Shown: piece by piece, positions 1-64,000 of the stretch
Position numbering within the stretch: position 1 is the first letter of the stretch
How the letters are laid out: each line of letters starts with the position of its first letter
DNA from: Sandaracinus sp.
GTDB lineage: Bacteria > Myxococcota_A > Polyangia > Polyangiales > Houyiibacteriaceae
Length of the DNA stretch: 64,000 nt
Direction: 5' to 3'
NCBI GenBank assembly: GCA_002699025.1
Contig: PABA01000050.1
Span: forward strand, 1 to 64,000
Position numbers and translations under genes: made by a program
The notes under the pieces: generated by a model
Told to the model about the DNA's origin: nothing
The model's input: the letters and a program-made list of their open reading frames with translations, nothing else
The model's database searches: none

Positions 1-76
1 CCCCCAGCGACCTCGAGGTCCTCGTGACCTAGCCCAGAAGAAAAACAGCAGGCTGCCCTTGACCCGCCTCATAGAA

Positions 77-260
77 GGGCACGGGCAGGGGCACGGGGCC
101 GCGCCTGGTCGTTCAGTCCTTCGGGCTTCGTTGGCGCGGCAGGGGCACGGGCAGGGGCACGGGGCCGCGCCTGGTCGTTCAGCCCTCGGGCTTCTTTGGC
201 GCGGCAGGGGCACGGGGCCGCGCCTGGTCGTTCAGTCCTTCGGGCTTCTCTGGCGCGGCA
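77..260. repeat. Triplicated 65-bp tandem repeat covering the 3' end of the histidine kinase gene
   Basis: Three head-to-tail copies lie at about 77-141, 142-206 and 207-260; the third lacks the first 11 bases. Each copy holds the reverse complement of the last kinase codons and its TGA, so two spare copies of the gene's terminus lie downstream of the real stop at 232. The GC-rich part (GGGCACGGGCAGGGGCACGG) resembles the CCCGTGCCCTTG units near 9540. I see no gene in positions 1-231. Confidence 0.85.
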
Positions 261-1680
261 GCGTGATGCTGACCGTCGACCCCTCCTGGCCCGAGCTCTG
301 CAGCATCACCGTGCCCCCGTGCGCCTTCACGATGCGCTCCACGATCGCCAAGCCCAGCCCCGTCCCGGACGACTTCGTCGTGAAGAACGGGTCCCGCGCC
401 CGCGCCCGCACGAGCGTGTCCATGCCCTCGCCCGTGTCCATGAAGCGCACCGCGATCCCCGGGCCCCCCTCGATCTCCACGGGCTCCCCGCGCACGGTCA
501 GGACGCCCCCCTCGGGCATCGCCTGCATCGCGTTCGCCACGATGTTCGCGAACACCCGCTGCAGCAGATCCTTGTCCCCCTCGATGGTCCCCTCGACCCC
601 GTCGACCTCGATCTCCACGTCCACGTTCGTCATCGAGACGACCGGGTCCTTCCGCGCCACGCCGAGCGCCCCGCGCACCAGCTCCCCGAGATCGATGGTC
701 GACCACTGCGGCTCCACCGGCCGCGCGTAGGTCAGCAGATCCCGCACCAGCCGGTTCAGCCGGTCGCTCTCCTCGTCGAGCACCTGCAGCAGCGTCGCCC
801 GGTCCTCGTCCCCGAGCTTCTCCCGCCGCAGCCCGGCCACGGCGTTCTTCAGCACCGCCAGCGGGTTCCGCACCTCGTGCGCGATCACCGCCGAGAGCTC
901 GCCCACGGCCGCGAGCTGCTCCTTCTTCACCAGCTCCCCCTGCACGTGCTGGAGCTCGTCGTAGCGGTGCCGGAGCTCGAGCGTGCGCTGCGTGAGCGCG
1001 TTCGCCGTCTGCACGAAGCGATCGAGCAGGAGGTAGCTGACGACCAGCCCGCCGAGGCTGCTCAGGTGCTCGGTCAGGTAGAGCCCCTGCACGCGCGCGA
1101 CGCGCAGCACGACGTCGTGGATCCAGCCCCCCACGGTCAGCGCGATGGCGATCCAGAGCAGCCGCGCCTCGGCCCGGCGCCGCGCGAGGGGACCGAGCTG
1201 CATCAGCACACCGACGCCGAAGAGGAGCGCCACCACGCTCAGGGCGAGGAGCGCGGGGGTCGGCGCGACGTCCCGGTAGGGGTACGCCCAGGGCAGCTGG
1301 CTCGCCCAGCGCATCGGCCGCGCCGGATCGAGGAAGACGCCGGTCAGCGCCAGCGTCGAGATGATGGCGCTGGCGACGAGCACGGCCCGCACGAGCACGG
1401 CCCGCGGCCGCCCGAGGAGCACCCAGCCGAAGAGCACGTAGGCGGCGAAGCCGAGGGCGCCCGCGAGCGTCTGGACGTCCCGCGCGCGGGCCGCCAGGGC
1501 CTGCGTCGGCGCCGCCGTGAAGCTCGCCGAGGCGGCGCAATAGAGCCCGAGGGCGACGGCCACCCCCGCGAAGGCCGCGTACTCGGGCTGGCGCTGCCGC
1601 GCGTAGAGGAACGCCGAGATGATGGCGGAGAAGACGTGCAGGGCGACCCAGGCCCAGAGCAGGCTCGCGAGGAGGCTCAT
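232..1680 (-). CDS. 7TM-type sensor histidine kinase
   Basis: A 482-aa membrane sensor kinase. About seven hydrophobic segments fill residues 3-220 and no extracytoplasmic sensor domain is recognisable. A short helical linker leads to the phosphoacceptor helix (AVIAHEVRNPLAV), where His268 should be autophosphorylated from ATP. The ATPase domain follows, with an N box around ANIVANAMQAMP, DTGEGM and GTGLGLAIV. No receiver domain is attached and no stand-alone response regulator is adjacent. The ATG overlaps the stop of the upstream paralogous kinase in an ATGA, so the two are probably translated together. Its last codons lie in a triplicated repeat. The signal sensed is unknown. Confidence 0.9.
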   Translation of the reverse strand: MSLLASLLWAWVALHVFSAIISAFLYARQRQPEYAAFAGVAVALGLYCAASASFTAAPTQALAARARDVQTLAGALGFAAYVLFGWVLLGRPRAVLVRAVLVASAIISTLALTGVFLDPARPMRWASQLPWAYPYRDVAPTPALLALSVVALLFGVGVLMQLGPLARRRAEARLLWIAIALTVGGWIHDVVLRVARVQGLYLTEHLSSLGGLVVSYLLLDRFVQTANALTQRTLELRHRYDELQHVQGELVKKEQLAAVGELSAVIAHEVRNPLAVLKNAVAGLRREKLGDEDRATLLQVLDEESDRLNRLVRDLLTYARPVEPQWSTIDLGELVRGALGVARKDPVVSMTNVDVEIEVDGVEGTIEGDKDLLQRVFANIVANAMQAMPEGGVLTVRGEPVEIEGGPGIAVRFMDTGEGMDTLVRARARDPFFTTKSSGTGLGLAIVERIVKAHGGTVMLQSSGQEGSTVSITLPRQRSPKD

Positions 1681-3227
1681 GGCGCCTCCCGGATGCCCGA
1701 GAGCCGCCGGCGGCGCCCGCCCTCCGAGACGGGCACGACCCCGGCCGCGGGACGCCGACGCGGGAGGACGAAGGTGATGGTCGTGCCGACGCCGTGGAGG
1801 CTCTCGATGTCCACCTCGCCGCCGTGGTTGCGCACCACCCGCTCGACGATGGCCAGGCCCAACCCCGTGCCGGTGGAGCGCGTCGTGAAGAAGGGGTCGC
1901 GCGCCTTCGCCCGGACGAGCGTGTCCATGCCTTCGCCCGTGTCCGCGAAGGAGAGCGCCACGGCCGGCAGCGGATCGACGTCCGGCACGCGCTCCTCGAG
2001 GGTCGCGTCGGACGAGCGCACCGTGAGCGTGCCGCCAGCGGGCATGGCCTGGAGCGCGTTCTCGACGACGTTCACGAGGGCGTGCCGCAAGAGCTCCGGA
2101 TCGCCGTGCACGGTCGGCGGCCCGGCCAGGTCGTAGACGACCTCCACCGCGTCGGCGTGGGGCACGCCGCTCGCCGCGCGCTCGACGGCGCGCCGGACCA
2201 GCTCGTCGACGGAGAGCTCGCGCCCCTTCGGGACCACCGGCCGGGCGTAGGCGAGCAGGTCGTGCATGAGCCGGTTCAGGCGCCCCGTCTCCTCGTCGAG
2301 GATGTCGAGGAGCGTCGCCCGATCGTCCGGCGCGAGGTTGCCGCGGCGGAGCCCGGAGACCGCGTTCTTGATGACGGCGAGCGGGTTGCGCACCTCGTGC
2401 GCGATGACCGCCGAGAGCTCGCCCACGGCCGCGAGCTGCTCCTTGCGGACGAGCTTCTCCTGCGTCTGGCGGAGCTCCTCGTACATGCGATCGAGCTCGG
2501 CCTTCTTCCGCTCGAGCTCCGTGCTCGCCCGGGCGAAGCGGTGGAGGAGCACGTAGCTCATGGCGAAGGCGAAGCCGACGGCCGTGTGCTCGAGGAGCAT
2601 GGGGCCGCGGACGATGCCGCCGCGGGCGAGCACGTCGTGGCTGGCGGCGACCACGTTCGCGGCGGCGGCCACCCCGAGGAGGCGCGCCTGGGAGCGGTCG
2701 ATGGTGGAGAGCGGCGAGTCGGCCCCGCCGTTCTTCGACGGGAAGAAGAGCATCAGCGTGGCGAGGCCGGAGAGCAGGCCGAGGCCGCCGAGGTGCACGA
2801 GGCCGAGGAGGGTCGCGGCGGGCTGAGCCGCGGCCGGGCTGCCCCAGCGGATCCAGCCCGTGGCGGGCTCGGCGACGTAGAAGAGCCCGAGGACCTCGCC
2901 GACGAGGCCGAGGACCGCCCAGCCGTAGACGAGGAGCTGGAGCCGGCTCCGGCGCCCCGTGAGCTCGGCGATCAGATCGACGTAGAAGGCCGCCGAGACG
3001 ATCAGGCCGACGTTGCCCACGCGCATGGCGAAGAGGCCGCGGCTCAGGGTCTCGGCGTCGTGGAGGAACGCGGTCGAGGCCGTGACGACGGCGAAGCCAC
3101 CCGCGAGGAGCCCGAAGGCGAGGTACTCGCGATCGCTCCGGCGGCGGGCGAAGAGGAGCGCGTGGTAGGCGCAGAGGTAGCCGTAGATGGCCGCCCAGGC
3201 GAGGAGGATGGTCGCGTAGGTCGACAC
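1677..3227 (-). CDS. 7TM-type sensor histidine kinase (paralogue of the next gene)
   Basis: A 516-aa membrane histidine kinase with the same plan as its downstream partner. Several transmembrane segments span residues 1-235, followed by a helical linker, a HisKA helix with AVIAHEVRNPLAVIKNAV (phosphoacceptor His277) and an ATPase domain with NVVENALQAMPAGG, DTGEGM and GTGLGLAIVERVV. The core is nearly the same as that of the neighbour, pointing to tandem duplication with divergence of the membrane part. The 3' end overlaps the partner's ATG by 4 bp. Two such kinases translated together could form heterodimers, but that is inference. The response regulator partner is not evident nearby. Confidence 0.9.
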   Translation of the reverse strand: MSTYATILLAWAAIYGYLCAYHALLFARRRSDREYLAFGLLAGGFAVVTASTAFLHDAETLSRGLFAMRVGNVGLIVSAAFYVDLIAELTGRRSRLQLLVYGWAVLGLVGEVLGLFYVAEPATGWIRWGSPAAAQPAATLLGLVHLGGLGLLSGLATLMLFFPSKNGGADSPLSTIDRSQARLLGVAAAANVVAASHDVLARGGIVRGPMLLEHTAVGFAFAMSYVLLHRFARASTELERKKAELDRMYEELRQTQEKLVRKEQLAAVGELSAVIAHEVRNPLAVIKNAVSGLRRGNLAPDDRATLLDILDEETGRLNRLMHDLLAYARPVVPKGRELSVDELVRRAVERAASGVPHADAVEVVYDLAGPPTVHGDPELLRHALVNVVENALQAMPAGGTLTVRSSDATLEERVPDVDPLPAVALSFADTGEGMDTLVRAKARDPFFTTRSTGTGLGLAIVERVVRNHGGEVDIESLHGVGTTITFVLPRRRPAAGVVPVSEGGRRRRLSGIREAP

Positions 3228-3383
3228 TCAGCCGGCCCCCGCGCTCGCGCCCGGCAAGCCGCCGCGCTCCTCTGTGATCGTCCGCTCCACGGCGCTTCGC
3301 GCCCCATAGTACGCCGGCCCCGGGCCCGCCACGAAGGGGGGTGACCAGACGCTCGACGCGAAGCCCGTTCGTTCCGCGCGCCC

Positions 3384-4415
3384 TCAGCCGGCGTCGGCTC
3401 GGTCGACGACGGCTCGGTCGACGACGGCGCGGAGGGCGTCCGCGTTCGGCGCGTCCACGAGCCGGTCCCAGTGGCGCCGCGCGAAGCCCGCGTGGTCCGC
3501 GAACCAGCGGTGGGCGGCCTTCTGCATGCGCTTGCGCTCGGCGAGCGCGGCCATGACCGGGAGCACCTCGGGCTCGGCGAAGACCCCCAGCTCCTCGACG
3601 GCCCGGCTCTGATACCAGCTCGGGAGCCCGGCGCGCGCCCGCTCGGCGAAGTCGTCGAGCACCGGCGCGCCGCCCAGCCAGATGAAACGGGGACTGAGGC
3701 TCGCGTAGCGGCGCGAGGCGGCCGAGCAGCGGCGTACGACGGCCGGATCGTCGACGAAGTGACAGACCGCGAGCACGTCCAGCCCCAGCCGCTCCACCGT
3801 CTCCGCGCCGGCGAGGACCAGGCCGAGCAGACCGGCGAGCGACGACCCCTCGGGGCATCCCGAGCGGAAGGCCTCGAGCCGCGCGCGGAGCGGCGCCGGG
3901 TCCTCGGCCCGACCGAGCGGGAAGCCGACCCAGTAGGCGACGACGAGCGGCTCCGTCAGGGCGCGAACGAAGAGCAGGCGCGGGGAGGTCTTCGCGGCGC
4001 GCCGCTTCCGGCTCAGCCCCTCGAGCCAGGTGCAGATGGCGCGGACGCAGGCGTCGGGTCCGAGGAGCGCCTCGCCGAGGAGCACGAGGTGCTCGTAGTG
4101 GAAGCCGTAGCGGTCGCGCCGCGTCCAGCCCTCGAGGATCGCCACGAAGCCCCGCTCGTCGAGCGGCGAGTCTGCGTCGATGGCTTCGAGCTGCGCCTGC
4201 TTCGGCGTCCGGAAGCCGAGCCCGTGCCCGCGCAGGAACGCGAGCGCGACCTCCCGGGTCCAGACGACGTTCACCGGGTCGACCTTCGTGAGCACCCGCG
4301 CCGCGCGTGCGGCGGCGGGTTTCTTCGAACCGGACGTGCGGAGAGCGCGGACGTGCGGCCAGCCTTCGGCGAGGGCCTCGGCGTCCTCTGCTCGGAAGAC
4401 GGCGGGGGCGCTCAT
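3384..4415 (-). CDS. Protein of unknown function, 343 aa
   Basis: I do not recognise a named family. The protein appears soluble and mostly helical, with no signal peptide or membrane segment. A basic stretch (RKRMQKAAHRWFADH, about residues 290-305) resembles helices seen in DUF4132/MolR-like proteins, but this is weak. The ATG at 4415 overlaps the TGA of the upstream two-receiver protein (4-bp overlap), so the two are cotranslated and may work together. The last residues contain an exact 15-bp in-frame duplication (3396-3410 and 3411-3425) that doubles the peptide VVDRA. Confidence 0.75.
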   Translation of the reverse strand: MSAPAVFRAEDAEALAEGWPHVRALRTSGSKKPAAARAARVLTKVDPVNVVWTREVALAFLRGHGLGFRTPKQAQLEAIDADSPLDERGFVAILEGWTRRDRYGFHYEHLVLLGEALLGPDACVRAICTWLEGLSRKRRAAKTSPRLLFVRALTEPLVVAYWVGFPLGRAEDPAPLRARLEAFRSGCPEGSSLAGLLGLVLAGAETVERLGLDVLAVCHFVDDPAVVRRCSAASRRYASLSPRFIWLGGAPVLDDFAERARAGLPSWYQSRAVEELGVFAEPEVLPVMAALAERKRMQKAAHRWFADHAGFARRHWDRLVDAPNADALRAVVDRAVVDRADAG

Positions 4416-7400
4416 CGAGGCTGGACCACGCGGGTCTCGCCGGCGCGCACGAAGACGTAGCGGAAGCGCTCGGCGTCGCCCTGCCGGAAGACGAGCTCGT
4501 ACTGGCCCTCGGCCAGCGGCGCGCCGACCGGGGCCGGCCCGAGCTCGCGCTCGTCCTCCTCGTCCTCGGCACGCACGGCCACCTCGGTCGGCACGCCCGT
4601 CGGCGACTCCTGCACCAGCAACAGCCCCTCCGCCTCCCCCACGGCCACCCCGGCGTCGACGATGCGCGGCAGAGCCTCGCCGAAGGAGAGCGCGTTCTCC
4701 GGGACGGCCTCCTCGACCTCCTCCGCGCCCTCGGCCGCCTCGGCGGCGGCGCTCGCCGCCCCGGCGTCGGGAGCGGCCGACTCGGCCTCGGGCGCGGGGC
4801 CCTCGACCGGGGGCGCGGGCGTCCGGAAGGCGCGCCAGCCGAAGTAGCCGACGACGCCGAAGACGACGAGCAGCACCAGCCAGCCCGCGAAGCCGAGGCC
4901 GCCGGGCTCCGCCTCGGCAGCGGGCCGCGGCGCCGCGGGCTCGGCCTTCGGGGCCGCCTTCTCTTCCACGGGCTTCGGCGCCTTCGGCGCGGGCTCCTTC
5001 GACGCCGCCTTCCCGTCGGCGCGCTCCTTCGCGGGCTTCTTCGCGGCCGCCTTCTCGCCGGCGGTCTCGGGCGCCGCGGCCACCTTCTCGGGCTCCTCGT
5101 CGAGGCCCGGGGGCGCCGGGGGCGGGTTCGTCGGTGCGTGCAGGAGCTCCTCGGGCTCCGGCTCGGGTTCCGGGTCCGGCTCCTCCGGCTCGGTCGAAGC
5201 CTCCGCCGCCCCGGCCGCCGTCTCCGCCGCCGCCGTCTCTGCCGCCGCTTCGGCCGCCGCCGCCCCGGCCGCCGCCGCCTCCGACGCCGCCGCGACGATG
5301 TCGGCCGTCGACTCCTCGCTCTCGAGCCAGTCGAGGTCCTGCTCCCGCGCCTGCCCCCGCTCCTCGTAGGCCTCGGCGACGAGATCCGCGCCCCCGACCC
5401 CGCGCACCTGCGTCACGGCGCCGCGCCGCGCCATGTCGACCAGCGCCAGCTCGAGCGCCTGGGGCGCCACCTCGCCGCTCATGAGCATCTCGCGCGGCGA
5501 CTCGCCCTTCGCGATCCGATCGACGAGCGCCCCGGTCTCCCCGGGCGACGCCCGCTCGAACGCAGCCAGGAGCCCGTCGTCGAAGCGCACCCGCTCGACC
5601 TTCGCCAGGTGCTTGCCGGAGACCGCGTCGACGAAGGCGCCGAGCTTCTGCACGGCGTCCTCGAGCGCCTCCGTCCCATGCGAGAGGCTCGCCCGGAGCG
5701 CCCCCTCGGCCTGCGTGACCGTGTAGCGCCCCGCCGTCACGCCGAGCAGCTGCGGCAGCACGCGCTCGCCGCGCGCGAAGGCTCCGTCCGTGCCCGTGCG
5801 CGTCACGTCGACCAGCTCGCCGCCGCGGAGGTCGACCTCGAAGAGGTTCCAGGCGTCCCGCACGGTCACCCGCGCGTCGCCCCGCAGCTCGGCCACGGCG
5901 CGGAGGAGCGCGAGCAGCCCGACCGCCTCGACGCGGCCCCGCACGTCCCCGCCGGCGCGGAGCTGCGACTCGAGCCGCGCCCGCGGCCGGAGCACCTCGC
6001 GCACACGCGCGAGGATCTGTCCGCTCTGCGCCTCCTTGCGCAGGTAGCCGCTCGCCCCCGCGCGGAGCTCGCGCATGCGCTGGAGGAAGTCCTCCTTCCA
6101 GCTCAGGAGGATCACGGGCACTTCCGCGAGCGCCGGGTCGCGCTTGAGCTCGCGGCAGAGCGCGAGCCCGTCCATGCGCGGCATGAGGATGTCCGAGATG
6201 ACCACGTCGGGCCGCTGCCGCCGCGCCCGGGCGAGCGCCTCGGCGCCGTCCTCGACCTCGACGACGAGCGCGCCCTCCTCCCGGAGCAGCCCGGCGAAGA
6301 ACCACACGACGGCGGGATCGTCGTCCGCCACGATCACCCGCCGCCCGGCGAGCGAGACCTCCTCCGCGAGCGCGTCCCCGCCGAGGGCCTCGTCGACCAG
6401 GCTCATGAAGGCCGGCCCGCCGCGCTGCGCCCCGTCGCGGAAGCGCACCTGGCCCCCGGAGCGCTGCGCGAGCTCGGCGCGGACGCGCGCGATGGTCGCC
6501 CAGGCGGCCGCGAGGATGTCCGAGCCGTCGCCGAGATCGACCTTCAGCTCGCGCCCGGCGGCCACGGACTCGACGATGCCCCGGTGGATCTCCCGGGCGA
6601 GCCGGTCGGCGACCTCCTCGATGGTCGCCTCGCCGACCACGTCCTCCGCCGGCCAGGGCTCCTCCCCCACCCCCGCGAGCCGGTCGACCGTGCGCTGGAG
6701 CGCCTGGGGCGTCGCGGGCTTGCGCATCACGGCGTCGGCCCCGTGCTCGCGCACGTCCTTCGGGACCTCCACGTCCTCGGCGTGGAGCAGCACCACGGGC
6801 ACGAAGTCGGTCAGCGGATCGCTGCGGAGGCGCGCGATGAGATCGGTGCCGGCCTCGAGGGCGACCCCCTGATCGGCGAGCACCACGTCCGGCGCCGACG
6901 AGCGCGCGAGCCGGAGCGCCTCCTCCGGATCGCTCGCGGCGAGCATCTCGTAGCGCTCTGCCGGGAGCGCCTCGCGGACGTGCGCCTGGGACTCGACGTC
7001 GTCGACGACGAGCACGCTGACGACCATCTCGAGGGGCTCGCCCGGGAGCGTCGTCGGCTTCCCGCCGTCCAGGCGCGCCGCCGTGAAGGAGCCCTTCTGA
7101 CGCCGGGGCGGCCTGGAGGAGCGGCGCTCGGGGCGCGCGCGGGTCGGCTCGGGCGCGGGCGCCGTCGGCTCGGGGGCGGCCGCCTCGGGACCGGTGGCGC
7201 TCGGTGTCTTCGGCGCGCCCGGGATCGCGGGGATGTCCGCGGGGATGTCCGCGGCCTCCCCCGAGGCCGGCGGGGCCTCGGAGGGGGGCACGCCCTGGAG
7301 CGTCCGCTTCACGGGCTTGATGCGCGCGAGCGCCTTGCGTCGGAGCGGCCGCTGCTCGCCCTGCCCTTCCTCGTCCGCGAGCCCCGGGAGCGTCGCCTTC

Positions 7401-7879
7401 TTCCGGGGCGCGTCGGCGCCGGGCGCGGGCGGGAGGTAGCTCGAGACCTTGCGCGGGCGCACCGGCCGAGGCTCACCGGGCGCGGAGGCGCGCGGCGCGT
7501 CGTCCCCGGGAGGAGGCGCGATGGGCCCGGTCGAGGGGCGCGGCCCCGCCTCCTCGTCGCTGCCCAGGGCCGGGAGCGTGGAGGCGAGGTGGGCGAGCTG
7601 GTCGAGGTCGCCCTGGGTCAGCGTGCCGCCCGCGTCCCGCACCTCGTCGAGGCGCTGGATGTTCTCCTTGAGCGCGGCCGCGAGGGGCTCGAGGCGGAAG
7701 ACCTGCGCGGAGGCGTAGAGCGCGTGCAGCCGGCGGCGGAGCTCCTCGCGCGGCCGCTCGGCCCCCGGCGAGGCCGTCAGGAGCGCGATCGCGCCGCGGA
7801 GCTCCTTGGCCTTTCGCGGCAGCCCATCGACGAAGCGCGCGCGCGCGACGCCCAGCGCCGTCCCGTGCTTGGAAGCCAT
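4412..7879 (-). CDS. Large signalling protein with two receiver domains, a DUF4388-like region and one transmembrane helix
   Basis: A 1155-aa protein. Residues 1-110 form a helical, possibly Hpt-like region, followed by a Pro/Ala-rich linker. A first receiver-like domain starts near 288 (VLVVDD) with LADQG at the acceptor position. A second, more canonical receiver (about 512-630) has VIVADDDP and VISDILMPRMDG, where the Asp of SDILMP should be phosphorylated. A DUF4388/PATAN-like region follows (about 650-780), then a long Ala/Glu/Pro-rich stretch, a transmembrane helix near 998-1018 and a C-terminal domain of about 100 residues. Helix placement puts the receivers in the cytoplasm. It heads the operon containing the next gene and could receive phosphate from the nearby kinases; that link is inference. 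Confidence 0.8.
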   Translation of the reverse strand: MASKHGTALGVARARFVDGLPRKAKELRGAIALLTASPGAERPREELRRRLHALYASAQVFRLEPLAAALKENIQRLDEVRDAGGTLTQGDLDQLAHLASTLPALGSDEEAGPRPSTGPIAPPPGDDAPRASAPGEPRPVRPRKVSSYLPPAPGADAPRKKATLPGLADEEGQGEQRPLRRKALARIKPVKRTLQGVPPSEAPPASGEAADIPADIPAIPGAPKTPSATGPEAAAPEPTAPAPEPTRARPERRSSRPPRRQKGSFTAARLDGGKPTTLPGEPLEMVVSVLVVDDVESQAHVREALPAERYEMLAASDPEEALRLARSSAPDVVLADQGVALEAGTDLIARLRSDPLTDFVPVVLLHAEDVEVPKDVREHGADAVMRKPATPQALQRTVDRLAGVGEEPWPAEDVVGEATIEEVADRLAREIHRGIVESVAAGRELKVDLGDGSDILAAAWATIARVRAELAQRSGGQVRFRDGAQRGGPAFMSLVDEALGGDALAEEVSLAGRRVIVADDDPAVVWFFAGLLREEGALVVEVEDGAEALARARRQRPDVVISDILMPRMDGLALCRELKRDPALAEVPVILLSWKEDFLQRMRELRAGASGYLRKEAQSGQILARVREVLRPRARLESQLRAGGDVRGRVEAVGLLALLRAVAELRGDARVTVRDAWNLFEVDLRGGELVDVTRTGTDGAFARGERVLPQLLGVTAGRYTVTQAEGALRASLSHGTEALEDAVQKLGAFVDAVSGKHLAKVERVRFDDGLLAAFERASPGETGALVDRIAKGESPREMLMSGEVAPQALELALVDMARRGAVTQVRGVGGADLVAEAYEERGQAREQDLDWLESEESTADIVAAASEAAAAGAAAAEAAAETAAAETAAGAAEASTEPEEPDPEPEPEPEELLHAPTNPPPAPPGLDEEPEKVAAAPETAGEKAAAKKPAKERADGKAASKEPAPKAPKPVEEKAAPKAEPAAPRPAAEAEPGGLGFAGWLVLLVVFGVVGYFGWRAFRTPAPPVEGPAPEAESAAPDAGAASAAAEAAEGAEEVEEAVPENALSFGEALPRIVDAGVAVGEAEGLLLVQESPTGVPTEVAVRAEDEEDERELGPAPVGAPLAEGQYELVFRQGDAERFRYVFVRAGETRVVQPR

Positions 7880-8052
7880 CGCGCGCGACTATAGCCCGGG
7901 AGGGGGGCCTCTGCGCGGCTCGTCCTACGCGGCCCCGGCGACCGGACGGCCGACGCGGCCGACGGGCGCCGAGGGCGGCGCGCGGCGGGAGGCGCCCCGG
8001 CGAGGCACGCGGGCACGGCCCCGCCCGCCGTCCGCTGCTATCTTCCGCCCCG

Positions 8053-9510
8053 ATGAGCAGGGGACGGGGGCTCGCCCCGGCGGCCACGGCGATCGCGGGG
8101 CTGGCGGCGGTGTTCGCGCTGACCGCGCCGGGGACGGCGACGGCGCAGGAGCGCCTCGAGGCGAACGACTTCGTCATCGACGCGCTCGCGACCCCGGTCC
8201 TGGCGAGCGGCCGCATCACCGGCCTCGGCGGCGCCTACACCGCCCTGGCCGAGGGCATCGACGGCGCCGGCTGGAACCCGGCGGCCTACGCGGCGCGCGC
8301 GCTCTGGGAGCTCGACCAGTGGGAGTGGGAGCTGACGGGGAGCGTCGTCTTCCCCGGGAGCTTCACGGAGCAGGACTTCTTCCTGAACGGCCAGGACGAG
8401 GGCTTCGGGATCGACGACATCTTCTTCCTCGGCGTCGGCGGGCGGCTCCAGTTCGGCGACATCGGCTTCGGCGCGCAGATCGAGTCGCAGTTCTACACGC
8501 TCACCCCGGAGGCGGAGCTCCCGGCGACGGCGCGCTTCGCGAACATCCGGGTCGGCGGAGGCTACGCGCTCCTCGACGGGCAGGTCACGGTGGGGCTCGG
8601 CGCGCGGGCCGTGAACATGGCGATCTCCGCGGGCGGCGAGGACCTCGTGAACTTCACCGGCGTCGGCGCCGAGGTCGGCGGGCTCCTGCGGCTGGCGGAT
8701 CAGCCCTTCCGCGTGGGCGCGTCGCTGCGGACGCCCGTGAGCTCGACGGTGGTCGAGGATCCGATGGGCGGGGGCGTGCCGAGCGAGGTGCAGGGCTTCG
8801 TGCTCCCGCGCGAGGTGTACCTGCCCTGGGAGGTGCAGGCGGGCTTCGCGTTCCAGATCGGCCCGCGGCCGCTGAACCGGCGCTTCGTGCGCAAGAAGGA
8901 CGTCGAGGCCGGGCTCGAGCGGACCATGCAGCGGCGGCGCTGCGAGCGGGAGCGGGCGCAGGTGCTTCGGGAGCTCGAGGCGGCGGGGGAGCCGGCGCCG
9001 GAGCTGAGCTGCCCGGGGCTGCGGCGGCGGGCGCGGGATCCGGCGTGGCGGCGGGCGGAGCGGGAGCGCATGCGGGTCGAACAGGAGGCGCTCGACGAGG
9101 CGGTGGAGCGGGCCGAGGCGGACGTGGACGCGCTCTGGGAGGAGCTCTACGAGGCGCTCCCGCGGCGCTACTTCCTGGTCAGCGTGGACGCGATCCTCCA
9201 GGGGCCGACCGAGGACGGCGTGGGCATCGACGCCTTCCTCGCCCAGGAGCGGCGGACGCGCGGCGACGGGTGGTCCTTCGGCTTCCGCCTCGGCGTCGAG
9301 GGCGAGCCCTGGCCCGATCGGATGAAGCTCCGGGCCGGCACCTACGTCGAGCCCGCCCGCTACGAAGGGGTCCGCCCGCGCACGCACGGCACCTTCGGCG
9401 TCGACTTCCGCGTGATCGAGATCTTCGGCATCGACATCCGCGCGAGCTTCCTCGTCGACGGCGCCCGCGACTACTTCAGCTGGGGCGTGGGCGTCGGAAG
9501 CTGGCACTAG
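8053..9510 (+). CDS. FadL/OmpP1-like outer-membrane beta-barrel protein
   Basis: A 485-aa exported protein. A signal peptide ends near residue 32 (TATAQE). The mature start, with ITGLGGAYTALAEG and WNPAAYAAR, resembles the OmpP1/FadL opening pattern and is followed by alternating aromatic beta strands. Residues about 290-360 form a charged Arg/Glu-rich helical insert that is unusual for a barrel and may be periplasmic. A hydrophobic-substrate channel is the family expectation; the substrate is unknown. It is divergent from the signalling operon across a 173-bp gap. The 3' flank carries a duplicated repeat. Confidence 0.7.
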   Translation: MSRGRGLAPAATAIAGLAAVFALTAPGTATAQERLEANDFVIDALATPVLASGRITGLGGAYTALAEGIDGAGWNPAAYAARALWELDQWEWELTGSVVFPGSFTEQDFFLNGQDEGFGIDDIFFLGVGGRLQFGDIGFGAQIESQFYTLTPEAELPATARFANIRVGGGYALLDGQVTVGLGARAVNMAISAGGEDLVNFTGVGAEVGGLLRLADQPFRVGASLRTPVSSTVVEDPMGGGVPSEVQGFVLPREVYLPWEVQAGFAFQIGPRPLNRRFVRKKDVEAGLERTMQRRRCERERAQVLRELEAAGEPAPELSCPGLRRRARDPAWRRAERERMRVEQEALDEAVERAEADVDALWEELYEALPRRYFLVSVDAILQGPTEDGVGIDAFLAQERRTRGDGWSFGFRLGVEGEPWPDRMKLRAGTYVEPARYEGVRPRTHGTFGVDFRVIEIFGIDIRASFLVDGARDYFSWGVGVGSWH

Positions 9511-9720
9511 AAGCGGGGGCGAAGCCACCGCTTCTCCCGTGCCCTTGCCCGTGCCCTTGCCCGTGCCCGCTCCTGGGACGAGCCCGTCACGCACCATCTC
9601 GAGCCGCCTCTCGTGCCGCCCGCCGACGACACCCCGGAAGCGAGGGCGAAACCACCGCATTCTCCCGTACCCGTGCCCGCTCCTGGGACGAGCCCGTCAT
9701 GCACCCTCCACGAGCCGCCC
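9511..9720. repeat. Direct repeat pair of about 90 bp downstream of the barrel gene
   Basis: Copies at about 9511-9607 and 9637-9719 share the order GCGNGGGCGAANCCACCGC, a C/G/T-rich stretch, CCTGGGACGAGCCCGTCA and GAGCCGCC. They differ in the number of 12-bp CCCGTGCCCTTG units (more in the first), as expected from slippage. The array fills most of the gap between the barrel gene and obg, and no gene is visible in it. Confidence 0.75.
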
Positions 9721-9801
9721 GGCCCCGCCCCCCACTCTCAGCCCCCTTCCCCACCCCGTCGCCGCTCGCCCGGTCGGGCGTGGTGGGCTAGACCGTCTCC
9801 G

Positions 9802-10899
9802 ATGCAGTTCGTCGACGAGGTGGAGATCGATGTGATCGCCGGGAACGGGGGCCACGGCTGCATCGCGTTCCGGCGCGAGAAGTACCGGCCCCTCGGCGGC
9901 CCGGCGGGCGGCGATGGAGGCGCCGGGGGCGACGTGATCTTCCACGCGCACGACCGGCTCTCGACGCTCCTCGACCTCGGCTGGCGCCGGAAGGTGAAGG
10001 CCGAGTCCGGCGAGAACGGCCGCGGCAAGGACCAGTACGGCAAGGCCGGGCGCGACGAGATCGTGCAGGTGCCGGTCGGCACGCAGGTCTACGACGCGGA
10101 GACGGGCGAGCTCATCGCCGACCTCGACGAGCACGACAAGAAGGTCGTCATCGCCAAGGGCGGTCGCGGCGGCCGCGGCAACATCCGCTTCGCGACCCCC
10201 TACGACAAGGCCCCGCAGCGCGCGGAGGACGGCGAGCCCGGCGAGAAGAAGCTCGTCCGCCTCGAGCTGAAGCTCCTCGCCGACGTCGGCGTCGTCGGCT
10301 TCCCCAACGTCGGCAAGAGCACCCTCATCGCCAGCGTCTCGCGGGCGCGCCCGAAGATCGCCGACTACCCCTTCACGACCCTCGTCCCGAACCTCGGCGT
10401 GGCCACGCTCGGCCCGGACCGCAGCTTCGTCCTCGCCGACATCCCGGGCATCATCGAGGGCGCCGCCGAGGGCGCCGGGCTCGGCCTCCGCTTCCTGCGC
10501 CACGTCGAGCGGAACCGCGTGCTCCTCCACGTGATCACCGTCGATCCGGACCCGGAGCGCGACCCGGTGGAGGACTTCGACAAGCTCCAGGAGGAGCTCG
10601 CGAAGTTCAGCCCGACGCTCGCCGAGCGCCCCATGCTCGTCGCCGTCTCGAAGACCGACCTGCCCGAGGTGCAGGAGGCGCTCCCCACCATCCGCGAGGG
10701 CCTGGAGGCCCGCGGCCACGAGGTGCTCGCCTTCAGCGCCGCCACCGGCGACGGCCTCGACGCGCTCCTGCTCGCCCTCGAGCGCCTGCTGAAGGCGAAC
10801 CCGCGCGAGAACCTCCCGCCGCCCGTCACGCGACCGACCGCCGAAGACCGCCCCCACGGCGACGCGAAGGGCTTCCCCGAAGAGCCGCCCCCCGAGTGA
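9802..10899 (+). CDS. obg: Obg-family ribosome-associated GTPase
   Basis: A 365-aa GTPase of the Obg/CgtA family, which acts in late 50S subunit assembly and stress control. The glycine-rich N-terminal Obg fold (VIAGNGGHGCIAFRREK, GGPAGGDGGAGGDV) covers about residues 1-158. The G domain then shows GFPNVGKST (P loop), DIPGIIEGAAEGAG (G3) and SKTDL (G4). The family's optional C-terminal OCT domain is absent; the protein ends in a short Pro-rich tail. The ATG at 9802 gives the standard start MQFVDEV. The usual rplU-rpmA neighbours are not upstream here. Confidence 0.97.
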   Translation: MQFVDEVEIDVIAGNGGHGCIAFRREKYRPLGGPAGGDGGAGGDVIFHAHDRLSTLLDLGWRRKVKAESGENGRGKDQYGKAGRDEIVQVPVGTQVYDAETGELIADLDEHDKKVVIAKGGRGGRGNIRFATPYDKAPQRAEDGEPGEKKLVRLELKLLADVGVVGFPNVGKSTLIASVSRARPKIADYPFTTLVPNLGVATLGPDRSFVLADIPGIIEGAAEGAGLGLRFLRHVERNRVLLHVITVDPDPERDPVEDFDKLQEELAKFSPTLAERPMLVAVSKTDLPEVQEALPTIREGLEARGHEVLAFSAATGDGLDALLLALERLLKANPRENLPPPVTRPTAEDRPHGDAKGFPEEPPPE

Positions 10900-11001
10900 G
10901 CGAGCTCGGGGCCGCCGTGCGGCTCCGAATCGCCCGAGGCCGCGCCCGCTTCCCCGACGGGTCCGGCTGGCGCTCGCGCTACCGCCGGAGCGCGCGCCCA
11001 T

Positions 11002-11315
11002 GCTCCGCTCGGGCTCGCGCTGGGGCTCGGGCTCCCGCTCGGGCTGGCGCTTGGGCTCGCGCTGGCGCTGGTACTCGGGCTGGCGTTGGTGCTGGGGCTG
11101 GCGCTGGTGCTCGCGCTCGGGCTGGCGCTGGTGCTCGCGCTCGGGCTGGCGCTGGTGCTCGGGCTGACGCTCGGGCTGGCGCTCGAGCTCGGGCTGGCGC
11201 TGGTGCTCGCGCTGACGCTCACGCTGAGGCTCCCGCTCGGGCTGGCGCTCGAGCTCGCGCTGGCGCTGGTGCTCGCGCTGGCGCTTGGGCTCGGGCCCGC
11301 GCTCGCGCTGGTCCT
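11002..11315. repeat. GCTNNN (AGCNNN) hexamer array between obg and queG
   Basis: About 300 bp made almost entirely of degenerate 6-bp units beginning GCT on the plus strand, mainly GCTCGG, GCTGGC, GCTGGT, GCTCGC and GCTGAC. It fills the convergent gap just beyond the queG stop at 11337. Read on the queG sense strand, the fixed triplet is AGC. The same pattern recurs near 23.5, 26.0 and 54.8 kb. Open reading frames across it are by-products of the repeat. Confidence 0.85.
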
Positions 11316-11336
11316 CGCGGCCCGCTCCCCGCGCCC

Positions 11337-12389
11337 TCACTCCTCCCCGCGCTCCTCGATCCGCTCCCCCGCCCAGCGCGCCGCCTCCCGCACCCCCTCG
11401 TCCTCGTGCCCCCGCGCCGCCTCGCGCAGCACCGGCAGGTGCCGCCTCTCCCCCACGTTCCCGAGCACGTACGCCGCGTTCCGCGCCATCCGCGTCCGCC
11501 CCGAGCGGCGCGCCGGCGACCCCTCCGCCCACGCGAGGAACGCCTCCTCCTCCATCGCGAGCAGCCCCTCCGCGTCCACCGCCTCCCAGCGCCCGTGCGC
11601 CGCGTAGGGCTCGGTCACGCTCGGCTCCGGCGGCGCCGTGCGGTTGTACGGACAGACGTCCTGGCAGGCGTCGCAGCCGAAGATCCAGTCCTCGAGCCCC
11701 TCGCGGAGCGCCGGGTCGACGGGCCCCTCGTGCTCGATGGTCAGGTAGGAGACGCAGCGCCGCGCGTCGAGCTCGCGCGGGCCGGCGAAGGCCTCGGTCG
11801 GGCAGCGATCGAGGCAGAGCCGGCACGCGCCGCAGCGCCGCGCCATGGGCGCGTCCGCCTCGAGCCGCGCCGTGGTCACCACCGTCGCGAGGAAGACGTG
11901 CGACCCGAGCCCCGGAACGATGAGGCAGCAGTTCTTGCCGACGAAGCCCACGCCCGCCCGCTCGGCCCAGGCCCGCTCGAGCACCGGTCGCGAGTCGACG
12001 CTCCAGCGCGCCCGATGCCCGGCCTCCCGGAGTAGCGCCTCGATCTTCCGCACCTTCTTCCGCAGCACGTTGTGGTAGTCGCGCTCCCGGGCGTAGCGCG
12101 CGACCCGCCCCGGCGCCGGCCCGACCCGCGCCTCCCCCCCGGGCCGCGCGTAGGGCGCGACCAGCACCACGACGCTCTCGGCGCCCGGCACCATCCCCGG
12201 GTGCCGCGGGTCCGCGCGCACCTCCACCGTGTCGGCGAGCCAGCCCATCCCGCCGTGCCGCCCCTTCGCCACGAAGGCCCGCAGCTGCGCCCCCTCCGGC
12301 TCGAGCGCCTCGGCCCGCGCGATCCCGACCCGCGCGAAGCCGAGCTCCCGCGCCAGCGCCTTCACGCGCGCCTCGAGGGCCTCCGACAC
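11337..12389 (-). CDS. queG: Epoxyqueuosine reductase QueG
   Basis: A 350-aa cobalamin- and iron-sulfur-dependent enzyme for the last step of queuosine synthesis, reducing epoxyqueuosine to queuosine in tRNA. Two [4Fe-4S] motifs are visible: CGACRLCLDRCP and CDACQDVCPYN. The upstream region contains the family stretches DYHNVLRKK and GVGFVGKNCCLI. A HEAT-like C terminus (RMARNAAYVLGN) completes the usual length. The start is a GTG at 12389 giving VSEALEARVKALARELGF; no ATG fits. It is convergent with obg and divergent from the nitroreductase, with 115 bp between the two starts. Confidence 0.95.
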   Translation of the reverse strand: MSEALEARVKALARELGFARVGIARAEALEPEGAQLRAFVAKGRHGGMGWLADTVEVRADPRHPGMVPGAESVVVLVAPYARPGGEARVGPAPGRVARYARERDYHNVLRKKVRKIEALLREAGHRARWSVDSRPVLERAWAERAGVGFVGKNCCLIVPGLGSHVFLATVVTTARLEADAPMARRCGACRLCLDRCPTEAFAGPRELDARRCVSYLTIEHEGPVDPALREGLEDWIFGCDACQDVCPYNRTAPPEPSVTEPYAAHGRWEAVDAEGLLAMEEEAFLAWAEGSPARRSGRTRMARNAAYVLGNVGERRHLPVLREAARGHEDEGVREAARWAGERIEERGEE

Positions 12390-12476
12390 GCGCAAAGGGT
12401 GCGCGCTCCGGGGACCGCGCGCACGCCCCCGAACGGCACGGGGCGAACGACCTTCCCTCCGCTGGGCTGCCTGCGC

Positions 12477-12492
12477 TGGCACCGTCCTTGCT
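12477..12492 (+). promoter_or_regulatory. Sigma-54-type -24/-12 promoter
   Basis: TGGCAC, five bases, then TTGCT: an exact match in sequence and spacing to the -24/-12 consensus. It lies 12 bp before the GTG of the nitroreductase-like gene, so transcription would begin at or within a few bases of the start codon and give an almost leaderless mRNA. Sigma-54 enhancer-binding control is common in Myxococcota. A chance match cannot be excluded. Confidence 0.5.
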
Positions 12493-12504
12493 GAGTCGCG
12501 GGGC

Positions 12505-13518
12505 GTGACCGACCCCATCAGCACGCATCTGCCGGTCGAGGGCGATCCGCCCCCGTTCCTGCTGCCGATCCTCGAGGCCGGCGCGGCGGCGCCGAGCTCG
12601 CACAATTCGCAGCCCTGGCTCTTCCGGGTCACGAAGGCGGGCGCCATCGAGGTCCACGCGGACATCAGCCGTGGGCTCCCGGTGGTGGACCCGGACGATC
12701 GCGAGCTGGTCATCAGCTGCGGCGCGGCGCTGCAAAACATGCGCGTCGCCCTCCGGGCGGCCGGCTGGACCGACGAGATCGAGATCGTCGCCGACCTGAA
12801 GGGGACCGGGCACCTGGCCACCCTCACGCCGGGCGCGAAGCACACGCCGACCGAGCGCGAGACGGCGCTCGCGGGCGCCATCGAGCTCCGGCGCACGGTG
12901 CGCTCGCGCTTCGAGCCCGAGGTGCCGCCTTTCCCGCTGGTCGAGCGGCTCCTCGAGAGCGTCGAGGAGGAGGCGAGCTGGCTCCGGGTCATCGCCGACG
13001 TGGACCGGGAAGAGCTCGCCGTGCTCGTCGGCGCCGGGGACCGCACGCAGATGCAGCTCAAGAGCTTCCGCCGCGAGCTCGCCGCCTGGATGCGCCCCAA
13101 CCACAGCAAGCGCCAGGACGGCATGCCCGGCTTCACGATGGGCTTCGGGGAGCTCATGTCGGCGATCGGCCCGGTGGTCGTCCGCACCTTCGACCTCGGG
13201 AAGAGCCAGGCGGCGCGCGACGAGGAGCTGGTGTTGCACTCGCCGCTCCTGCTGGTGCTCGGCACGACGCGGGACGATCCGACGTCCTGGATGCATGCGG
13301 GCATGGCGCTCGAGCGCGTGCTCCTCGAGCTCGCGGCCGAGGGGTGGTTCGCCTCCTTCCTGAACCAGGCGGTGGAGGTCGGCCTGCTGCGGGGCGACCT
13401 GGCCACCCTCGTGGGCGAGCCGCGGGGCTTCCCGCAGATCGTGCTCCGCGTCGGCCGCGCCACCCCGGGCAAGGCGCCGCCCCGCCGGGACGTCGACGAC
13501 ATGCTCATCGAGGAGTGA
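12505..13518 (+). CDS. Acg-type nitroreductase-family protein
   Basis: A 337-aa protein of the flavin nitroreductase superfamily, closest in pattern to the Acg/Rv2032 branch. The N-terminal motif APSSHNSQPWLFRV (about residues 29-42) is the branch signature, and RRTVRSRFEPEVPP resembles the second half-repeat. Members bind FMN but often lack normal reductase activity and may act as flavin stores in stress or dormancy; no substrate can be assigned. The GTG start at 12505 keeps the HNSQPW motif at its usual distance from the N terminus. A sigma-54-like promoter lies directly upstream and a strong terminator hairpin 77 bp downstream. Confidence 0.85.
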   Translation: MTDPISTHLPVEGDPPPFLLPILEAGAAAPSSHNSQPWLFRVTKAGAIEVHADISRGLPVVDPDDRELVISCGAALQNMRVALRAAGWTDEIEIVADLKGTGHLATLTPGAKHTPTERETALAGAIELRRTVRSRFEPEVPPFPLVERLLESVEEEASWLRVIADVDREELAVLVGAGDRTQMQLKSFRRELAAWMRPNHSKRQDGMPGFTMGFGELMSAIGPVVVRTFDLGKSQAARDEELVLHSPLLLVLGTTRDDPTSWMHAGMALERVLLELAAEGWFASFLNQAVEVGLLRGDLATLVGEPRGFPQIVLRVGRATPGKAPPRRDVDDMLIEE

Positions 13519-13594
13519 GCCGCCAGCCCGTCGCTCCCTGGCGCTCGCGGCTCCAGCCCGTCCCCGATCGAGCCGAGCCGTCCTCGCGCGCTCC

Positions 13595-13625
13595 AACCCC
13601 GCCGGACGACGACTCCGGCGGGGTT
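13595..13625 (+). terminator. Rho-independent terminator after the nitroreductase gene
   Basis: AACCCCGCCGGA, a 7-nt loop CGACGAC, then TCCGGCGGGGTT: a perfect 12-bp stem followed by one further T. The flanking A and T bases on the arms suggest it can work in both directions between the convergent genes ending at 13518 and 13747. Confidence 0.7.
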
Positions 13626-13683
13626 TCGACGCGTCTCCGGCGGCGGGCTCTCGCTGCGCCGAAACACGGCCCGCGGAGCCGCC

Positions 13684-13743
13684 GCCTCACTGCACGGCGC
13701 CTCACCGCACGGCGCCTCACCGCACGGCGCCTGACTGCACGGC
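13684..13743. repeat. Four 15-bp tandem units after a stop codon
   Basis: Four units of GCCTCACTGCACGGC with one or two changes each, beginning at 13684 and ending a few bases from the TAG of the large lipoprotein gene (13747, minus strand). The period is a multiple of three. No gene is seen in the 228-bp gap apart from the terminator. Confidence 0.8.
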
Positions 13744-13746
13744 GCC

Positions 13747-16572
13747 CTACTCCACGTCGAAAGCGAGCGTGAAGGCGAGCTCCTCGGGCAGCGTCTCCGG
13801 CGTGTAGCCGAGCGTATCGGCCAGGATGCGCCGCGCCCCCTGCTCGTCGAAGCCGCCCACGGCCACCACCGCGCGCACCACCCCCGCCGTGTCGAGGAGC
13901 CCCTCGACGCTCGCCTCGCTCGCGCCCTCCTCCCGCGTGAGCACCGCCTCGTTCAGCGTGATCGAGGTGATCGCCTGCCCGGTCGCCCGGTTCAGCACGG
14001 GCACCTCCATGGTCGCCGGCGCGTTCGCGAAGCCCGCGCCCCCGCCCGCCGCGCCGAGCTCGACCCAGGCCGCCGGCGCCACCGCGTGGCTCTCCTCGTC
14101 CGCGCTGAAGCCGAGCGCCAGCCGCGCCCCCTCCCCGGCCTCGTCGACGGCCCCGAAGGCCAGCGCGGGCAGCACCCCCTCGATGATCGACGCCCCCTCG
14201 GGCTCGACCACCACGCCGCTGAAGCCCGTCTGCGCCTCGGCCCGCACGGCGGCGATGGGCAGCTCCCGCTCGAAGGCCTCCCCCTCCCGCGTGCCCCTGA
14301 CGCGCAGCGCGTAGATGCCCGGCGCGTACTCGTGCGTGAAGGGCCCGGGCCCGGTCGCCGTCTCGCCGTCGCCGAAGTCGACCTCCGCGTCCTCGAGGCT
14401 CGCGTCGAGGCGCAGCGAGAGCGCCTCCCCCGGCCCGAGCACGGCGTCCTCCACGATCACCGCCTCCCGCGCCCCCTCGAAGGCCTCCTGCGCCATCGCG
14501 TCGATGCGCGTGAAGTAGTAGCCGTGGTGCGTGCGGTTCAGGTAGCGGTAGTCGTAGATGGTCCAGTTCTCGTCGTCCGTGCCCTCGGGCCCGCCGGCGA
14601 TGGCCCGCTCGAGCGGTGCGTAGCGGTAGCCCGCCTCGCGCCGCCGGATGACCTCGAGGACGCGCTCGGTCGTCTCCCCCGCCGCGCTCAGCTCCGCCTC
14701 GCCCATGGCGCGGAGCGAGGCGTCCCCCTCGAGCTGGCTCCGTCGAAGCAGCGCCACCGCCCCGTAGACCTGCCGCTGGTGCCGCGCCCGGAGCTGGAAG
14801 GCCTCGAGCCCGTCGCGGATCTCGCCGAAGACGTTCCGCGCGCCCTCGGGCACCGCGTCCTCGACCGCGTTCAGCCGGCTCGCCAGCAGGAAGAAGTCCC
14901 GCTCGATGCCCTCGAGGAGCGGCAGCGTCTCCGCCTCGAAGGCCGCCACCTCGTCCGCGTCCCAGCGGAGCATGGCGCGCGGCGTCGGCGGCAGCGGGTG
15001 GAAGACCACGCCGATGCTGTCGGCGATCTCCGTCTCCGGATCCGTGCCGACGAGCCAGCGGATGGCCTCGGCGTCGAACATGAACTCCTCCTGCCGCTCG
15101 ACGGCCGCCTGGAGCACCGCGGCGACCTCCTCCTCGGCGCCGCCCATCACGCTCGCGATGTCGCCGAGGCAGTCGGTCCAGCGGTAGGCGAGGTCCGCCG
15201 CCATCCGGAAGGAGCAGTACTCGTTCTGCCAGTAGCCCCACTCGTGCCCCGTGCCGAAGACGCGGTGCCCGTCGAGGCCACCCTCGAGCATGTGGGCGAT
15301 GCCCTGGATGTCCCGGTCGCGCGCCTCGATGGTGATCGGCAGGTAGAGCGGGATGGCGTTGTCGAAGGTCAGCCACCAGGCCGACTCGGGGAAGTACCAG
15401 AGGTTCCGGTCGAGGTACTCCTCCTCCATGAAGTCGTAGAGGTTGGAGAAGTCCTCGTTCCCGTAGACGGGCGCCGGCCGGAAGAGGTCGTAGAACATCA
15501 GCGTGTGCACCTTCACGCCGAGGTTCTCCGGGGCGAGCTTCGGCAGGTCGTAGTAGCGGATGCCGTAGGTCTCCGTGGGCTCGCCGGCCGTGCCGTGGTT
15601 GGTCGTCTGGAGGATGACGTCCGGGTAGTGCTCGGCGAAGTGGTCGGCGACGAAGCCGAGCTGCTCGACGACGACCGTGTCCTCGACCTCCGTGAACTCG
15701 CTCGGGTCGAAGCCGAAGCTGAAGTACGCGGGGCGCGGCGTGGCGCTCATGCGCTCGTCGATGGCCTCGGCGATCTGCTCCTCGGCGGGGCGCGGATCGT
15801 CCGGATCGAGGATCGCCGTCGAGCCCTGCTGGGCGCCGTAGAGGCGCATGCCCGCCTGGGGCGGGAAGCCGCGCCGGAGGCCGTAGTCGGCGAGCTCGCC
15901 CGAGCCGACGCCCGGGTGGCCGAAGCTCGCGAGGTTCTTCACGAGCCAGTCGATGTAGCGGCGGCCGTCCTCCTCGTGCTCGCCCGTGCGGAAGGCGTCG
16001 CCGAGCTCGAGCGGGTGCGTGAGGTGGAGCGAGGCGCTCCGCCAGCGGAAGGCGGGCGTGTGCTGGCGTTCGGTGGGCTCGCCGCGGAGAAAGGGCGCGG
16101 GCCAGCGCGGGGCGGCGGGGACGATCTCCTCCTCCGGATGGAAGAAGCGGACGCCGAGGCCGTGGAGCCACTCGTAGGCCGCGTACTGGCGCCCGAGGAG
16201 GCCGCCGCCGGCGAGGTGCACGCGCCGCCCGTCGCCGCAGGCCTCGGTGGCGATGCGCCAGGTCTGGTCCGTCGCCTCCGCGAGGGCGAGCTCCTCGAGC
16301 CCGTCGCCGGCGAGCAGGACGCGCCCCTCCCCGGAGGCGCAGCCGAGGGCCCCCGTGCTCCGCTCGAGGCGCGCCTCGAGGCCCATCCCGCCGAGCGCCT
16401 CGACGACGTCCTCGGCGGCCCAGACGACGGCCTCCGGCGCGTCGGGCGAGACGTGGACGGCCCAGGTCGAGGCGGGCGGCTTCGGCTCGCCTCCGTCGCC
16501 GCAGGAGAGGACGAGCGCCGCGCCGAGGAGGGCGAAGCCGCGAGCGAAGTGAACGTTCATCACGCGCACCAT
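13747..16572 (-). CDS. Large lipoprotein resembling DUF4838 / alpha-glucuronidase-type proteins with a PKD-like domain
   Basis: A 941-aa predicted lipoprotein with lipobox LVLSC. Residues about 35-150 match the N-terminal fold of alpha-glucuronidases and DUF4838 proteins: alternating strands and the end motif GRQYAAYEWLHGLGVRFFHP. The central part (about 170-640) is a barrel-like region with YFSFGFDPSEF, TTNHGTAGEP and HEWGYWQNEY, compatible with a glycoside-hydrolase-like catalytic domain, but no active site can be named. A PKD-like segment (VDFGDGETATG) precedes a beta-rich C terminus. A role in extracellular polysaccharide breakdown is possible. The ATG at 16560 is an equally good start; neither has a clear ribosome-binding site. 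Confidence 0.75.
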   Translation of the reverse strand: MVRVMNVHFARGFALLGAALVLSCGDGGEPKPPASTWAVHVSPDAPEAVVWAAEDVVEALGGMGLEARLERSTGALGCASGEGRVLLAGDGLEELALAEATDQTWRIATEACGDGRRVHLAGGGLLGRQYAAYEWLHGLGVRFFHPEEEIVPAAPRWPAPFLRGEPTERQHTPAFRWRSASLHLTHPLELGDAFRTGEHEEDGRRYIDWLVKNLASFGHPGVGSGELADYGLRRGFPPQAGMRLYGAQQGSTAILDPDDPRPAEEQIAEAIDERMSATPRPAYFSFGFDPSEFTEVEDTVVVEQLGFVADHFAEHYPDVILQTTNHGTAGEPTETYGIRYYDLPKLAPENLGVKVHTLMFYDLFRPAPVYGNEDFSNLYDFMEEEYLDRNLWYFPESAWWLTFDNAIPLYLPITIEARDRDIQGIAHMLEGGLDGHRVFGTGHEWGYWQNEYCSFRMAADLAYRWTDCLGDIASVMGGAEEEVAAVLQAAVERQEEFMFDAEAIRWLVGTDPETEIADSIGVVFHPLPPTPRAMLRWDADEVAAFEAETLPLLEGIERDFFLLASRLNAVEDAVPEGARNVFGEIRDGLEAFQLRARHQRQVYGAVALLRRSQLEGDASLRAMGEAELSAAGETTERVLEVIRRREAGYRYAPLERAIAGGPEGTDDENWTIYDYRYLNRTHHGYYFTRIDAMAQEAFEGAREAVIVEDAVLGPGEALSLRLDASLEDAEVDFGDGETATGPGPFTHEYAPGIYALRVRGTREGEAFERELPIAAVRAEAQTGFSGVVVEPEGASIIEGVLPALAFGAVDEAGEGARLALGFSADEESHAVAPAAWVELGAAGGGAGFANAPATMEVPVLNRATGQAITSITLNEAVLTREEGASEASVEGLLDTAGVVRAVVAVGGFDEQGARRILADTLGYTPETLPEELAFTLAFDVE

Positions 16573-16651
16573 AGCGCGACGGGTTCGCAGGCACCGTCCC
16601 GGTGGCGCGCGTCGGGCGGCGCGAGCGAACGAAGCTGGTAGCGTGCGGCGA

Positions 16652-17992
16652 ATGCGTCCTCCGGTCGTGCTGGCGCTCCTCGCCGCCCTCGCGCTGGCGG
16701 CCCCCGCCGGGGCGCAACGCGTCCATCACCAGACGCTCGCCGTGGGCGACCGGGCCCTCGGCATGGGCGGCGCGTTCACGGGCCTCGCCAGCGATCAGGC
16801 CGCCGCCTGGTACAACCCCGCCGGCCTCGCGCTGATCGACCGCGGGACGGTCTCGGGCAGCCTGCTGCTCCACGCCTTCGAGGACCTCCGGCTGGCCGAG
16901 GGCGAGCTGAGGCTGGCCCAGGAGCGCCGCTCCAACTTCCCCCTCTTCGCGACCGGCGTGCTCCGCGTCGGCGCCACCGAGGGCGAGGGCGAGGAGGCCG
17001 CCCCGCACCACGCCTTCGGGGTGGTCGTGCTGCGCCCGCTCCAGGTCTCGCGGCGCTTCGAGCTGGCCGTGGAGAACGAGCTGGGGGAGCCGAGCTCGCT
17101 CTTCATCGACGAGCTCGAGCACGAGACGCTCTTCGGCTTCACCTGGGCGAGCCAGCTCGCCGCGCGCTGGTCCCTCGGCGCCTCGCTGGTCGCCACGGTC
17201 CGGCGCTTCGAGCAGCGCGAGACGCTGATCGGCGCGCCCGCCGACTCGGACGTGATCGCCGTGCGCACGGGGCTGACGGCGGTGAAGAGCAACCACCTCA
17301 TCCTGCGCGTGGGCGCGCTCTACGCGGCGGGGCGCTTCCGGGCCGGGCTGATGATCCAGCCGCCGGGCCTGCCGCTCCGCCAGCAGGGGCGCGTGGAGGA
17401 GCAGCGCGTGCGGGCGAGCGGCGCCGGGGACACGACCACCTTCGCCGAGGTCCAGGTCGACGCGCGGGTGCCGGTGCCGCTCATCGCCCGGGTCGGCATG
17501 AGCTACCGCTTCGAGCGCGACGTGACGCTCTCCGTGGACCTCCAGTTCGTGGGGCCGGTCGGTGGGGGCGCCTTCGTCGACGCGCCCGCGCCCGGGGAGG
17601 AGGCGCCGGACGAGCCGTCCGCGGGGGCCTTCATCGACCTCGACACGGAGCGGCAGCAGGTGCTCAACGGTGCCCTCGGCTTCGAGTGGCGCGCCTCCCG
17701 GGGGCTGTTGCTCCGCCTCGGCGCCTTCACCGACTTCTCCACGGCCCGCGAGGTCCCGGCCACGGCGGCGCGCTACCAGTCCCCGCGGAACCACTCGGCT
17801 GGCGGGAGCGGGAGCCTCGGCATCACCATCCAGGGCCGCGACATCAACATCGGCCTCGCCGGCATCGGCGGTCGCGGCCGCGCGCTCCTGCTCGATCCGC
17901 GGAGCGGCGTCGAGCGCCCGAGCTACTCCCGCGTCGCCTCCCAGCGCCGCGTCATCTACTTCTTCGTCACCGGCTCCCTCACCGGCCACTGA
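16652..17992 (+). CDS. OmpP1/FadL-family outer-membrane protein
   Basis: A 446-aa protein. A signal peptide ends at PAGAQ (about residue 22). The mature start has the strong family pattern GDRALGMGGAFTGLASDQ and AAWYNPAGLALI, followed by about 14 amphipathic strands. FadL-type barrels import long-chain fatty acids or other hydrophobic compounds; the substrate here is unknown. I prefer the ATG at 16652 over a GTG nine bases earlier. It is divergent from the large lipoprotein gene by 79 bp. Its TGA lies inside the first copy of a 150-bp tandem duplication. Confidence 0.8.
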   Translation: MRPPVVLALLAALALAAPAGAQRVHHQTLAVGDRALGMGGAFTGLASDQAAAWYNPAGLALIDRGTVSGSLLLHAFEDLRLAEGELRLAQERRSNFPLFATGVLRVGATEGEGEEAAPHHAFGVVVLRPLQVSRRFELAVENELGEPSSLFIDELEHETLFGFTWASQLAARWSLGASLVATVRRFEQRETLIGAPADSDVIAVRTGLTAVKSNHLILRVGALYAAGRFRAGLMIQPPGLPLRQQGRVEEQRVRASGAGDTTTFAEVQVDARVPVPLIARVGMSYRFERDVTLSVDLQFVGPVGGGAFVDAPAPGEEAPDEPSAGAFIDLDTERQQVLNGALGFEWRASRGLLLRLGAFTDFSTAREVPATAARYQSPRNHSAGGSGSLGITIQGRDINIGLAGIGGRGRALLLDPRSGVERPSYSRVASQRRVIYFFVTGSLTGH

Positions 17993-18289
17993 GCCGGTCT
18001 CTCGCTCCCGCCGGTCGCGAGGCGATCCGCCGTCCGCTCTCCGCGCTCCGTGCGGGCGCTCGACGTCGCGTCCATGCCGCCTTCGCGGAGCCGCCGGACC
18101 GGTCGACGCGCGCGGGCTCCGCCCCCCGCGGCGCCAGCTCGCTGAGCCGGTCTCGCTCCCGCCGGTCGCGAGGCGAGCCGCCGTCCGCTCTCCGTGCGGG
18201 CGCTCGACGTCGCGTCCGTGCCGCCTTCGCGGAGCCGCCGGAGCGGTCGACGCGCGCGGGCTCCGCCCCCCCGTGGCGCCGGCTCGCGC
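17991..18289. repeat. Tandem duplication of about 150 bp including a stop codon
   Basis: Two near-identical copies, about 17991-18143 and 18144-18289, each beginning GAGCCGGTCTC and continuing through GCTCCCGCCGGTCGCGAG and GGTCGACGCGCGCGGGCTCC. The first starts at the end of the barrel gene; CTGAGCCGG, which holds that gene's TGA, is repeated at the second copy. Nothing recognisable fills the rest of the gap to 18437. Confidence 0.85.
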
Positions 18290-18436
18290 CGCGGCCGGGA
18301 AGCGGCGACACCACCGGGCCGCGAAGGGGCGCGCTCCCCTCTCCGTCCCGTAGCCCAGCGCTCGCGTCGCGTCCGGAAACGGGTCCCCGCGACGCGGCGC
18401 CGCACGAAGCCGCTGGTGGGAAGGAGATGGCGAGCG

Positions 18437-19423
18437 TCAGCGAGGGGGCACGGCGCCGTGGCAGAGCGTGCAGCCGAAGTCGCTGTTGGCGTAGACCAGC
18501 GGCACGGCCGAGCCCTCCTCGCCGAGCTCCGTGTAGCGGGCGACGTAGCCGTCGAGGTCCGCGAGCGTCTCTTCGACCCAGTCGCGGTACGGCCAGCTCT
18601 CCGCGTCCTCGGCCACCAGCGCCGCCTCGAGGTGTGCGCGCGCCTGCGCCGTGTCGCCGACCCGCGCGTATGCATCCGCGAAGTGCACCTCGAGGCCCGG
18701 CTGCGAGTAGGGCGCGCGCTCGGTGTTGCGCATGCACCAGCCCTCCGTGCACTCCCAGCCCTCGAGCATGCGCACGGCCTTCTGCGGTAGCCCGGTCTCG
18801 AGGGGGAAGCCGCTCATCGTGCCGGTGATGCTCAGCACGTTCCCCACGGGGTAACGCGCCACGTTCGCGTCGATGCGCTCCACCGCCGCGTCGAAGCGCG
18901 CCTCGTCGCCGAAGGCGAATCCGAGCACCAGGTCCATGCTGTCGAGCCAGGGCGGGTACTTCGCCTCGGCCGGGTCGAGCCGGATGGCCGCCTCGAGGTC
19001 CGGCACGACGTTCGCCGTCCGGTCGATGCCGTGCTCGAGCATCAGCTCCATGCCGAGCGCCGCGCGCCGGAAGTGGAGGCGACCGAGGGCCACGTCGTCG
19101 ACGCCCTCGGGCACCTGCTCGATCACCGCGCCCAGCAGGTCGTAGGTCGCCTCGCGCGCCTCGTATCGCTCCGTATGCGCTTCCCAGAAGCGCTCCTCGG
19201 CGCAGGCCATGGCGTCCTCGTGCGCGAGGCCCATGCAGTCCGCCGGATGGGCGACCGCCGCGTCGCCGCAGCCGAGCGAGAGGGCGAGCGCGAGCAGCGA
19301 CACACCGAGGAGCGGCACACCGAGGGGCGACACACCGAGGGGCGGCACACCGAGGGGCGGCACACCGAGGAGCGGCACCGCCGACGCCGCGCCGGGAGCG
19401 AGGCCCGCGAGGCGACGACCCAT
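18437..19423 (-). CDS. Lipoprotein with a repeat-expanded signal peptide and a C-terminal CXXCH motif
   Basis: A 328-aa predicted lipoprotein (lipobox LSLGC, Cys52). The signal peptide is unusually long because five 15-bp units encode repeated PLGVP-type pentapeptides at about residues 18-42. The body has TPR-like helices (ADAYARVGDTAQARAHLEAAL) and several scattered cysteines. The C terminus ends FGCTLCHGAVPPR, containing CXXCH, the c-type haem attachment motif. Whether haem is bound is unknown. The ATG overlaps the stop of the upstream lipoprotein gene by one base (TGATG), and the carotenoid oxygenase gene lies further upstream, so the three probably form one operon. Confidence 0.8.
   Translation of the reverse strand: MGRRLAGLAPGAASAVPLLGVPPLGVPPLGVSPLGVPLLGVSLLALALSLGCGDAAVAHPADCMGLAHEDAMACAEERFWEAHTERYEAREATYDLLGAVIEQVPEGVDDVALGRLHFRRAALGMELMLEHGIDRTANVVPDLEAAIRLDPAEAKYPPWLDSMDLVLGFAFGDEARFDAAVERIDANVARYPVGNVLSITGTMSGFPLETGLPQKAVRMLEGWECTEGWCMRNTERAPYSQPGLEVHFADAYARVGDTAQARAHLEAALVAEDAESWPYRDWVEETLADLDGYVARYTELGEEGSAVPLVYANSDFGCTLCHGAVPPR
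19298..19372. repeat. Five 15-bp units inside the lipoprotein signal sequence
   Basis: Five exact-length 15-bp units (CGRCACACCGAGGRG on the plus strand) encode a pentapeptide repeat in the hydrophobic core of the signal peptide of the gene at 18437-19423. A change of one unit keeps the frame and alters only the length of the hydrophobic region. Confidence 0.9.
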
Positions 19424-20346
19424 CAGAAGAGCCCGTCGCCCGCGGCGATGAGGCCGGCGCAGTCCATGCCGGCGTCCACCGGCACGAGCTGCAGCGTGTT
19501 GTCGCTCGTGTCCGGGTCCGGCCGCTGCGGCACGTCCATCTCGAGGATCGAGTTGCTCGCGCCGATGGTCTTCTGCTCGCTGCCGCCGCCGTGGTTCTGG
19601 CCGGTGAGCGTGCCCGCGCCGCCGCCGAGCGTGCCCTCGTACCAGCCGCGCTGCCACTGCACGACGTAGACGTCGCCGCTCGCGAGCCCGCTGATCGACA
19701 CGGTCACGCCCGGGTTCCCGTCGCCGTCCGCGTCGACGACCCGCGGATCGTCGGCGCTCTGGGGGAGCATGTCGGCCGGCGAGCTGGCCTCCCAGCCCAC
19801 GGCGACCGCGACCTCGGGGCGGAACCAGCGCAGGCTGCCGCCCTCGCTGAGGAACTCGAGCGTCGCCACGCGCGGCGGGATGCTCTGCGGCACCGCGTCC
19901 GGGATGGTCGTCATGGTCGAGCCGCCCTCGGTCTCCACGTGGCAGCCGCGCTCGGTCATCTGCAGCGTCTCGCCGACCTGCTCGATCGTGACGAGCCCCC
20001 AGGCGGTCGAGACGGAGCGCTGGTCGCCGAGGAAGGGCACCATCGAGATGGTCGCGAAGCGGCTCTCCAGGGCGAAGGTGCCGACGAGCTGCTCGACGGC
20101 CTCGGGAGGCGCGGTCGTCGTGCGCCCCTCGGGCGGCGCGCCCGCGTCGAGGCTCGGCGGCGTGCCCGCGTCCGTCCCGGGCGTGACCGAGCCCGCGTCC
20201 GCCCCGGGCGTCACCGAGCCCGCGTCCGTGCCGGGCGTCACCGCCCCCGCGTCCGTGCCCATGTCCATCGGGCGTCCGTCGTCGTCGCCGCCACAGGCGA
20301 CCGCCAAGAGGAGCGCGACGCTCCAACCCACCGTGCGAAAAGCCAT
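19423..20346 (-). CDS. Lipoprotein of unknown function with TDAGSVTPG repeats
   Basis: A 307-aa predicted lipoprotein (lipobox AVAC at about residue 18) with an Asp-rich start. A spacer of four nine-residue units of the type TDAGSVTPG spans about residues 31-62. The rest is beta-rich with one calcium-site-like stretch (VDADGDGNPG), and no known enzyme motif is visible. A good ribosome-binding site (GGGAGAGG) precedes the ATG. It sits between the carotenoid oxygenase and the CXXCH lipoprotein on the same strand. Confidence 0.75.
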   Translation of the reverse strand: MAFRTVGWSVALLLAVACGGDDDGRPMDMGTDAGAVTPGTDAGSVTPGADAGSVTPGTDAGTPPSLDAGAPPEGRTTTAPPEAVEQLVGTFALESRFATISMVPFLGDQRSVSTAWGLVTIEQVGETLQMTERGCHVETEGGSTMTTIPDAVPQSIPPRVATLEFLSEGGSLRWFRPEVAVAVGWEASSPADMLPQSADDPRVVDADGDGNPGVTVSISGLASGDVYVVQWQRGWYEGTLGGGAGTLTGQNHGGGSEQKTIGASNSILEMDVPQRPDPDTSDNTLQLVPVDAGMDCAGLIAAGDGLF

Positions 20347-20422
20347 GTCCTCACCTCTCCCGCGCCTCGCGCGGAGCGAACCCGAGAAGAACGAGCGGCC
20401 GAGCGCGCCCGGCCGCGCGACC

Positions 20423-22213
20423 TCAACCGATCCCCAGCACCGACTCGACGAGCGCCCGGGCGTCCTCGCGGAGCGCCGGGAGCGCGTCGCCGTAGTCCTC
20501 GCGCCGGTCGACCCGGTACCCGCCGTCGGACGCGCCGAGGTCGGGCAGCCAGGTCGTGTGGAGCGAGAAGCCCACGTTGAGCTGGGGGTGACGCATCCGA
20601 CAGATCGGCCCGCGGGCCAGGTCGGCGGCGTCGAAGATCCAGACCTCGTCCTCGCTCGGCCCGAGGGCCAGGGTGACGAGGTAGCCGTCGCCCGCGCTCG
20701 CCCCGCGGCGCGGCACGAAGGTCGGCGACATGGGCAGCCAGCCGAGGGGCAGCGCGACGTCGTCGGTCACGCCCATGGCGCCGCTCTGATCGATGCGCAG
20801 CACGCGCGGCGCGATCGGCGTCGTCGGCAGCTCGGCGAGCGGCATCATGCGATGCGGGTGGTCCGCGTAGGCCTCGGTGATGCGCGTCGTGAGCGCGTTC
20901 GGGTCGAAGCCGAGGGTCACCCAGAGCGAGTCCCCGAGGGGCTGGCCGGCCTCGCGCTCGTCGCGGCTCCAGAGCGTGATCCCCCAGAGGCGCTCGTCCT
21001 CGAGGACCGTCGACTCGAGCACCTCGCCGGTGCGCGCGTCGATGGTGTAGCGGCCCTGGATGGCGACGTCGGCCGGCGCCGTGGGCAAGCCGACGAGCGC
21101 CGAGGCGACCGGCGCGCCGCTGTGGTGCACGAGGTCCCCCTCGCGGATCCACTCGGAGGGGTCCGCCGAGTTCTGGTGCATCAGCGCGACCGTGATGCGG
21201 TCGTCGGCGTCGCCGCGCTCGATCATGAAGTGCGCGCTCTCGACGGGGATCTCGACGCGCGTGGCCGTCGCCGTGCCGCCCGTGAGCTCGGCCTTCGGGA
21301 CGATCCAGAGCACGGAGGTCGGCCGCTGCGGGCGCGTCACGTCCGCGCCAGTCATCTGCTCGGGCTCGATGGAGAAGGCGCCGTCGCTGAGGACCAGGTA
21401 GCGCTCCGTCGTGTGGATCTGGTGGAGGCTCTGGGCGACGAGGGCCGGCGAGCCGCTCGCGTCGACGAGCTCCGTGGCGACCGGCTCGGAGGCGCCGTCC
21501 CAGCGCAGCACGCGCGTGAAGGGCTCGGTGTCGAGGCCCTCGAGGGGCGGCGCCCAGTTCGGGAGGTAGACGACGTCCTCGTCCGGATCCCAGACGGGGT
21601 GGGCCGAGGCCATGTGCACCGGGAAGAGGTCGAGGCCCGGCGAGAGCGAGGGGAACATGGGGCGCCAGCTCGCGTGGAGGCCCACGGGCGTGACCACCTC
21701 GAGCGTCTCCGGGTCGATCTCCCAGGGGCGGCCCGCGTCGTAGGTGGCGAGGAGGCGGCCCGAGGGGCCGGGGACGAGCGCCGTGTTGCAGAAGTCGCGG
21801 GCGCCGAGGTGCGTCGACATGCGGAGCATGCCGAGGTTGCGGTAAGCGAGCTCGCCGGTGGCGGCCTGGTCGAGGAGGTAGTCGTCGGTGCGGAGGAGGC
21901 GCGACTTCAGGCGCGGGCGGCCCTCCTCGAAGCGGAGGCGGAGCACCTGCGCGTCGCCGGTGAAGAGGGGCGTACCGTCGCCGTAGGGGACGCCGCCGAT
22001 GACGAAGACGAAGCCCTCCATGTCGCGGGGGACCGCGCCGGCGACGACCTGGAGCTCGGCGTCGTCGAGCTCGGCGCGGGTGCCCTGGCCGAGGGAGGTG
22101 ACCGAGGGGTCGCCGGGGGGCGGGAGGAGGCTCCCGGCGGGGTCGCCGCAGCCGAGGAGCGAGCCCGCGCCAGTGAGCGCGGAGAGTCGGAGCCAGTCGC
22201 GTCGCGTGAGCAT
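20423..22213 (-). CDS. Carotenoid oxygenase (RPE65/CCD family), Tat-exported lipoprotein
   Basis: A 596-aa non-haem iron oxygenase-family protein that would cleave carotenoid, stilbenoid or related double bonds. Candidate iron-binding histidines lie in stretches typical of the family: MASAHPVWD, LHQIHTTERYLVL, ESAHFMIE and the C-terminal SLHTTW. The N terminus LTRRDWLRLSALTGAGSLLGC has a twin-arginine motif and a lipobox, so the folded protein is probably exported by Tat and lipid-anchored, which is unusual for this family. GGAGGT eight bases before the ATG at 22213 fixes the start. It heads an apparent operon with two lipoproteins. Confidence 0.88.
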   Translation of the reverse strand: MLTRRDWLRLSALTGAGSLLGCGDPAGSLLPPPGDPSVTSLGQGTRAELDDAELQVVAGAVPRDMEGFVFVIGGVPYGDGTPLFTGDAQVLRLRFEEGRPRLKSRLLRTDDYLLDQAATGELAYRNLGMLRMSTHLGARDFCNTALVPGPSGRLLATYDAGRPWEIDPETLEVVTPVGLHASWRPMFPSLSPGLDLFPVHMASAHPVWDPDEDVVYLPNWAPPLEGLDTEPFTRVLRWDGASEPVATELVDASGSPALVAQSLHQIHTTERYLVLSDGAFSIEPEQMTGADVTRPQRPTSVLWIVPKAELTGGTATATRVEIPVESAHFMIERGDADDRITVALMHQNSADPSEWIREGDLVHHSGAPVASALVGLPTAPADVAIQGRYTIDARTGEVLESTVLEDERLWGITLWSRDEREAGQPLGDSLWVTLGFDPNALTTRITEAYADHPHRMMPLAELPTTPIAPRVLRIDQSGAMGVTDDVALPLGWLPMSPTFVPRRGASAGDGYLVTLALGPSEDEVWIFDAADLARGPICRMRHPQLNVGFSLHTTWLPDLGASDGGYRVDRREDYGDALPALREDARALVESVLGIG

Positions 22214-22477
22214 CGGGGAGACCTCCGGCGGCCGCTCGGGAGCGACCCCCACGGCGCGGCACCCTCGCAGCGAGGTGTCGGGCCAGCAACAAAAAGTTGG
22301 AAGTTCCACTTACAGCCAACATGGAGCGCGGTTCACTTCGCGAAAACCCCATGAATTCCGGGCGATGGAGGCTGTGCGAACGCTCAATACGTGAACGCGA
22401 ATCACCGCCTCGGGCGGCCATACGGCGGGGGGAAGAGGGCGCGGCGAGGGTCTCCGGGCGCGTGATACGGTGGCTCG
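22214..22477. promoter_or_regulatory. Divergent intergenic region
   Basis: 264 bp between the carotenoid oxygenase gene and the MYXO-CTERM gene. A stretch of clearly lower GC (about 22285-22400) contains AACAAAAAGTTGGAAGTTCC and probably holds both promoters. No small gene is convincing and I could not assign -35/-10 boxes. Confidence 0.4.
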
Positions 22478-23488
22478 ATGCGGACCCGGATCGCGCTCTC
22501 GGCGCTCGCGATGCTGACCTCCCTGGCGGCGCGCCCGGCGAGCGCCCAGCGGGTCATCAGCTACGACACGCTCGGCGGGGAGACCCCCTCGGCGGTGACG
22601 TGCGGCTTCTGCGCCGGGGAGCGCTTCGGGACCGTCTTCCGCGAGCTGCCGCCGCCGGCGCGGGGCCTGAACCCGGAGGACTTCCCGCTGGAGCTGCGGA
22701 GCGTGCGGGTGGCCGTGGCGAGCGCGACCGTGGAGCGCTCCGGGCTCGGCTTCGCATGCAGCGGCTCGGTCGAGGGCGGCAGCGCGCTCGTCGACATGAC
22801 GATCTGGGCCGGCGTGACGCCGCCGAGCGGGGACATCTCGGCCGAGCCGGAGCTCGAGGCGTGGAGCGAGGACGAGGTGCTCGTGTGGGCCGGCGAGAGC
22901 ATCCCGCTGATGCGCTCGGCGGCGGAGAGCGAGGGCTCGGCCATGTACGAGGTGGGCTTCAACGAGCTCCGGGTGGTCGACGAGGACGAGGCGCCGATCC
23001 GCGTGGAGGCGCCGGCGACCTACCTGCGGGTGGTGATCGAGCTGAGCGCGGACGCGAGCGATCGGAGCGAGGCCTGCGAGGCGGGCGAGTCGCCCGGGGC
23101 GTTCCCGATGCGCGACGACGACGGACGCATCGCGGGGGAGCGCGGCTTCATCTGGGCGAGCGGCGCCGGCTGGCTCTGGAACGAGGACGCGCGGGTGAAC
23201 GTGAACGGCGACTGGGCGCTCCGGATCGAGGTCGTGCCCATGGGGAGCCCCACCGCCGACGCCGGCCCGAGCGACGTCGACGCCGGCGCGGTGGGGGACG
23301 CCGGCGCGGCGCGCGACGCGGGCGCGATGCCCGAGGACGCCGGCCCGGCGGACGTCGACGCCGGCCCGAGCGACGCGGGCGGAGACGAGGGTTGCGGCTG
23401 CCGCGCCGCCGGCCCCGCTGACGCCACGGGCGCCGCGCTCCTGCTCCTCGCCCTCCCCTTCCTCCGCGGTCCACGCCGCCGCCGCTGA
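22478..23488 (+). CDS. Secreted protein with a MYXO-CTERM-like sorting tail
   Basis: A 336-aa exported protein. A signal peptide ends near PASAQ (residue 24). The body (about 25-250) is beta-rich with few cysteines and no recognised domain. A linker of Asp-Ala-Gly repeats follows (DVDAGAVGDAGAARDAG). The C terminus has the Myxococcota sorting-signal layout: a GCGCR cysteine motif, a hydrophobic helix (ALLLLALPFL) and an Arg-rich end. Such proteins are thought to be processed and lipid-anchored on the cell surface. It is the clearest taxonomic marker in the window. Confidence 0.8.
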   Translation: MRTRIALSALAMLTSLAARPASAQRVISYDTLGGETPSAVTCGFCAGERFGTVFRELPPPARGLNPEDFPLELRSVRVAVASATVERSGLGFACSGSVEGGSALVDMTIWAGVTPPSGDISAEPELEAWSEDEVLVWAGESIPLMRSAAESEGSAMYEVGFNELRVVDEDEAPIRVEAPATYLRVVIELSADASDRSEACEAGESPGAFPMRDDDGRIAGERGFIWASGAGWLWNEDARVNVNGDWALRIEVVPMGSPTADAGPSDVDAGAVGDAGAARDAGAMPEDAGPADVDAGPSDAGGDEGCGCRAAGPADATGAALLLLALPFLRGPRRRR

Positions 23489-23528
23489 CGTCGACCCGCG
23501 CGGCTTTCTCGGAAGCGCGATCCCGGCG

Positions 23529-23898
23529 AGCGAGCCCGAGCGAGCTCGAGCGAGAGCCACGAGCCCAAGCCCCAGCCCCAGGCAGAGCCCGAGCGCGCAG
23601 CTCCAGCGCCAACCAGCGCCCGAGCGCGCAGCTCCAGCCCCAGCCAGAGCCCAAGCCCGCAGCTCCAGCCCCAGCCAGAGCCCGAGCCCGCAGCTCCAGC
23701 CCCAGCCGGAGCCACGAGCCCAAGCCCGCAGCCCCAACCAAGGCCACGAGCCCGAGCCCGCAGCTCCAGCCCCAGCCAGAGCCCGAGCCGGCAGCTCCAG
23801 CCCCAGCCAGAGCCACGAGCCCAAGCCCGCAGCCCCAACCAAGGCCACGAGCCCGAGCCACCAGCCCGAGCCCGAGCCCGAGCCCGAGCGAGAGCCCG
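23529..23898. repeat. AGCNNN hexamer array downstream of the MYXO-CTERM gene
   Basis: About 370 bp of degenerate hexamers with AGC every six bases on the plus strand (AGCTCC, AGCCCC, AGCCAG, AGCCCG, AGCCCA). Longer sub-repeats of GCAGCTCCAGCCCCAGCC also occur. It follows a stop codon by about 40 bp, with the AGC strand on the sense side of that gene. It is the same family as the arrays near 11.1, 26.0 and 54.8 kb. Confidence 0.85.
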
Positions 23899-23908
23899 AG
23901 TCCCCTGA

Positions 23909-24160
23909 CCCCCGCGCCGCAACCGCTCGTCGCCGCAGGCGGCGAACCCCGAGCCCCGCGGCGAAGCCGCTCGTCGCCTGACCCAGTCCCCGGCGCCCAC
24001 CACCGCCGACTTCGACGTCAGCGGCACGGACGGAAGCTGCCCGACCGTGCGCCTCAGCGGCAGCTTCACCAACTCCAACCAGTTCGACGCCACCTGGATG
24101 GCGAGCTGCAGCGGCTTCTGCGGCTCGCAGACCAACATGATCTTCGGAGAGCGCCGATGA
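23909..24160 (+). pseudogene. 3' remnant of a gene similar to the C terminus of the next lipoprotein
   Basis: The frame is open from 23909 to the TGA at 24158-24160 but has no ATG, GTG or TTG start. Its last 50 or so codons encode a plausible protein end (ADFDVSGTDGSCPTVRLSG ... FCGSQTNMIFGERR). This resembles the end of the downstream lipoprotein (TFDVETVVAGGC ... GCVNQSLMVTGTRR). The stop overlaps that gene's ATG in an ATGA, as in an intact operon. The 5' part is missing and the hexamer array lies where it should be, so this is probably a truncated paralogue. Confidence 0.6.
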
Positions 24161-25359
24161 GCCCCCGCCCTTCCCTGCTTCGCCTGAGCCTCTCCTTCGC
24201 CCTCCTCGGCGCCCTCGCCTGCGGCGACGACGACCGGGGCGGCGGCCGAGGTGTCGACGCCGGCTCGAGCGGCACCGACGGCTCGACGAGCTGCGCGAGC
24301 GACGCCGACTGCGACGACGGCTTCGACTGCACCGTCGACAGCTGCGGCGTCGGCGGCGCCTGCCGCCACGACGGCATCGACGAGCGCTGCGAGGGCGCGC
24401 TGATCTGCGAGCCCGGCCGCGGCTGCGTGGACGAGCCGAGCTGCGGGAGCGACGCGGACTGCGACGACGGCTTCAGCTGCACCCTCGACAGCTGCGGCGT
24501 CGGCGGCGAGTGCCGGAACATGCCCCTCGACGAGCTCTGCAGCGAGGTGGGGCCCGGCTCGAGCTGCGACCCGACGACCGGCATGAGCGGCACCGGCTGC
24601 ACCGAGGCCACGGGCTGCGAGATGGACGAGGACTGCGACGACGGCGTCGACTGCACCCTCGACACCTGCAGCGTCGACAACACCTGCAGCCACACGACCA
24701 TCGACGAGCGCTGCCCCGACGGAGAGGCCTGCACGGCGAGCGGCTGCTTCGCGCCCATGGACTGCGAGACCGACGAAGACTGCCAGGACGACGACTTCTG
24801 CAACGGCCGGGAGTTCTGCGAGCCCGAGTTCGGCTGCCGCCCCGCCCCCGAGCCGCGCATGTGCAACGACAGCGACGACTGCACCATGGACAGCTGCGAC
24901 CCCGAGCTCGACATGTGCGTCTTCCGCTGCGACACGAGCCGCCCCGAGTGCGAGTGCCCCGAGCCCGAGACCCCCTGCGACGGCGTCTTCGACATCACGC
25001 CGGCCCCCATGCAGACCTGCGCCGCCGTGCTCGGACCCGCGCAGGTCGAATACAACATCGCCGAGGTGGAATTCAGCTGCGTCGGCCCCGTCCTCAGCGT
25101 GGACGCCCGCAACGTCCCCAACCCGCGGAGCCCCTCCCCGCTGACGCAGAACCCGCGGACCGACGATGGCACCTTCGACGTGGAGACCGTCGTCGCCGGC
25201 GGCTGCGAAGAGCGCTACCGCCTGATGGGCCGCTTCCTCGACGCCGCCACCTTCGAGGCGACCTTCACGGCGATGTACGTCGACACGAGCGCCTTCAGCG
25301 AGTGCGGCCTCAGCGGCTGCGTGAACCAGTCCCTGATGGTCACCGGCACCCGCCGCTGA
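24157..25359 (+). CDS. Cysteine-rich lipoprotein with DCDDG repeats
   Basis: A 400-aa predicted lipoprotein (lipobox ALAC, Cys22). Residues about 45-275 hold five or six cysteine-rich units of the type C-x-SDADCDDGFDCTVDSC, common in surface proteins of Myxococcota; paired cysteines would form disulfides outside the cytoplasm, and the acidic DCDDG loops may bind calcium. The C-terminal 110 residues form a separate beta-rich domain shared with the truncated remnant upstream. The ATG overlaps that remnant's stop (ATGA). Function is unknown; adhesion or protein binding is possible. Confidence 0.8.
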   Translation: MSPRPSLLRLSLSFALLGALACGDDDRGGGRGVDAGSSGTDGSTSCASDADCDDGFDCTVDSCGVGGACRHDGIDERCEGALICEPGRGCVDEPSCGSDADCDDGFSCTLDSCGVGGECRNMPLDELCSEVGPGSSCDPTTGMSGTGCTEATGCEMDEDCDDGVDCTLDTCSVDNTCSHTTIDERCPDGEACTASGCFAPMDCETDEDCQDDDFCNGREFCEPEFGCRPAPEPRMCNDSDDCTMDSCDPELDMCVFRCDTSRPECECPEPETPCDGVFDITPAPMQTCAAVLGPAQVEYNIAEVEFSCVGPVLSVDARNVPNPRSPSPLTQNPRTDDGTFDVETVVAGGCEERYRLMGRFLDAATFEATFTAMYVDTSAFSECGLSGCVNQSLMVTGTRR

Positions 25360-25366
25360 GGGGGCT

Positions 25367-26446
25367 TCACTCCCGCGCCAGTGTGAAGAGGGCCTGGTGG
25401 CCGCCGGGGGGGTGGAGGTCCTCGATGGGGATCTCGGCGGGGGCGGCGACGAGGTAGACGGTCCAGCGGCCGGGCTCGGGGAGGAGCTCGGCGGCGAGGA
25501 GCTGGAGGCGCACGGCGCCCGATCCGGCGACGGCCGGGGCGACGTCGACGCGCTCGAGCTCGCCGCCGGCGCGGCGGCGGAAGACGGCGGCGTGGACCGG
25601 GAAGCTCACCTCGGTCTCCGGGCGGAGGCGGAGGTCGACGATGTCGTCGGCGCGGAAGGTCGGCGTGGCCGCCGGCGCCTCGTCGGCCCCGCGGGAGCTC
25701 TGCGCGCCTCCCCGGACGGTCGCGGTGTAGCCGGGGAGCGCCGGGCCGCCGCGCGGGAGCACGACGAAGAGGACGGCGGCGGCGACGGCGAGCGTCCCCA
25801 CGAGCCCGAGCACGGCCCGGCGGCTCGACAGCGTGGTGACCTTCGAGCCCCTCTCGGCCGGAGCCGACGCTGGAGCTTCCGACCGCGCTTCCGCAGAAGC
25901 CTCCGCTCGCGCTCGGCCTGGAGCAGCGGCTCGGGCTGGGGCGGACGCTTGGGCTGGGGCGGACGCTTCGGCTGGTGCTGACGCTGACGCTTGGGCTGGT
26001 GCTGACGCTGACGCTGACGCTTGGACTGGTGCTGACGCTTGGGCTGGTGCCGACGCTTGGGCTGGTGCCGACGCTTGGGCTGGTGCTGACGCTTGGGCTG
26101 GTGCTGACGCTGACGCTGACGCTTGGGCTGGTGCTGACGCTGACGCTTGGGCTGGTGCTGACGCTTCGGCTGAAGCATCGCCCTCCGCCCCCGTCGAAGC
26201 CGCTCCGGCCCCCGCGAGGATCGCCGCCGCGAACCCCTCCTCCGCCTCTTCCCCCAGCGCCCCGAACGCCGCCTCCAACGCCTCCACGTCTTCCCCGCGC
26301 GCCTCTGCCGCTTCCCGCAGCGCCGCGCGCTCGTCCTCGCCGAGCTCCCCCGCGGCCAACGCATCCCAGCGCGCGTCGGGCTCCTCCTCGCGCCGCTCCC
26401 GCGCCGCCGCCCCGAGGGCCTCCATGAGCTCGTCGTCCTCGCTCAC
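25367..26446 (-). CDS. Putative anti-sigma factor: single-pass membrane protein with an Ala/Gln/Ser repeat linker
   Basis: A 359-aa protein whose GTG start overlaps the sigma-factor stop by 4 bp, an arrangement typical of anti-sigma genes. Residues 1-80 are acidic and helical without the zinc-binding HxxxCxxC motif. Residues about 90-195 are a low-complexity linker of PAQASA units encoded by the AGC hexamer repeat. A transmembrane helix (LGLVGTLAVAAAVLFVVL) follows at about 205-225, then a 120-residue beta-rich periplasmic domain (DLRLRPETEVSFPVHAAVF). The anti-sigma role is inferred from position and topology, not from a recognised family. It is convergent with the cysteine-rich lipoprotein gene, 7 bp away. 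Confidence 0.7.
   Translation of the reverse strand: MSEDDELMEALGAAARERREEEPDARWDALAAGELGEDERAALREAAEARGEDVEALEAAFGALGEEAEEGFAAAILAGAGAASTGAEGDASAEASAPAQASASAPAQASASASAPAQASAPAQASAPAQASAPAQASAPVQASASASAPAQASASAPAEASAPAQASAPARAAAPGRARAEASAEARSEAPASAPAERGSKVTTLSSRRAVLGLVGTLAVAAAVLFVVLPRGGPALPGYTATVRGGAQSSRGADEAPAATPTFRADDIVDLRLRPETEVSFPVHAAVFRRRAGGELERVDVAPAVAGSGAVRLQLLAAELLPEPGRWTVYLVAAPAEIPIEDLHPPGGHQALFTLARE
25905..26175. repeat. In-frame AGC hexamer array in the putative anti-sigma gene
   Basis: Plus-strand units are GCTGGT, GCTGAC, GCTTGG and GCTGGG, so AGC recurs every six bases on the coding strand, giving Ala/Ser/Gln/Pro dipeptide steps (PAQASA). The array keeps the frame of the gene at 25367-26446 and probably forms a flexible linker before its membrane helix. 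Confidence 0.85.
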
Positions 26447-27081
26447 GCTCCCACCTCCGCGCCCCGCTCGAGCTCCGCCCGCAGCGCCCGCGCCTTCTTC
26501 ATGATGCGGCTCCGCCAGGCGTGCACGGCGTCCTTCGACATGCCGAGCTCCGCGCAGACCTGCTCGGTGCTCTTCTGCTGCCGCCACACGAGATCGAAGA
26601 TCTGCGCGCCGAGCGGGCTGAGCTCCTCCTCGAGCCGCGCGAGCAGCGCCCGCAGGAGATCCCGTGCGCCGACCTCGCGCTCCACCGAGCGCGCCGCCCC
26701 GCTCCGCCGCTCGAGCGCCGCGCCCTCGGTCGGCTCGTCGGTGAAGGGGCTCCGTCGCTTGCTCCGCAGGATCGCCCCGGCCTCGCGCTCGGCCACCAGC
26801 CCGACGAAGTTCGGCAGTGAGAGGCCCTTGTCCCCGTCCCAGCGCCGGAGCACGCGCGCGTCGTCCGCGAAGAGCGCCACGAAGACCTCCTGCGTCAGGT
26901 CCCGCACCTCCTGGCGCACCTCGCGACCGGCCAGGCCCCCGCGCCGGTGGAGCGCCCGCGCGACCCGCGCCTGGATCACCGGCGTCAGCGCCGCCACGAA
27001 GACGCGCACGGCGCCCGGCTCGCGCGCGAGGGCGCCCGGCAGCGCACGCGCGGCGTCGGCGGGTCGGGGAGAGGAGGACAT
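26443..27081 (-). CDS. RNA polymerase sigma factor, sigma-70/ECF type
   Basis: A 212-aa sigma factor. Region 2 (about residues 25-110) includes EVRDLTQEVFVALFADDARVL, matching the region 2.2 core-binding helix, and GLSLPNFVGLVAEREA. Region 4 (about 150-205) has the helix-turn-helix STEQVCAELGMSKDAVHAWR that would contact the -35 element. I take the ATG at 27081 (MSSSPRPADA); longer frames upstream look non-coding. The stop overlaps the GTG of the putative anti-sigma gene. The divergent gene across a 355-bp gap encodes the exported CHAT protein, a likely target. Confidence 0.85.
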   Translation of the reverse strand: MSSSPRPADAARALPGALAREPGAVRVFVAALTPVIQARVARALHRRGGLAGREVRQEVRDLTQEVFVALFADDARVLRRWDGDKGLSLPNFVGLVAEREAGAILRSKRRSPFTDEPTEGAALERRSGAARSVEREVGARDLLRALLARLEEELSPLGAQIFDLVWRQQKSTEQVCAELGMSKDAVHAWRSRIMKKARALRAELERGAEVGA

Positions 27082-27227
27082 CCCGGCGGGCGCCAGCCTA
27101 TGGGGCTCTCCACCCGCGGGCCAGGGAACGCGCTTCGTCCCCGACGACCGCCGGGGACGCCGATACACCCCGCTCCGCTCCGCCCACGCCTGCTCCATCA
27201 CGGAGGGACTCCGACGCGAGCCCGCCG

Positions 27228-27292
27228 GAGCTGACATGGGACCGGCGCAGCCGTGCGCTCCCTCACATGGCGAGCGCTCCTCGTGTCAGCTC
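27228..27292. promoter_or_regulatory. Inverted repeat in the sigma/CHAT divergent promoter region
   Basis: Perfect 9-bp arms GAGCTGACA (27228-27236) and TGTCAGCTC (27284-27292) are separated by 47 bp in the 355-bp gap between the sigma-factor and CHAT genes. A shorter pair, GTCCCC and GGGGAC, lies at 27137-27158. The first may be a regulator site or paired promoter elements for sigma-dependent autoregulation. The rest of the gap holds no gene that I can support. Confidence 0.3.
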
Positions 27293-27436
27293 TCCACACC
27301 TCGCGTCGGAGACCCGAACGACAGGCCTTCTCCGCGTCGATCGGCGCGGCAGCAAGGCGCGCGAGAGAGACACGTGCGGGGTCGCCCCGGGGTTTCTCCT
27401 GGGGCTCGCTTCCGGTTCGCGCTATCGCGCGGATCG

Positions 27437-30121
27437 ATGGGGGGTTCCATCGCACGTTTCGCCTGGATCGGAGTCGCGGTGATGGCGTGCGGAGGCAACG
27501 AGAGCGCGAGCCCGGCGCGGGAGGAGCTCCCCCTGCTCTTCGCCGGCTGCGCCGCCGTGGACGGCGACGGGCGCTGCGCGGTGGAGCCGGGCGCCTCGCT
27601 GACGCTCTGGGTGCCGGGGCGCGGCGCGGCGGAGCTCCTCGCGGGTACGACCGCGCTGGAGGTCACGCCGCACGAGACGGGCGGCGGCGAGACGGGCGGT
27701 GACTCGCCCGACGACCCCGAGGACGACGCCCCCCGCGCGACGGTCCGCGCCGTGGCCGACGGGCTCCGCTTCACGCTCGCCGGGGTGGACCCGAGCTGGG
27801 GCACGCTGACCATCCGGCGGGACGACGCCGAGGGCCTGCTCCCCCTGCGCCGCGCGTCCGTGCCCGAACCGATCGTCGCCGCCCGCGCCGCGCGAGCCCG
27901 CGGCGAGCTCGACGAGGCGGAGGCGCACCTCGCGGGCTGGGCGCCGGAGGGGGCGCGGGAGCGCGGGCTCCTCGAGGGGGTGCGCGCGCGCCTCGCCTTC
28001 TCGCGGGGCGACAACGCGGCCTGCCTCCGGCACTACGCGCGCTCCATGCGGCTCTTGCAGGAGGCCGGCGCCCGCTCGGAGCTCGTGAGCGACGGCCTCG
28101 CGCGGGCCTTCGTCCTCCACCGGCGCATGGGCCGCGTCGAGGAGGCGCGGGGCGTGCTCGAGGCGCTCGCGCCGCACGTCGAGGGCGACCCGGTCGGCGC
28201 GCTCCGCCTCGCGCTCACGCTGGGCACGCTCCAGCACTCGCTCGGGGACCTCCGCAGCGCGCTCGAGACCCTGCGCCGGGCGAGCCGGGACGCCGAGCGC
28301 CTCGGCATGCTGATGGAGCGGGCCGGCGCCGACGAGATCCGCGCCGACGCGCTGCTCCGCCTCGGGCGCGTGGAGGAGGCCGACGCGCTCATGGAGGCGC
28401 TCGCCGAGCCCATGCGCGACGCGGCCCCCTGCACGCGCGCGACCTGGTACGCGAACCTCGGCCACCAGCGGATGCTCGGCGAGGACGACCCGGCGCGACT
28501 CCGCTCGGCCCTCGCGCCCCTCGAGCGGGCGCGCGACCTCTTCGCCGACGCCTGCCCGCGGCCGGCCTCGTTGGCGAACGCCTGGGCGAACCTGGCCGAC
28601 GCGGCGCTCCGGCTCGGGGACGAGGAGACAGCGCGGGAGGCGGTGGAGGCCGGGAAGGCCCTCGAGGCGCCGGACGCGACGGTGCGCGCCTGGCTCCTCG
28701 CGCTGGACGCGGAGCTCGCGCTCGAGGCCGGCGCCCACGAGGAGGCCCTCGCGCGCTACGCGGAGCTCGAACGGCGCGCCAGCGCGGCGGGCTGGACGCG
28801 GGAGGTGTGGCGGGGCGCCCTCGGGCGGGGCCGCGCGCTCGCCGAGCTGGAGCGCGGGGACGCGGCGCGCGAGGCCTTCGACGCGGCGGAGGCGGCCCTC
28901 GATCGGCTCTACCGGCGGCTGCCCCTCGACGGCGCCCAGGGGCGCGCCCTCGCCCGACACGAGGCGAGCGCGCGCGAGCGCGTGCGGCTCGCCCTCGCCG
29001 CGGGCGACGTCGAGGCGGCCTTCCGCGTCGCGCGCCACGCCCGCGCCCGCCGGCTCGGCGCCGCCCATCGCGCCGCCCGCTTCGGCCGGGCGGACGCGCG
29101 GCGCCGGGCCGAGGGCGCCCTCGCCGACTACTGGGCGCGGCGCCGCACGCTCCGGGCGCAGCGCGAGGCCGCCTGGGCGGCGCCGGAGGACGCGCTCGAG
29201 GCGCGCGCCGCCGAGGCGCGGCTCCTCGAGGACGCCGCGCTCGAAGCGCTCGACCGGGCCTTCCCGCCGCTGGCGGAGGACGCGGCCCCGCCGCTCGACG
29301 AGGGCGCGCTGACGCTGGTGCTCTTCCCCCTCGACGACGCCGGCGACGCGCTCGCCGTGCTGGCGAGCCACGCGGGCGCCTTCCGCGGCGCCGTTCGCCC
29401 GGCCACGGACGCGCTCGAGGGCCTGGACGAGCCCATCGAGAGCGCCTCGTCGATCCGCGTCCTCGCGCACGGCCCGGCGGCCTCCCTCGACGTGCACCTC
29501 CTCCCCTGGCGCGGCGCCCCGCTCGGCGCGCAGAAGCCGGTGGTCTGGGCCCTGGACGCCCGCGGCGCGCCGACGCGTCAGGGCCGCGGCGCCCTCGTCG
29601 TCGGCGATCCCCGCGGCGACCTCGCCGGCGCCCGGGACGAGGCGCGGGCGGTCGCGGCGCTCCACCGGGCGCGGGGCGAGCGCGTGCGGCTGCTGCTCGG
29701 CCCGCAGGCGACGCACGGCGCGCTCCTCGACGCCCTGCCGACGGTCGCGCACCTCCACTACGCGGGGCACGGCGACGTCGAGGAGGCCGGCCTCTGGGGG
29801 AGCGGCCTGCGGCTCGCGGGCGACGAGCGGCTGACGACGGGCGACGTGCTCGCGCTGCCGGCCGCGCCGGAGAGCGTGCTGCTCTCGGGCTGCGAGACCG
29901 GTCAGCCGGCGGAGGAGCTGGCGCTCGGCCTGGCCAACGCCTTCCTCGCGACCGGGGCGCGGCGGGTGGTCGGCACGACGCGGGCGGTGGACGACGCGAC
30001 GGCCGCGAGCGTGGGCGGCGCGCTGGAGCGCGAGGCCCGCGCCCCCTGGCCCGAGCGCCTGCGCCGGCTGGTGGCCGAGCGCGGCGACGAAGTGGGGGCG
30101 TACCGGGTGTACGTGCCCTGA
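27437..30121 (+). CDS. Exported lipoprotein with TPR-like repeats and a CHAT protease domain
   Basis: An 894-aa protein. The N terminus (ARFAWIGVAVMAC) is a lipoprotein signal with the lipid-bearing Cys at about residue 18. A small beta domain lies at about 25-130, followed by TPR-like helices from about 140 to 560 (AACLRHYARSMRLLQEAG, GDLRSALETLRRA). The C-terminal CHAT domain (about 640-894) is caspase-like and keeps both catalytic residues: His778 in HYAGHGD and Cys819 in LLSGCETG. An active cysteine protease is therefore expected, with TPRs as the sensing or substrate part. Export of a CHAT protein to the envelope is unusual. It is divergent from the sigma-factor gene and 83 bp before a small lipoprotein gene. 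Confidence 0.85.
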   Translation: MGGSIARFAWIGVAVMACGGNESASPAREELPLLFAGCAAVDGDGRCAVEPGASLTLWVPGRGAAELLAGTTALEVTPHETGGGETGGDSPDDPEDDAPRATVRAVADGLRFTLAGVDPSWGTLTIRRDDAEGLLPLRRASVPEPIVAARAARARGELDEAEAHLAGWAPEGARERGLLEGVRARLAFSRGDNAACLRHYARSMRLLQEAGARSELVSDGLARAFVLHRRMGRVEEARGVLEALAPHVEGDPVGALRLALTLGTLQHSLGDLRSALETLRRASRDAERLGMLMERAGADEIRADALLRLGRVEEADALMEALAEPMRDAAPCTRATWYANLGHQRMLGEDDPARLRSALAPLERARDLFADACPRPASLANAWANLADAALRLGDEETAREAVEAGKALEAPDATVRAWLLALDAELALEAGAHEEALARYAELERRASAAGWTREVWRGALGRGRALAELERGDAAREAFDAAEAALDRLYRRLPLDGAQGRALARHEASARERVRLALAAGDVEAAFRVARHARARRLGAAHRAARFGRADARRRAEGALADYWARRRTLRAQREAAWAAPEDALEARAAEARLLEDAALEALDRAFPPLAEDAAPPLDEGALTLVLFPLDDAGDALAVLASHAGAFRGAVRPATDALEGLDEPIESASSIRVLAHGPAASLDVHLLPWRGAPLGAQKPVVWALDARGAPTRQGRGALVVGDPRGDLAGARDEARAVAALHRARGERVRLLLGPQATHGALLDALPTVAHLHYAGHGDVEEAGLWGSGLRLAGDERLTTGDVLALPAAPESVLLSGCETGQPAEELALGLANAFLATGARRVVGTTRAVDDATAASVGGALEREARAPWPERLRRLVAERGDEVGAYRVYVP

Positions 30122-30204
30122 GGCGAGAGAGGATGGCGCCGCGCGGACGGCGCCGGTGAGCGGAGAGACGGAGAGACCGCGCGGAAGCGCGAGGGGAGAC
30201 AGCG

Positions 30205-30906
30205 ATGCAGATGAAGAAGACGATGACGACGGCGCTCGTGCTCGCCGGAGCCGTGGGCTGCGCGATGCCCGTCGGCGAGGAGATCGGCCGCTCGGAGGAA
30301 GCGCTCCGGGCGCGCGAGGCGGGCTTCGTGCTCGCGGAGACCGCCGACGGAGAAGGGCGCGACTCCACGGATCGCAGCCTCAGCGCGTCGAACCAAGACG
30401 GCGAAGGGAGCGACTCGACGGATCGCACCGGCAGCGCGACGGACCTCGTCGCCCCGCCGACCGAGATCTGCTGGTGGGACACGGAGCCCCAGTACTCCTG
30501 CACCGGGGACATCCCGGACGGCCGCGAGCCCACCTGCCCGACCTGCTGCGAAGGCTGCTTCGTGAAGCCCTTCTTCGGCAGCTGGTACTACGCGCGAATC
30601 CAGGTCGGCGAAGGCCTGAGCGAGGAGATGACCAACGAGGTCGTTCCCACCCCCGACACGCTCCAGCCGCTCGTCATCCTCGGGACGAGCCCGGGAGAGC
30701 CGCCGCTGGACTACGCGAAGGTGCCCATCGATCTCGAGGCGGCGCTCACGAACGCGGGCGCCTACATCCCGGTCAGCGCAGAGCATGGCGGCGCGGAGAA
30801 CCTCTACCTCTGGTTCGTGGAGGATCTCGGGGTCGGCAAGTCCAGGCCCATCGGCCCCGTCCCCCTCATCGAGAGCGGCGGTGGCCTGGACCTGTACACG
30901 CCGTAG
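30205..30906 (+). CDS. Small predicted lipoprotein downstream of the CHAT gene
   Basis: A 233-aa protein with lipobox GAVGC (Cys19). Residues about 45-80 hold a repeated acidic segment, DGEGRDSTDRS and DGEGSDSTDRT. A cysteine cluster (CPTCCEGC, about 112-119) lies in the middle. The rest is unrecognised and beta-rich. A good ribosome-binding site (GAGGGGAGA) precedes the ATG. Same strand and short distance suggest cotranscription with the CHAT gene; it could be a partner or substrate, which is inference. It is convergent with the TonB-like gene, 7 bp away. Confidence 0.7.
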   Translation: MQMKKTMTTALVLAGAVGCAMPVGEEIGRSEEALRAREAGFVLAETADGEGRDSTDRSLSASNQDGEGSDSTDRTGSATDLVAPPTEICWWDTEPQYSCTGDIPDGREPTCPTCCEGCFVKPFFGSWYYARIQVGEGLSEEMTNEVVPTPDTLQPLVILGTSPGEPPLDYAKVPIDLEAALTNAGAYIPVSAEHGGAENLYLWFVEDLGVGKSRPIGPVPLIESGGGLDLYTP

Positions 30907-30913
30907 GCGGCGC

Positions 30914-32749
30914 TCAGCTCGGCGCGCCGGCGCGGACGCCGCGACGCCGGCCGAGGACCTCGCCGGGGCGGACGGCGGGCGGGGGCTCTTCCCCCTGGCC
31001 CTCCCCTTCGCCCTCGTGGTCGTGGTCGTGGTCGTGCTCGGCGCCGCCCTCCTGCTCGCCCTCCGTCCCCCAGGTCGGCTGCGCATCCCCCGGCACCAGG
31101 CCGCCGCGCTGGGGCCCGTCCGAGAGCGGGTCCCGGCGCTGGCGCGGGCCGCCCGGCGGGTTCGGGAGGATGTAGGGCTCGGCGTTGAAGGTCCCGCACT
31201 GGCGGCTGTTCCGGTAGAAGCTCCAGTGCATGTAGGCGCGCCCGTCGCCGCTGAGGATGCTCTCGGGCGGCGCCGGATAGGGCTGGGCGCGCATCACCGC
31301 GCTGTAGGCGCTGAAGTCGAAGGGCAGGAGGCCGCTCGTCCGCACCACGCCGATGCGGTGGATGCTGCCGTCCCGGTTGAAGATGATCTCGAGCTTCGTC
31401 CGGAGCGACTGATCGTTCATCGGGTTGCTCGAGTCGGCCGGGAGCCGCGCGATGAAGCCGTTCACGTACTGCGGGTGGATGCGCCGATGGACCGCCGCGA
31501 TGTAGGCCGCGAAGGGTGAGGCCGCGGCGTTGAGCGCCGTCTGGTTGCCGCTCCGCACGCCCGGCACGTAGTTCTCGATGGCCGCCCGGAAGCGCCGCCA
31601 ATTCCGCTGCCGTTCCCGGTGTCGCCCGCGCTGCCGGCTCAGGCGCTCCTCCACGTAGGCCTGCCGCGCCTGCTCGAGCTCCTCCTCGCCGACGATCTCC
31701 TCGAACTGGCTCCAGGAGACGCGCAGGTTCGCCCCCTCGCTGCCCGAGCCGCGCCCCCGGCCGCCGCGCGAGCGCTGCGCCGTGCGCCGACGTCCGTCGC
31801 CCTCCCGCCCGGCCCGGGCCTCGCGCCGCTCGCCGCCCCCCTCGCCGCCGCCGCTCCCCTCGGGCTGGACGCGCCGGCGGATCACGAAGGTGCCCTGCCC
31901 GTCGTCGATGGTGATCGTCTCCCACTCCGGCTCGGGCTCGCCCCCGCGCTCGGCGACGGCCTCCCGCGCCTCGCCCGTGCCGCCGCTCGAGGGCGCGCGC
32001 CGCTCGCCCTCCTCCCGCTCGTTCCCCCGGGAGCGCACGTTCGGCGGCGGCGTCTCCGAGGCCTCCCGGGGCCGGACCTCCTCGGTCTCGCTCTCGGTCG
32101 GCAGGCGCCGATCGCTGCCCTCCATCTCGCGGGTCTCGCGCGCGAGCTGCTCGTCCGCGTTGCCCTCCTCCGGCTCGAGGGTCGCCTCGACCGGGTCGCC
32201 GGCCTCCACCTGCTCGGCGTCCTGCGTGAGGCTGCGGATGCGCGCGACCGTCTCCTCCTCGACCCGGTTGTTCTCGTCGGCGAGGAAGCGCGCGTTCTCC
32301 GGCGCCTCGACCTCCGGATCCCGGCTGCGCTGCTGGACGGCGATCCGGTCGTTCGGGGGCGGTGGCGTGGCCGGGACGACCTCCTCCTCGGGCACGGGGA
32401 CGACCTCGACCTCGGGCGGCTCGGTGCGCTCCTCCGGCTCCTCGTCGTCGACGCGGCGCTCCCACTCGCGCTCCGGCGACGTCTCGGCCGGCGGACGCTC
32501 CTCGCCCTCGACCTCGTCCTCCAGGAGGCTCTCGGGCTCCTCGGCGGGCTCTTCTTCTTCCTCGAGGGGCGGGAGCGGGGGGAGCTCGAACTCGACGGGC
32601 GCAGCGTCGCCGGCCCGGGCCTCGGGCGACGACTTGGCGTCGAGCCACTTCGTCATCACGCCGAGCACGCCGTACACGGGCAGATGCACCGCCAGCGACG
32701 CCAGGAGCGCCACGACGAGAGCAGCCACGGTCGGTTCGACGCGCTTCAC
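30914..32749 (-). CDS. TonB/TolA-like energy transducer
   Basis: A 611-aa protein with a short cytoplasmic start and one membrane helix (about residues 8-30, VAALVVALLASLAVHLPVYG). A very long acidic and Pro-rich periplasmic region follows (about 45-340). The C-terminal domain has LRTKLEIIFNRDGSIHRIGV and AYSAVMRAQPYPAPP, matching the TonB/TolA C-terminal fold. Such proteins couple the proton gradient through ExbBD or TolQR to outer-membrane transport or envelope integrity. The tail holds a HDHDHDH run that may bind metal. No exbBD genes are seen in the window. Confidence 0.75.
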   Translation of the reverse strand: MKRVEPTVAALVVALLASLAVHLPVYGVLGVMTKWLDAKSSPEARAGDAAPVEFELPPLPPLEEEEEPAEEPESLLEDEVEGEERPPAETSPEREWERRVDDEEPEERTEPPEVEVVPVPEEEVVPATPPPPNDRIAVQQRSRDPEVEAPENARFLADENNRVEEETVARIRSLTQDAEQVEAGDPVEATLEPEEGNADEQLARETREMEGSDRRLPTESETEEVRPREASETPPPNVRSRGNEREEGERRAPSSGGTGEAREAVAERGGEPEPEWETITIDDGQGTFVIRRRVQPEGSGGGEGGGERREARAGREGDGRRRTAQRSRGGRGRGSGSEGANLRVSWSQFEEIVGEEELEQARQAYVEERLSRQRGRHRERQRNWRRFRAAIENYVPGVRSGNQTALNAAASPFAAYIAAVHRRIHPQYVNGFIARLPADSSNPMNDQSLRTKLEIIFNRDGSIHRIGVVRTSGLLPFDFSAYSAVMRAQPYPAPPESILSGDGRAYMHWSFYRNSRQCGTFNAEPYILPNPPGGPRQRRDPLSDGPQRGGLVPGDAQPTWGTEGEQEGGAEHDHDHDHEGEGEGQGEEPPPAVRPGEVLGRRRGVRAGAPS

Positions 32750-32946
32750 GGGTTCACCCTGCCACAGCTCGGGGCGCGGATCGCGCCGACGCGCCGGGCT
32801 CCCCGTTTGGACGCACGAGGCCGCCGATTCGTTTCGAGGGGGGCGCCGAAGGGGGCGCCGACGGAACGCGAAACGGAGGGGCCGAGAGGCGCCCTCCGTT
32901 CGCGGGGGTGGCCCGTGAAGCGAGGTTCACGGGCGAGAACCGACGT

Positions 32947-33615
32947 TCACCGCACCTGGACGGTGGTGCTCCGGCCTCCGCCGCGGCGCCGCGTGGTGGT
33001 CGTGGTGCGGACCCGCGTGTTGTTGTTGCGTCGCCGCCGGGTGGTCGTGGTGCGGCGCCGGACCGTGCCGTTCCCGCCGCGCTGCACGGTGGTGGTGCGG
33101 CGCACCGTGCCAGGCCGCCCGCGCTGCACGGTGGTGGTCCGCCGCACGGTCCCGGGCCGACCGCGCCGCACGGTCGTGGTCCGCCGCACGGTCGCCGGTC
33201 GACCCCGGCGCACGGTGGTCCGGCGCACGGTGGTCGGGTGACGGCGGACGGTCGTGGTGCGGACCCGCGCGCCCCCCTGGCGCCAGTTGCCCCGGACGTA
33301 GACGTAGCCGTTGCCCCGGCGCTCCCAGCGCGGCTGCACGTAGGTGTAGCCCGGACGCGCCTGGATGTAGCGCCCCTGCACCCAGACGTACTGGGCGCCG
33401 TTCCACTCCCAATGGCCCTCGACCCAGATCGCGTTCTGGTAGGGGGCCACGGGCCGCTGCGCGACGACCCGGCGCTGCGGGGGCGCCTGGTAGACGACCA
33501 CGCCGCTGCTGGGGGCGTTGGTCGCGTAGACGGTCCGTCGCGGCGTCGTGTGGATGGTGCAGCCGCTTGCGGCGAGGGCCGTGGCGGCGGCGATCAGAGT
33601 GAGCTGGAGCTTCAT
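32947..33615 (-). CDS. YXWGXW-repeat lipoprotein with an Arg/Thr-rich tail
   Basis: A 222-aa predicted lipoprotein (lipobox LAASGC, Cys19). The central part has motifs of the YXWGXW repeat family (WVEGHWEWNGAQYVWVQGRY, VYVRGNW), usually found in small envelope proteins. The C-terminal half is a strongly basic repeat of about 14 residues (RRGRPGTVRRTTTV) in four copies, followed by Arg/Thr/Asn runs. The basic tail might bind polyanionic surface polymers. A strong ribosome-binding site (GGGAGGAGG) lies before the ATG. Confidence 0.75.
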   Translation of the reverse strand: MKLQLTLIAAATALAASGCTIHTTPRRTVYATNAPSSGVVVYQAPPQRRVVAQRPVAPYQNAIWVEGHWEWNGAQYVWVQGRYIQARPGYTYVQPRWERRGNGYVYVRGNWRQGGARVRTTTVRRHPTTVRRTTVRRGRPATVRRTTTVRRGRPGTVRRTTTVQRGRPGTVRRTTTVQRGGNGTVRRRTTTTRRRRNNNTRVRTTTTTRRRGGGRSTTVQVR

Positions 33616-33948
33616 CGGGTTCCTCCTCCCGGAGCAGTCACGCGGACCCCCCTGGAGAGCATCTCGGGTTCGGAGGCGTTCCGCCTCCCGGTGCAGCGGC
33701 GCGGCGGCCGGCGTGGTGGGAGAGCAAGAACCGTTCTCGACGTCTTACGTACCAGGGTGCCCGTTCTCCCGTGCCCACGCACCCGATTTCCAAAGTCTTG
33801 CGAAATTTCCACAGCACCACCCACGTCACCCCACCGCCCCTCGACATCGCGGGGGGAAAGATGGTTGGCTCCGGACCACGCCGGCTGGAGCCGGCCAGGG
33901 ACACACCGGCCGGAGCCGGCGAGGGAACCCGAGGGAGGCGAGAGAGCC
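33616..33948. promoter_or_regulatory. Divergent intergenic region with a lower-GC core
   Basis: 333 bp between the YXWGXW lipoprotein and the pyrophosphorylase genes. A lower-GC segment (about 33725-33815, with TTTCCAAAGTCTTGCGAAAT) probably carries the promoters. Nearer the pyrophosphorylase start, GCCGGCTGGAGCCGGC (33880-33895) and a similar GCCGG-rich palindrome at about 33907-33921 could form hairpins in the 5' leader. No gene is supported here. Confidence 0.35.
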
Positions 33949-35064
33949 ATGGCGCTGCAGATCGACGAAGCGACCCACGAGCTTCTTCAAAGTTATGGTT
34001 TCGACGAAGAGACCTTCGAGACCCTCCGGGCCCGGTTGAAGGCCGGCGAGGCGGGGGCCGAGCAGAACCGCATCCGCGGTGAGGTGACGCCCCCGGAGGC
34101 GGAGGACGTGACCACGCTGCCGGCCGTGGGGAGCGCCGAGCGCGAGGCGCTGGCGGCGAAGGGGCGCGAAGCGATCGCCGCCGGGCAGGTCGGCGCCATC
34201 GTGCTCGCCGGCGGCATGGCGACGCGCTTCGGCGGCGTCGTGAAGGCGGGCGTCGAGGCCGTCGACGGGAAGACCTTCATGGAGCTGAAGGTCCGCGACA
34301 TCCTCACGGCGGCCGAGGAGGCCGGCGGGCGCGTGCCCCTCTTCCCGATGACGAGCTTCGCGACCGACGCCGAGGTCACGATGCTCTCCGCGCCCCTCGC
34401 GAACGAGCACGTCCCCATCGAGACCTTCCCGCAGCTCATCTCGCTCCGCCTCACCCCGGAGGGCGAGCTCTTCCGGGACGAGGCCGGTGAGCTCTCGCCC
34501 TACGCGCCGGGCCACGGCGACCTGACCTTCGCGCTCCGCAAGGCGGGCATCCTCGAGCGCTTCCGGGCCGCCGGCGGCCGCGTGCTCGTCATGAGCAACG
34601 TCGACAACCTCACCGCCACCCTCGACCCGGCGATCATCGGGGCGCACCTCCAGGGCGGCAAGCCCATGACCGCCGAGATGGCGCCGAAGCTCCCGGGCGA
34701 CAAGGGCGGCGCCCCGGCGCGCGTGGACGGCGAACCGCAGATCGTCGAGGCCTTCCGCTTCCCGGCGGACTTCGACCAGGACTCCATCCCGGTCTTCAAC
34801 ACGAACACGCTCCTCTTCGACGCCGAGGCCATCGATCGGGACTTCGACCTGACGTGGTTCGCGGTCACCAAGCAGGTCGGCGGCAAGCCCGCGATCCAGT
34901 TCGAGCACCTCGTCGGTGAGCTCTCCGCGTTCCTCCCGTCGACCTTCCTGCGCGTCGAGCGCGAGGGCGCGGACGCGCGCTTCCAGCCGGTGAAGGACCC
35001 GGCGGAGCTCGAGCGGCGACAGGACGAGATCCGCACGGCCCTCGAGGCCCGGGGCATCCTCTGA
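33949..35064 (+). CDS. UDPGP-family sugar-nucleotide pyrophosphorylase
   Basis: A 371-aa nucleotidyltransferase of the UDP-glucose/UDP-GlcNAc pyrophosphorylase type (eukaryote-like UDPGP fold), making a UDP-sugar from UTP and a sugar 1-phosphate. The nucleotide-binding loop is IVLAGGMATRFGG (about residues 83-95). Family stretches FPMTSFATD, GHGDLTFAL, RVLVMSNVDNLTATLDP and NTNTLLFDAEAI follow in the right order, with a terminal FLRVEREGADARFQPVK. Sugar specificity cannot be told from sequence. A ribosome-binding site (GAGGGAGGCG) supports the ATG at 33949. Confidence 0.85.
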   Translation: MALQIDEATHELLQSYGFDEETFETLRARLKAGEAGAEQNRIRGEVTPPEAEDVTTLPAVGSAEREALAAKGREAIAAGQVGAIVLAGGMATRFGGVVKAGVEAVDGKTFMELKVRDILTAAEEAGGRVPLFPMTSFATDAEVTMLSAPLANEHVPIETFPQLISLRLTPEGELFRDEAGELSPYAPGHGDLTFALRKAGILERFRAAGGRVLVMSNVDNLTATLDPAIIGAHLQGGKPMTAEMAPKLPGDKGGAPARVDGEPQIVEAFRFPADFDQDSIPVFNTNTLLFDAEAIDRDFDLTWFAVTKQVGGKPAIQFEHLVGELSAFLPSTFLRVEREGADARFQPVKDPAELERRQDEIRTALEARGIL

Positions 35065-35113
35065 AGGCCGAGGCCGGGGCCGCGCGCGCCGGCCGCTGAA
35101 GACGGCGCCGCCC

Positions 35114-36307
35114 GTGCCTCCCCTCCGACACGCCTCGCGCGGCCCGTCGTGGCGCGCGGCGGCGCTGCTCGTGCTCGCCTCCCTCGGCGCCTGCGCGAGC
35201 GAGCCGCCGCTCCGCTGCCGCTTCGGCGAGGGGCACACGCTCGGGGCCGTCCACCTCGCCTACGACGACGTGCGGCTCGTGGCCGAGGGCGCGGGGTGGC
35301 GGGCGCTCTGGTCCGCGCCCGACGGGCTCTTCGCGCGGCCCATCGACGGCGCGGGGGCGCCGACCGGCCCGACCCGGCGGCTCGGGGCGCGCTGCGATGG
35401 CGGGCTGGACGCGGCGGCGCTCGGGGCGGGCGCGCTGCTCGTGGCCTGCGCGCGGCGGGGAGACGCGACCAAGGGGCGGCCCGGCGCGCTCGTGCTCTTG
35501 CGCTTCGAGGAGGGCGTCACGACCTGGCGCCGCCGCTTCGATCCCGTGGGGCGGGACGCGCGGGGGGTCGCGATGGCGGTGCGGGGCGATCGGGTGGGGC
35601 TCGCCTGGCACGACGGCGTGCCCGGGAGCTGGCAGCTCTGGTTCGTGGAGGTCGCGCTCGGGAGCGCGCCCGAGGACGCGGGGGCCGAGGCGGAGGACGC
35701 GCCGCGGCCGCTCTCCTCGAGCGGGGTCTCGGCCGGGGCGCCGCGGGTCTGGGTGGACGGGGAGCGCGCGCTCTGGACCTGGGCGGAGACCTGGCTCGAG
35801 GCCGGCTATCCGCACGGGCAGGTGCTCGTCTGGTCGGGGCGGGGGCTCCCCCAGCGGGTCGCGGAGGTCGACTTCGAGGCGCCGGCGCCCGACCTGGCGC
35901 GGGACGGGCGCTCGCTGGTGGTCTTCTTCCGGGACCACCGGCGGCCCTGGCGGAGGCCGCAGCTCTACGCGCGGCGGGTGGACGACGGGCTCCGGCCGAT
36001 GGCGCCGGCCGAGAGGGTCGGGCGGGCGAACCATCGCCGGGGCGCGGTGGCGTTCCCCTGCGCGGGCGGCCTCGCGGCGGTGATCCCGCGGACCTGGGAC
36101 GAGGACGTGCTGGTCGGGCTGCAGGTGCTCGACGGGCAGCTCGAGGGGCGCATCCGAGAGCAGCAGATCTACGAGTGGGCGGCGCGCTTCCCGGTGGCAG
36201 ATGGCGCGTGCGTGGGGGACGGGGCGATCCTCGCGCTCGTCGGCGCCGAGGGCCGGCCGGAGGCGACGCGCGCGCCGCTACACGCCATGGCGCTCCGCTG
36301 CGAGTAG
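35114..36307 (+). CDS. Lipoprotein of unknown function, beta-propeller-like
   Basis: A 397-aa predicted lipoprotein from a GTG start, with lipobox SLGAC (about Cys27). The mature part is a series of blades with Trp-rich strands (GWRALWSAPDGLFARPI, GSWQLWFVEV, ERALWTWAETWL), suggesting a propeller of the kind used for binding; no catalytic residues are recognised. It starts 49 bp after the pyrophosphorylase gene on the same strand and may be cotranscribed. It is convergent with the first Ser/Thr kinase gene. Confidence 0.65.
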   Translation: MPPLRHASRGPSWRAAALLVLASLGACASEPPLRCRFGEGHTLGAVHLAYDDVRLVAEGAGWRALWSAPDGLFARPIDGAGAPTGPTRRLGARCDGGLDAAALGAGALLVACARRGDATKGRPGALVLLRFEEGVTTWRRRFDPVGRDARGVAMAVRGDRVGLAWHDGVPGSWQLWFVEVALGSAPEDAGAEAEDAPRPLSSSGVSAGAPRVWVDGERALWTWAETWLEAGYPHGQVLVWSGRGLPQRVAEVDFEAPAPDLARDGRSLVVFFRDHRRPWRRPQLYARRVDDGLRPMAPAERVGRANHRRGAVAFPCAGGLAAVIPRTWDEDVLVGLQVLDGQLEGRIREQQIYEWAARFPVADGACVGDGAILALVGAEGRPEATRAPLHAMALRCE

Positions 36308-36339
36308 CTGCGCTCCGCGCGCCGGCAAGCTCGCCGCGC

Positions 36340-37911
36340 TCAGAAGCCCGGGTCGTCGAAGAACTCGGGGCGGGGGAGCGCGCGCCGCGGCGACGGCGGC
36401 GGCGACGCGAGCATGCGGGAACGCGGGGGTCGAGGACGAGCCCGACGCCGAGGGCGCGCGTCCTGCGGATCGCGCGCTTCGGCGCCCCGGGTCTCGGGGT
36501 CGCCTGGCGCGTCGCCCGCCGTGCCCGCGCTCGTCATGCCCGCGCCGGCCGTGCCCGCTGTGCCCCCGCCCCGCACCCCCGCGTCCCGGGTCGCGTCGCC
36601 TCGTCCGCCATCCACGGCGACCTCGGTCGGCGCGGCGGTCTGCTCGGGCCCCTCCACGCTCGTTCGAGCGTCTGGCTCGGGGGCGGCCGCGGGCGAGTCG
36701 AGCCGGGGACCAGCCGCGACGGGGGGCGGCCGCTCCGCCGCCGAGCGCTCGGCCGGCGAAGCGAGGAGCCACGCTCCGCCCGCGAGCAGACCGAGGAGCG
36801 CCAGCGCAGCGGCGGCGAGCGGCGCGCGAGGCCGGGGCGCCGCCGGCGCCGGATGGGAGGGCAGCGCCGCGCTCCGGGGACGCGCTTCCGTGGTCTGATC
36901 GGCGCGGGACGCCGGCGGGGCAAGCGGGTCCGAGGCTCGAGGCGGCCCCCACTGCGCCCAGGCCCGCTCGAGCAGGCGCGGGGGCGGCCCCTCGCCCCGG
37001 AGGTGGAGCGCTTGCTGCCGCAGCGCGGCGCTGGTCGCCGTGCGCTCGCCATACGCCGCCTCGAGCTCGCGCCCGAACTCCTCGACGGCGCTCACCAGGG
37101 CCTCACGCATCGCCCCCGCGTGCTCGAAGCGATCCTCGCGACGCGGCGCGAGGGCGCGCTCCACCACGGCCGTCAGCGCCGAGGAGAGGTCCGGCCGCCG
37201 GAGAGCGAGGGGCACGTACTCACCCCGCTCCACGCGGCGCATCACCTCGAGCGGGCCCTCGGCGGCGAAGGGGGTCTCACCGACGAGCAGCTCGTAAAGC
37301 AGCGCGCCGACGCCGAAGACGTCCGTGCGCGCGTCGAGGTGGCGTGAGGAGCGAACCTGCTCGGGCGACATGTAGTGGGGGGTCCCGACGACCATCTCGA
37401 TCGTGCCGCCCGCGACGCGGGTCGGATGGCGGGCCTGCTTTACCAGGCCGAAGTCGACGAGCCAGAGCTGACCCTGCGCGCCGAGGATCACGTTCTCCGG
37501 CTTCACGTCCCGGTGGATCAGCCCTTCCCGATGCGCCGCCGCCAACCCCGCCAGCAGCTTCGCCGTGATGTCGATCGCCTCGGGCAGGGAAGGCAGCGCG
37601 CGGAGCAGGCGCGCGCCGAGGGTCCGCCCCTCGAGGAGCTCCATCACGAGGTAGGGGCTGCCCTCGTGTGTGCCCGTGTCGAGCACCGAGACCAGGTGGG
37701 GGTGCCGGAGCCGCGCCCCGAGGAGGGCCTCACGGCGGAAGCGCTCGCGCGCGATGGCGTCGGCGTCGGGCACCAGCTTGAGCGCGACCTCGGTCCCCCG
37801 CTGGATGTGGAGAGCGCGCCAGACGACGGCCATGCCCCCCTCCCCGAGCGGGCGGAGGAGCCGGTAGCGGCCCTCGATGAGGGTCCCGGGGCGGAGCGGG
37901 GAGGCGGGCAT
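36340..37911 (-). CDS. Hanks-type Ser/Thr protein kinase, membrane-bound
   Basis: A 523-aa PknB-type kinase. The catalytic domain (about residues 14-280) has the glycine loop [11 protein letters not shown], the ATP-binding Lys in [14 protein letters not shown] with catalytic Asp135, DFGLVK and the activation-segment end [13 protein letters not shown] helical juxtamembrane region follows, then a transmembrane helix (about 355-375) and a Pro/Ala/Thr-rich extracytoplasmic tail ending PEFFDDPGF. No PASTA or other sensor domain is seen. It is a close paralogue of the kinase at 41955-43502; the two flank the decayed tail locus and its inserted island. Confidence 0.93.
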   Translation of the reverse strand: MPASPLRPGTLIEGRYRLLRPLGEGGMAVVWRALHIQRGTEVALKLVPDADAIARERFRREALLGARLRHPHLVSVLDTGTHEGSPYLVMELLEGRTLGARLLRALPSLPEAIDITAKLLAGLAAAHREGLIHRDVKPENVILGAQGQLWLVDFGLVKQARHPTRVAGGTIEMVVGTPHYMSPEQVRSSRHLDARTDVFGVGALLYELLVGETPFAAEGPLEVMRRVERGEYVPLALRRPDLSSALTAVVERALAPRREDRFEHAGAMREALVSAVEEFGRELEAAYGERTATSAALRQQALHLRGEGPPPRLLERAWAQWGPPRASDPLAPPASRADQTTEARPRSAALPSHPAPAAPRPRAPLAAAALALLGLLAGGAWLLASPAERSAAERPPPVAAGPRLDSPAAAPEPDARTSVEGPEQTAAPTEVAVDGGRGDATRDAGVRGGGTAGTAGAGMTSAGTAGDAPGDPETRGAEARDPQDARPRRRARPRPPRSRMLASPPPSPRRALPRPEFFDDPGF

Positions 37912-38472
37912 GGCGAGCGTCGCCCCAGGTCCAACGCAAAGACCGCACCGGATCGGCGCGAGGACGCCTCACTCCGTGCTTTTCGCAATGATCACGGAAC
38001 ACACCGAGTCGAGCGGGGAACGGCGAGGCAACCCGCGGGGTTTCGGAGGGCAACGCCCGAGGTTTCAGGAGGTGAGTCTTCCCCCCGCCGCCGACGAAGG
38101 CGAGACGGCTGCCCTACACCCGACGAAAAGACAATGATCGCGGACTCTTGAATACCGCAGAGCCACGCCCCGGCGATCGAGTTGGCCAGTTCTAGGACAA
38201 CTCTTCAGCGGTGTTAACTCTCCAGCGAGCCCGAGCTTCGCCGAAGACCAACCCGGTCCCGGCTCGGGACGTGCTGGTTCGTTCCTGCTGGTGAGCGTCA
38301 CGCTCCGGCTGCGCAGGGCGGCCGCGGCGTCCGTTCTGGTGGATCCGACTTCGACACCCGATGGCCGGCTGGACCTGGACAACGACCCGCACCTCGGCGC
38401 GGCGGGAGGCGCCGCCATCACCGCGCTCCTGATCACGCAAACGAACGATGGCGCTCTCCGCAGCCGCGAGCC
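37912..38472. other. Upstream region of the kinase and left edge of the decayed tail locus
   Basis: 561 bp without an intact gene. Near 38025-38070 an imperfect direct repeat (GGCAACCCGCGGGGTTTCGG / GGCAACGCCCGAGGTTTCAG) lies in the kinase upstream region. From about 38290 the plus strand has a coding-like frame ([37 protein letters not shown]) that does not continue into the sheath-like frame. It may be a frameshifted earlier part of that gene or a separate fragment. I cannot assign it. Confidence 0.35.
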
Positions 38473-38649
38473 GACAAGGCGTCCTTCGTCGCCGTCTCGG
38501 ACACGCTCAACACGCCCTCGGTCATCTTCGCCGGCAAGCTCATCGCCCGCGTGGGCCTCGCCACGAACAGGCCGGCCGAGTTCATCATCGTGCTGCTCAG
38601 CCAGGACACTCGCGCCCTCGAGGCCGAGCTGGCGGTTGCGGGCGCGTAA
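38473..38649 (+). pseudogene. C-terminal fragment of a phage-type tail sheath protein
   Basis: 58 codons ending in TAA read [36 protein letters not shown] and [15 protein letters not shown]. This matches the end of contractile tail sheath proteins, where a phrase like G-x-L-x-x-x-x-G-[IL]-A-P-x-x-P-A-E-F-[IV] closes the sheath core. The frame runs upstream without a start or recognisable sheath body. It is followed, after a good ribosome-binding site (AAGGAGG), by a tail-tube fragment, the usual gene order. Identification rests on motif memory. Confidence 0.55.
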
Positions 38650-38661
38650 GGAGGACGACCC

Positions 38662-38814
38662 ATGACCGCCGTCGGCAACCCCGCAGCTTCCATGAAAAGC
38701 GCGAGTTCATCGTCGAGCTCGACGACGTCGCGCACGCTGGCTTCCAGAAGTGCAGCGAGCTCTCGGTCGAGGTGGCGAACGTCCGGTAACTCGCGGGCGG
38801 CTCGCTCATAGCCA
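38662..38814 (+). pseudogene. Broken phage-type tail tube gene (gp19-like)
   Basis: The ATG at 38662, eight bases after an AAGGAGG site, begins [11 protein letters not shown] frameshift near 38690 is needed to continue as [20 protein letters not shown] and [11 protein letters not shown], the N-terminal pattern of T4 gp19/tail tube proteins. An in-frame TAA at 38787 sits where an aromatic residue is expected, and the same frame then gives LAGGSLIA, the family's GGSL motif. Similarity stops near 38814, apparently at the junction with the inserted island. One frameshift, one nonsense codon and a truncation mark it as dead. Confidence 0.6.
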
Positions 38815-38970
38815 GCCCAACTCTTACTCGGCGACCCTGTGCCAGCTTGGCTCAGTTACTGGTGCTGGGCGATGACACCAAGTCCCAACGCCTGTACGAT
38901 ATGGCTCACGCGGGTCAGCGAAGGAAACGAAGTGACGACAGGAGACCCGGGCTGAAGCAGAAGCAAGCCC

Positions 38971-40428
38971 ATGTCGATGCAGCATCAAACTGGCAATAGC
39001 AGCAAGTTCATTGCGTTGTGGCGTCGCGCGCTTACCCTGCCGAACCTGGACGAATTGTCGCCCAAACTTGTGGACGCCTGGGCCATGCAACACGGGACCG
39101 CGGTCACGCAAGTGGGAGAAGCCGAAGTCGGCAGCTTCGTGAAGACACCAGCGATACGCCTCGAACTCGATGGCGGCGACTGCGGCTACCTTCCCAAGGT
39201 GCCTGCGGAGCAGCACCCGGCTTGGGATGCGCGTCGGGCGAGCTGCGAGCAGCGCGCCAAGCTGTGGCGCAAGGTTGAGTGGTTTGAGCCGCTTTGGGTC
39301 CCGCAGGCACGTGTCGAAGCTCTGCTCCAGGACGTGCGCTCATGCGACCACGAACGAGCGCTGGAACTCTTCAACTATCACGCATCGACAATATACACAG
39401 TGCCGTTTCAGGCCGTGTGTGTGGCACAGCTGATCCCACAGTGCCGGTCTCTACAGGAGTTCGTCCCGCTGGTGCGGGAGTCATTCCTCGCATTCTATAG
39501 CGGTTATCGCGCATCGAGCATCGCGGCGCTAATCCCACTGGTTGAGTCGGCAGTGAGCCGCATCGCGAAGGAAGCCGGAGGTGGCCAAGACCTCACGACG
39601 GTTGACGCGGTTGAGAAAGCAGTCGCCAGCGCAATCGACAAGGCCACGTCGATCTACTTCGAAGGATCGTGGGCGCCTCGCGAGTATCGCACCATGTCCT
39701 ACCTGCTTGCTCTTGATGAACGCATCTACGTGTTCGAGACGTTTCGCCGATGGTTGCGTACGTCCTTCTTCGAGCGGACCGGTGAGTACTCAGGAACGAC
39801 GTGGTTAAATCGCCATCTTTTCGCCCACGGGATGTCTGCATCTTGGCAACAGGCACCCAACTTCATCCGCTTGATCGTAGCCTTGACCACCCTCGGAGTC
39901 ATCGAGAGATGGGGCACCGACAGCAGCGGCGCTTCGTTGTTCTTTCCAGAAATGGACGGCGATGCGCGCCTTCTCTGGCAAGAGGCGCTCTTCCGGGCCA
40001 AAGCGCAGGGGATTCTGAACCGACTTGCGGAGGAGCGCTACCACGCCCACGGCCGTCTCGTGCCGGAGATGCCCACGGATGATGGCACGACGCTTCGAAG
40101 AGCCATCCTAGCCGACGACTGTATCAATGATCTCGTCAGGCCCTTGCGGGACGCGGGTTGGAGCGTCGAAGTTGACGATCCAGACGAGTCCGGTCTCTAC
40201 ATCACTCTGTGCGCCAAATCGGCGTCCTCGTGTTTCGGGCTGGCGCTTCTGTATAGCTGCGCGACAGCGAACCAGATCTACAGAGCATTGGCTAACGAGG
40301 CCGATATCATCCTTTATCGAGGCGCGCCCTATCATCAGGACCAGTACGCCTATGGCATAGACGCGCATGTGGGCCCTGTCACAGGCTGGCAACCTCCCGC
40401 CGCACCTGGTCTGGGTGCGCGGAGATAG
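38971..40428 (+). CDS. Island protein of unknown family with a HEPN-like RX4H motif
   Basis: A 485-aa soluble protein. I do not recognise a named family. The C-terminal half is helical and contains ASSIAALIPLVESAVSRI (about residues 177-194) and LNRHLFAHGM, where Arg281 and His286 form the R-x4-H signature of HEPN ribonucleases. Proteins with this layout are frequent in abortive-infection and toxin systems. Base composition is clearly lower in GC than the surroundings, with TTA (39805) and ATA codons, which fits recent transfer. It lies inside a decayed contractile-tail locus, convergent with a PD-(D/E)XK-like gene. No strong ribosome-binding site is seen; ATG 38977 is an alternative start. 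Confidence 0.75.
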   Translation: MSMQHQTGNSSKFIALWRRALTLPNLDELSPKLVDAWAMQHGTAVTQVGEAEVGSFVKTPAIRLELDGGDCGYLPKVPAEQHPAWDARRASCEQRAKLWRKVEWFEPLWVPQARVEALLQDVRSCDHERALELFNYHASTIYTVPFQAVCVAQLIPQCRSLQEFVPLVRESFLAFYSGYRASSIAALIPLVESAVSRIAKEAGGGQDLTTVDAVEKAVASAIDKATSIYFEGSWAPREYRTMSYLLALDERIYVFETFRRWLRTSFFERTGEYSGTTWLNRHLFAHGMSASWQQAPNFIRLIVALTTLGVIERWGTDSSGASLFFPEMDGDARLLWQEALFRAKAQGILNRLAEERYHAHGRLVPEMPTDDGTTLRRAILADDCINDLVRPLRDAGWSVEVDDPDESGLYITLCAKSASSCFGLALLYSCATANQIYRALANEADIILYRGAPYHQDQYAYGIDAHVGPVTGWQPPAAPGLGARR

Positions 40429-40457
40429 GGCGGCAGCGTTCCACTTCACGAAGCGGC

Positions 40458-40507
40458 ATCGAATTGGTGACGCTGACCTACGATCGAATTCGTGACGCTG
40501 ACCCACG
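40458..40507. repeat. Two 25-bp tandem units between the island genes
   Basis: ATCGAATTGGTGACGCTGACCTACG-type units at 40458-40482 and 40483-40507 differ at two positions. They lie in the 103-bp convergent gap between the two island genes. Possible roles are a recombination or transposon end, or a terminator remnant. No inverted partner was found at the island edges. Confidence 0.8.
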
Positions 40508-40531
40508 GCGTCTTCGAGTTGATGCAGCAGG

Positions 40532-40996
40532 TCAAAGCACCTGCCACCGGGCCCAGTCCTCTAGGTGGTGGGTCAGGTCGAGTCTGCTCGCGACAAGGCG
40601 CCCGTCGTCGTGCAGCGTCATCGGCAGTTGCAGATAGCCGCCTGACAACGTACCGATGTTGTTCGCGGTTCGGTAGTTGTTCAGGACGGATCGATCGATC
40701 ACCGCGTATCGCCAGCGTTCGGCAGCACGCATGACAAAGACGAAGTGGAGGCCAGGTGTCTGGGCAGTCGTGATGGACGAAAGCCTCGCGCGGAACTGAT
40801 ACCGGTACGACGACTTCTGGCGCCTCGCGCGGGACGTCTTGACCTGCACGCGCCACATCGCACCAGTCGCGTCGTTCACGACGAACACATCGTCGCCGAT
40901 GTCGATCTCGGGCATCGCTACGTTGTACCCGCGCAGGGCGAGCTCGCTCATGACCGCGAGGTGGCCGGCTTTCCCGACGTAGTTTGACCCTGGCAT
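40532..40996 (-). CDS. PD-(D/E)XK nuclease-like protein
   Basis: A 154-aa protein. The N-terminal half shows the restriction-nuclease-fold pattern: Glu18 in AVMSELALRGYNV, Asp35/Asp36 in DIGDDVFVV and Gln51-Val-Lys53 in WRVQVKTS. This E, D, QxK arrangement is seen in DUF4365- and Holliday-junction-resolvase-like members. DNA cleavage or DNA processing is therefore possible. GC content is lower than in the surroundings, as for its convergent neighbour. A good ribosome-binding site (AAGGAAG) precedes the ATG. It may be the second part of a two-gene defence unit, although opposite orientation argues against one operon. Confidence 0.7.
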   Translation of the reverse strand: MPGSNYVGKAGHLAVMSELALRGYNVAMPEIDIGDDVFVVNDATGAMWRVQVKTSRARRQKSSYRYQFRARLSSITTAQTPGLHFVFVMRAAERWRYAVIDRSVLNNYRTANNIGTLSGGYLQLPMTLHDDGRLVASRLDLTHHLEDWARWQVL

Positions 40997-41194
40997 CTGC
41001 TTCCTTCTGCAAAGCGCGGTATCGAACCGTCTCGACGACGTGAACGGACCGATCCCGTTCTACCGGGCTGCGGCAGAGGTGCCAAGGCCTCGCGCTATCT
41101 GCATCCGCCCCACGCCCCCACATCCTCGGCTCTACTCCGATGGAGGCCCTGCACCTGCCGTCCTCCGACGACCCGTCTCACCGGAGGAGAGTGC

Positions 41195-41950
41195 ATGTCC
41201 CACGTCATCATCTGCCCATCGGGGATCGGGGGCTGCATCCGCAGCATGGAGGTCCGCGAGGAGCGTGTCCTGGCCGACTGGAAAACTCGCCAAGAGTTGC
41301 GCGCAAGTCGGCGCCCTGCTCGGCGGGTGATGGGAGGGAATCCTCAAGGCGGCGCCCTACGAGTTCGGTGACAGGGACATCAAGTGAGGGGCGCGGTGCT
41401 CCAGAGCGACCGCTTCTTCGCGCTCCTGCAGGTGCGGGCGCTGACCTACGGGCCGACCTACGCCTTCGCCCTCGGCTGCCAGAACGAGGGGTGCCGCGCC
41501 CGCTTCGAGTGGGAACTCGACCTGACCGAGCTGCCGGTACGGCCCCTGACCGACGAGAACCGCGCCGCCTTCAGCAACGGGAACCGCTCCGAGAGACCAT
41601 GCTGCCCGACGCCGGTGTCCGGGTTTGGTTCCGGCGCTTCATCGGCGCCGACAAGCGCAAGCTGCCCCCGCTTCGCGGCAACGCCGGCGAGCGAATCCTC
41701 TCCGCCATGCTCGGCAGGCGTGTCGTCGAGGTCGAGGGCGTCTCGCCCAAGGACGAGCGCCGCTTCCTCGAGGACCTCAGCATGCGGGACGCCGACTCTT
41801 GCTGGATGAGTTCGACCGGGTCGACCGCGGCGTGGACACGCCCATCGAGGCCGAGCGCCCCGAGTGCTTCACGCTCCAGGAGCGTCGAGCTCCCTTTCGA
41901 CAGGGCTTCTTCCTGTCTGGGAAGGCGACGCTCGGGCTGCGACGGGCCGC
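41195..41950 (+). pseudogene. Multiply frameshifted baseplate-assembly-like gene
   Basis: A GGAGGAG site precedes ATG 41195. Reading it needs all three frames in turn: [13 protein letters not shown] and VREERVLAD, then [16 protein letters not shown], then [16 protein letters not shown] with a TGA near 41385. Next come [20 protein letters not shown] and [14 protein letters not shown], then [20 protein letters not shown] and [15 protein letters not shown], then [19 protein letters not shown]. At least five frameshifts are present. The pieces resemble the T4-like baseplate hub assembly chaperone family found in contractile-tail clusters; that assignment is tentative. The remnant runs up to the 3' end of the second kinase gene. 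Confidence 0.5.
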
Positions 41951-41954
41951 CGGA

Positions 41955-43502
41955 TCAGAAGCCGGGGTCGCCGAAGAACTCGGGGTGGGCGGTCGGCTCC
42001 TCGGTGGGCGCTTCCTCGGCGGGCGCCTCCTCGGCAGGCGCCGATCGGGTGGGAGGGGCGCGGCGAGCGCGGCGGGGGGCCGGTCGGCGGCGCTCCGCGG
42101 CGGAGTCGAGCTCGGCCTCCTCGGCCTCGGCCTCGTCCTCGGGCTCCTCGTCGCCGCGGGCGACGTGGCTCGGGGCCGCGACCTCCTCGCTCGGTGCCTC
42201 GGCCGCGGTCCGGGTCGGCGCGGGCTCTTCGGGTGCCGGCTCTTCGAGGACCGGAGCTTCGGGGGCGCGCTCCTCGGACGCAGCCGGCTCGGAGGCGGCG
42301 ACCGGTGGCGGCGGGGCTGGCTCGCCCTCGCCCGGGATGGCGAGCCACGCGGCGCCTCCAGCGAGCCCGAGGAGCGCGACGGCCGCCGCCGCGACCCGAC
42401 CGGTCCGCGCAGGCGCCGCCTCGCGCGGCGGGGGCGGATGCGAGGGGAGCGGCGGGGCAGCCCGCAGCCCGAGCCTCTCCATCGTCTCCTCCGCGAGCCG
42501 CGCCGCCGAGAAGGTCCGCGCCGAGGCCTGCTCTTCCCACTGGTTCCAGGCCCGCTCGACCAGGGCCGGGGGGCGGTCGTCGCCCCGCAGGTGCCGGAGC
42601 TGCTGGCGGAGCGAGGCGCTGGTGGCGGTGCCCTCCCCGCGCGCCTCCTCGAGATCGTCGGCGAAGCGCTCGATGGCCTCGAGCAGCGCCTCGCGCATGG
42701 CGGCGGCGTCCTCGAAGCGATCGACCCGCCGAGACGCCAGCGCCCGCCCGACGAGATCCGTCAGGGCCGGGGCGAGGTCCGGGCGGCGCGCCTCGAGCGA
42801 GACGTACTCCCCCCGATCCACGCGCCGCATGACCTCGATGGGGCTCTCGGCGGCGAAGGGGGTCTCGCCGACGAGCATCTCGTAGAGGAGCACGCCGACG
42901 CTGAACACGTCCGTGCGCGCGTCCAGGTGCCGCGAGGAGCGAACCTGCTCGGGGGACATGTAGTGGGGCGTCCCCACCACCATCTCGACGGTGCCGCCGG
43001 CGGTGCGGGTCGGGTGGAGCGCCGGCTTGACCAGCCCGAAGTCGACCAGGCGCAGGCGCCCGCGCGCGCCGAGGATGACGTTCTCGGGCTTCACGTCGCG
43101 GTGGATGAGCCCCTCGCGGTGCGCCGCCGCGAGCCCCGCGAGGAGCTGCGCGGTGATGTCGAGCGCCTCGCCGAGCGAGGGGAGCGCGTGGGTGAGGCGC
43201 TCGGCGAGCGTCACGCCCTCGAGGAGCTCCATCACGAGGTAGGGGCGCCCCCGATGCGTGCCCGTGTCGAGCACGTGGACGACGTTGCGGTGGCGGAGCC
43301 GGGCCCCGAGCATCGCCTCGCGCCGGAAGCGCTCGAGGGCGACCGGATCGGTCGTGTCGTGCACGAGCTTGAGGGCGACCTCCTTCTGGAGGTCGAGGTG
43401 CACGGCCCGCCAGACGACGGCCATGCCGCCTTCGCCGAGCCGCGAGAGCAGCCGGTAGCGGCCTTCGATGATCGTGCCGGAGCGGGGAGAGGGGCGGGGC
43501 AT
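41955..43502 (-). CDS. Hanks-type Ser/Thr protein kinase, paralogue of the kinase at 36.3 kb
   Basis: A 515-aa membrane kinase with the full motif set: [25 protein letters not shown] (catalytic Asp136), DFGLVK and [13 protein letters not shown] transmembrane helix lies near residues 365-385, followed by a Glu/Pro/Ala-rich outer tail ending PEFFGDPGF. The catalytic domain is almost the same as in the kinase at 36340-37911, and even the last nine residues match, so the pair arose by duplication. I chose ATG 43502 ([10 protein letters not shown]), by analogy with the paralogue, over a GTG at 43535. The 43503-43796 upstream region holds no gene. Confidence 0.92.
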
Positions 43503-43796
43503 GGGAACCGCTCGGCGCCCATGCAACGTTCGCACCGAGGGAGGCCGTTTCGCCCGCTCCGCGGCACTTCGCCATGGAATTCATGGCCTTGCGACGGCTG
43601 CGCGCGTCGTCCGGAAGAAACCCGACAGGCTACGAATGGGGGCTCGATGCCCCAGGCGCGCCAAAGTTGCGGAGGGGAGGCGCGCGGGGAACCCGGCGGA
43701 CTCCCCCCGTTCGGGGACACTCGCCCGCGTTTCCCGGGGCGCTCTCGCCCGTGAGGAGGCCCACGACACACCCCACATGAGGGCCGGGCGCCCGGC

Positions 43797-45719
43797 TCAG
43801 CGAACCAGGCGACCGCCCCGGTAGCGGTAGGTGCGCGGCCGATCGCTCCAGGGGAGCAGCAGCGGCTCCACCCCGTCGCTTCCGTCGCTCGCCGCCCAGG
43901 GCCAGCTCTCGGCGTCCCAGCCGCGCGCCCGCCCGGGCCGCACGACGAGGCGACCGCCGCGCGTCTGGACCTCGTTCGTGACGCGCTGCCGGTCCTGCTC
44001 GCGCCCCACCTCGACGGCGAGCAGGCGCGGGAAGCCGCCGTCACGCGTGAACTGATGGACGAGCAGGAGCGTGCGGGTGATCTCGCCGAGGCGCTGCTTC
44101 GCGAAGAGCAGCACCTCCTGGCGACCGTCCCCGGTGAGGTCGGCGGTGCGGACGTCGACGAGATCCTCCGGGGACGCGACGCTCACGCCGTAGTGGAAGT
44201 AGCCCTCGCCGCCGCGGAACGCGGGGCCGACGACGACCAGGGCGTCCCCGTAGACGACCAGGCGCTCCGGGGCCGGGCTCTCGGCGAGGTTCACGTCGCG
44301 CTGGAAGCGGGGGCGGGCGCTGCGCGGGATGCCGCGCGCCTCCCGCACGGCGGCGAGCAGGGCGTCGACGTCGGGGCGGCCTGCGGCACGGCTCGCGCGC
44401 CGGGACCCGCGGGACTCGCGCTGCACCTCGCGCCGCTCGGCCTCCGGGTCCCAGGGGTTCGGGTTCGCCCGCTCCCGCACGGTCTCGAAGCGCCGGCCGT
44501 CCCAGCGGTAGGTGCGCGCGAGGACCGGCCCCCAGGGGAGCAGGATGCCCTCCGCGTCGCTCGCGGGCGCCTCGCGGAAGCTCTCGGGGCTCAGCCCCTG
44601 GGCCCGCCCGGCCCGCACCTCGATGCGGGGGGCGCCGCGGCCCGCGCGCTGGACGCGCAGGCGGGCCTCCACGTGCCCCGCCGAGGTCTCCTTGCGGAGC
44701 TCGATGGCGAAGAAGGGATCGACCCGCTCACCGGGGAAACGGTAGAGCTGCCAGAGGTCGCGGCTGTTGCCGGCGTCGTCACGCTGGCGGAGGCGCAGCA
44801 TGAGCTCGGCCTTGCCGTCGCCGGTCAGGTCCATCAGCCGCGCGGCCAGCACGTCCGACTCGCCGCGCACGGGGAGCGCCGTGAAGTCGTAGCCCTCGCC
44901 GCCGCGGTAGCCGGCCCCGAGGACGAGCAGGAAGCGGCCCACCTGGAGGACGCGCTCGGGACGCCCGTCGCCGCTGACGTCTCCGCGCAGGTCGTGCTTG
45001 GGGCGCCGGCCGGGCATGCCCTGGCGCTGGAGGAACTCGGCGATCACGTCGTGCTCGCCGCCCGCCGGGATGGCCCGCGGGAGGCGGTCGAGGTGAGCCC
45101 AGTCGACGGGAGCGGTCGCGGGGGCGTTCTCCACCTCCGGGCGCGCCTCCATGTCCACGTCCTGGAGGCGCACGGCGATGCGCCCGTCCTCGCGCCAGCG
45201 AGCGGCGGACGGGACGGCGGCCCAGGGCACGAAGGCCTCGAGCTCGTAGCCCTCGTCACTCCGGGCCTCGACCACGCGCGCGCCGCGGATGGGTCGGAGC
45301 CGTCCGCGGGCGCCGCCGCTGGCCGCGCTGCCCGCCGAGCGCCCCTCGACGCCGGCGAAGAGCCAGATCTCGCGGCCCTGCCAGCGGCCGCGGGAGGCGG
45401 GCACGGCGAGCGTGAGGACGAGCGCGTCCTCCTGGCGGCCGGGCCGGCGGGTGCGGATGAGCCGCTCGTCGCGGACCGTGGCCGCGACGTAGAGGCCGCG
45501 GGCGTCGTAGCCGAGGGAGAAGCGCGCCGAGCCGTCGTCGCCGCGGCCGAGGGAGACGCGCCGGATGCGCCGCCACTCGCGGAGCATGCCGTCGACGCGG
45601 ACGTCGCCCTCGGACACCTGCTGGATGCGGACACCGACCTGGGCGTGCGCCGGGGGCGGCGCGGCCGCGCTCAGGGCGAGGGAGAGGCTGAGGAGCAGCA
45701 GGCGCGCGGGGTGACCCAT
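43797..45719 (-). CDS. Exported protein with CBM9-like domain and FG-GAP-like repeats
   Basis: A 640-aa protein with a signal peptide ending at AHAQV (about residue 27). Residues about 30-220 resemble a family 9 carbohydrate-binding/DOMON-type beta sandwich (VDGMLREWRRI, GYDARGLYVAATVRDE, YELEAFVPWAAV). Three calcium-loop-type units of FG-GAP/VCBS character follow: GDVSGDGRPERVLQVG, MDLTGDGKAELMLRL and ADLTGDGRQEVLLF. This suggests a secreted sugar- or ligand-binding protein; no catalytic motif is seen. It is divergent from the lipoprotein at 46197 across a region filled by an 18-bp repeat array. Confidence 0.7.
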   Translation of the reverse strand: MGHPARLLLLSLSLALSAAAPPPAHAQVGVRIQQVSEGDVRVDGMLREWRRIRRVSLGRGDDGSARFSLGYDARGLYVAATVRDERLIRTRRPGRQEDALVLTLAVPASRGRWQGREIWLFAGVEGRSAGSAASGGARGRLRPIRGARVVEARSDEGYELEAFVPWAAVPSAARWREDGRIAVRLQDVDMEARPEVENAPATAPVDWAHLDRLPRAIPAGGEHDVIAEFLQRQGMPGRRPKHDLRGDVSGDGRPERVLQVGRFLLVLGAGYRGGEGYDFTALPVRGESDVLAARLMDLTGDGKAELMLRLRQRDDAGNSRDLWQLYRFPGERVDPFFAIELRKETSAGHVEARLRVQRAGRGAPRIEVRAGRAQGLSPESFREAPASDAEGILLPWGPVLARTYRWDGRRFETVRERANPNPWDPEAERREVQRESRGSRRASRAAGRPDVDALLAAVREARGIPRSARPRFQRDVNLAESPAPERLVVYGDALVVVGPAFRGGEGYFHYGVSVASPEDLVDVRTADLTGDGRQEVLLFAKQRLGEITRTLLLVHQFTRDGGFPRLLAVEVGREQDRQRVTNEVQTRGGRLVVRPGRARGWDAESWPWAASDGSDGVEPLLLPWSDRPRTYRYRGGRLVR

Positions 45720-45878
45720 CGGGCGAGGGAGGCTACCACGGGCGCCCCGCCTGCGAGCGCCGAGGCGAGCCGGGCTGGGCGACGGGGCCGCGGAGACGCG
45801 CGGGCGGCGCGGGGCGGGCGAATCGGGGCGGGCATCGGGCACGGGCTGGCTCCGACGCCCTGGGCGCGCCGAGGTTTC

Positions 45879-46146
45879 ACTGCGGCCCGAGAAAACACGG
45901 CGGCCCGAGACGACACTGCGGCCCGAGACGACACCGCGGCCCGAGACGACACCGCGGCCGACACGACACCGCGAGCCGAGAAGACACCGCGGACCGACAT
46001 GACACCGCGGCCCGAGACGACACCGCGGCCGACACGACACCGCGGCCCGAGAAGATGCCGCGGGCCGAGAAGATGCCGCGGCCCGAGACGACGCCGCGGC
46101 CCGAGACGACGCCGCGAGCCGAAGAGGACGCCGCGGGCCGAGAAAG
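45879..46146. repeat. About fifteen 18-bp tandem units in a divergent promoter region
   Basis: Units of the type ACCGCGGCCCGAGACGAC, mostly 18 bp with occasional 17 or 19 bp, run from 45879 to 46146. They occupy the gap between divergent genes starting at 45719 and 46197, ending about 50 bp before the latter. CCGCGG recurs in most units. With no spacers this is not a CRISPR. No gene is supported in 45720-46196. Confidence 0.85.
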
Positions 46147-46196
46147 CGCGGGCGGGCGAGCCGGAAGCGACGCGGGCTTGCTACCGTGCGTTCGCG

Positions 46197-48257
46197 ATGC
46201 GTGCCGCCCACCGAGCCTCCTCCGCCGCCCCGGTGCTCGCATGGCCGGTGCTCGCGTGGCTCGTCCTCGGCTGCGGACACGCGGCGCCGCCGGTCGACCC
46301 GGAGGCGCTCCGGCCGCCCGATCGGCTCACGGCGCTCGCCCGACGCCTCCCCCCGGGCGCGGACCGCTGCGTGCTCGCGCGGGTCGGGACGGTCGCCGAG
46401 CGCCACCGCGAGCTCGTCGGCCGCCTCGGCGCCGCGGGCCCGCTGGCCTGGGCGTCCGGCGCGCCGCTCTCCGCCTACGCCGAGGGCGTGCAGCGCACCA
46501 CCGACGGCCGGGAGGCCAGCCAGATCGCCCTGCGCGTGGCGGACGTCGAGGCCACGCGCCGCTGGCTGCAGCAGCGCGCACCGCTCCGCGTCGAGTGGGG
46601 CGAGGCCCGGAGCTGCCGGGACGGGGACACGCGCGAGTGCTGGCGTTGGCGCGCCTGGGCCGCCGACACGCACACGGTGATGCTCCGCCGGGGCCCCTGG
46701 ATGAGCGAGCTCGAGGGCGTGGAGCGGCGCTGCGCTCAGCTCGCCCGGCGGCACCGCGACGCGCTCGAGCTGACGGCGCGCCGGAGCGGAGGCGCCTTCG
46801 TGGCCGACGCCCTGCCCCGCCCCGAGGTCACGGCGGAGGCGCTCCTGCTCCCCTCGGCGGCGGGCCTGCGCTGGGAGGAGCGCATCGAGCTCCCGGAGAC
46901 CTTCTCGCCGCGCGAGGCGGAGCTCTTCCTCGACGTGGCGAGCCTCGCCGGGGACGAGACCCTGGCCGCCGCCAGCGACCGGCGTCAGCGCATCCGCGGG
47001 GACGTGCTCGAGACCGAGGCGCGCTTCCACTGGGACGACCTCGCGCTCGCCGCCGAGGACGAGGCGCGGGTGCGGCGGGCGCTGGCGGAGGCGGCGCGCG
47101 ATCGGCTCCCCCTGCCCGTCGAGCAGGTGAGCGTGAGCAACCTCGAGGTGGTGCTCGCGCAGCTCGCCCTCCGGCGCGAGCAGCTCGCGGCGGCGAGCTC
47201 GGAGGAGGCGCGCATCCGGGCGGCGCGGGGCCTCGTGGCGCTCCTCCGGCGGGCCCGGCGCGTTCACCCGGGCAACGAGACGCTCGCGCGCGCGCACTTC
47301 GACGTGCTCCTCGATCCGCTCGGCGAGGCGGCGGACGCGGCCGAGGTCGCGACGGCGATGCTCGGCGCGGAGCCCGTCGAGCCGGCGAGCTGGGCGCGAC
47401 GGCGGCGCGAGGCGCTCGCCCACGTGGGGCCCGAGGCGCTCGCGGAGGCGCTCGTGCGCGACGAGGTGGTCCCGGCGGCGCGAGCGGAGGCGGCCGCGGC
47501 CACGCTGGTGGCGCTCCGCGGGAGCTACGAGAGCGCCGAGGGGGCGGTGGTCGTGGCCGAGGCGCCGCCCGCCGAGGCGCGGCGGCTCCGGCGCGCGCGG
47601 GGCTCGCTCCCCCTGGCGACGCTCCTCGAGACGCTGGTGGCGCTCCTCGACCAGGGCGCGGCGCGCAACGTCCACGCCGTGCTCCGGACGGACGCGGCGC
47701 TCGAGCCGGGCGTGCGCGACACGAGCGCCGGGCGCGTGCTCGGCTGGCGCGAGGGGGACGCGAGCGTGCGCGTGGCGGCGAGCTGGACCGGGGCCACGGA
47801 CTTCCTGCGCGGCACGCAGCGGGCGCTCTTCCGCGGGCTCGACGGGGGAGAGGTGGATCTGCTCGTCGCGCTCTCGCCCATGGACGGCGCCGCGACGGAG
47901 CCGGACGGCGTGCTCCGCCTGCGCGGGCGCGTCGAGGGGGAGCGCCTCTCGCTGACGCAGGCCTCGAGCCGCGCCTTCCGCTGGGACGCCGTGGGCACCT
48001 ACGTCGGGGCGCCCTTCGGGGAGCTCGAGGTGCGCCTCTTCCCGCCGCCCGATCTCGAGGCGGGCTTCGAGAGCGGGGAGGACGCGCGGCGCGCGCGGCG
48101 ACGGGCCGGGGAGGAGCCCGTGCTGAGCTGCCGGGCCCCCGAAGAGCGCGAGGAGGGCGTGACGCTCCGCTGCCGCACCTCGCCCCAGCTCGACGCGAGC
48201 CGGCGGGCCTGGGTGCGCGTGGTCGCGCCTTGGATCGCGCGGAGCGGTCGTCTATGA
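46197..48257 (+). CDS. Large predicted lipoprotein of unknown function
   Basis: A 686-aa protein with lipobox LVLGC (about Cys26). The sequence after the lipobox (PPDRLTALARRLPPGADRCVLARV) and later mixed alpha/beta parts loosely resemble DUF3352-type exported proteins, but I cannot name a family. Long amphipathic helices rich in Arg, Ala and Glu fill residues 280-470. The C-terminal 200 residues are beta-rich with two cysteines. dapD begins 7 bp after the stop, so both are probably on one transcript. ATG 46197 follows the 18-bp repeat array. Confidence 0.7.
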   Translation: MRAAHRASSAAPVLAWPVLAWLVLGCGHAAPPVDPEALRPPDRLTALARRLPPGADRCVLARVGTVAERHRELVGRLGAAGPLAWASGAPLSAYAEGVQRTTDGREASQIALRVADVEATRRWLQQRAPLRVEWGEARSCRDGDTRECWRWRAWAADTHTVMLRRGPWMSELEGVERRCAQLARRHRDALELTARRSGGAFVADALPRPEVTAEALLLPSAAGLRWEERIELPETFSPREAELFLDVASLAGDETLAAASDRRQRIRGDVLETEARFHWDDLALAAEDEARVRRALAEAARDRLPLPVEQVSVSNLEVVLAQLALRREQLAAASSEEARIRAARGLVALLRRARRVHPGNETLARAHFDVLLDPLGEAADAAEVATAMLGAEPVEPASWARRRREALAHVGPEALAEALVRDEVVPAARAEAAAATLVALRGSYESAEGAVVVAEAPPAEARRLRRARGSLPLATLLETLVALLDQGAARNVHAVLRTDAALEPGVRDTSAGRVLGWREGDASVRVAASWTGATDFLRGTQRALFRGLDGGEVDLLVALSPMDGAATEPDGVLRLRGRVEGERLSLTQASSRAFRWDAVGTYVGAPFGELEVRLFPPPDLEAGFESGEDARRARRRAGEEPVLSCRAPEEREEGVTLRCRTSPQLDASRRAWVRVVAPWIARSGRL

Positions 48258-48264
48258 ACGGCGC

Positions 48265-49089
48265 ATGAGCGACCTCCAGAGCCTGATCACCGCCGCCTTC
48301 GAAGACCGCGAGAAGCTGAAGGACGCCGCCCATCGCGAGGCCGTCGAGGCGGTCATCGCCCAGCTGGACGAGGGCACCCTTCGCGTGGCCGAGCCGCCCG
48401 CCGAGGACGGGGGCGAGTGGGTCGTGCACGGCTGGGTGAAGCAGGCGATCCTGCTCTACTTCGGGATCCGCGGCATGGAGACGCTCGAGGCCGGGCCCTT
48501 CGAGTGGCACGACAAGATCCCCCTCAAGCGCGACCTCGCGAAGCAGGGCGTACGCGTGGTGCCGCCAGGGACGGCGCGCTTCGGGAGCCACCTCGAGCCC
48601 GGGGCGATCCTGATGCCGGGCTACGTGAACATCGGCGCGCGCGTGGGCAGCGGGACCATGGTCGACACCTGGGCGACGGTCGGGAGCTGCGCGCAGATCG
48701 GCAAGAACGTGCACCTCAGCGGGGGCGTGGGCATCGGCGGGGTGCTCGAGCCGCCGACGGCGACGCCGGTGATCGTCGAGGACGGCGCGTTCGTCGGGTC
48801 GCGGGCCATCGTCGTGGAGGGCGTGCGCGTGGGGCGCGAGGCCGTGCTCGGGGCGAACGTGGTGCTGACGAAGTCGACGGTGATCGTGGACGTGAGCGGG
48901 AGCGAGCCGAAGGAGCTGCGGGGCTACGTGCCGCCGCGCTCGGTGGTCATCCCGGGGACGCGCCCGAAGCGCTTCCCGGCGGGGGAGTACCAGGTGCCCT
49001 GCGCGCTCATCATCGGGCAGCGCAAGGAGAGCACGGACCGGAAGACCTCGCTGAACGAGGCGCTCCGGGACTTCGGCGTCAGCGTCTGA
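48265..49089 (+). CDS. dapD: Tetrahydrodipicolinate N-succinyltransferase DapD
   Basis: A 274-aa enzyme that transfers succinyl from succinyl-CoA to tetrahydrodipicolinate in the succinylase route to diaminopimelate and lysine. The helical N-terminal domain is followed by a left-handed beta-helix of hexapeptide repeats (PGYVNIGARVGSGTMVDTWA, GKNVHLSGGVGIGGVLEP). The hallmark end NEALRDFGVSV is present, and length and motifs match the family throughout. The gene follows an unrelated lipoprotein gene by 7 bp. Confidence 0.97.
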   Translation: MSDLQSLITAAFEDREKLKDAAHREAVEAVIAQLDEGTLRVAEPPAEDGGEWVVHGWVKQAILLYFGIRGMETLEAGPFEWHDKIPLKRDLAKQGVRVVPPGTARFGSHLEPGAILMPGYVNIGARVGSGTMVDTWATVGSCAQIGKNVHLSGGVGIGGVLEPPTATPVIVEDGAFVGSRAIVVEGVRVGREAVLGANVVLTKSTVIVDVSGSEPKELRGYVPPRSVVIPGTRPKRFPAGEYQVPCALIIGQRKESTDRKTSLNEALRDFGVSV

Positions 49090-49141
49090 GGGCGGCGGGC
49101 CGGCGCCCGCGCGTCGGGGGAGCTGGACCGGCAGCTGGCAG

Positions 49142-49206
49142 ACGGAGCTCGCAGGCGCAGCTCGCAGACGCAGCTCGCAAACGCAGCTCGCAGACGCAGC
49201 TCGCAG
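49142..49206. repeat. Five 13-bp tandem units downstream of dapD
   Basis: Five units of ACGCAGCTCGCAG with single-base changes, flanked on both sides by AGCTGGACCG. They lie in the 335-bp gap between dapD and rlmN. The period is not a multiple of three, so the array is not a coding repeat. Nothing else is recognised in the gap. Confidence 0.85.
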
Positions 49207-49424
49207 GCGTGGCGCAGAGCTGGACCGGGCGGAGCGTCCACGCGCTGGGTCGGCGGTCTCCGGGCACCGGCTCGGCGTCTTGCGCGCCCTGGCCCGGCGG
49301 CCTCGGCGCGCTCCTGCCCCATCGGCGTCGGGGGTCGACTTCGTCGGCGACCTCCCGGGGGAACGCGCGCGCCGCCATGCCCCGCGCTCGACGGCTCGCG
49401 GGCGGCGTGTCACTTCTGTGGGCC

Positions 49425-50603
<1,179 letters not shown>

Positions 50604-50670
50604 CGGCTCGCGGCCTCGAAGGAGCGGCTCGCGGTGGCCGACCAGACGTCGCCGCGGTCGAACGCCGCCG

Positions 50671-50760
50671 GGTCCAACGTCGCCGCGCCGAGCGTGACCG
50701 GGTCCAACGTCGCCGCGCCGAGCGTGACCGGGTCGAACGTCGCCGCGCCGAGCGTCGCCG
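50671..50760. repeat. Three exact-length 30-bp tandem units
   Basis: Units of 30 bp beginning GGTCCAACGTCGCCGCGCCG at 50671, 50701 and 50731 differ at only a few positions, with partial copies on both sides (50655-50670 and 50761-50820). They lie between rlmN and the vWA lipoprotein gene. The frame across them is open in more than one phase but shows no coding character. Confidence 0.9.
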
Positions 50761-50853
50761 GGTCGAACCGCCGAATGTCACCCGGTCGAACGTCACCGGG
50801 TCGAGCGGTGCCGCGTCGAGCGCCGCCGGCGCGCGGCCGCTACGCTGGGGCCC

Positions 50854-51627
50854 ATGCGCCTCCTCCCCGCGGCCCTGCTCGGCCTGCTCGCCTGCGGGAG
50901 CGAGCCCGTGCCCGCCGCGGGCAGCCTGGACGGGTCCGTGGAGTCGCACTTCGACCCGCCGAGCGGGCGCACGAGCTCGCCGACCTCACCCCGCAGCGTG
51001 GGCGGCGAGGGCGAGTGCGCCCGCGTGCTCGTGATCTTCGACCGCTCCGGCAGCATGGGCCTCGAGTGGGAAGGGGCCACGCTCTCCGGCCCCCGCTGGC
51101 GGCTCGCGGCGGACGCGGTCGAGGCCGTCCTCGGACCGGTCGCCGAGCGCGTCGAGGCCGGCGCCCTCCTCTTCCCCTCGGGCCCGCGCACAGACCCGCG
51201 GGCCTGCGCGCCCGTCGACCCGCTCGACGCGCAGATTCCCTGGCGCGACGGCACGGCCTTCCTCGACGCCTGGCGCGCGACCTTCGCCGGCGCGAGCGTC
51301 GGCGGCACCACCCCGCTGGACGCCGCCTTCGCCCGCGCCGATGAGGCGCTCGCGGCCGGCGGCGACACGCCGACGCTGGTCCTCGTGCTCACGGACGGAG
51401 AGCCGACCTGCGCCGAGGTGCCCGGGGCCGCGAGCCGGGCGCGGGACTGGGCCGCCGCCGGCGTCGAGACCTGGGTCGTGGGGCTCCCGGGCGCCCGGGG
51501 CGGGCTCCTCCTCGAGGACATCGCGGCGGCCGGCGGCACCTCGCTCCTGCTGATCGACACGCCGGAGGCGCTCACCGAGCGGCTCGCCGAGATCGTGGAC
51601 GAGACGGTCCAGGGCGCCTGTCGCTGA
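50854..51627 (+). CDS. vWA-domain lipoprotein
   Basis: A 257-aa predicted lipoprotein (lipobox LLAC, Cys14). A short disordered linker precedes a von Willebrand A domain (about residues 57-250). Its metal-binding MIDAS motif FDRSGSM is intact, with the further MIDAS threonine and aspartate in GGTTPLDAAF and VLTDGEPTC. Such domains bind protein ligands through a metal ion; partners are unknown. It stands alone after the 30-bp array and is convergent with the STAS-like gene. Confidence 0.85.
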   Translation: MRLLPAALLGLLACGSEPVPAAGSLDGSVESHFDPPSGRTSSPTSPRSVGGEGECARVLVIFDRSGSMGLEWEGATLSGPRWRLAADAVEAVLGPVAERVEAGALLFPSGPRTDPRACAPVDPLDAQIPWRDGTAFLDAWRATFAGASVGGTTPLDAAFARADEALAAGGDTPTLVLVLTDGEPTCAEVPGAASRARDWAAAGVETWVVGLPGARGGLLLEDIAAAGGTSLLLIDTPEALTERLAEIVDETVQGACR

Positions 51628-51674
51628 GACCGGGGCGGGCGCGCGGCCGCCCGGGCGCCGGACGCGGAGTCGAC

Positions 51675-52025
51675 TCAGCCGCCCGAGACCCAGGCCTGCG
51701 CGTCCTCGATCCCATCGAAGGGGCGCATGGTCTGCCCGCTCGCCAGCGACATGGTCCGGATGACCATGTGCCAGAGCAGCTTGTCGGTGATGATGGCCAC
51801 GCGCTCGAGGTGCTGCCGGTGCGAGCGGTTCCAGGTGACGAACGCGGAGCGCGCCTCCGAGTCGTAGGAGGTCATCTCGCGGCAGTCGACGATCAAGCCG
51901 CTCACCGAAGGCTCGCGGATGCGCCGGCCCGCCGGCTCGAGCTCCCGATCGAGCTGGGCGACGTCCAGATGGCCCTCGAAGCGGACGAGGGCGAAGGGGA
52001 CCTGGCGGGCGGCGACGCTGGACAC
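51675..52025 (-). CDS. SpoIIAA/STAS-like protein
   Basis: A 116-aa single-domain protein. The order of strands and helices (FALVRFEGHLDVAQLDREL, GLIVDCREMTSYDSEARSAF, RVAIITDKLLWHMVIRTMSL) fits the SpoIIAA-like/STAS fold used in regulatory switching or lipid binding. The classical anti-sigma-antagonist serine motif is not clear. The start is a GTG at 52025. It lies between the vWA gene and ndk with no obvious partner. Confidence 0.65.
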   Translation of the reverse strand: MSSVAARQVPFALVRFEGHLDVAQLDRELEPAGRRIREPSVSGLIVDCREMTSYDSEARSAFVTWNRSHRQHLERVAIITDKLLWHMVIRTMSLASGQTMRPFDGIEDAQAWVSGG

Positions 52026-52122
52026 TGGTCGAGAGTATCACCCATTTGGGTCGTCGCCATTCGAGGAGGGATCGTCTCGGGCTCCGACCTCGCCCGCCCC
52101 CGGAGCTCGGGTCTCGAAACGA

Positions 52123-52159
52123 CGACGCCCCCACAGGCCCAGGGCCAGCGGGGGCGTCG
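52123..52159 (-). terminator. Hairpin terminator downstream of ndk
   Basis: CGACGCCCCC (52123-52132) pairs perfectly with GGGGGCGTCG (52150-52159) around a 17-nt loop that contains a second small palindrome GGCCCAGGGCC. It begins 19 bp after the ndk stop. On the minus strand the arm is followed by TCGTTTCG, a weak U tract. Confidence 0.5.
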
Positions 52160-52177
52160 GGGAGCCGGGGACGGGGC

Positions 52178-52597
52178 TCAGAGGACGGCGGTCGTCGGGA
52201 AGAAGAAGGCGATCTCCTTCGCGGCGTTCTCGAGCGAGTCCGAGCCGTGCACCGAGTTCTCGCCGATGTCCTTCGCGAAGGCCTTCCGGATGGTGCCCTC
52301 GTCGGCCTCGGCCGGGTTCGTCGCGCCCATGACCTCGCGGTACTTGGCGACCGCGTTCTCGCCCTCGAGGACGCTGACGACGACGGGGCTGCGGGTCATG
52401 AACTGGACCAGCTCACCGAAGAAGGGGCGCTCGGCGTGGACCGCGTAGAAGCCCTCGGCCTCGGCCTTCGAGAGGTGGGTCATCTTCATGGCGACGATCT
52501 TCAGGCCCGCCTTCTCGATCATGGCGAGGATGTCGCCGATGTGGTTCCCCTCGGTGGCGTCGGGCTTGATGATGCTCAGCGTGCGTTCGGTGGCCAT
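52178..52597 (-). CDS. ndk: Nucleoside diphosphate kinase
   Basis: A 139-aa enzyme that transfers the gamma phosphate from ATP to nucleoside diphosphates through a phosphohistidine. The start [11 protein letters not shown] and the active-site segment [11 protein letters not shown] with His117 are intact, as are [10 protein letters not shown] and [15 protein letters not shown]. Length is normal. A ribosome-binding site (AGGAAGG) supports ATG 52597. Confidence 0.97.
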
Positions 52598-52745
52598 GTC
52601 ACTGCCTTCCTGATGATTCGAAGCGGTCGCCCGCGCGCCGCGCGTCGCGGCCGAGAGCAGGGGCACCCCCAGCCGGGGGCGCGTCGTCGGCAGCCGTGTA
52701 TACTCCGGCGCCCCCGAGCGCAAGTGCTCGACGGGGGCCGTGCGA

Positions 52746-55004
52746 ATGGTCCTGCTCGCGCCCCTCCTCCTCACCCTCGCTGCCCTCTGGGCGGCCTGCG
52801 CCGTCGCGGCGCGGACGGGCGGCCATGAAGGCCCCCGCGGGGTCGCCGAGCGGGGCGTCCTCTTCTTCGCCCTCCTGGTCGCGCCCCCCTGGGCGCTCGG
52901 CTGGCTCGGCGCCTTCACCCCCGTCGCCCTGGCCCTCGGCAGCGCGGCGACGTCGGCGCTGACGGCCCTCGCCGCGACCGGCGGCCAGCCCGCGCGACTC
53001 CGGGCCGCGGCCCGGGACGCCGGCGCGCTCCTCGCAGCCCCCTTCCGGGGCCCGGTCGAGCTCGCGCGGCGCGGCGCCTGGCTCGGCGCGGCGGCCTGGG
53101 CTCTGACCCTGCTCGTGGCCGGCTGGGTGGCGCTGCTGACGTGGCTCGCCCCGAGCACCTCCTGGGACGGCATGTGGTACCACGACACCATGGTCGGCTT
53201 CGCGGTGCAGCACCGCGGCTTCGCCTGGGTCGACCTGCCGCAGGACGGCATGCAGGTGGTCAACGGCTACCCGCGGCTCGTCGAGTCCCTCGCGGCCTTC
53301 TTCGTGGTGCTCGGGGACGACCGCTGGATCGAGCTGCCGGCGCTCCTCTTCTGGCCCCTCCTCGGCGCCGCCCTCGCCGACCTCGCCGGCAACTTCACGG
53401 ACTGGCGCGAGGGGCGCGTCCTCTTCGCGGTGCTGATGCTCACCATGCCGGGCGTCGCCCTCGAGCTGCGCAGCACCTACGTCGACATCCCCATCGCCTT
53501 CCTGCTCGTCGTGGCGCTCGCCTCGCTCACGCGCCCCCGGCTGGGGCTGCGGGACCTCTGGATCGCCGCGCTCGCGACGGGGCTCCTGGCCGGCGCGAAG
53601 AGCACGGCGGCGGTGATCGTGCCGCTCCTCTTCGCGCTCGCGCTGGTGCGCCTTCGCCCGCTGACCCGGGAGGAGGGCCGCCGGGTGCTCGGGCCCCTTC
53701 TGGCCGGCGGCGTCCTCGTCGCGGCCTTCGCGGCGCCGCTCTACCTCCGCAACGCGCTCCGCACGGGGAACCCCTTCTGGCCGCTCACGCTCGAGTCGTC
53801 GCTCCTCGGGCTCGAGTTCGAGGGGCCCATCGAGGTGGTCGTGGCCTGGCCGCCCGTCGACGTCTGGCTGCGCGAGATGTACGGCGCGCCGATGCAGGGC
53901 ATGTATCACCCGGACGTGCGGCCCCACGGCTACGGGCACGCCCTGCCCTTTCTCCTGCCGCCGCTGCTCCTCTTCGCGCTCCCGGCGGGGCTCCGCGCGC
54001 TCGCTCGGGGCAGCCGGCGGGCGCGCGCCGGGCTGGCGCTGGCCGCGGCGACGGCGGGGCTCGTCTTGGCGACGCGAGAGGTGATGTGGTGGGGCCGCTT
54101 CGGCGCCGTGCCGGTGGCGGCCGTGCTCGCGCTCCTCGTGGGCTGGATGGCAGCGCCGCGGCACCGGCCCTGGGCGCGGCGCCTGCTCGCGCTCGCCGTC
54201 GCGGTGCACGCGGCGACGCTCGTCTGGGCCGAGCCCGGCTGGGGCTACGGCGTCGAGGAGGCGCGGCGGCTCGCGACCATGAGCCCGGCGATGCGCTCGG
54301 CCTACCGGGTGGGCGAGCTCTTCCCCGAGCCCGCGACGCTGGCGCGGCTCGAGCGCGAGGTGGGGCGCGGCGACGTGGTGGCCTTCGCGGGGAACGTCGG
54401 CTTCCTCTCGCTCGCCTGGAACCACCGGATGGACAACCGCGTGGAGCGGGTGAGGGGGAGCGGCGCCGAGCTGCTCGAGGAGCTCGAGGCGATGGACGCG
54501 CGCTGGCTGGTGACGTCGACGCGGGACTGGCGCGGGCGGGGCGTGGAGCGGGACCCGCGCTGGGAGCGAGTGGGGCTGATGGCGGTGGGGATGGTGGGGT
54601 ATGCGCGGCGGAGCGAGGGGGAGGCGCGGGGTCGGGTGGAAGCGGGAGCGGGAGCAGGAGCGGAAGCCCGAGCCGAGCCCGAAGCGGGAGCAGGAGCCCA
54701 AGCCCGAGCGGGAGCTGGAGCTGGAGCCGGAGCCGAAGCGGAAGCCGAAGCCGAGGCGGGAACAGGAGCGGGAGCCGGAGCTGGAGCTGGAGCTGGAGCT
54801 GGAGCCGAAGCCGAGGCGGGAACAGGAGCCCAAGCCTCAGCCCAAGCGGAAGCCGAAGCCGAAGCCGAGGCGGGAGCTGGAGCCCCAGCCGAAGCGGAAG
54901 CGGGAGCCCAGGCGGAAGCCGAAGCCGAAGCCGAGGCGGGAGCTGGAGCTCCGGCGGAAGCTGGAGGACGCCGCGCCGGAGACGCCGAAGGGGATCGGCC
55001 CTGA
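52746..55004 (+). CDS. Polytopic membrane protein, GT-C glycosyltransferase-like, with a repetitive C-terminal tail
   Basis: A 752-aa protein with about twelve hydrophobic segments. After the second pair, [16 protein letters not shown] (about residues 135-150) lies where GT-C enzymes such as ArnT/PMT carry acidic catalytic residues in the first outer loop, so transfer of a lipid-linked sugar is likely; acceptor and donor are unknown. A soluble domain follows the last helix (about 500-620). The final 110-120 residues are almost pure Gly/Ala/Glu encoded by the AGC hexamer array, an apparent in-frame extension. A GTG at 52740 is an alternative start. Confidence 0.7.
54640..54960. repeat. In-frame AGC hexamer array at the end of the membrane protein gene
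   Basis: About 320 bp of units such as GGAGCC, GGAGCG, GAAGCC, GAAGCG and CGAGCC, with AGC every six bases on the coding strand, encoding Gly-Ala and Glu-Ala steps. It forms the last part of the gene at 52746-55004 without breaking its frame. It is the same family as the arrays near 11.1, 23.7 and 26.0 kb. Confidence 0.85.
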
Positions 55005-55018
55005 GCGCTGGACGCGTG

Positions 55019-55050
55019 CGCGCCCGCGGGGCCGAAGCCGCGCGGGCGCG
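55019..55050. terminator. Hairpin between convergent genes
   Basis: CGCGCCCGCG (55019-55028) and CGCGGGCGCG (55041-55050) form a perfect 10-bp stem with a 12-nt loop, placed between the stops at 55004 (plus) and 55074 (minus). There is no T tract on either side, so it may act as a bidirectional hairpin of moderate strength. Confidence 0.4.
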
Positions 55051-55073
55051 TCACGGGGTCGCTTCGTGAGCAC

Positions 55074-56054
55074 TCAGAGCAGGTCGGCGACCGCCTCGGC
55101 CTCGTCCGAGAGCTCCTTGGCCGTCGCGTCCATCTTCGCGCGGCTGAACTCGTCGATCTCGAGGCCCTGCACGACGCTCCACTTGCCGCCCTCGCAGGTG
55201 ACGGGGAAGCCGTAGATGATGCCCTCGGGCACGCCGTAGCTGCCGTCGCTGCAGACCGCCATCGAGGCCCAGTCGCCCTCGGCCGTGCCGAGCCACCAGT
55301 CGTGGACGTGGTCGATGGCCGCGTTCGCCGCCGACGCCGCCGACGACTTGCCGCGCGCCTCGATGATCGCCTTGCCGCGCTGCTGCACGGTCGGGATGAA
55401 GGTCTCCTCGATCCACTTCTGGTCGTCGACGTGCGCCGCGACGGTCTTGCCGTCGACCTCGGCGTGGAAGACGTCCGGGTACTGGGTCGCCGAGTGGTTG
55501 CCCCAGATGGTCATCTTCTTCACCTCGGTGACCGGCTTGCCGAGCTTCTTCGCGATCTGCGACATGGCCCGGTTCTGGTCGAGGCGGACGAGGGCCGAGA
55601 AGCACTCCTTCGGGAGGTCCGGCGCGTTCTTCATCGCGATGTAGCAGTTGGTGTTCGCCGGGTTTCCGACGACGCAGACCTTCACGTCACGCGCCGCGTG
55701 ATCGTTCAGGGCCTTGCCCTGGCCGGTGAAGATCGGGCCGTTCTCGCGGAGCAGGTCCTTGCGGAGCATGCCCGGGCCGCGCGGCTTCGCGCCGACGAGG
55801 ATGGCGACGTTGGTGTCCTTGAAGGCGACGTTCGGATCGTCGGAGTCCTCGACGCCCGCGAGGAGCGGGAAGGCGCAGTCGTCGAGCTCCATGATGACGC
55901 CCTCGACGGCCTTCATGGCCGGCGGGATGTCGAGGAGCTGGAGGATGACCGGCTGATCCTTGCCGAGCATGTCGCCGGCGGCGATGCGGAAGAGGAGGCT
56001 GTAGCCGATCTGACCGGCGGCGCCGGTGACCGCGACGCGGACGGGCTGCTTCAT
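55074..56054 (-). CDS. mdh: Malate dehydrogenase
   Basis: A 326-aa NAD-dependent malate dehydrogenase of the cytosolic-type (MalDH group 2) branch, interconverting malate and oxaloacetate. The nucleotide-binding loop is [17 protein letters not shown]. Substrate- and cofactor-side motifs [40 protein letters not shown] and the catalytic His in [12 protein letters not shown] are intact. An AAGGAG site lies before ATG 56054. It follows cutA on the same strand across a 222-bp gap containing a small hairpin (GCCCGGC/GCCGGGC, 56075-56093). Confidence 0.97.
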
Positions 56055-56276
56055 GGGGTGGGGCTCCTTGCTGGGCCCGGCGAAGGGCCGGGCGGAGAGG
56101 TTCGTGAGCCCGCCGCGCGCGACGCGAAGCGGGCGCCCGGACGGGGGCCCGGGCAGGTTCGCGCGGACCCTACACGATCTCCCCCGGGCGCGCCCGTGAG
56201 CCCACGCGCACCTCCCCCGGCGTCCGCCGCGCGGCGCCCCGACCTCGTCGCCGTCGCGCCGCCGGCTCGCCCGGAG

Positions 56277-56603
56277 TCAGTCGCCGAGCTCGTCGCGCAT
56301 CCACGCGAGGTAGGCCTCGGCCCCGCCGCCGATGGGCAGCGCGAGGACCTCGGGCACGTCGTAGGGGTGCGCCTCGAGGAGGTGGTCCCGGAGCGCGTCG
56401 AAGCGCGCCGCGTCGCTCTTGATCAGCAGCTGCACCTCCGCGTCGTCCTCGACCTTCCCCTCCCAGCGGTAGAAGGAGCGCAGCCCGGGCACGAGGTTCA
56501 CGCAGGCCGCGAGGCGCGCTTCGATCAGGCCGCGGGCGAGGCGGGCGCCAGTGGCCTCGTCCGGCGCGGTGCAGAGCACGAGGAGCGGTTCGAAGCTCGT
56601 CAT
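56277..56603 (-). CDS. cutA: CutA1-like divalent cation tolerance protein
   Basis: A 108-aa protein of the trimeric, ferredoxin-like CutA1 family. The family core is visible as TAPDEATGARLARGLIEARLAACVNLVPGLRSFYRWEGKV, split here as LIEARLAACVNLVPG and SFYRWEGKVEDDAEV, followed by HPYDVPEVLALPI. CutA1 has been linked to copper tolerance, but its molecular job is not settled. ATG 56603 gives a normal length; it is divergent from the small exported protein gene by 42 bp. Confidence 0.93.
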   Translation of the reverse strand: MTSFEPLLVLCTAPDEATGARLARGLIEARLAACVNLVPGLRSFYRWEGKVEDDAEVQLLIKSDAARFDALRDHLLEAHPYDVPEVLALPIGGGAEAYLAWMRDELGD

Positions 56604-56645
56604 GGCGCGAGCATGCCAGACTGCCTCCCACGGAGGCCGAGACCG

Positions 56646-57125
56646 ATGAAGACGACCCCCTCGACGCGCCGCGTCGCCCCCCTCGCCGTCGCCCTCTGCG
56701 CCGGCGCGCTCCTCCACGGCGCCCTCTCCGATGGAGACGCGGCCGCCCAGACCCGCGACGAGCAGGCCGTGCTCGGGCCGGGCGCCTACGTCTTCCAGAC
56801 GCGCATCACCCAGGCGAGCTGCGGCGACGCGGACCGCACCGGCTACGTGAACACCTACCACGCCTCCGTCGAGGGCATCCCGGGCGCCGGCGACATGGTC
56901 ATGCGCGTCATCGACTCGAGCTACTGGCCGCGCTGGACCCTCGGCGTGCGCGCGGACGGCCAGGTCACGGCCGACGCGACCTCGGAGCGCGTGCGCGGCG
57001 CGAACCACTTCGAGGTGCGCCGGAGCGGCAGCCGCTACACGGGCACCGGCACGCGCCGCTACCGGAGCGGGAGCCGGACCTGCAGCGTGACCTACGACGC
57101 GCTGCTCCGGCGCATCGACCTCTGA
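56646..57125 (+). CDS. Small exported protein of unknown function
   Basis: A 159-aa protein with a signal peptide (VAPLAVALCAGALLHGAL) cleaved near AAAQT (about residue 35). The mature part of about 125 residues is beta-rich with two cysteines (SCGDADRTGYV and TCSVTYDALL) that could pair. No family is recognised. A ribosome-binding site (GGAGG) stands nine bases before the ATG. Confidence 0.7.
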   Translation: MKTTPSTRRVAPLAVALCAGALLHGALSDGDAAAQTRDEQAVLGPGAYVFQTRITQASCGDADRTGYVNTYHASVEGIPGAGDMVMRVIDSSYWPRWTLGVRADGQVTADATSERVRGANHFEVRRSGSRYTGTGTRRYRSGSRTCSVTYDALLRRIDL

Positions 57126-57167
57126 GGACCCCGGGCGCGGAGCCGCGCGGGCCACGCGGGCCGCGCG

Positions 57168-59879
57168 TCAGAAGTACTGCTCGAAGGCGAGGATCGTCGT
57201 CACCGGGCTGAGCGTGCGCCGCGCCTCGGCGGTCCGCACGAGCGGCACCGCGAGGTCGAGGGCCAGCACCCCCGGCTGCACCCCGCCGTACTCGAAGTGC
57301 ACGCGGAGGCCCCCGCCGACCTCGGCCCCCGGCGCCACGTCGCGCCCGTCGTCCGCGTCGAAGACGGCCCCCCCACCGGCGAAGAGCGCGAGCTGGATCT
57401 CGCGGATCCACGCGAGGTGCACGACGTTGACGTTCAGGTCGGCGAAGGCCGTCGGCGTGAAGCGCGCCTCCACGACGCCGTAGACGCGCCCACGCCCGAC
57501 GACCTCGGCGTTCTGGTAACCGCGCAGGAGAAAGCGCCCCCCGAGACCCGGCCGCTCGCTCGCCAGCGGCTGGCCGAGGGCGACGCTCGCGCCGCCGACG
57601 AAGACCAGCGCCGTGCGCAGCCCGACGGGCACGGTGACGTTCCCCCTCAGCGCCGGCGAGAGGGTCCAGCTCCGGCTCCCGTCGTCGCGGAAGACCAGCC
57701 CGGCGCGCACCGAGCCCACGAGCGACGAGCCCTCGCGCGGGTCCAGGAAGTAGCGGAGCGTGCTGTAGCCGCCGACGAAGACCAGGGCCGTGCGCCAGCC
57801 GCCGACCCCCTCGTCGGAGCCGGCGAAGCCGCTCCGCAGCCGGTCGAGCTCGAGGCCCGTGGAGAGGAAGCCGATGCGGTTGTTCGTGTCGCGCTTGCGC
57901 CCGACGCCCCGCACGTAGCGGAGCAGCCCGCCGGTCGAGCGGGGGCCCGTGTCGAGGCGGAGCGCGACGGTGTTCTCGAGGTCCCAGCGGCGCCGGAGGG
58001 CGAAGTCGAGCAGGCCGATGAAGGCGCCCTCGGTCGCGCCCACGGCGAAGTTGAAGCCCTGGAGGATCGGCGGGCGCCAGGGGAGCCGGAGCGAGTCGTC
58101 GCGGCGCGGGTGCCCGTCGGCGGCGCGCGGGCTCTGGACGAGGCGGCTCCGCGGGTCGACGTCGACGTCGCGCACGGCTCCGGCGGTCTCGAAGACGAGC
58201 TCGCCGACCTCGCCCTCCCCGTCCCAGGTCTCCGTGCGCGTCTCCCCCTCGCGGCTCGTCAGGCGCACCTCGACCGGCTCCACGCGCCGGTCGCCCACGC
58301 GGCGGACGCGCACCACGTGCCGCCAGCCGGCCTCGGTCTCGGTCGAGCGCACGTCCTCGAGCACGTAGTTCACGGCCGTCCCCGGGCTCGCCAGCCAGCC
58401 GTCGATGCGCGCCGCGATGGCCGGCGCCTCCGGGCCCCGGTCCGCGTCCAGGTCCGCGGCGATGGCGCGCGCCGGGCGGCGGGCGGCCACGAGCTCGCGG
58501 GAGAAGCGCTGGAAGGCCTCCTCCTCGAGCACGTCGCGGGCGCTCTCCACGAGGCGCCGGCCCCGGGCGGTGGGGGCGCGGGCCCGCTCCGGCGCGTCCC
58601 GGAAGAGGTCGGGCTCGGCGACGGCGCCGAAGTAGACGTCGACGAAGGCGACCTGGGGCGCGTAGAGGAGCTGGTCGATGGCCGGGTGGAAGCCCGCCCA
58701 GCCGATGAGGTCGCGCGCCGTCGTGAGGCGCCCCTGGCGGCGCACCTCGTCGAGATCCGTGAGCAGCACGGCGCGGAGATCCTCGGCCCAGTCCCGATCG
58801 GCCGGCGCCTCGAGGGCGTCCACGAGGGGCTCGAGGGCCCGCCGGAAGAGCGCGCGGCGGAGGGCCCGATCGTGGAAGGCCTGCACCTGCTCGATGGGGA
58901 AGACCTCGTAGAGCCGGTCCGAGACCAGCACGCGGCCGGGCGCCGTGGCGGCGAGCTCCGTGCGCGAGGGCACCAGCACGACGTCGAAGGTGAGCGGGCG
59001 CACCGGGACCTCGACGAGCCGGAGCGTCTCCACGACGTCCGCCGCCACCCGCGCGACCTCGCCGACGACGTCCACCCGGGCGATGTCGTGGAGCCGGAAG
59101 ATGCCCTCCGCGTCGGGCCCCGGCGGGCGATACAGAGGCGTCGGCGAGACCACGCGGAGCCCCCAACCGCCCGGGAGGTCGCGCTCCCGCACGTGCTGGT
59201 CGGGCGCGAGGACGATCGGCACGAAGCGACCGCGCCGCGTCCGCGCGATCCGGCCCTCCACCACGTCCTGGGCGGCGGACTCCCAGCCCTCCGGCACGCC
59301 GAGCCCGACCCGATGCGGCGCGTCGAAGCGCGTGGCGCCGTCCGCCCCCACGACGAGCGGATACCAGGGCCCGGTCAGCGTGAGCCGATCGCCGACGCGC
59401 CCGAGCCGCCCGAAGCGCTCCGGGAGCCGGTAGGCGAAGCGCACCTCGATCCGATGGCGCCCGTCCGGGAGCGGCACGCGGAGATCGGCGCCGCGCGTGT
59501 CCCGGCCCCGCGGCTCCCCGACCGGCTCGCGCTCCCAGGCGATGTCGAGCTGGCGCCCCCCGGCGCGCACCTCGACCTCGGGCGCGCTGGTGTCGATCTC
59601 GCGCGGGTAGATCCAGCGCGCGCGCTGCTCGTCGATGGCCTCGGGCGCCACCGCGAGCCGATCCGCATAGACCCAGAGGCGCAGCCCGTCGCCCCCCTCC
59701 ACGCGCACGTCGATCGTCGCGGTCCCGCGGAGCGCCCCGTCGGCGTCGAGCTCCGCCTCGACGGCGTAGGCGAGGGGCGCGTCGGCCCGGCTCGGGCGCG
59801 GGGTCGCGGCGAGCGCGGCGAGCGCCAGCAGGGCGACGCTCGGGAGGCCACGGCGCGGCCACGACGAGGAGGCGCTCAC
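57168..59879 (-). CDS. M1-peptidase-like domain fused to a surface-antigen (D15/BamA-type) outer-membrane barrel
   Basis: A 903-aa exported protein from a GTG start, with a signal peptide ending near SRADA. Residues about 34-210 resemble the N-terminal saddle domain of M1 aminopeptidases (YAVEAELDADGALRGTATID, TLTGPWYPLVV), followed by a helical region (210-520). No HExxH zinc motif exists anywhere; the expected helix reads VQAFHDRALRRAL, so peptidase activity is unlikely. From about 615 the sequence becomes a beta barrel of the bacterial surface antigen type (LENTVALRLDTGPRS, GLGGRFLLRGYQNAEVVGRG) ending in Phe. A folded periplasmic domain on a barrel suggests an envelope-assembly or export role. 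Confidence 0.75.
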   Translation of the reverse strand: MSASSSWPRRGLPSVALLALAALAATPRPSRADAPLAYAVEAELDADGALRGTATIDVRVEGGDGLRLWVYADRLAVAPEAIDEQRARWIYPREIDTSAPEVEVRAGGRQLDIAWEREPVGEPRGRDTRGADLRVPLPDGRHRIEVRFAYRLPERFGRLGRVGDRLTLTGPWYPLVVGADGATRFDAPHRVGLGVPEGWESAAQDVVEGRIARTRRGRFVPIVLAPDQHVRERDLPGGWGLRVVSPTPLYRPPGPDAEGIFRLHDIARVDVVGEVARVAADVVETLRLVEVPVRPLTFDVVLVPSRTELAATAPGRVLVSDRLYEVFPIEQVQAFHDRALRRALFRRALEPLVDALEAPADRDWAEDLRAVLLTDLDEVRRQGRLTTARDLIGWAGFHPAIDQLLYAPQVAFVDVYFGAVAEPDLFRDAPERARAPTARGRRLVESARDVLEEEAFQRFSRELVAARRPARAIAADLDADRGPEAPAIAARIDGWLASPGTAVNYVLEDVRSTETEAGWRHVVRVRRVGDRRVEPVEVRLTSREGETRTETWDGEGEVGELVFETAGAVRDVDVDPRSRLVQSPRAADGHPRRDDSLRLPWRPPILQGFNFAVGATEGAFIGLLDFALRRRWDLENTVALRLDTGPRSTGGLLRYVRGVGRKRDTNNRIGFLSTGLELDRLRSGFAGSDEGVGGWRTALVFVGGYSTLRYFLDPREGSSLVGSVRAGLVFRDDGSRSWTLSPALRGNVTVPVGLRTALVFVGGASVALGQPLASERPGLGGRFLLRGYQNAEVVGRGRVYGVVEARFTPTAFADLNVNVVHLAWIREIQLALFAGGGAVFDADDGRDVAPGAEVGGGLRVHFEYGGVQPGVLALDLAVPLVRTAEARRTLSPVTTILAFEQYF

Positions 59880-59983
59880 CCCCGCTGCTTAGCACGGGAG
59901 CGACCCGGCGACGGCCCGCGATCGGGCTGGCGGGGACGCGCACCCTTGTTAGACTGCTCCCGTGGCCGGACGCCCCACGCGCC

Positions 59984-60133
59984 ATGCCCGCGGTCGATCC
60001 CAGCAAGCTCTTGATCGTCTTCGCGCTCGCGTTGGGGGCCGGTTTCTCCGTGCGGCTCGCGCTCGCCGTCGCCCGTCGACGTGCGCGTGAGCGGACCGCG
60101 CGGATCTTGAAAGACCATCACGGCGAGGAGTGA
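59984..60133 (+). CDS. Small single-pass membrane protein, 49 aa
   Basis: A 49-codon frame from ATG 59984 to TGA 60131. It encodes a short polar start (MPAVDPSK), one hydrophobic helix (LLIVFALALGAGFSVRLALA) and a basic tail (RRRARERTARILKDHHGEE), a plausible N-out/C-in small membrane protein by the positive-inside rule. It is divergent from the M1-barrel gene. No ribosome-binding site is obvious and no homologue is known to me, so it could be fortuitous. Confidence 0.4.
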   Translation: MPAVDPSKLLIVFALALGAGFSVRLALAVARRRARERTARILKDHHGEE

Positions 60134-60633
60134 CGCGATCGTCGGCGCGAGCCGGTGGCTTCGCGGAGCGCGGATCACGGCCGCCAACCGGGCGCCGTGC
60201 GCGGGATCACCGCACGCTTCGGGCCTCCCTGGGACGCTGTCCCGCGGGTGAGAGCGGCACCAGAACATCCGAGGCGGCGCGCGCGTTCATGCGGCGTGGC
60301 CGCGTCGGCGGCGCAGGCTCGGTCCGGACGAGGGCGCGGTCCTGGAGATCATCGGGGAACCCCTCGGCGCGATGACGGTCGAGTCGATGGTCGAAGCGGT
60401 CGCTCTGGAGACGAAAAGCAGAAGCTCTCGCAGCAGAAAGCTCTCGAAGCAGAAAGCTCTCGAAGCAGAAGCTCTCGAAGCAGAAGCCCTCGAAGCAGAA
60501 GCTCTCGACGACGTGGATCTGGAAGAAGCAGCCCTCGACGATGGGGTTCAGGAAGAAGCAGCTCTCGACGTGATGCGCTCGACATGATGGTCCGCGAAAC
60601 GGCAGATCGGCAGGCACGACGAACGGAGGCGAT
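60134..60633. other. 500-bp region without an intact gene, with a 15/16-bp repeat array
   Basis: Six units of GAAGCTCTCGAAGCA type (15 bp, two of 16 bp) run from 60421 to 60512 in a segment richer in A and T than its surroundings. Short frames across the array on both strands encode pentapeptide runs such as EALEA or FCFES, an automatic result of a 15-bp period; neither has coding support. The rest of the region shows nothing recognisable until the ribosome-binding site GGAGG before 60634. Confidence 0.6.
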
Positions 60634-61443
60634 ATGGGACGACTCGTAGGCTACATGGCGAATCGATCCGACCGGCTCGCCGCGGCGCTCCAGCAGGAGC
60701 GGGCGGTCGTCGCCTCCGCGCCGACGAGCGAGCGGCCGACGGGCTGGGGGCTGGGCTTCTATCAGGGCGGCGAGGTGCTCCACAAAAAGCGCCCGCAGCT
60801 CCAGGGCGAGCTCGATTGGGGCCAGGTCGCCAAGGACGTCGTCTCCGACTGCGTCGTGATGCACCTGCGCCAGCCGACCGTCGGCGACTTCCGCACGCAG
60901 AACACGCACCCCTTCCGCATGCGCCGCTGGCTCTTCGCCCACTCGGGCACCATCGGGCGCTTCGAGGCCGTGGCCGAGCCCATGCGCGCCTCCCTGCCGG
61001 ACTTCCTCGCGCGCAACATCCGCGGCACGACCGACAGCGAGCTGCTCTTCCACGTGGTGCTCAGCTTCCTCCACGACGCCGGCCAGCTCGACGTGAGCGA
61101 CGTCGACCAGGCCGCCGTGCTCACGGCGCTCCGCTCGGCCGTCGCGCTCGTCGATCGGCTCTGCGCCGAGGTGCGGGGACCGGAGAGCACGTTGAACCTC
61201 GTGCTCACCAACGGGCGCAGCATGTTCGCGCTGCGGCGCGGCATCCCCATGGCGTACGTCGAGCGGCGCGGGCTGCACGACCCGACGGCCGAGGTCGCGC
61301 CCTCCCCGAGCGGCCCGGCGACGCTCCGCTACGTGATGGTCGTGGGCAACGGCGGCGAGTTCCCCGCCGATTGGAGCGTGATGGAGGACGGCGAGGTCGT
61401 GGTGGTGGACCGGGACCTGGTCGTTCATTCTCACCCCTTGTGA
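60634..61443 (+). CDS. Class II glutamine amidotransferase-like protein lacking the catalytic cysteine
   Basis: A 269-aa protein with the YafJ/EgtC-type Ntn amidotransferase fold. The family opens with MCRLLGY, where Cys2 is the nucleophile; here it is MGRLVGY with Gly2 (GGA codon). The start is fixed by GGAGG five bases upstream. The motif near residue 105 reads FAHSGTIG where FAHNGT is usual, so the oxyanion-hole Asn is also replaced. Fold-defining parts remain (GWGLGFYQGG, HLRQPTVGDFRTQNTHPF, GTTDSELLFH). Glutamine hydrolysis is therefore not expected; a binding or regulatory role is likely. A lipoprotein gene overlaps its stop (GTGA). Confidence 0.85.
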   Translation: MGRLVGYMANRSDRLAAALQQERAVVASAPTSERPTGWGLGFYQGGEVLHKKRPQLQGELDWGQVAKDVVSDCVVMHLRQPTVGDFRTQNTHPFRMRRWLFAHSGTIGRFEAVAEPMRASLPDFLARNIRGTTDSELLFHVVLSFLHDAGQLDVSDVDQAAVLTALRSAVALVDRLCAEVRGPESTLNLVLTNGRSMFALRRGIPMAYVERRGLHDPTAEVAPSPSGPATLRYVMVVGNGGEFPADWSVMEDGEVVVVDRDLVVHSHPL

Positions 61444-62063
61444 GGCTCCGCCGCATCCCGCTCCGCGCGACGCTCACCGCCCTGCTCGCCCTCGGCTGCG
61501 GCGGGGGCGGCGCCGCGTCCTCGTCCGGCCCGGCGGTCGTCGACGCGCCCCTCGCGCCGAGCACCGCCGCGGACCCCCCGAGCTACACGCCGCCGCCCGC
61601 CGCGACCGGCGAGCCCGGCGGCCCGGTCGGTCTCGCGACCTCGGGTGGGCACGAGCAGGCCGAGGTGATGGCCGTGCGCTTCCTCGAGGCGCTGCGGGAC
61701 GGCGACGAGCGTGGGCTCCGGCGCCTCCTCGACGAGCGCCTCGCGCGGGCGCAGCCGCGGCTGAGCTCGGCGCGCCAACCCCGCGACCACCTGATCGAAG
61801 TGATGCTCCGGCACCCACGCCGCGGCAACCTCGGCCCCGACACCCCGCTCGAGGAGCTCGTCCGCCTCGAGGGCGTCGAGGTGACGCCGCTCCGGGACGT
61901 GACCCGCCGCATCCCCGACGGCCTCGAGGCTACGGACCTCCACCTGACCATCCCGCTCACGGCCGCCGGGCGCCGCGTGCTCCGCTTCCTCCTCCCGGGC
62001 TGGGCGCACCAGGGCGCGCTGGTCATCCGCACCGGCGTCGCCCCGCGCATCGTCGGCCTCTGA
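61440..62063 (+). CDS. Predicted lipoprotein of unknown function
   Basis: A 207-aa protein from a GTG that overlaps the preceding stop (GTGA). Lipobox ALLALGC (about Cys20) is followed by a low-complexity Gly/Ser/Pro linker to residue 65. The rest (about 70-207) has a helix-strand pattern (AVRFLEALRDGDERGLRRLLDERLARAQ, split as FLEALRDGDERGL and RRLLDERLARAQ) like NTF2-type or DUF4440-type small domains, but no assignment is firm. Translational coupling to the cysteine-less amidotransferase suggests a shared process. Confidence 0.7.
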   Translation: MRLRRIPLRATLTALLALGCGGGGAASSSGPAVVDAPLAPSTAADPPSYTPPPAATGEPGGPVGLATSGGHEQAEVMAVRFLEALRDGDERGLRRLLDERLARAQPRLSSARQPRDHLIEVMLRHPRRGNLGPDTPLEELVRLEGVEVTPLRDVTRRIPDGLEATDLHLTIPLTAAGRRVLRFLLPGWAHQGALVIRTGVAPRIVGL

Positions 62064-62122
62064 CATCCTTCGCGCTGGCGGCTTTCTCGACGGGCCCCCG
62101 GCGCGACCGGCATGCTGGAGGC

Positions 62123-63058
62123 GTGACGGCGGCCCCCGAGCGCGAGGACGCGGCCGCGCTCCCCGAGCCGGCCCAGGCGGACCTGCGCGTCGACGCCTAC
62201 CTCGACCACCTGCGCGTGGAGCGTGGGCTCGCGCCGAACACCATCGAGGCCTACGCGAAGGATCTCGCGCGCTGGCTCGGCTGGCTCGAGGGCGAGGGCA
62301 AGCGCCTCGAGGACGCGGACGCGACAGCCGTCGCCGGCTTCCTCTACGCGCTCTCGCGCCACGGGCTCTCCGCGCGCTCGCAGGCCCGCACGCTGAGCGC
62401 GCTCCGCGGCCTGCACCGGCATCTGGTGCGCGAGCGGCACCTCCCGGACGACCCGACGGCGCTCGTCGACCGGCCGAAGCTCGGCAAGCGCCTCCCGGCC
62501 GTGCTCACGGAGGAGGAGGTGCTGCGCCTGCTCGCGGCGCCGGCCGGCTCGAAGCCGCGGTCGATCCGCGACCGCGCCATGCTCCACGTGATGTACGCGG
62601 CCGGCCTGCGCGTGTCCGAGCTGGTGGGCCTCGACCTGAACGACCTGAACCTCGAGGTCGGCTTCCTCGTCGCGCACGGCAAGGGCGACAAGCGCCGCAT
62701 CGTGCCCCTCGGGGCGCCCGCGCAGGCCGCGCTCCGCCGCTACCTCGCCGAGGTGCGCCCGGGCTGGGCCAAGCCCTCGAGCCGCGCCGTCTTCCTGACC
62801 GGCCGCGGCAAGGGGATGACGCGGCAGGGCTTCTGGAAGCTCGTGAAGAAGTACGCGGCGGCGGCCGGCATCACCAAGAACGTCTCGCCGCACAAGCTCC
62901 GGCACAGCTTCGCGACGCACCTCCTGAACGGCGGCGCCGATCTCCGGGCCGTGCAGAGCATGCTCGGCCACGCGGACATCGCGACGACGCAGGTTTACAC
63001 GCACGTGACCGGGGACCGGCTCCGCGACGTGCACGAGCGGCACCACCCGCGCGGCTGA
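62123..63058 (+). CDS. XerC/XerD-type tyrosine recombinase
   Basis: A 311-aa site-specific recombinase that would resolve chromosome dimers at a dif site. The N-terminal SAM-like DNA-binding domain (about residues 22-110) has LDHLRVERGLAPNTIEAYAKD. All catalytic residues are present: Arg163 (AGLRVSEL), Lys187 (GKGDKR), His257 and Arg260 (PHKLRHSFATHLLNGGADLR), His283 (LGHADI) and Tyr292 (VYTHV). XerC and XerD cannot be separated with confidence; LGH and end pattern lean to XerD. The GTG start follows CTGGAG. No phage context adjoins it. Confidence 0.92.
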   Translation: MTAAPEREDAAALPEPAQADLRVDAYLDHLRVERGLAPNTIEAYAKDLARWLGWLEGEGKRLEDADATAVAGFLYALSRHGLSARSQARTLSALRGLHRHLVRERHLPDDPTALVDRPKLGKRLPAVLTEEEVLRLLAAPAGSKPRSIRDRAMLHVMYAAGLRVSELVGLDLNDLNLEVGFLVAHGKGDKRRIVPLGAPAQAALRRYLAEVRPGWAKPSSRAVFLTGRGKGMTRQGFWKLVKKYAAAAGITKNVSPHKLRHSFATHLLNGGADLRAVQSMLGHADIATTQVYTHVTGDRLRDVHERHHPRG

Positions 63059-63236
63059 CGACCCGCCGGAGCGCTCGCGCGACGCGACCTCGGCGCCCCG
63101 CGGAACGGCGCTCCTCGCCCGACGGACCGGTCGCTGAAGGCGGAGCCGTCGCGCGGCGTCCGTCGTCTGCCGGACGCGGGGTCTCTCCCGCAAGACGTGA
63201 AGGTGCAGGGGCCGGGCCGGCGGCTACGCTGCGGCC

Positions 63237-64000
63237 ATGCTTCGCTTCGCGCCCATCCTCGGCCTGGCCCTCCTGGCGGGCTGCTTCGACAGCTTCGAGC
63301 TCGGAGGCGCCACGCCGCGCGACGCCGGGCCGACGATCCGGTTCGACGCCGCCCCCGCGCCGGATGGCGGCGTCCGCCCGCCGCCTCCGCCCCTCGACGC
63401 GGGCTCGCCGCCTCCCCCGCCCTCGACGACGCGCCAGGAGACCGTCTGCCTGGGCAGCGTCCCCGGCGACCTCTTCGTCGTCGGCCTCGAGGGCGAGGAC
63501 GTCTCCACCTGCGGGAGCGAGCCCGAGCGGGCGCTCGCCATCGTCATCCAGAACGAGTTCATCGGCGACGCGGAGCTGCCCATCGAGCCGGGCCTCGTGG
63601 ACGCGGCGCGCTGCGTGGGCGGCGACTGCGTCCCCGCCGTGGATGGGCGCGTGGTCATCGAGGAGATCCGCCGCGGCCGCTTCGCGCGCCTGAGCTGGGA
63701 CATGCGCCTCGTCGACGGCACCAGCGAGCGGGGCGAGGCGACCTTCGACCGCTGGTGCGAGCGGAGCTGCGAAGCGCCGCGCTTCCTGCGAGGCCGCGCG
63801 GCGCCGACCTGCGGGCCCGCCGACGGGCCGGCCTGGCGCTTCGAGCTCACCGAAGACGAGGCCTTTCCGGGCTGCGGGGGCGAGCTGCCCGCGCCGACGC
63901 TCGAGGTCACCGTCTTCGACGAGCTCGAGGACGGCATGGCCGGGCGCCTCTTCGAGGTGGGCGGCTTCGGCCTGGACTCGGGCTCGGTGCGCCTCTGCGA
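63237..64000 (+). CDS. Predicted lipoprotein with Pro/Asp-Ala-Gly linker, cut by the window end
   Basis: At least 254 codons from ATG 63237, still open at the edge. Lipobox ALLAGC (Cys16) is followed by a linker of DAGP and PPPPP type (about residues 30-63). The mature domain is cysteine-rich, with about ten cysteines in 190 residues (TVCLGSVPGDLF, RCVGGDCVPAV, RWCERSCEAPRFL), suggesting several disulfides in the envelope or outside. No family recognised. The linker style matches other lipoproteins in the window. Confidence 0.75.
   Translation, partial: MLRFAPILGLALLAGCFDSFELGGATPRDAGPTIRFDAAPAPDGGVRPPPPPLDAGSPPPPPSTTRQETVCLGSVPGDLFVVGLEGEDVSTCGSEPERALAIVIQNEFIGDAELPIEPGLVDAARCVGGDCVPAVDGRVVIEEIRRGRFARLSWDMRLVDGTSERGEATFDRWCERSCEAPRFLRGRAAPTCGPADGPAWRFELTEDEAFPGCGGELPAPTLEVTVFDELEDGMAGRLFEVGGFGLDSGSVRLC

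Follow-up and report, generated by a model that had tools for sequence, protein, structure and literature searches.

What might an ECF-type sigma factor, a membrane anti-sigma factor and an exported caspase-like protease do together when their genes adjoin? The question is raised by a locus of Sandaracinus sp. (Polyangia; assembly GCA_002699025.1, contig PABA01000050.1, positions 1–64,000 of the forward strand); this whole 64,000 bp stretch is called the window here. The original prediction read the locus as a sigma/anti-sigma/exported TPR-CHAT regulatory module with a small lipoprotein as its fourth member, and the analysis below partly supports that reading. Our preferred answer, to which we assign a probability of about one half, is that these genes encode a split form of DdvA-type envelope signalling, in which the CHAT protein would cut the anti-sigma factor and site-2 proteolysis would then free the sigma factor.

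The four genes are real and lie where they were predicted, and the 4 bp overlap (GTGA) that was said to join the sigma and anti-sigma reading frames is also present. Their features are as follows.

25367–26446, minus strand: anti-sigma factor, 359 aa (AlphaFold model; 66 homologues)
25370–25741, minus strand: periplasmic Ig-like beta-sandwich of the anti-sigma factor, residues 236–359 (pLDDT mostly >85)
25760–25825, minus strand: predicted transmembrane helix of the anti-sigma factor, residues 208–229 (AlphaFold model, hydropathy)
25929–26172, minus strand: tandem repeat in the anti-sigma linker, 18 bp, 13.6 copies, encoding (SAPAQA)n
26443–27081, minus strand: ECF-type sigma factor, 212 aa (sigma70-ECF cut-off, 9isn profile match, homologues in the class)
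27082–27436, no strand: intergenic region between the divergent sigma and CHAT genes
27437–30121, plus strand: TPR-CHAT lipoprotein, 894 aa, an exported caspase-like protease (PF12770, lipobox, AlphaFold model)
27518–27859, plus strand: N-terminal beta domain of the CHAT protein, residues 28–141 (AlphaFold model)
27866–29260, plus strand: TPR superhelix of the CHAT protein, residues 144–608 (AlphaFold model)
29768–29770, plus strand: catalytic His778 of the CHAT protein (aligns with the DdvA His)
29891–29893, plus strand: catalytic Cys819 of the CHAT protein (aligns with the DdvA Cys)
30205–30906, plus strand: small lipoprotein, 233 aa, CxxC at residues 111–114, in the position held at other loci by a subtilase-CxxC lipoprotein

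Sigma factor, anti-sigma factor and TPR-CHAT lipoprotein

The sigma protein scores 46.5 bits against NCBIfam sigma70-ECF (TIGR02937; cut-off 42.9), and its family profile matches the solved ECF sigma factor 9isn over the full length (E = 1.2e-9); by these two matches it has the sigma2 and sigma4 regions of an ECF sigma factor. Of 192 genomes searched in the class, 70 have homologues at E ≤ 1e-20. The regions upstream of 35 sigma genes show no enrichment of motifs typical of ECF autoregulation, such as GGAAC (1, 0 and 0 occurrences vs 3.5, 1.0 and 1.3 in shuffled sequences); what is enriched there is −10-like TAnnnT elements (14 vs 5.8). Autoregulation of the sigma gene is therefore not supported, although it may still occur.

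The adjacent gene was predicted to encode a membrane anti-sigma factor, and its product indeed has one predicted transmembrane helix in an N-in orientation, so that the window encodes an ECF sigma factor beside a single-pass anti-sigma factor as is found in DdvA-type systems. In the AlphaFold model, five helices at the N-terminus are followed by a disordered linker, the transmembrane helix and a confidently modelled Ig-like periplasmic domain. Exactly one transmembrane helix is predicted in 60 of 66 anti-sigma proteins of this family, and 63 of them carry more positive charge on the N-terminal side of it. A zinc motif (CxxC or HxxxCxxC) was found before the transmembrane helix in none of the 66, the N-terminal helical domain of the window's protein included. 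A fold search with the periplasmic domain returned generic Ig-like folds only (Z 8–9), and hhalign detected no homology among this domain, the N-terminal beta domain of the CHAT protein and the CxxC domains discussed below. The cytoplasmic linker is itself an 18 bp minisatellite of SAPAQA repeats, and since linker length varies widely among the homologues, tether length may differ between strains. Further short-period minisatellites, coding or intergenic, lie elsewhere in the window (10,995–11,312, 23,554–23,848, 45,851–46,135, 49,131–49,208, 50,659–50,836 and 54,603–55,004).

The divergently transcribed gene encodes a CHAT peptidase, both by a profile match above the curated cut-off (PF12770, 80.5 bits, E = 4.9e-22, cut-off 24, in a six-frame search of the genome) and by its His–Cys pair. 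This pair, H778 and C819 as originally numbered, is invariant in all 60 complete homologues, so the claim of an intact dyad stands. An hmmscan search of the isolated protein with default filters gave no CHAT match; perhaps compositional bias of this alanine-rich protein lies behind the miss. Annotation pipelines may likewise overlook alanine-rich CHAT proteins in GC-rich genomes. A scan of the genome contigs with the CHAT protein alone as query found nothing, and the one PADLOC match to it, BovA, is weak (20.5 bits), confined to the Cys region, and was set aside.

The protein was also said to be an exported lipoprotein, and it carries the lipobox AVMA|C. By the same rule a lipobox is present in 28 of 51 CHAT proteins of the family and in 27 of 35 subtilases, vs none of 51 sigma factors; a looser signal-peptide rule without the lipobox was dropped, as it fires on 21 of the 51 sigma factors too. 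The AlphaFold model (pLDDT 86.7, pTM 0.83) shows a beta domain at the N-terminus, then a TPR superhelix, and a CHAT fold. Its best structural match is DdvA (8rot, 8rw5) at Z 22.8, with Csx29 (about 22) and separase (21.5) next; the DdvA superposition has an rmsd of 7.2 over 605 residues, and since the gap in Z is less than 1, DdvA is tied with other TPR-CHAT structures by this measure. The CHAT profile also matches the DdvA sequence, with the His and Cys aligned, and the CHAT domain is homologous to DdvA.

Conservation of the three-gene core

The genes for the sigma factor, the single-pass anti-sigma factor and the exported TPR-CHAT lipoprotein are strongly conserved as a module. CHAT (PF12770) matches in the window's genome number exactly three, as do close sigma homologues, and they are paired in three paralogous loci, in all of which sigma, anti-sigma and CHAT genes neighbor one another. 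In the class-wide set of 192 genomes, 44 CHAT matches reach 400 bits or more, and for 37 of them a sigma homologue lies no farther than 15 kb away, vs an expectation of well under one under random placement, so the arrangement is far beyond chance. Most of the seven exceptions are on contigs without a detected sigma gene, some of them at contig ends; in one (L050) the anti-sigma gene still adjoins the CHAT gene. The original prediction was to fall if relatives lacked a conserved neighborhood, and they clearly have one: the sigma, anti-sigma and CHAT genes are kept together, although the small lipoprotein gene is not the usual fourth member.

Forty loci were annotated with profiles built in this analysis. 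The commonest order in the class is sigma, anti-sigma, CHAT, all codirectional, and a scan with the sigma profile gave 25 loci in Myxococcota (for example, Pyxidicoccus caerfyrddinensis, Enhygromyxa salina and Nannocystaceae) and Acidobacteriota (Thermoanaerobaculum and Holophagales), most of them in the same order. A 4 bp overlap joins the sigma and anti-sigma genes at 23 of 45 loci, and the anti-sigma and CHAT genes at 11 of the 32 loci where these two are codirectional. Distance matrices of the module proteins correlate (r 0.66–0.81, permutation maximum 0.25), a correlation to which common descent contributes. Lower-scoring CHAT loci were inspected as possible DdvA-like fusions, and this was ruled out; their CHAT genes are again separate, several of them beside sigma/anti-sigma pairs. 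Distant CHAT proteins of the class, about 740–770 aa in length (L139–L142, L143, L145 and L147), are also encoded beside sigma/anti-sigma genes, and the association is therefore older than the clade studied here. Some sigma genes of the same clade (L120–L124 and L132–L134), most of them with an anti-sigma gene, have no CHAT gene within the fetched region. Since the L120–L124 pairs lack one there, the anti-sigma factor can exist without an adjacent CHAT gene, which limits the split DdvA-type claim; the sigma factors of the loci without a CHAT gene may act with a CHAT protein in trans. Also against that claim, the CHAT and sigma genes of genome G003 are on different contigs.

An alternative is that the proteases are the output of the module and not its input, i.e., that the CHAT protein and the subtilase would be sigma-controlled secreted effectors (in predation, kin interaction or envelope turnover) while an unrelated protease releases the anti-sigma factor. 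In favor of this, the two enzymes are exported and their genes lie with that of the sigma factor, and ECF sigma factors often control neighboring genes. We nevertheless regard this as improbable, in view of the lipoprotein anchoring, the 4 bp coupling of CHAT and anti-sigma genes in a third of the codirectional loci, the DdvA precedent, where the TPR-CHAT domain is inside the anti-sigma factor itself, and the lack of any enrichment of ECF-type motifs ahead of the sigma operons (35 sigma genes).

The fourth gene and a possible second protease

The small lipoprotein is not the standard fourth member that it had been taken for, as most loci have in its place a subtilase (S8) lipoprotein with a C-terminal CxxC beta domain. 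All seven subtilases tested score above the Pfam S8 cut-off, and the catalytic D, H and S are intact in all 37 full-length ones; the C-terminal domain is about 90–140 residues long and starts with PQPxxPxCPxC. The two loci paralogous to that of the window (L023 and L024) carry a subtilase gene. In the window, as in some relatives, a small CxxC lipoprotein takes the place of the subtilase, and the 233 aa protein of the window gives no S8 match. A homologue of it is encoded next to the CHAT gene in L025 (E = 3.5e-9). The CxxC domain also occurs by itself, with support in L054 (E = 1.7e-5) and L081 (E = 2.9e-9). In one alignment the CxxC is invariant between the window's small lipoprotein and subtilase C-terminal domains; profile comparison by hmmsearch and hhalign was not significant. 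The apparent likeness of the window's protein to these domains is thus one of motif and position only, and homology is not established. Ahead of its CxxC region, the small lipoprotein gene carries a 51 bp duplication (encoding DGEGxDSTDR...; 30,346–30,445).

The subtilase gives rise to the main rival reading, a protease cascade in which the CHAT protein and the subtilase would act on each other (one activating the other, or CHAT cutting the CxxC lipoprotein) and the subtilase would be the site-1 protease of the anti-sigma factor. A subtilase gene lies within 6 kb in 35 of the 51 loci with both sigma and CHAT genes, its catalytic triad is kept throughout, only seven subtilase matches are present in the window's whole genome, two of them inside these modules, and distances among the CHAT proteins correlate with those among the S8 proteins (r 0.79). 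On the other hand, the window and several relatives without a subtilase keep a CHAT protein with an intact dyad, and on a quick, provisional CHAT tree the presence of the subtilase changes 10 times, with at least five of the changes forced by well supported branches. We therefore think the cascade unlikely as a whole, and the loci that have no subtilase argue for CHAT as the more regular partner; against the split DdvA-type reading, however, the site-1 step could just as well fall to the subtilase.

A wider reading would give both enzymes a part: exported CHAT protein and subtilase would together govern how an ECF sigma factor is freed from a membrane anti-sigma factor, with the CxxC beta domain as their shared substrate or regulator, in an undescribed, widespread two-protease extracytoplasmic system that is the split, catalytically intact form of a pathway whose fused form is DdvA. 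We hold this tentatively, as a real possibility that falls somewhat short of an even chance.

A proposed signalling route and its known relatives

In the split DdvA-type reading that we prefer, the single-pass anti-sigma factor would hold the ECF sigma factor at the inner membrane, with its Ig-like domain in the periplasm, and the periplasm-facing TPR-CHAT lipoprotein would sense a ligand through its TPR superhelix. The activated CHAT protein would then cut the Ig-like domain (the site-1 step), after which an M50-family site-2 protease would cut within the membrane and release the sigma factor. The CxxC lipoprotein, which at most loci is joined to a subtilase and in the window stands alone, would be a partner, whether as substrate, as regulator or as second protease. 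We infer this signal, these cleavages and the sigma release from the conservation of the module, its 4 bp gene couplings, the invariant CHAT pair, the lipobox, the DdvA fold match, the site-2 protease genes present in the window's genome and the Craspase precedent (PMC10028731).

If the system were one of defense, the sigma factor would control an antiphage island and the CHAT protein would sense infection; DdvS does control such an island in M. xanthus (PMC12288465), and Craspase is CRISPR-associated. This seems very improbable here, as no CRISPR array was found in positions 5,000–64,000 of the window and the neighbors include no convincing defense system, the PADLOC matches being weak or to generic kinases only, although the sigma regulon may lie elsewhere. 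A convergent gene for a 611 aa protein (30,914–32,749; one N-terminal transmembrane helix and a TonB/AgmX-like layout) adjoins the small lipoprotein gene, and two genes for Hanks-type protein kinases with one transmembrane helix lie downstream of the module (36,340–37,911 and 41,955–43,502).

If the preferred mechanism is true, caspase-like proteases would be envelope-facing triggers of transcription well beyond CRISPR-linked Craspase and the single case of DdvA, and the intact dyad would make this module a better model than DdvA for learning whether CHAT makes the first cut in an anti-sigma factor. Genetic tests are possible in the cultured carriers P. caerfyrddinensis and E. salina. The analysis adds to present knowledge how widespread the module is, that its dyad is intact, that its usual partner is a subtilase-CxxC protein and that it is linked to DdvA.

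The original statement that no pathway of this form had been described does not stand, with DdvA as the closest solved structure and with precedents in the Craspase–Csx30–CASP-sigma system (PMC10028731) and the ECF54 context (PMC8999054). In the RseA/RseP–sigmaE and RsiW systems, as in the window, a single-pass N-in anti-sigma factor is presumed to undergo site-1 and then site-2 proteolysis. The site-1 protease of those systems is DegS or PrsW, whereas in the window it is presumably the CHAT cysteine protease. ECF54 sigma factors have CHAT and subtilase proteins in a conserved context for which proteolytic control was proposed, but they are described without an anti-sigma factor and with a carboxypeptidase, with an example from Geodermatophilus (Actinobacteria) (PMC8999054); the window's module has an anti-sigma factor. 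Craspase is a proteolytic switch of CHAT protease, sigma inhibitor and sigma factor, in which CHAT cleavage was tested and relieves sigma inhibition (PMC10028731). Like the window, it has a TPR-CHAT protease (Csx29), an inhibitor (Csx30) and an ECF-like sigma factor (CASP-sigma) in one locus, but it is cytosolic and RNA-activated via Cas7-11, whereas the window's TPR-CHAT protein, with its N-terminal lipobox (as in 28 of the 51 family members), is exported. In addition, Csx30 is not a membrane anti-sigma factor.

DdvA and DdvS have in common with the window an ECF sigma factor, a single-pass anti-sigma factor and a TPR-CHAT module. A 2024 structural paper on DdvA is said to describe a periplasmic TPR-CHAT domain with an incomplete His–Cys site and a zinc-bound CHCC anti-sigma domain, and reportedly proposes autoproteolysis before RseP acts. 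The window's anti-sigma factor differs in having its own Ig-like periplasmic domain and in lacking the zinc motif reported for DdvA, and the subtilase/CxxC partner is a further difference. DdvA, the anti-sigma factor of DdvS (PMC4374960), contains the TPR-CHAT domain within its own polypeptide, whereas the window has a separate lipoprotein gene for it. The module is thus not DdvA by membership, since its TPR-CHAT protein is unfused and the zinc motif is absent, but it plausibly works like DdvA, and the evidence suggests surface-to-gene signalling by proteolysis, through a system related to DdvA–DdvS of Myxococcus but in two pieces.
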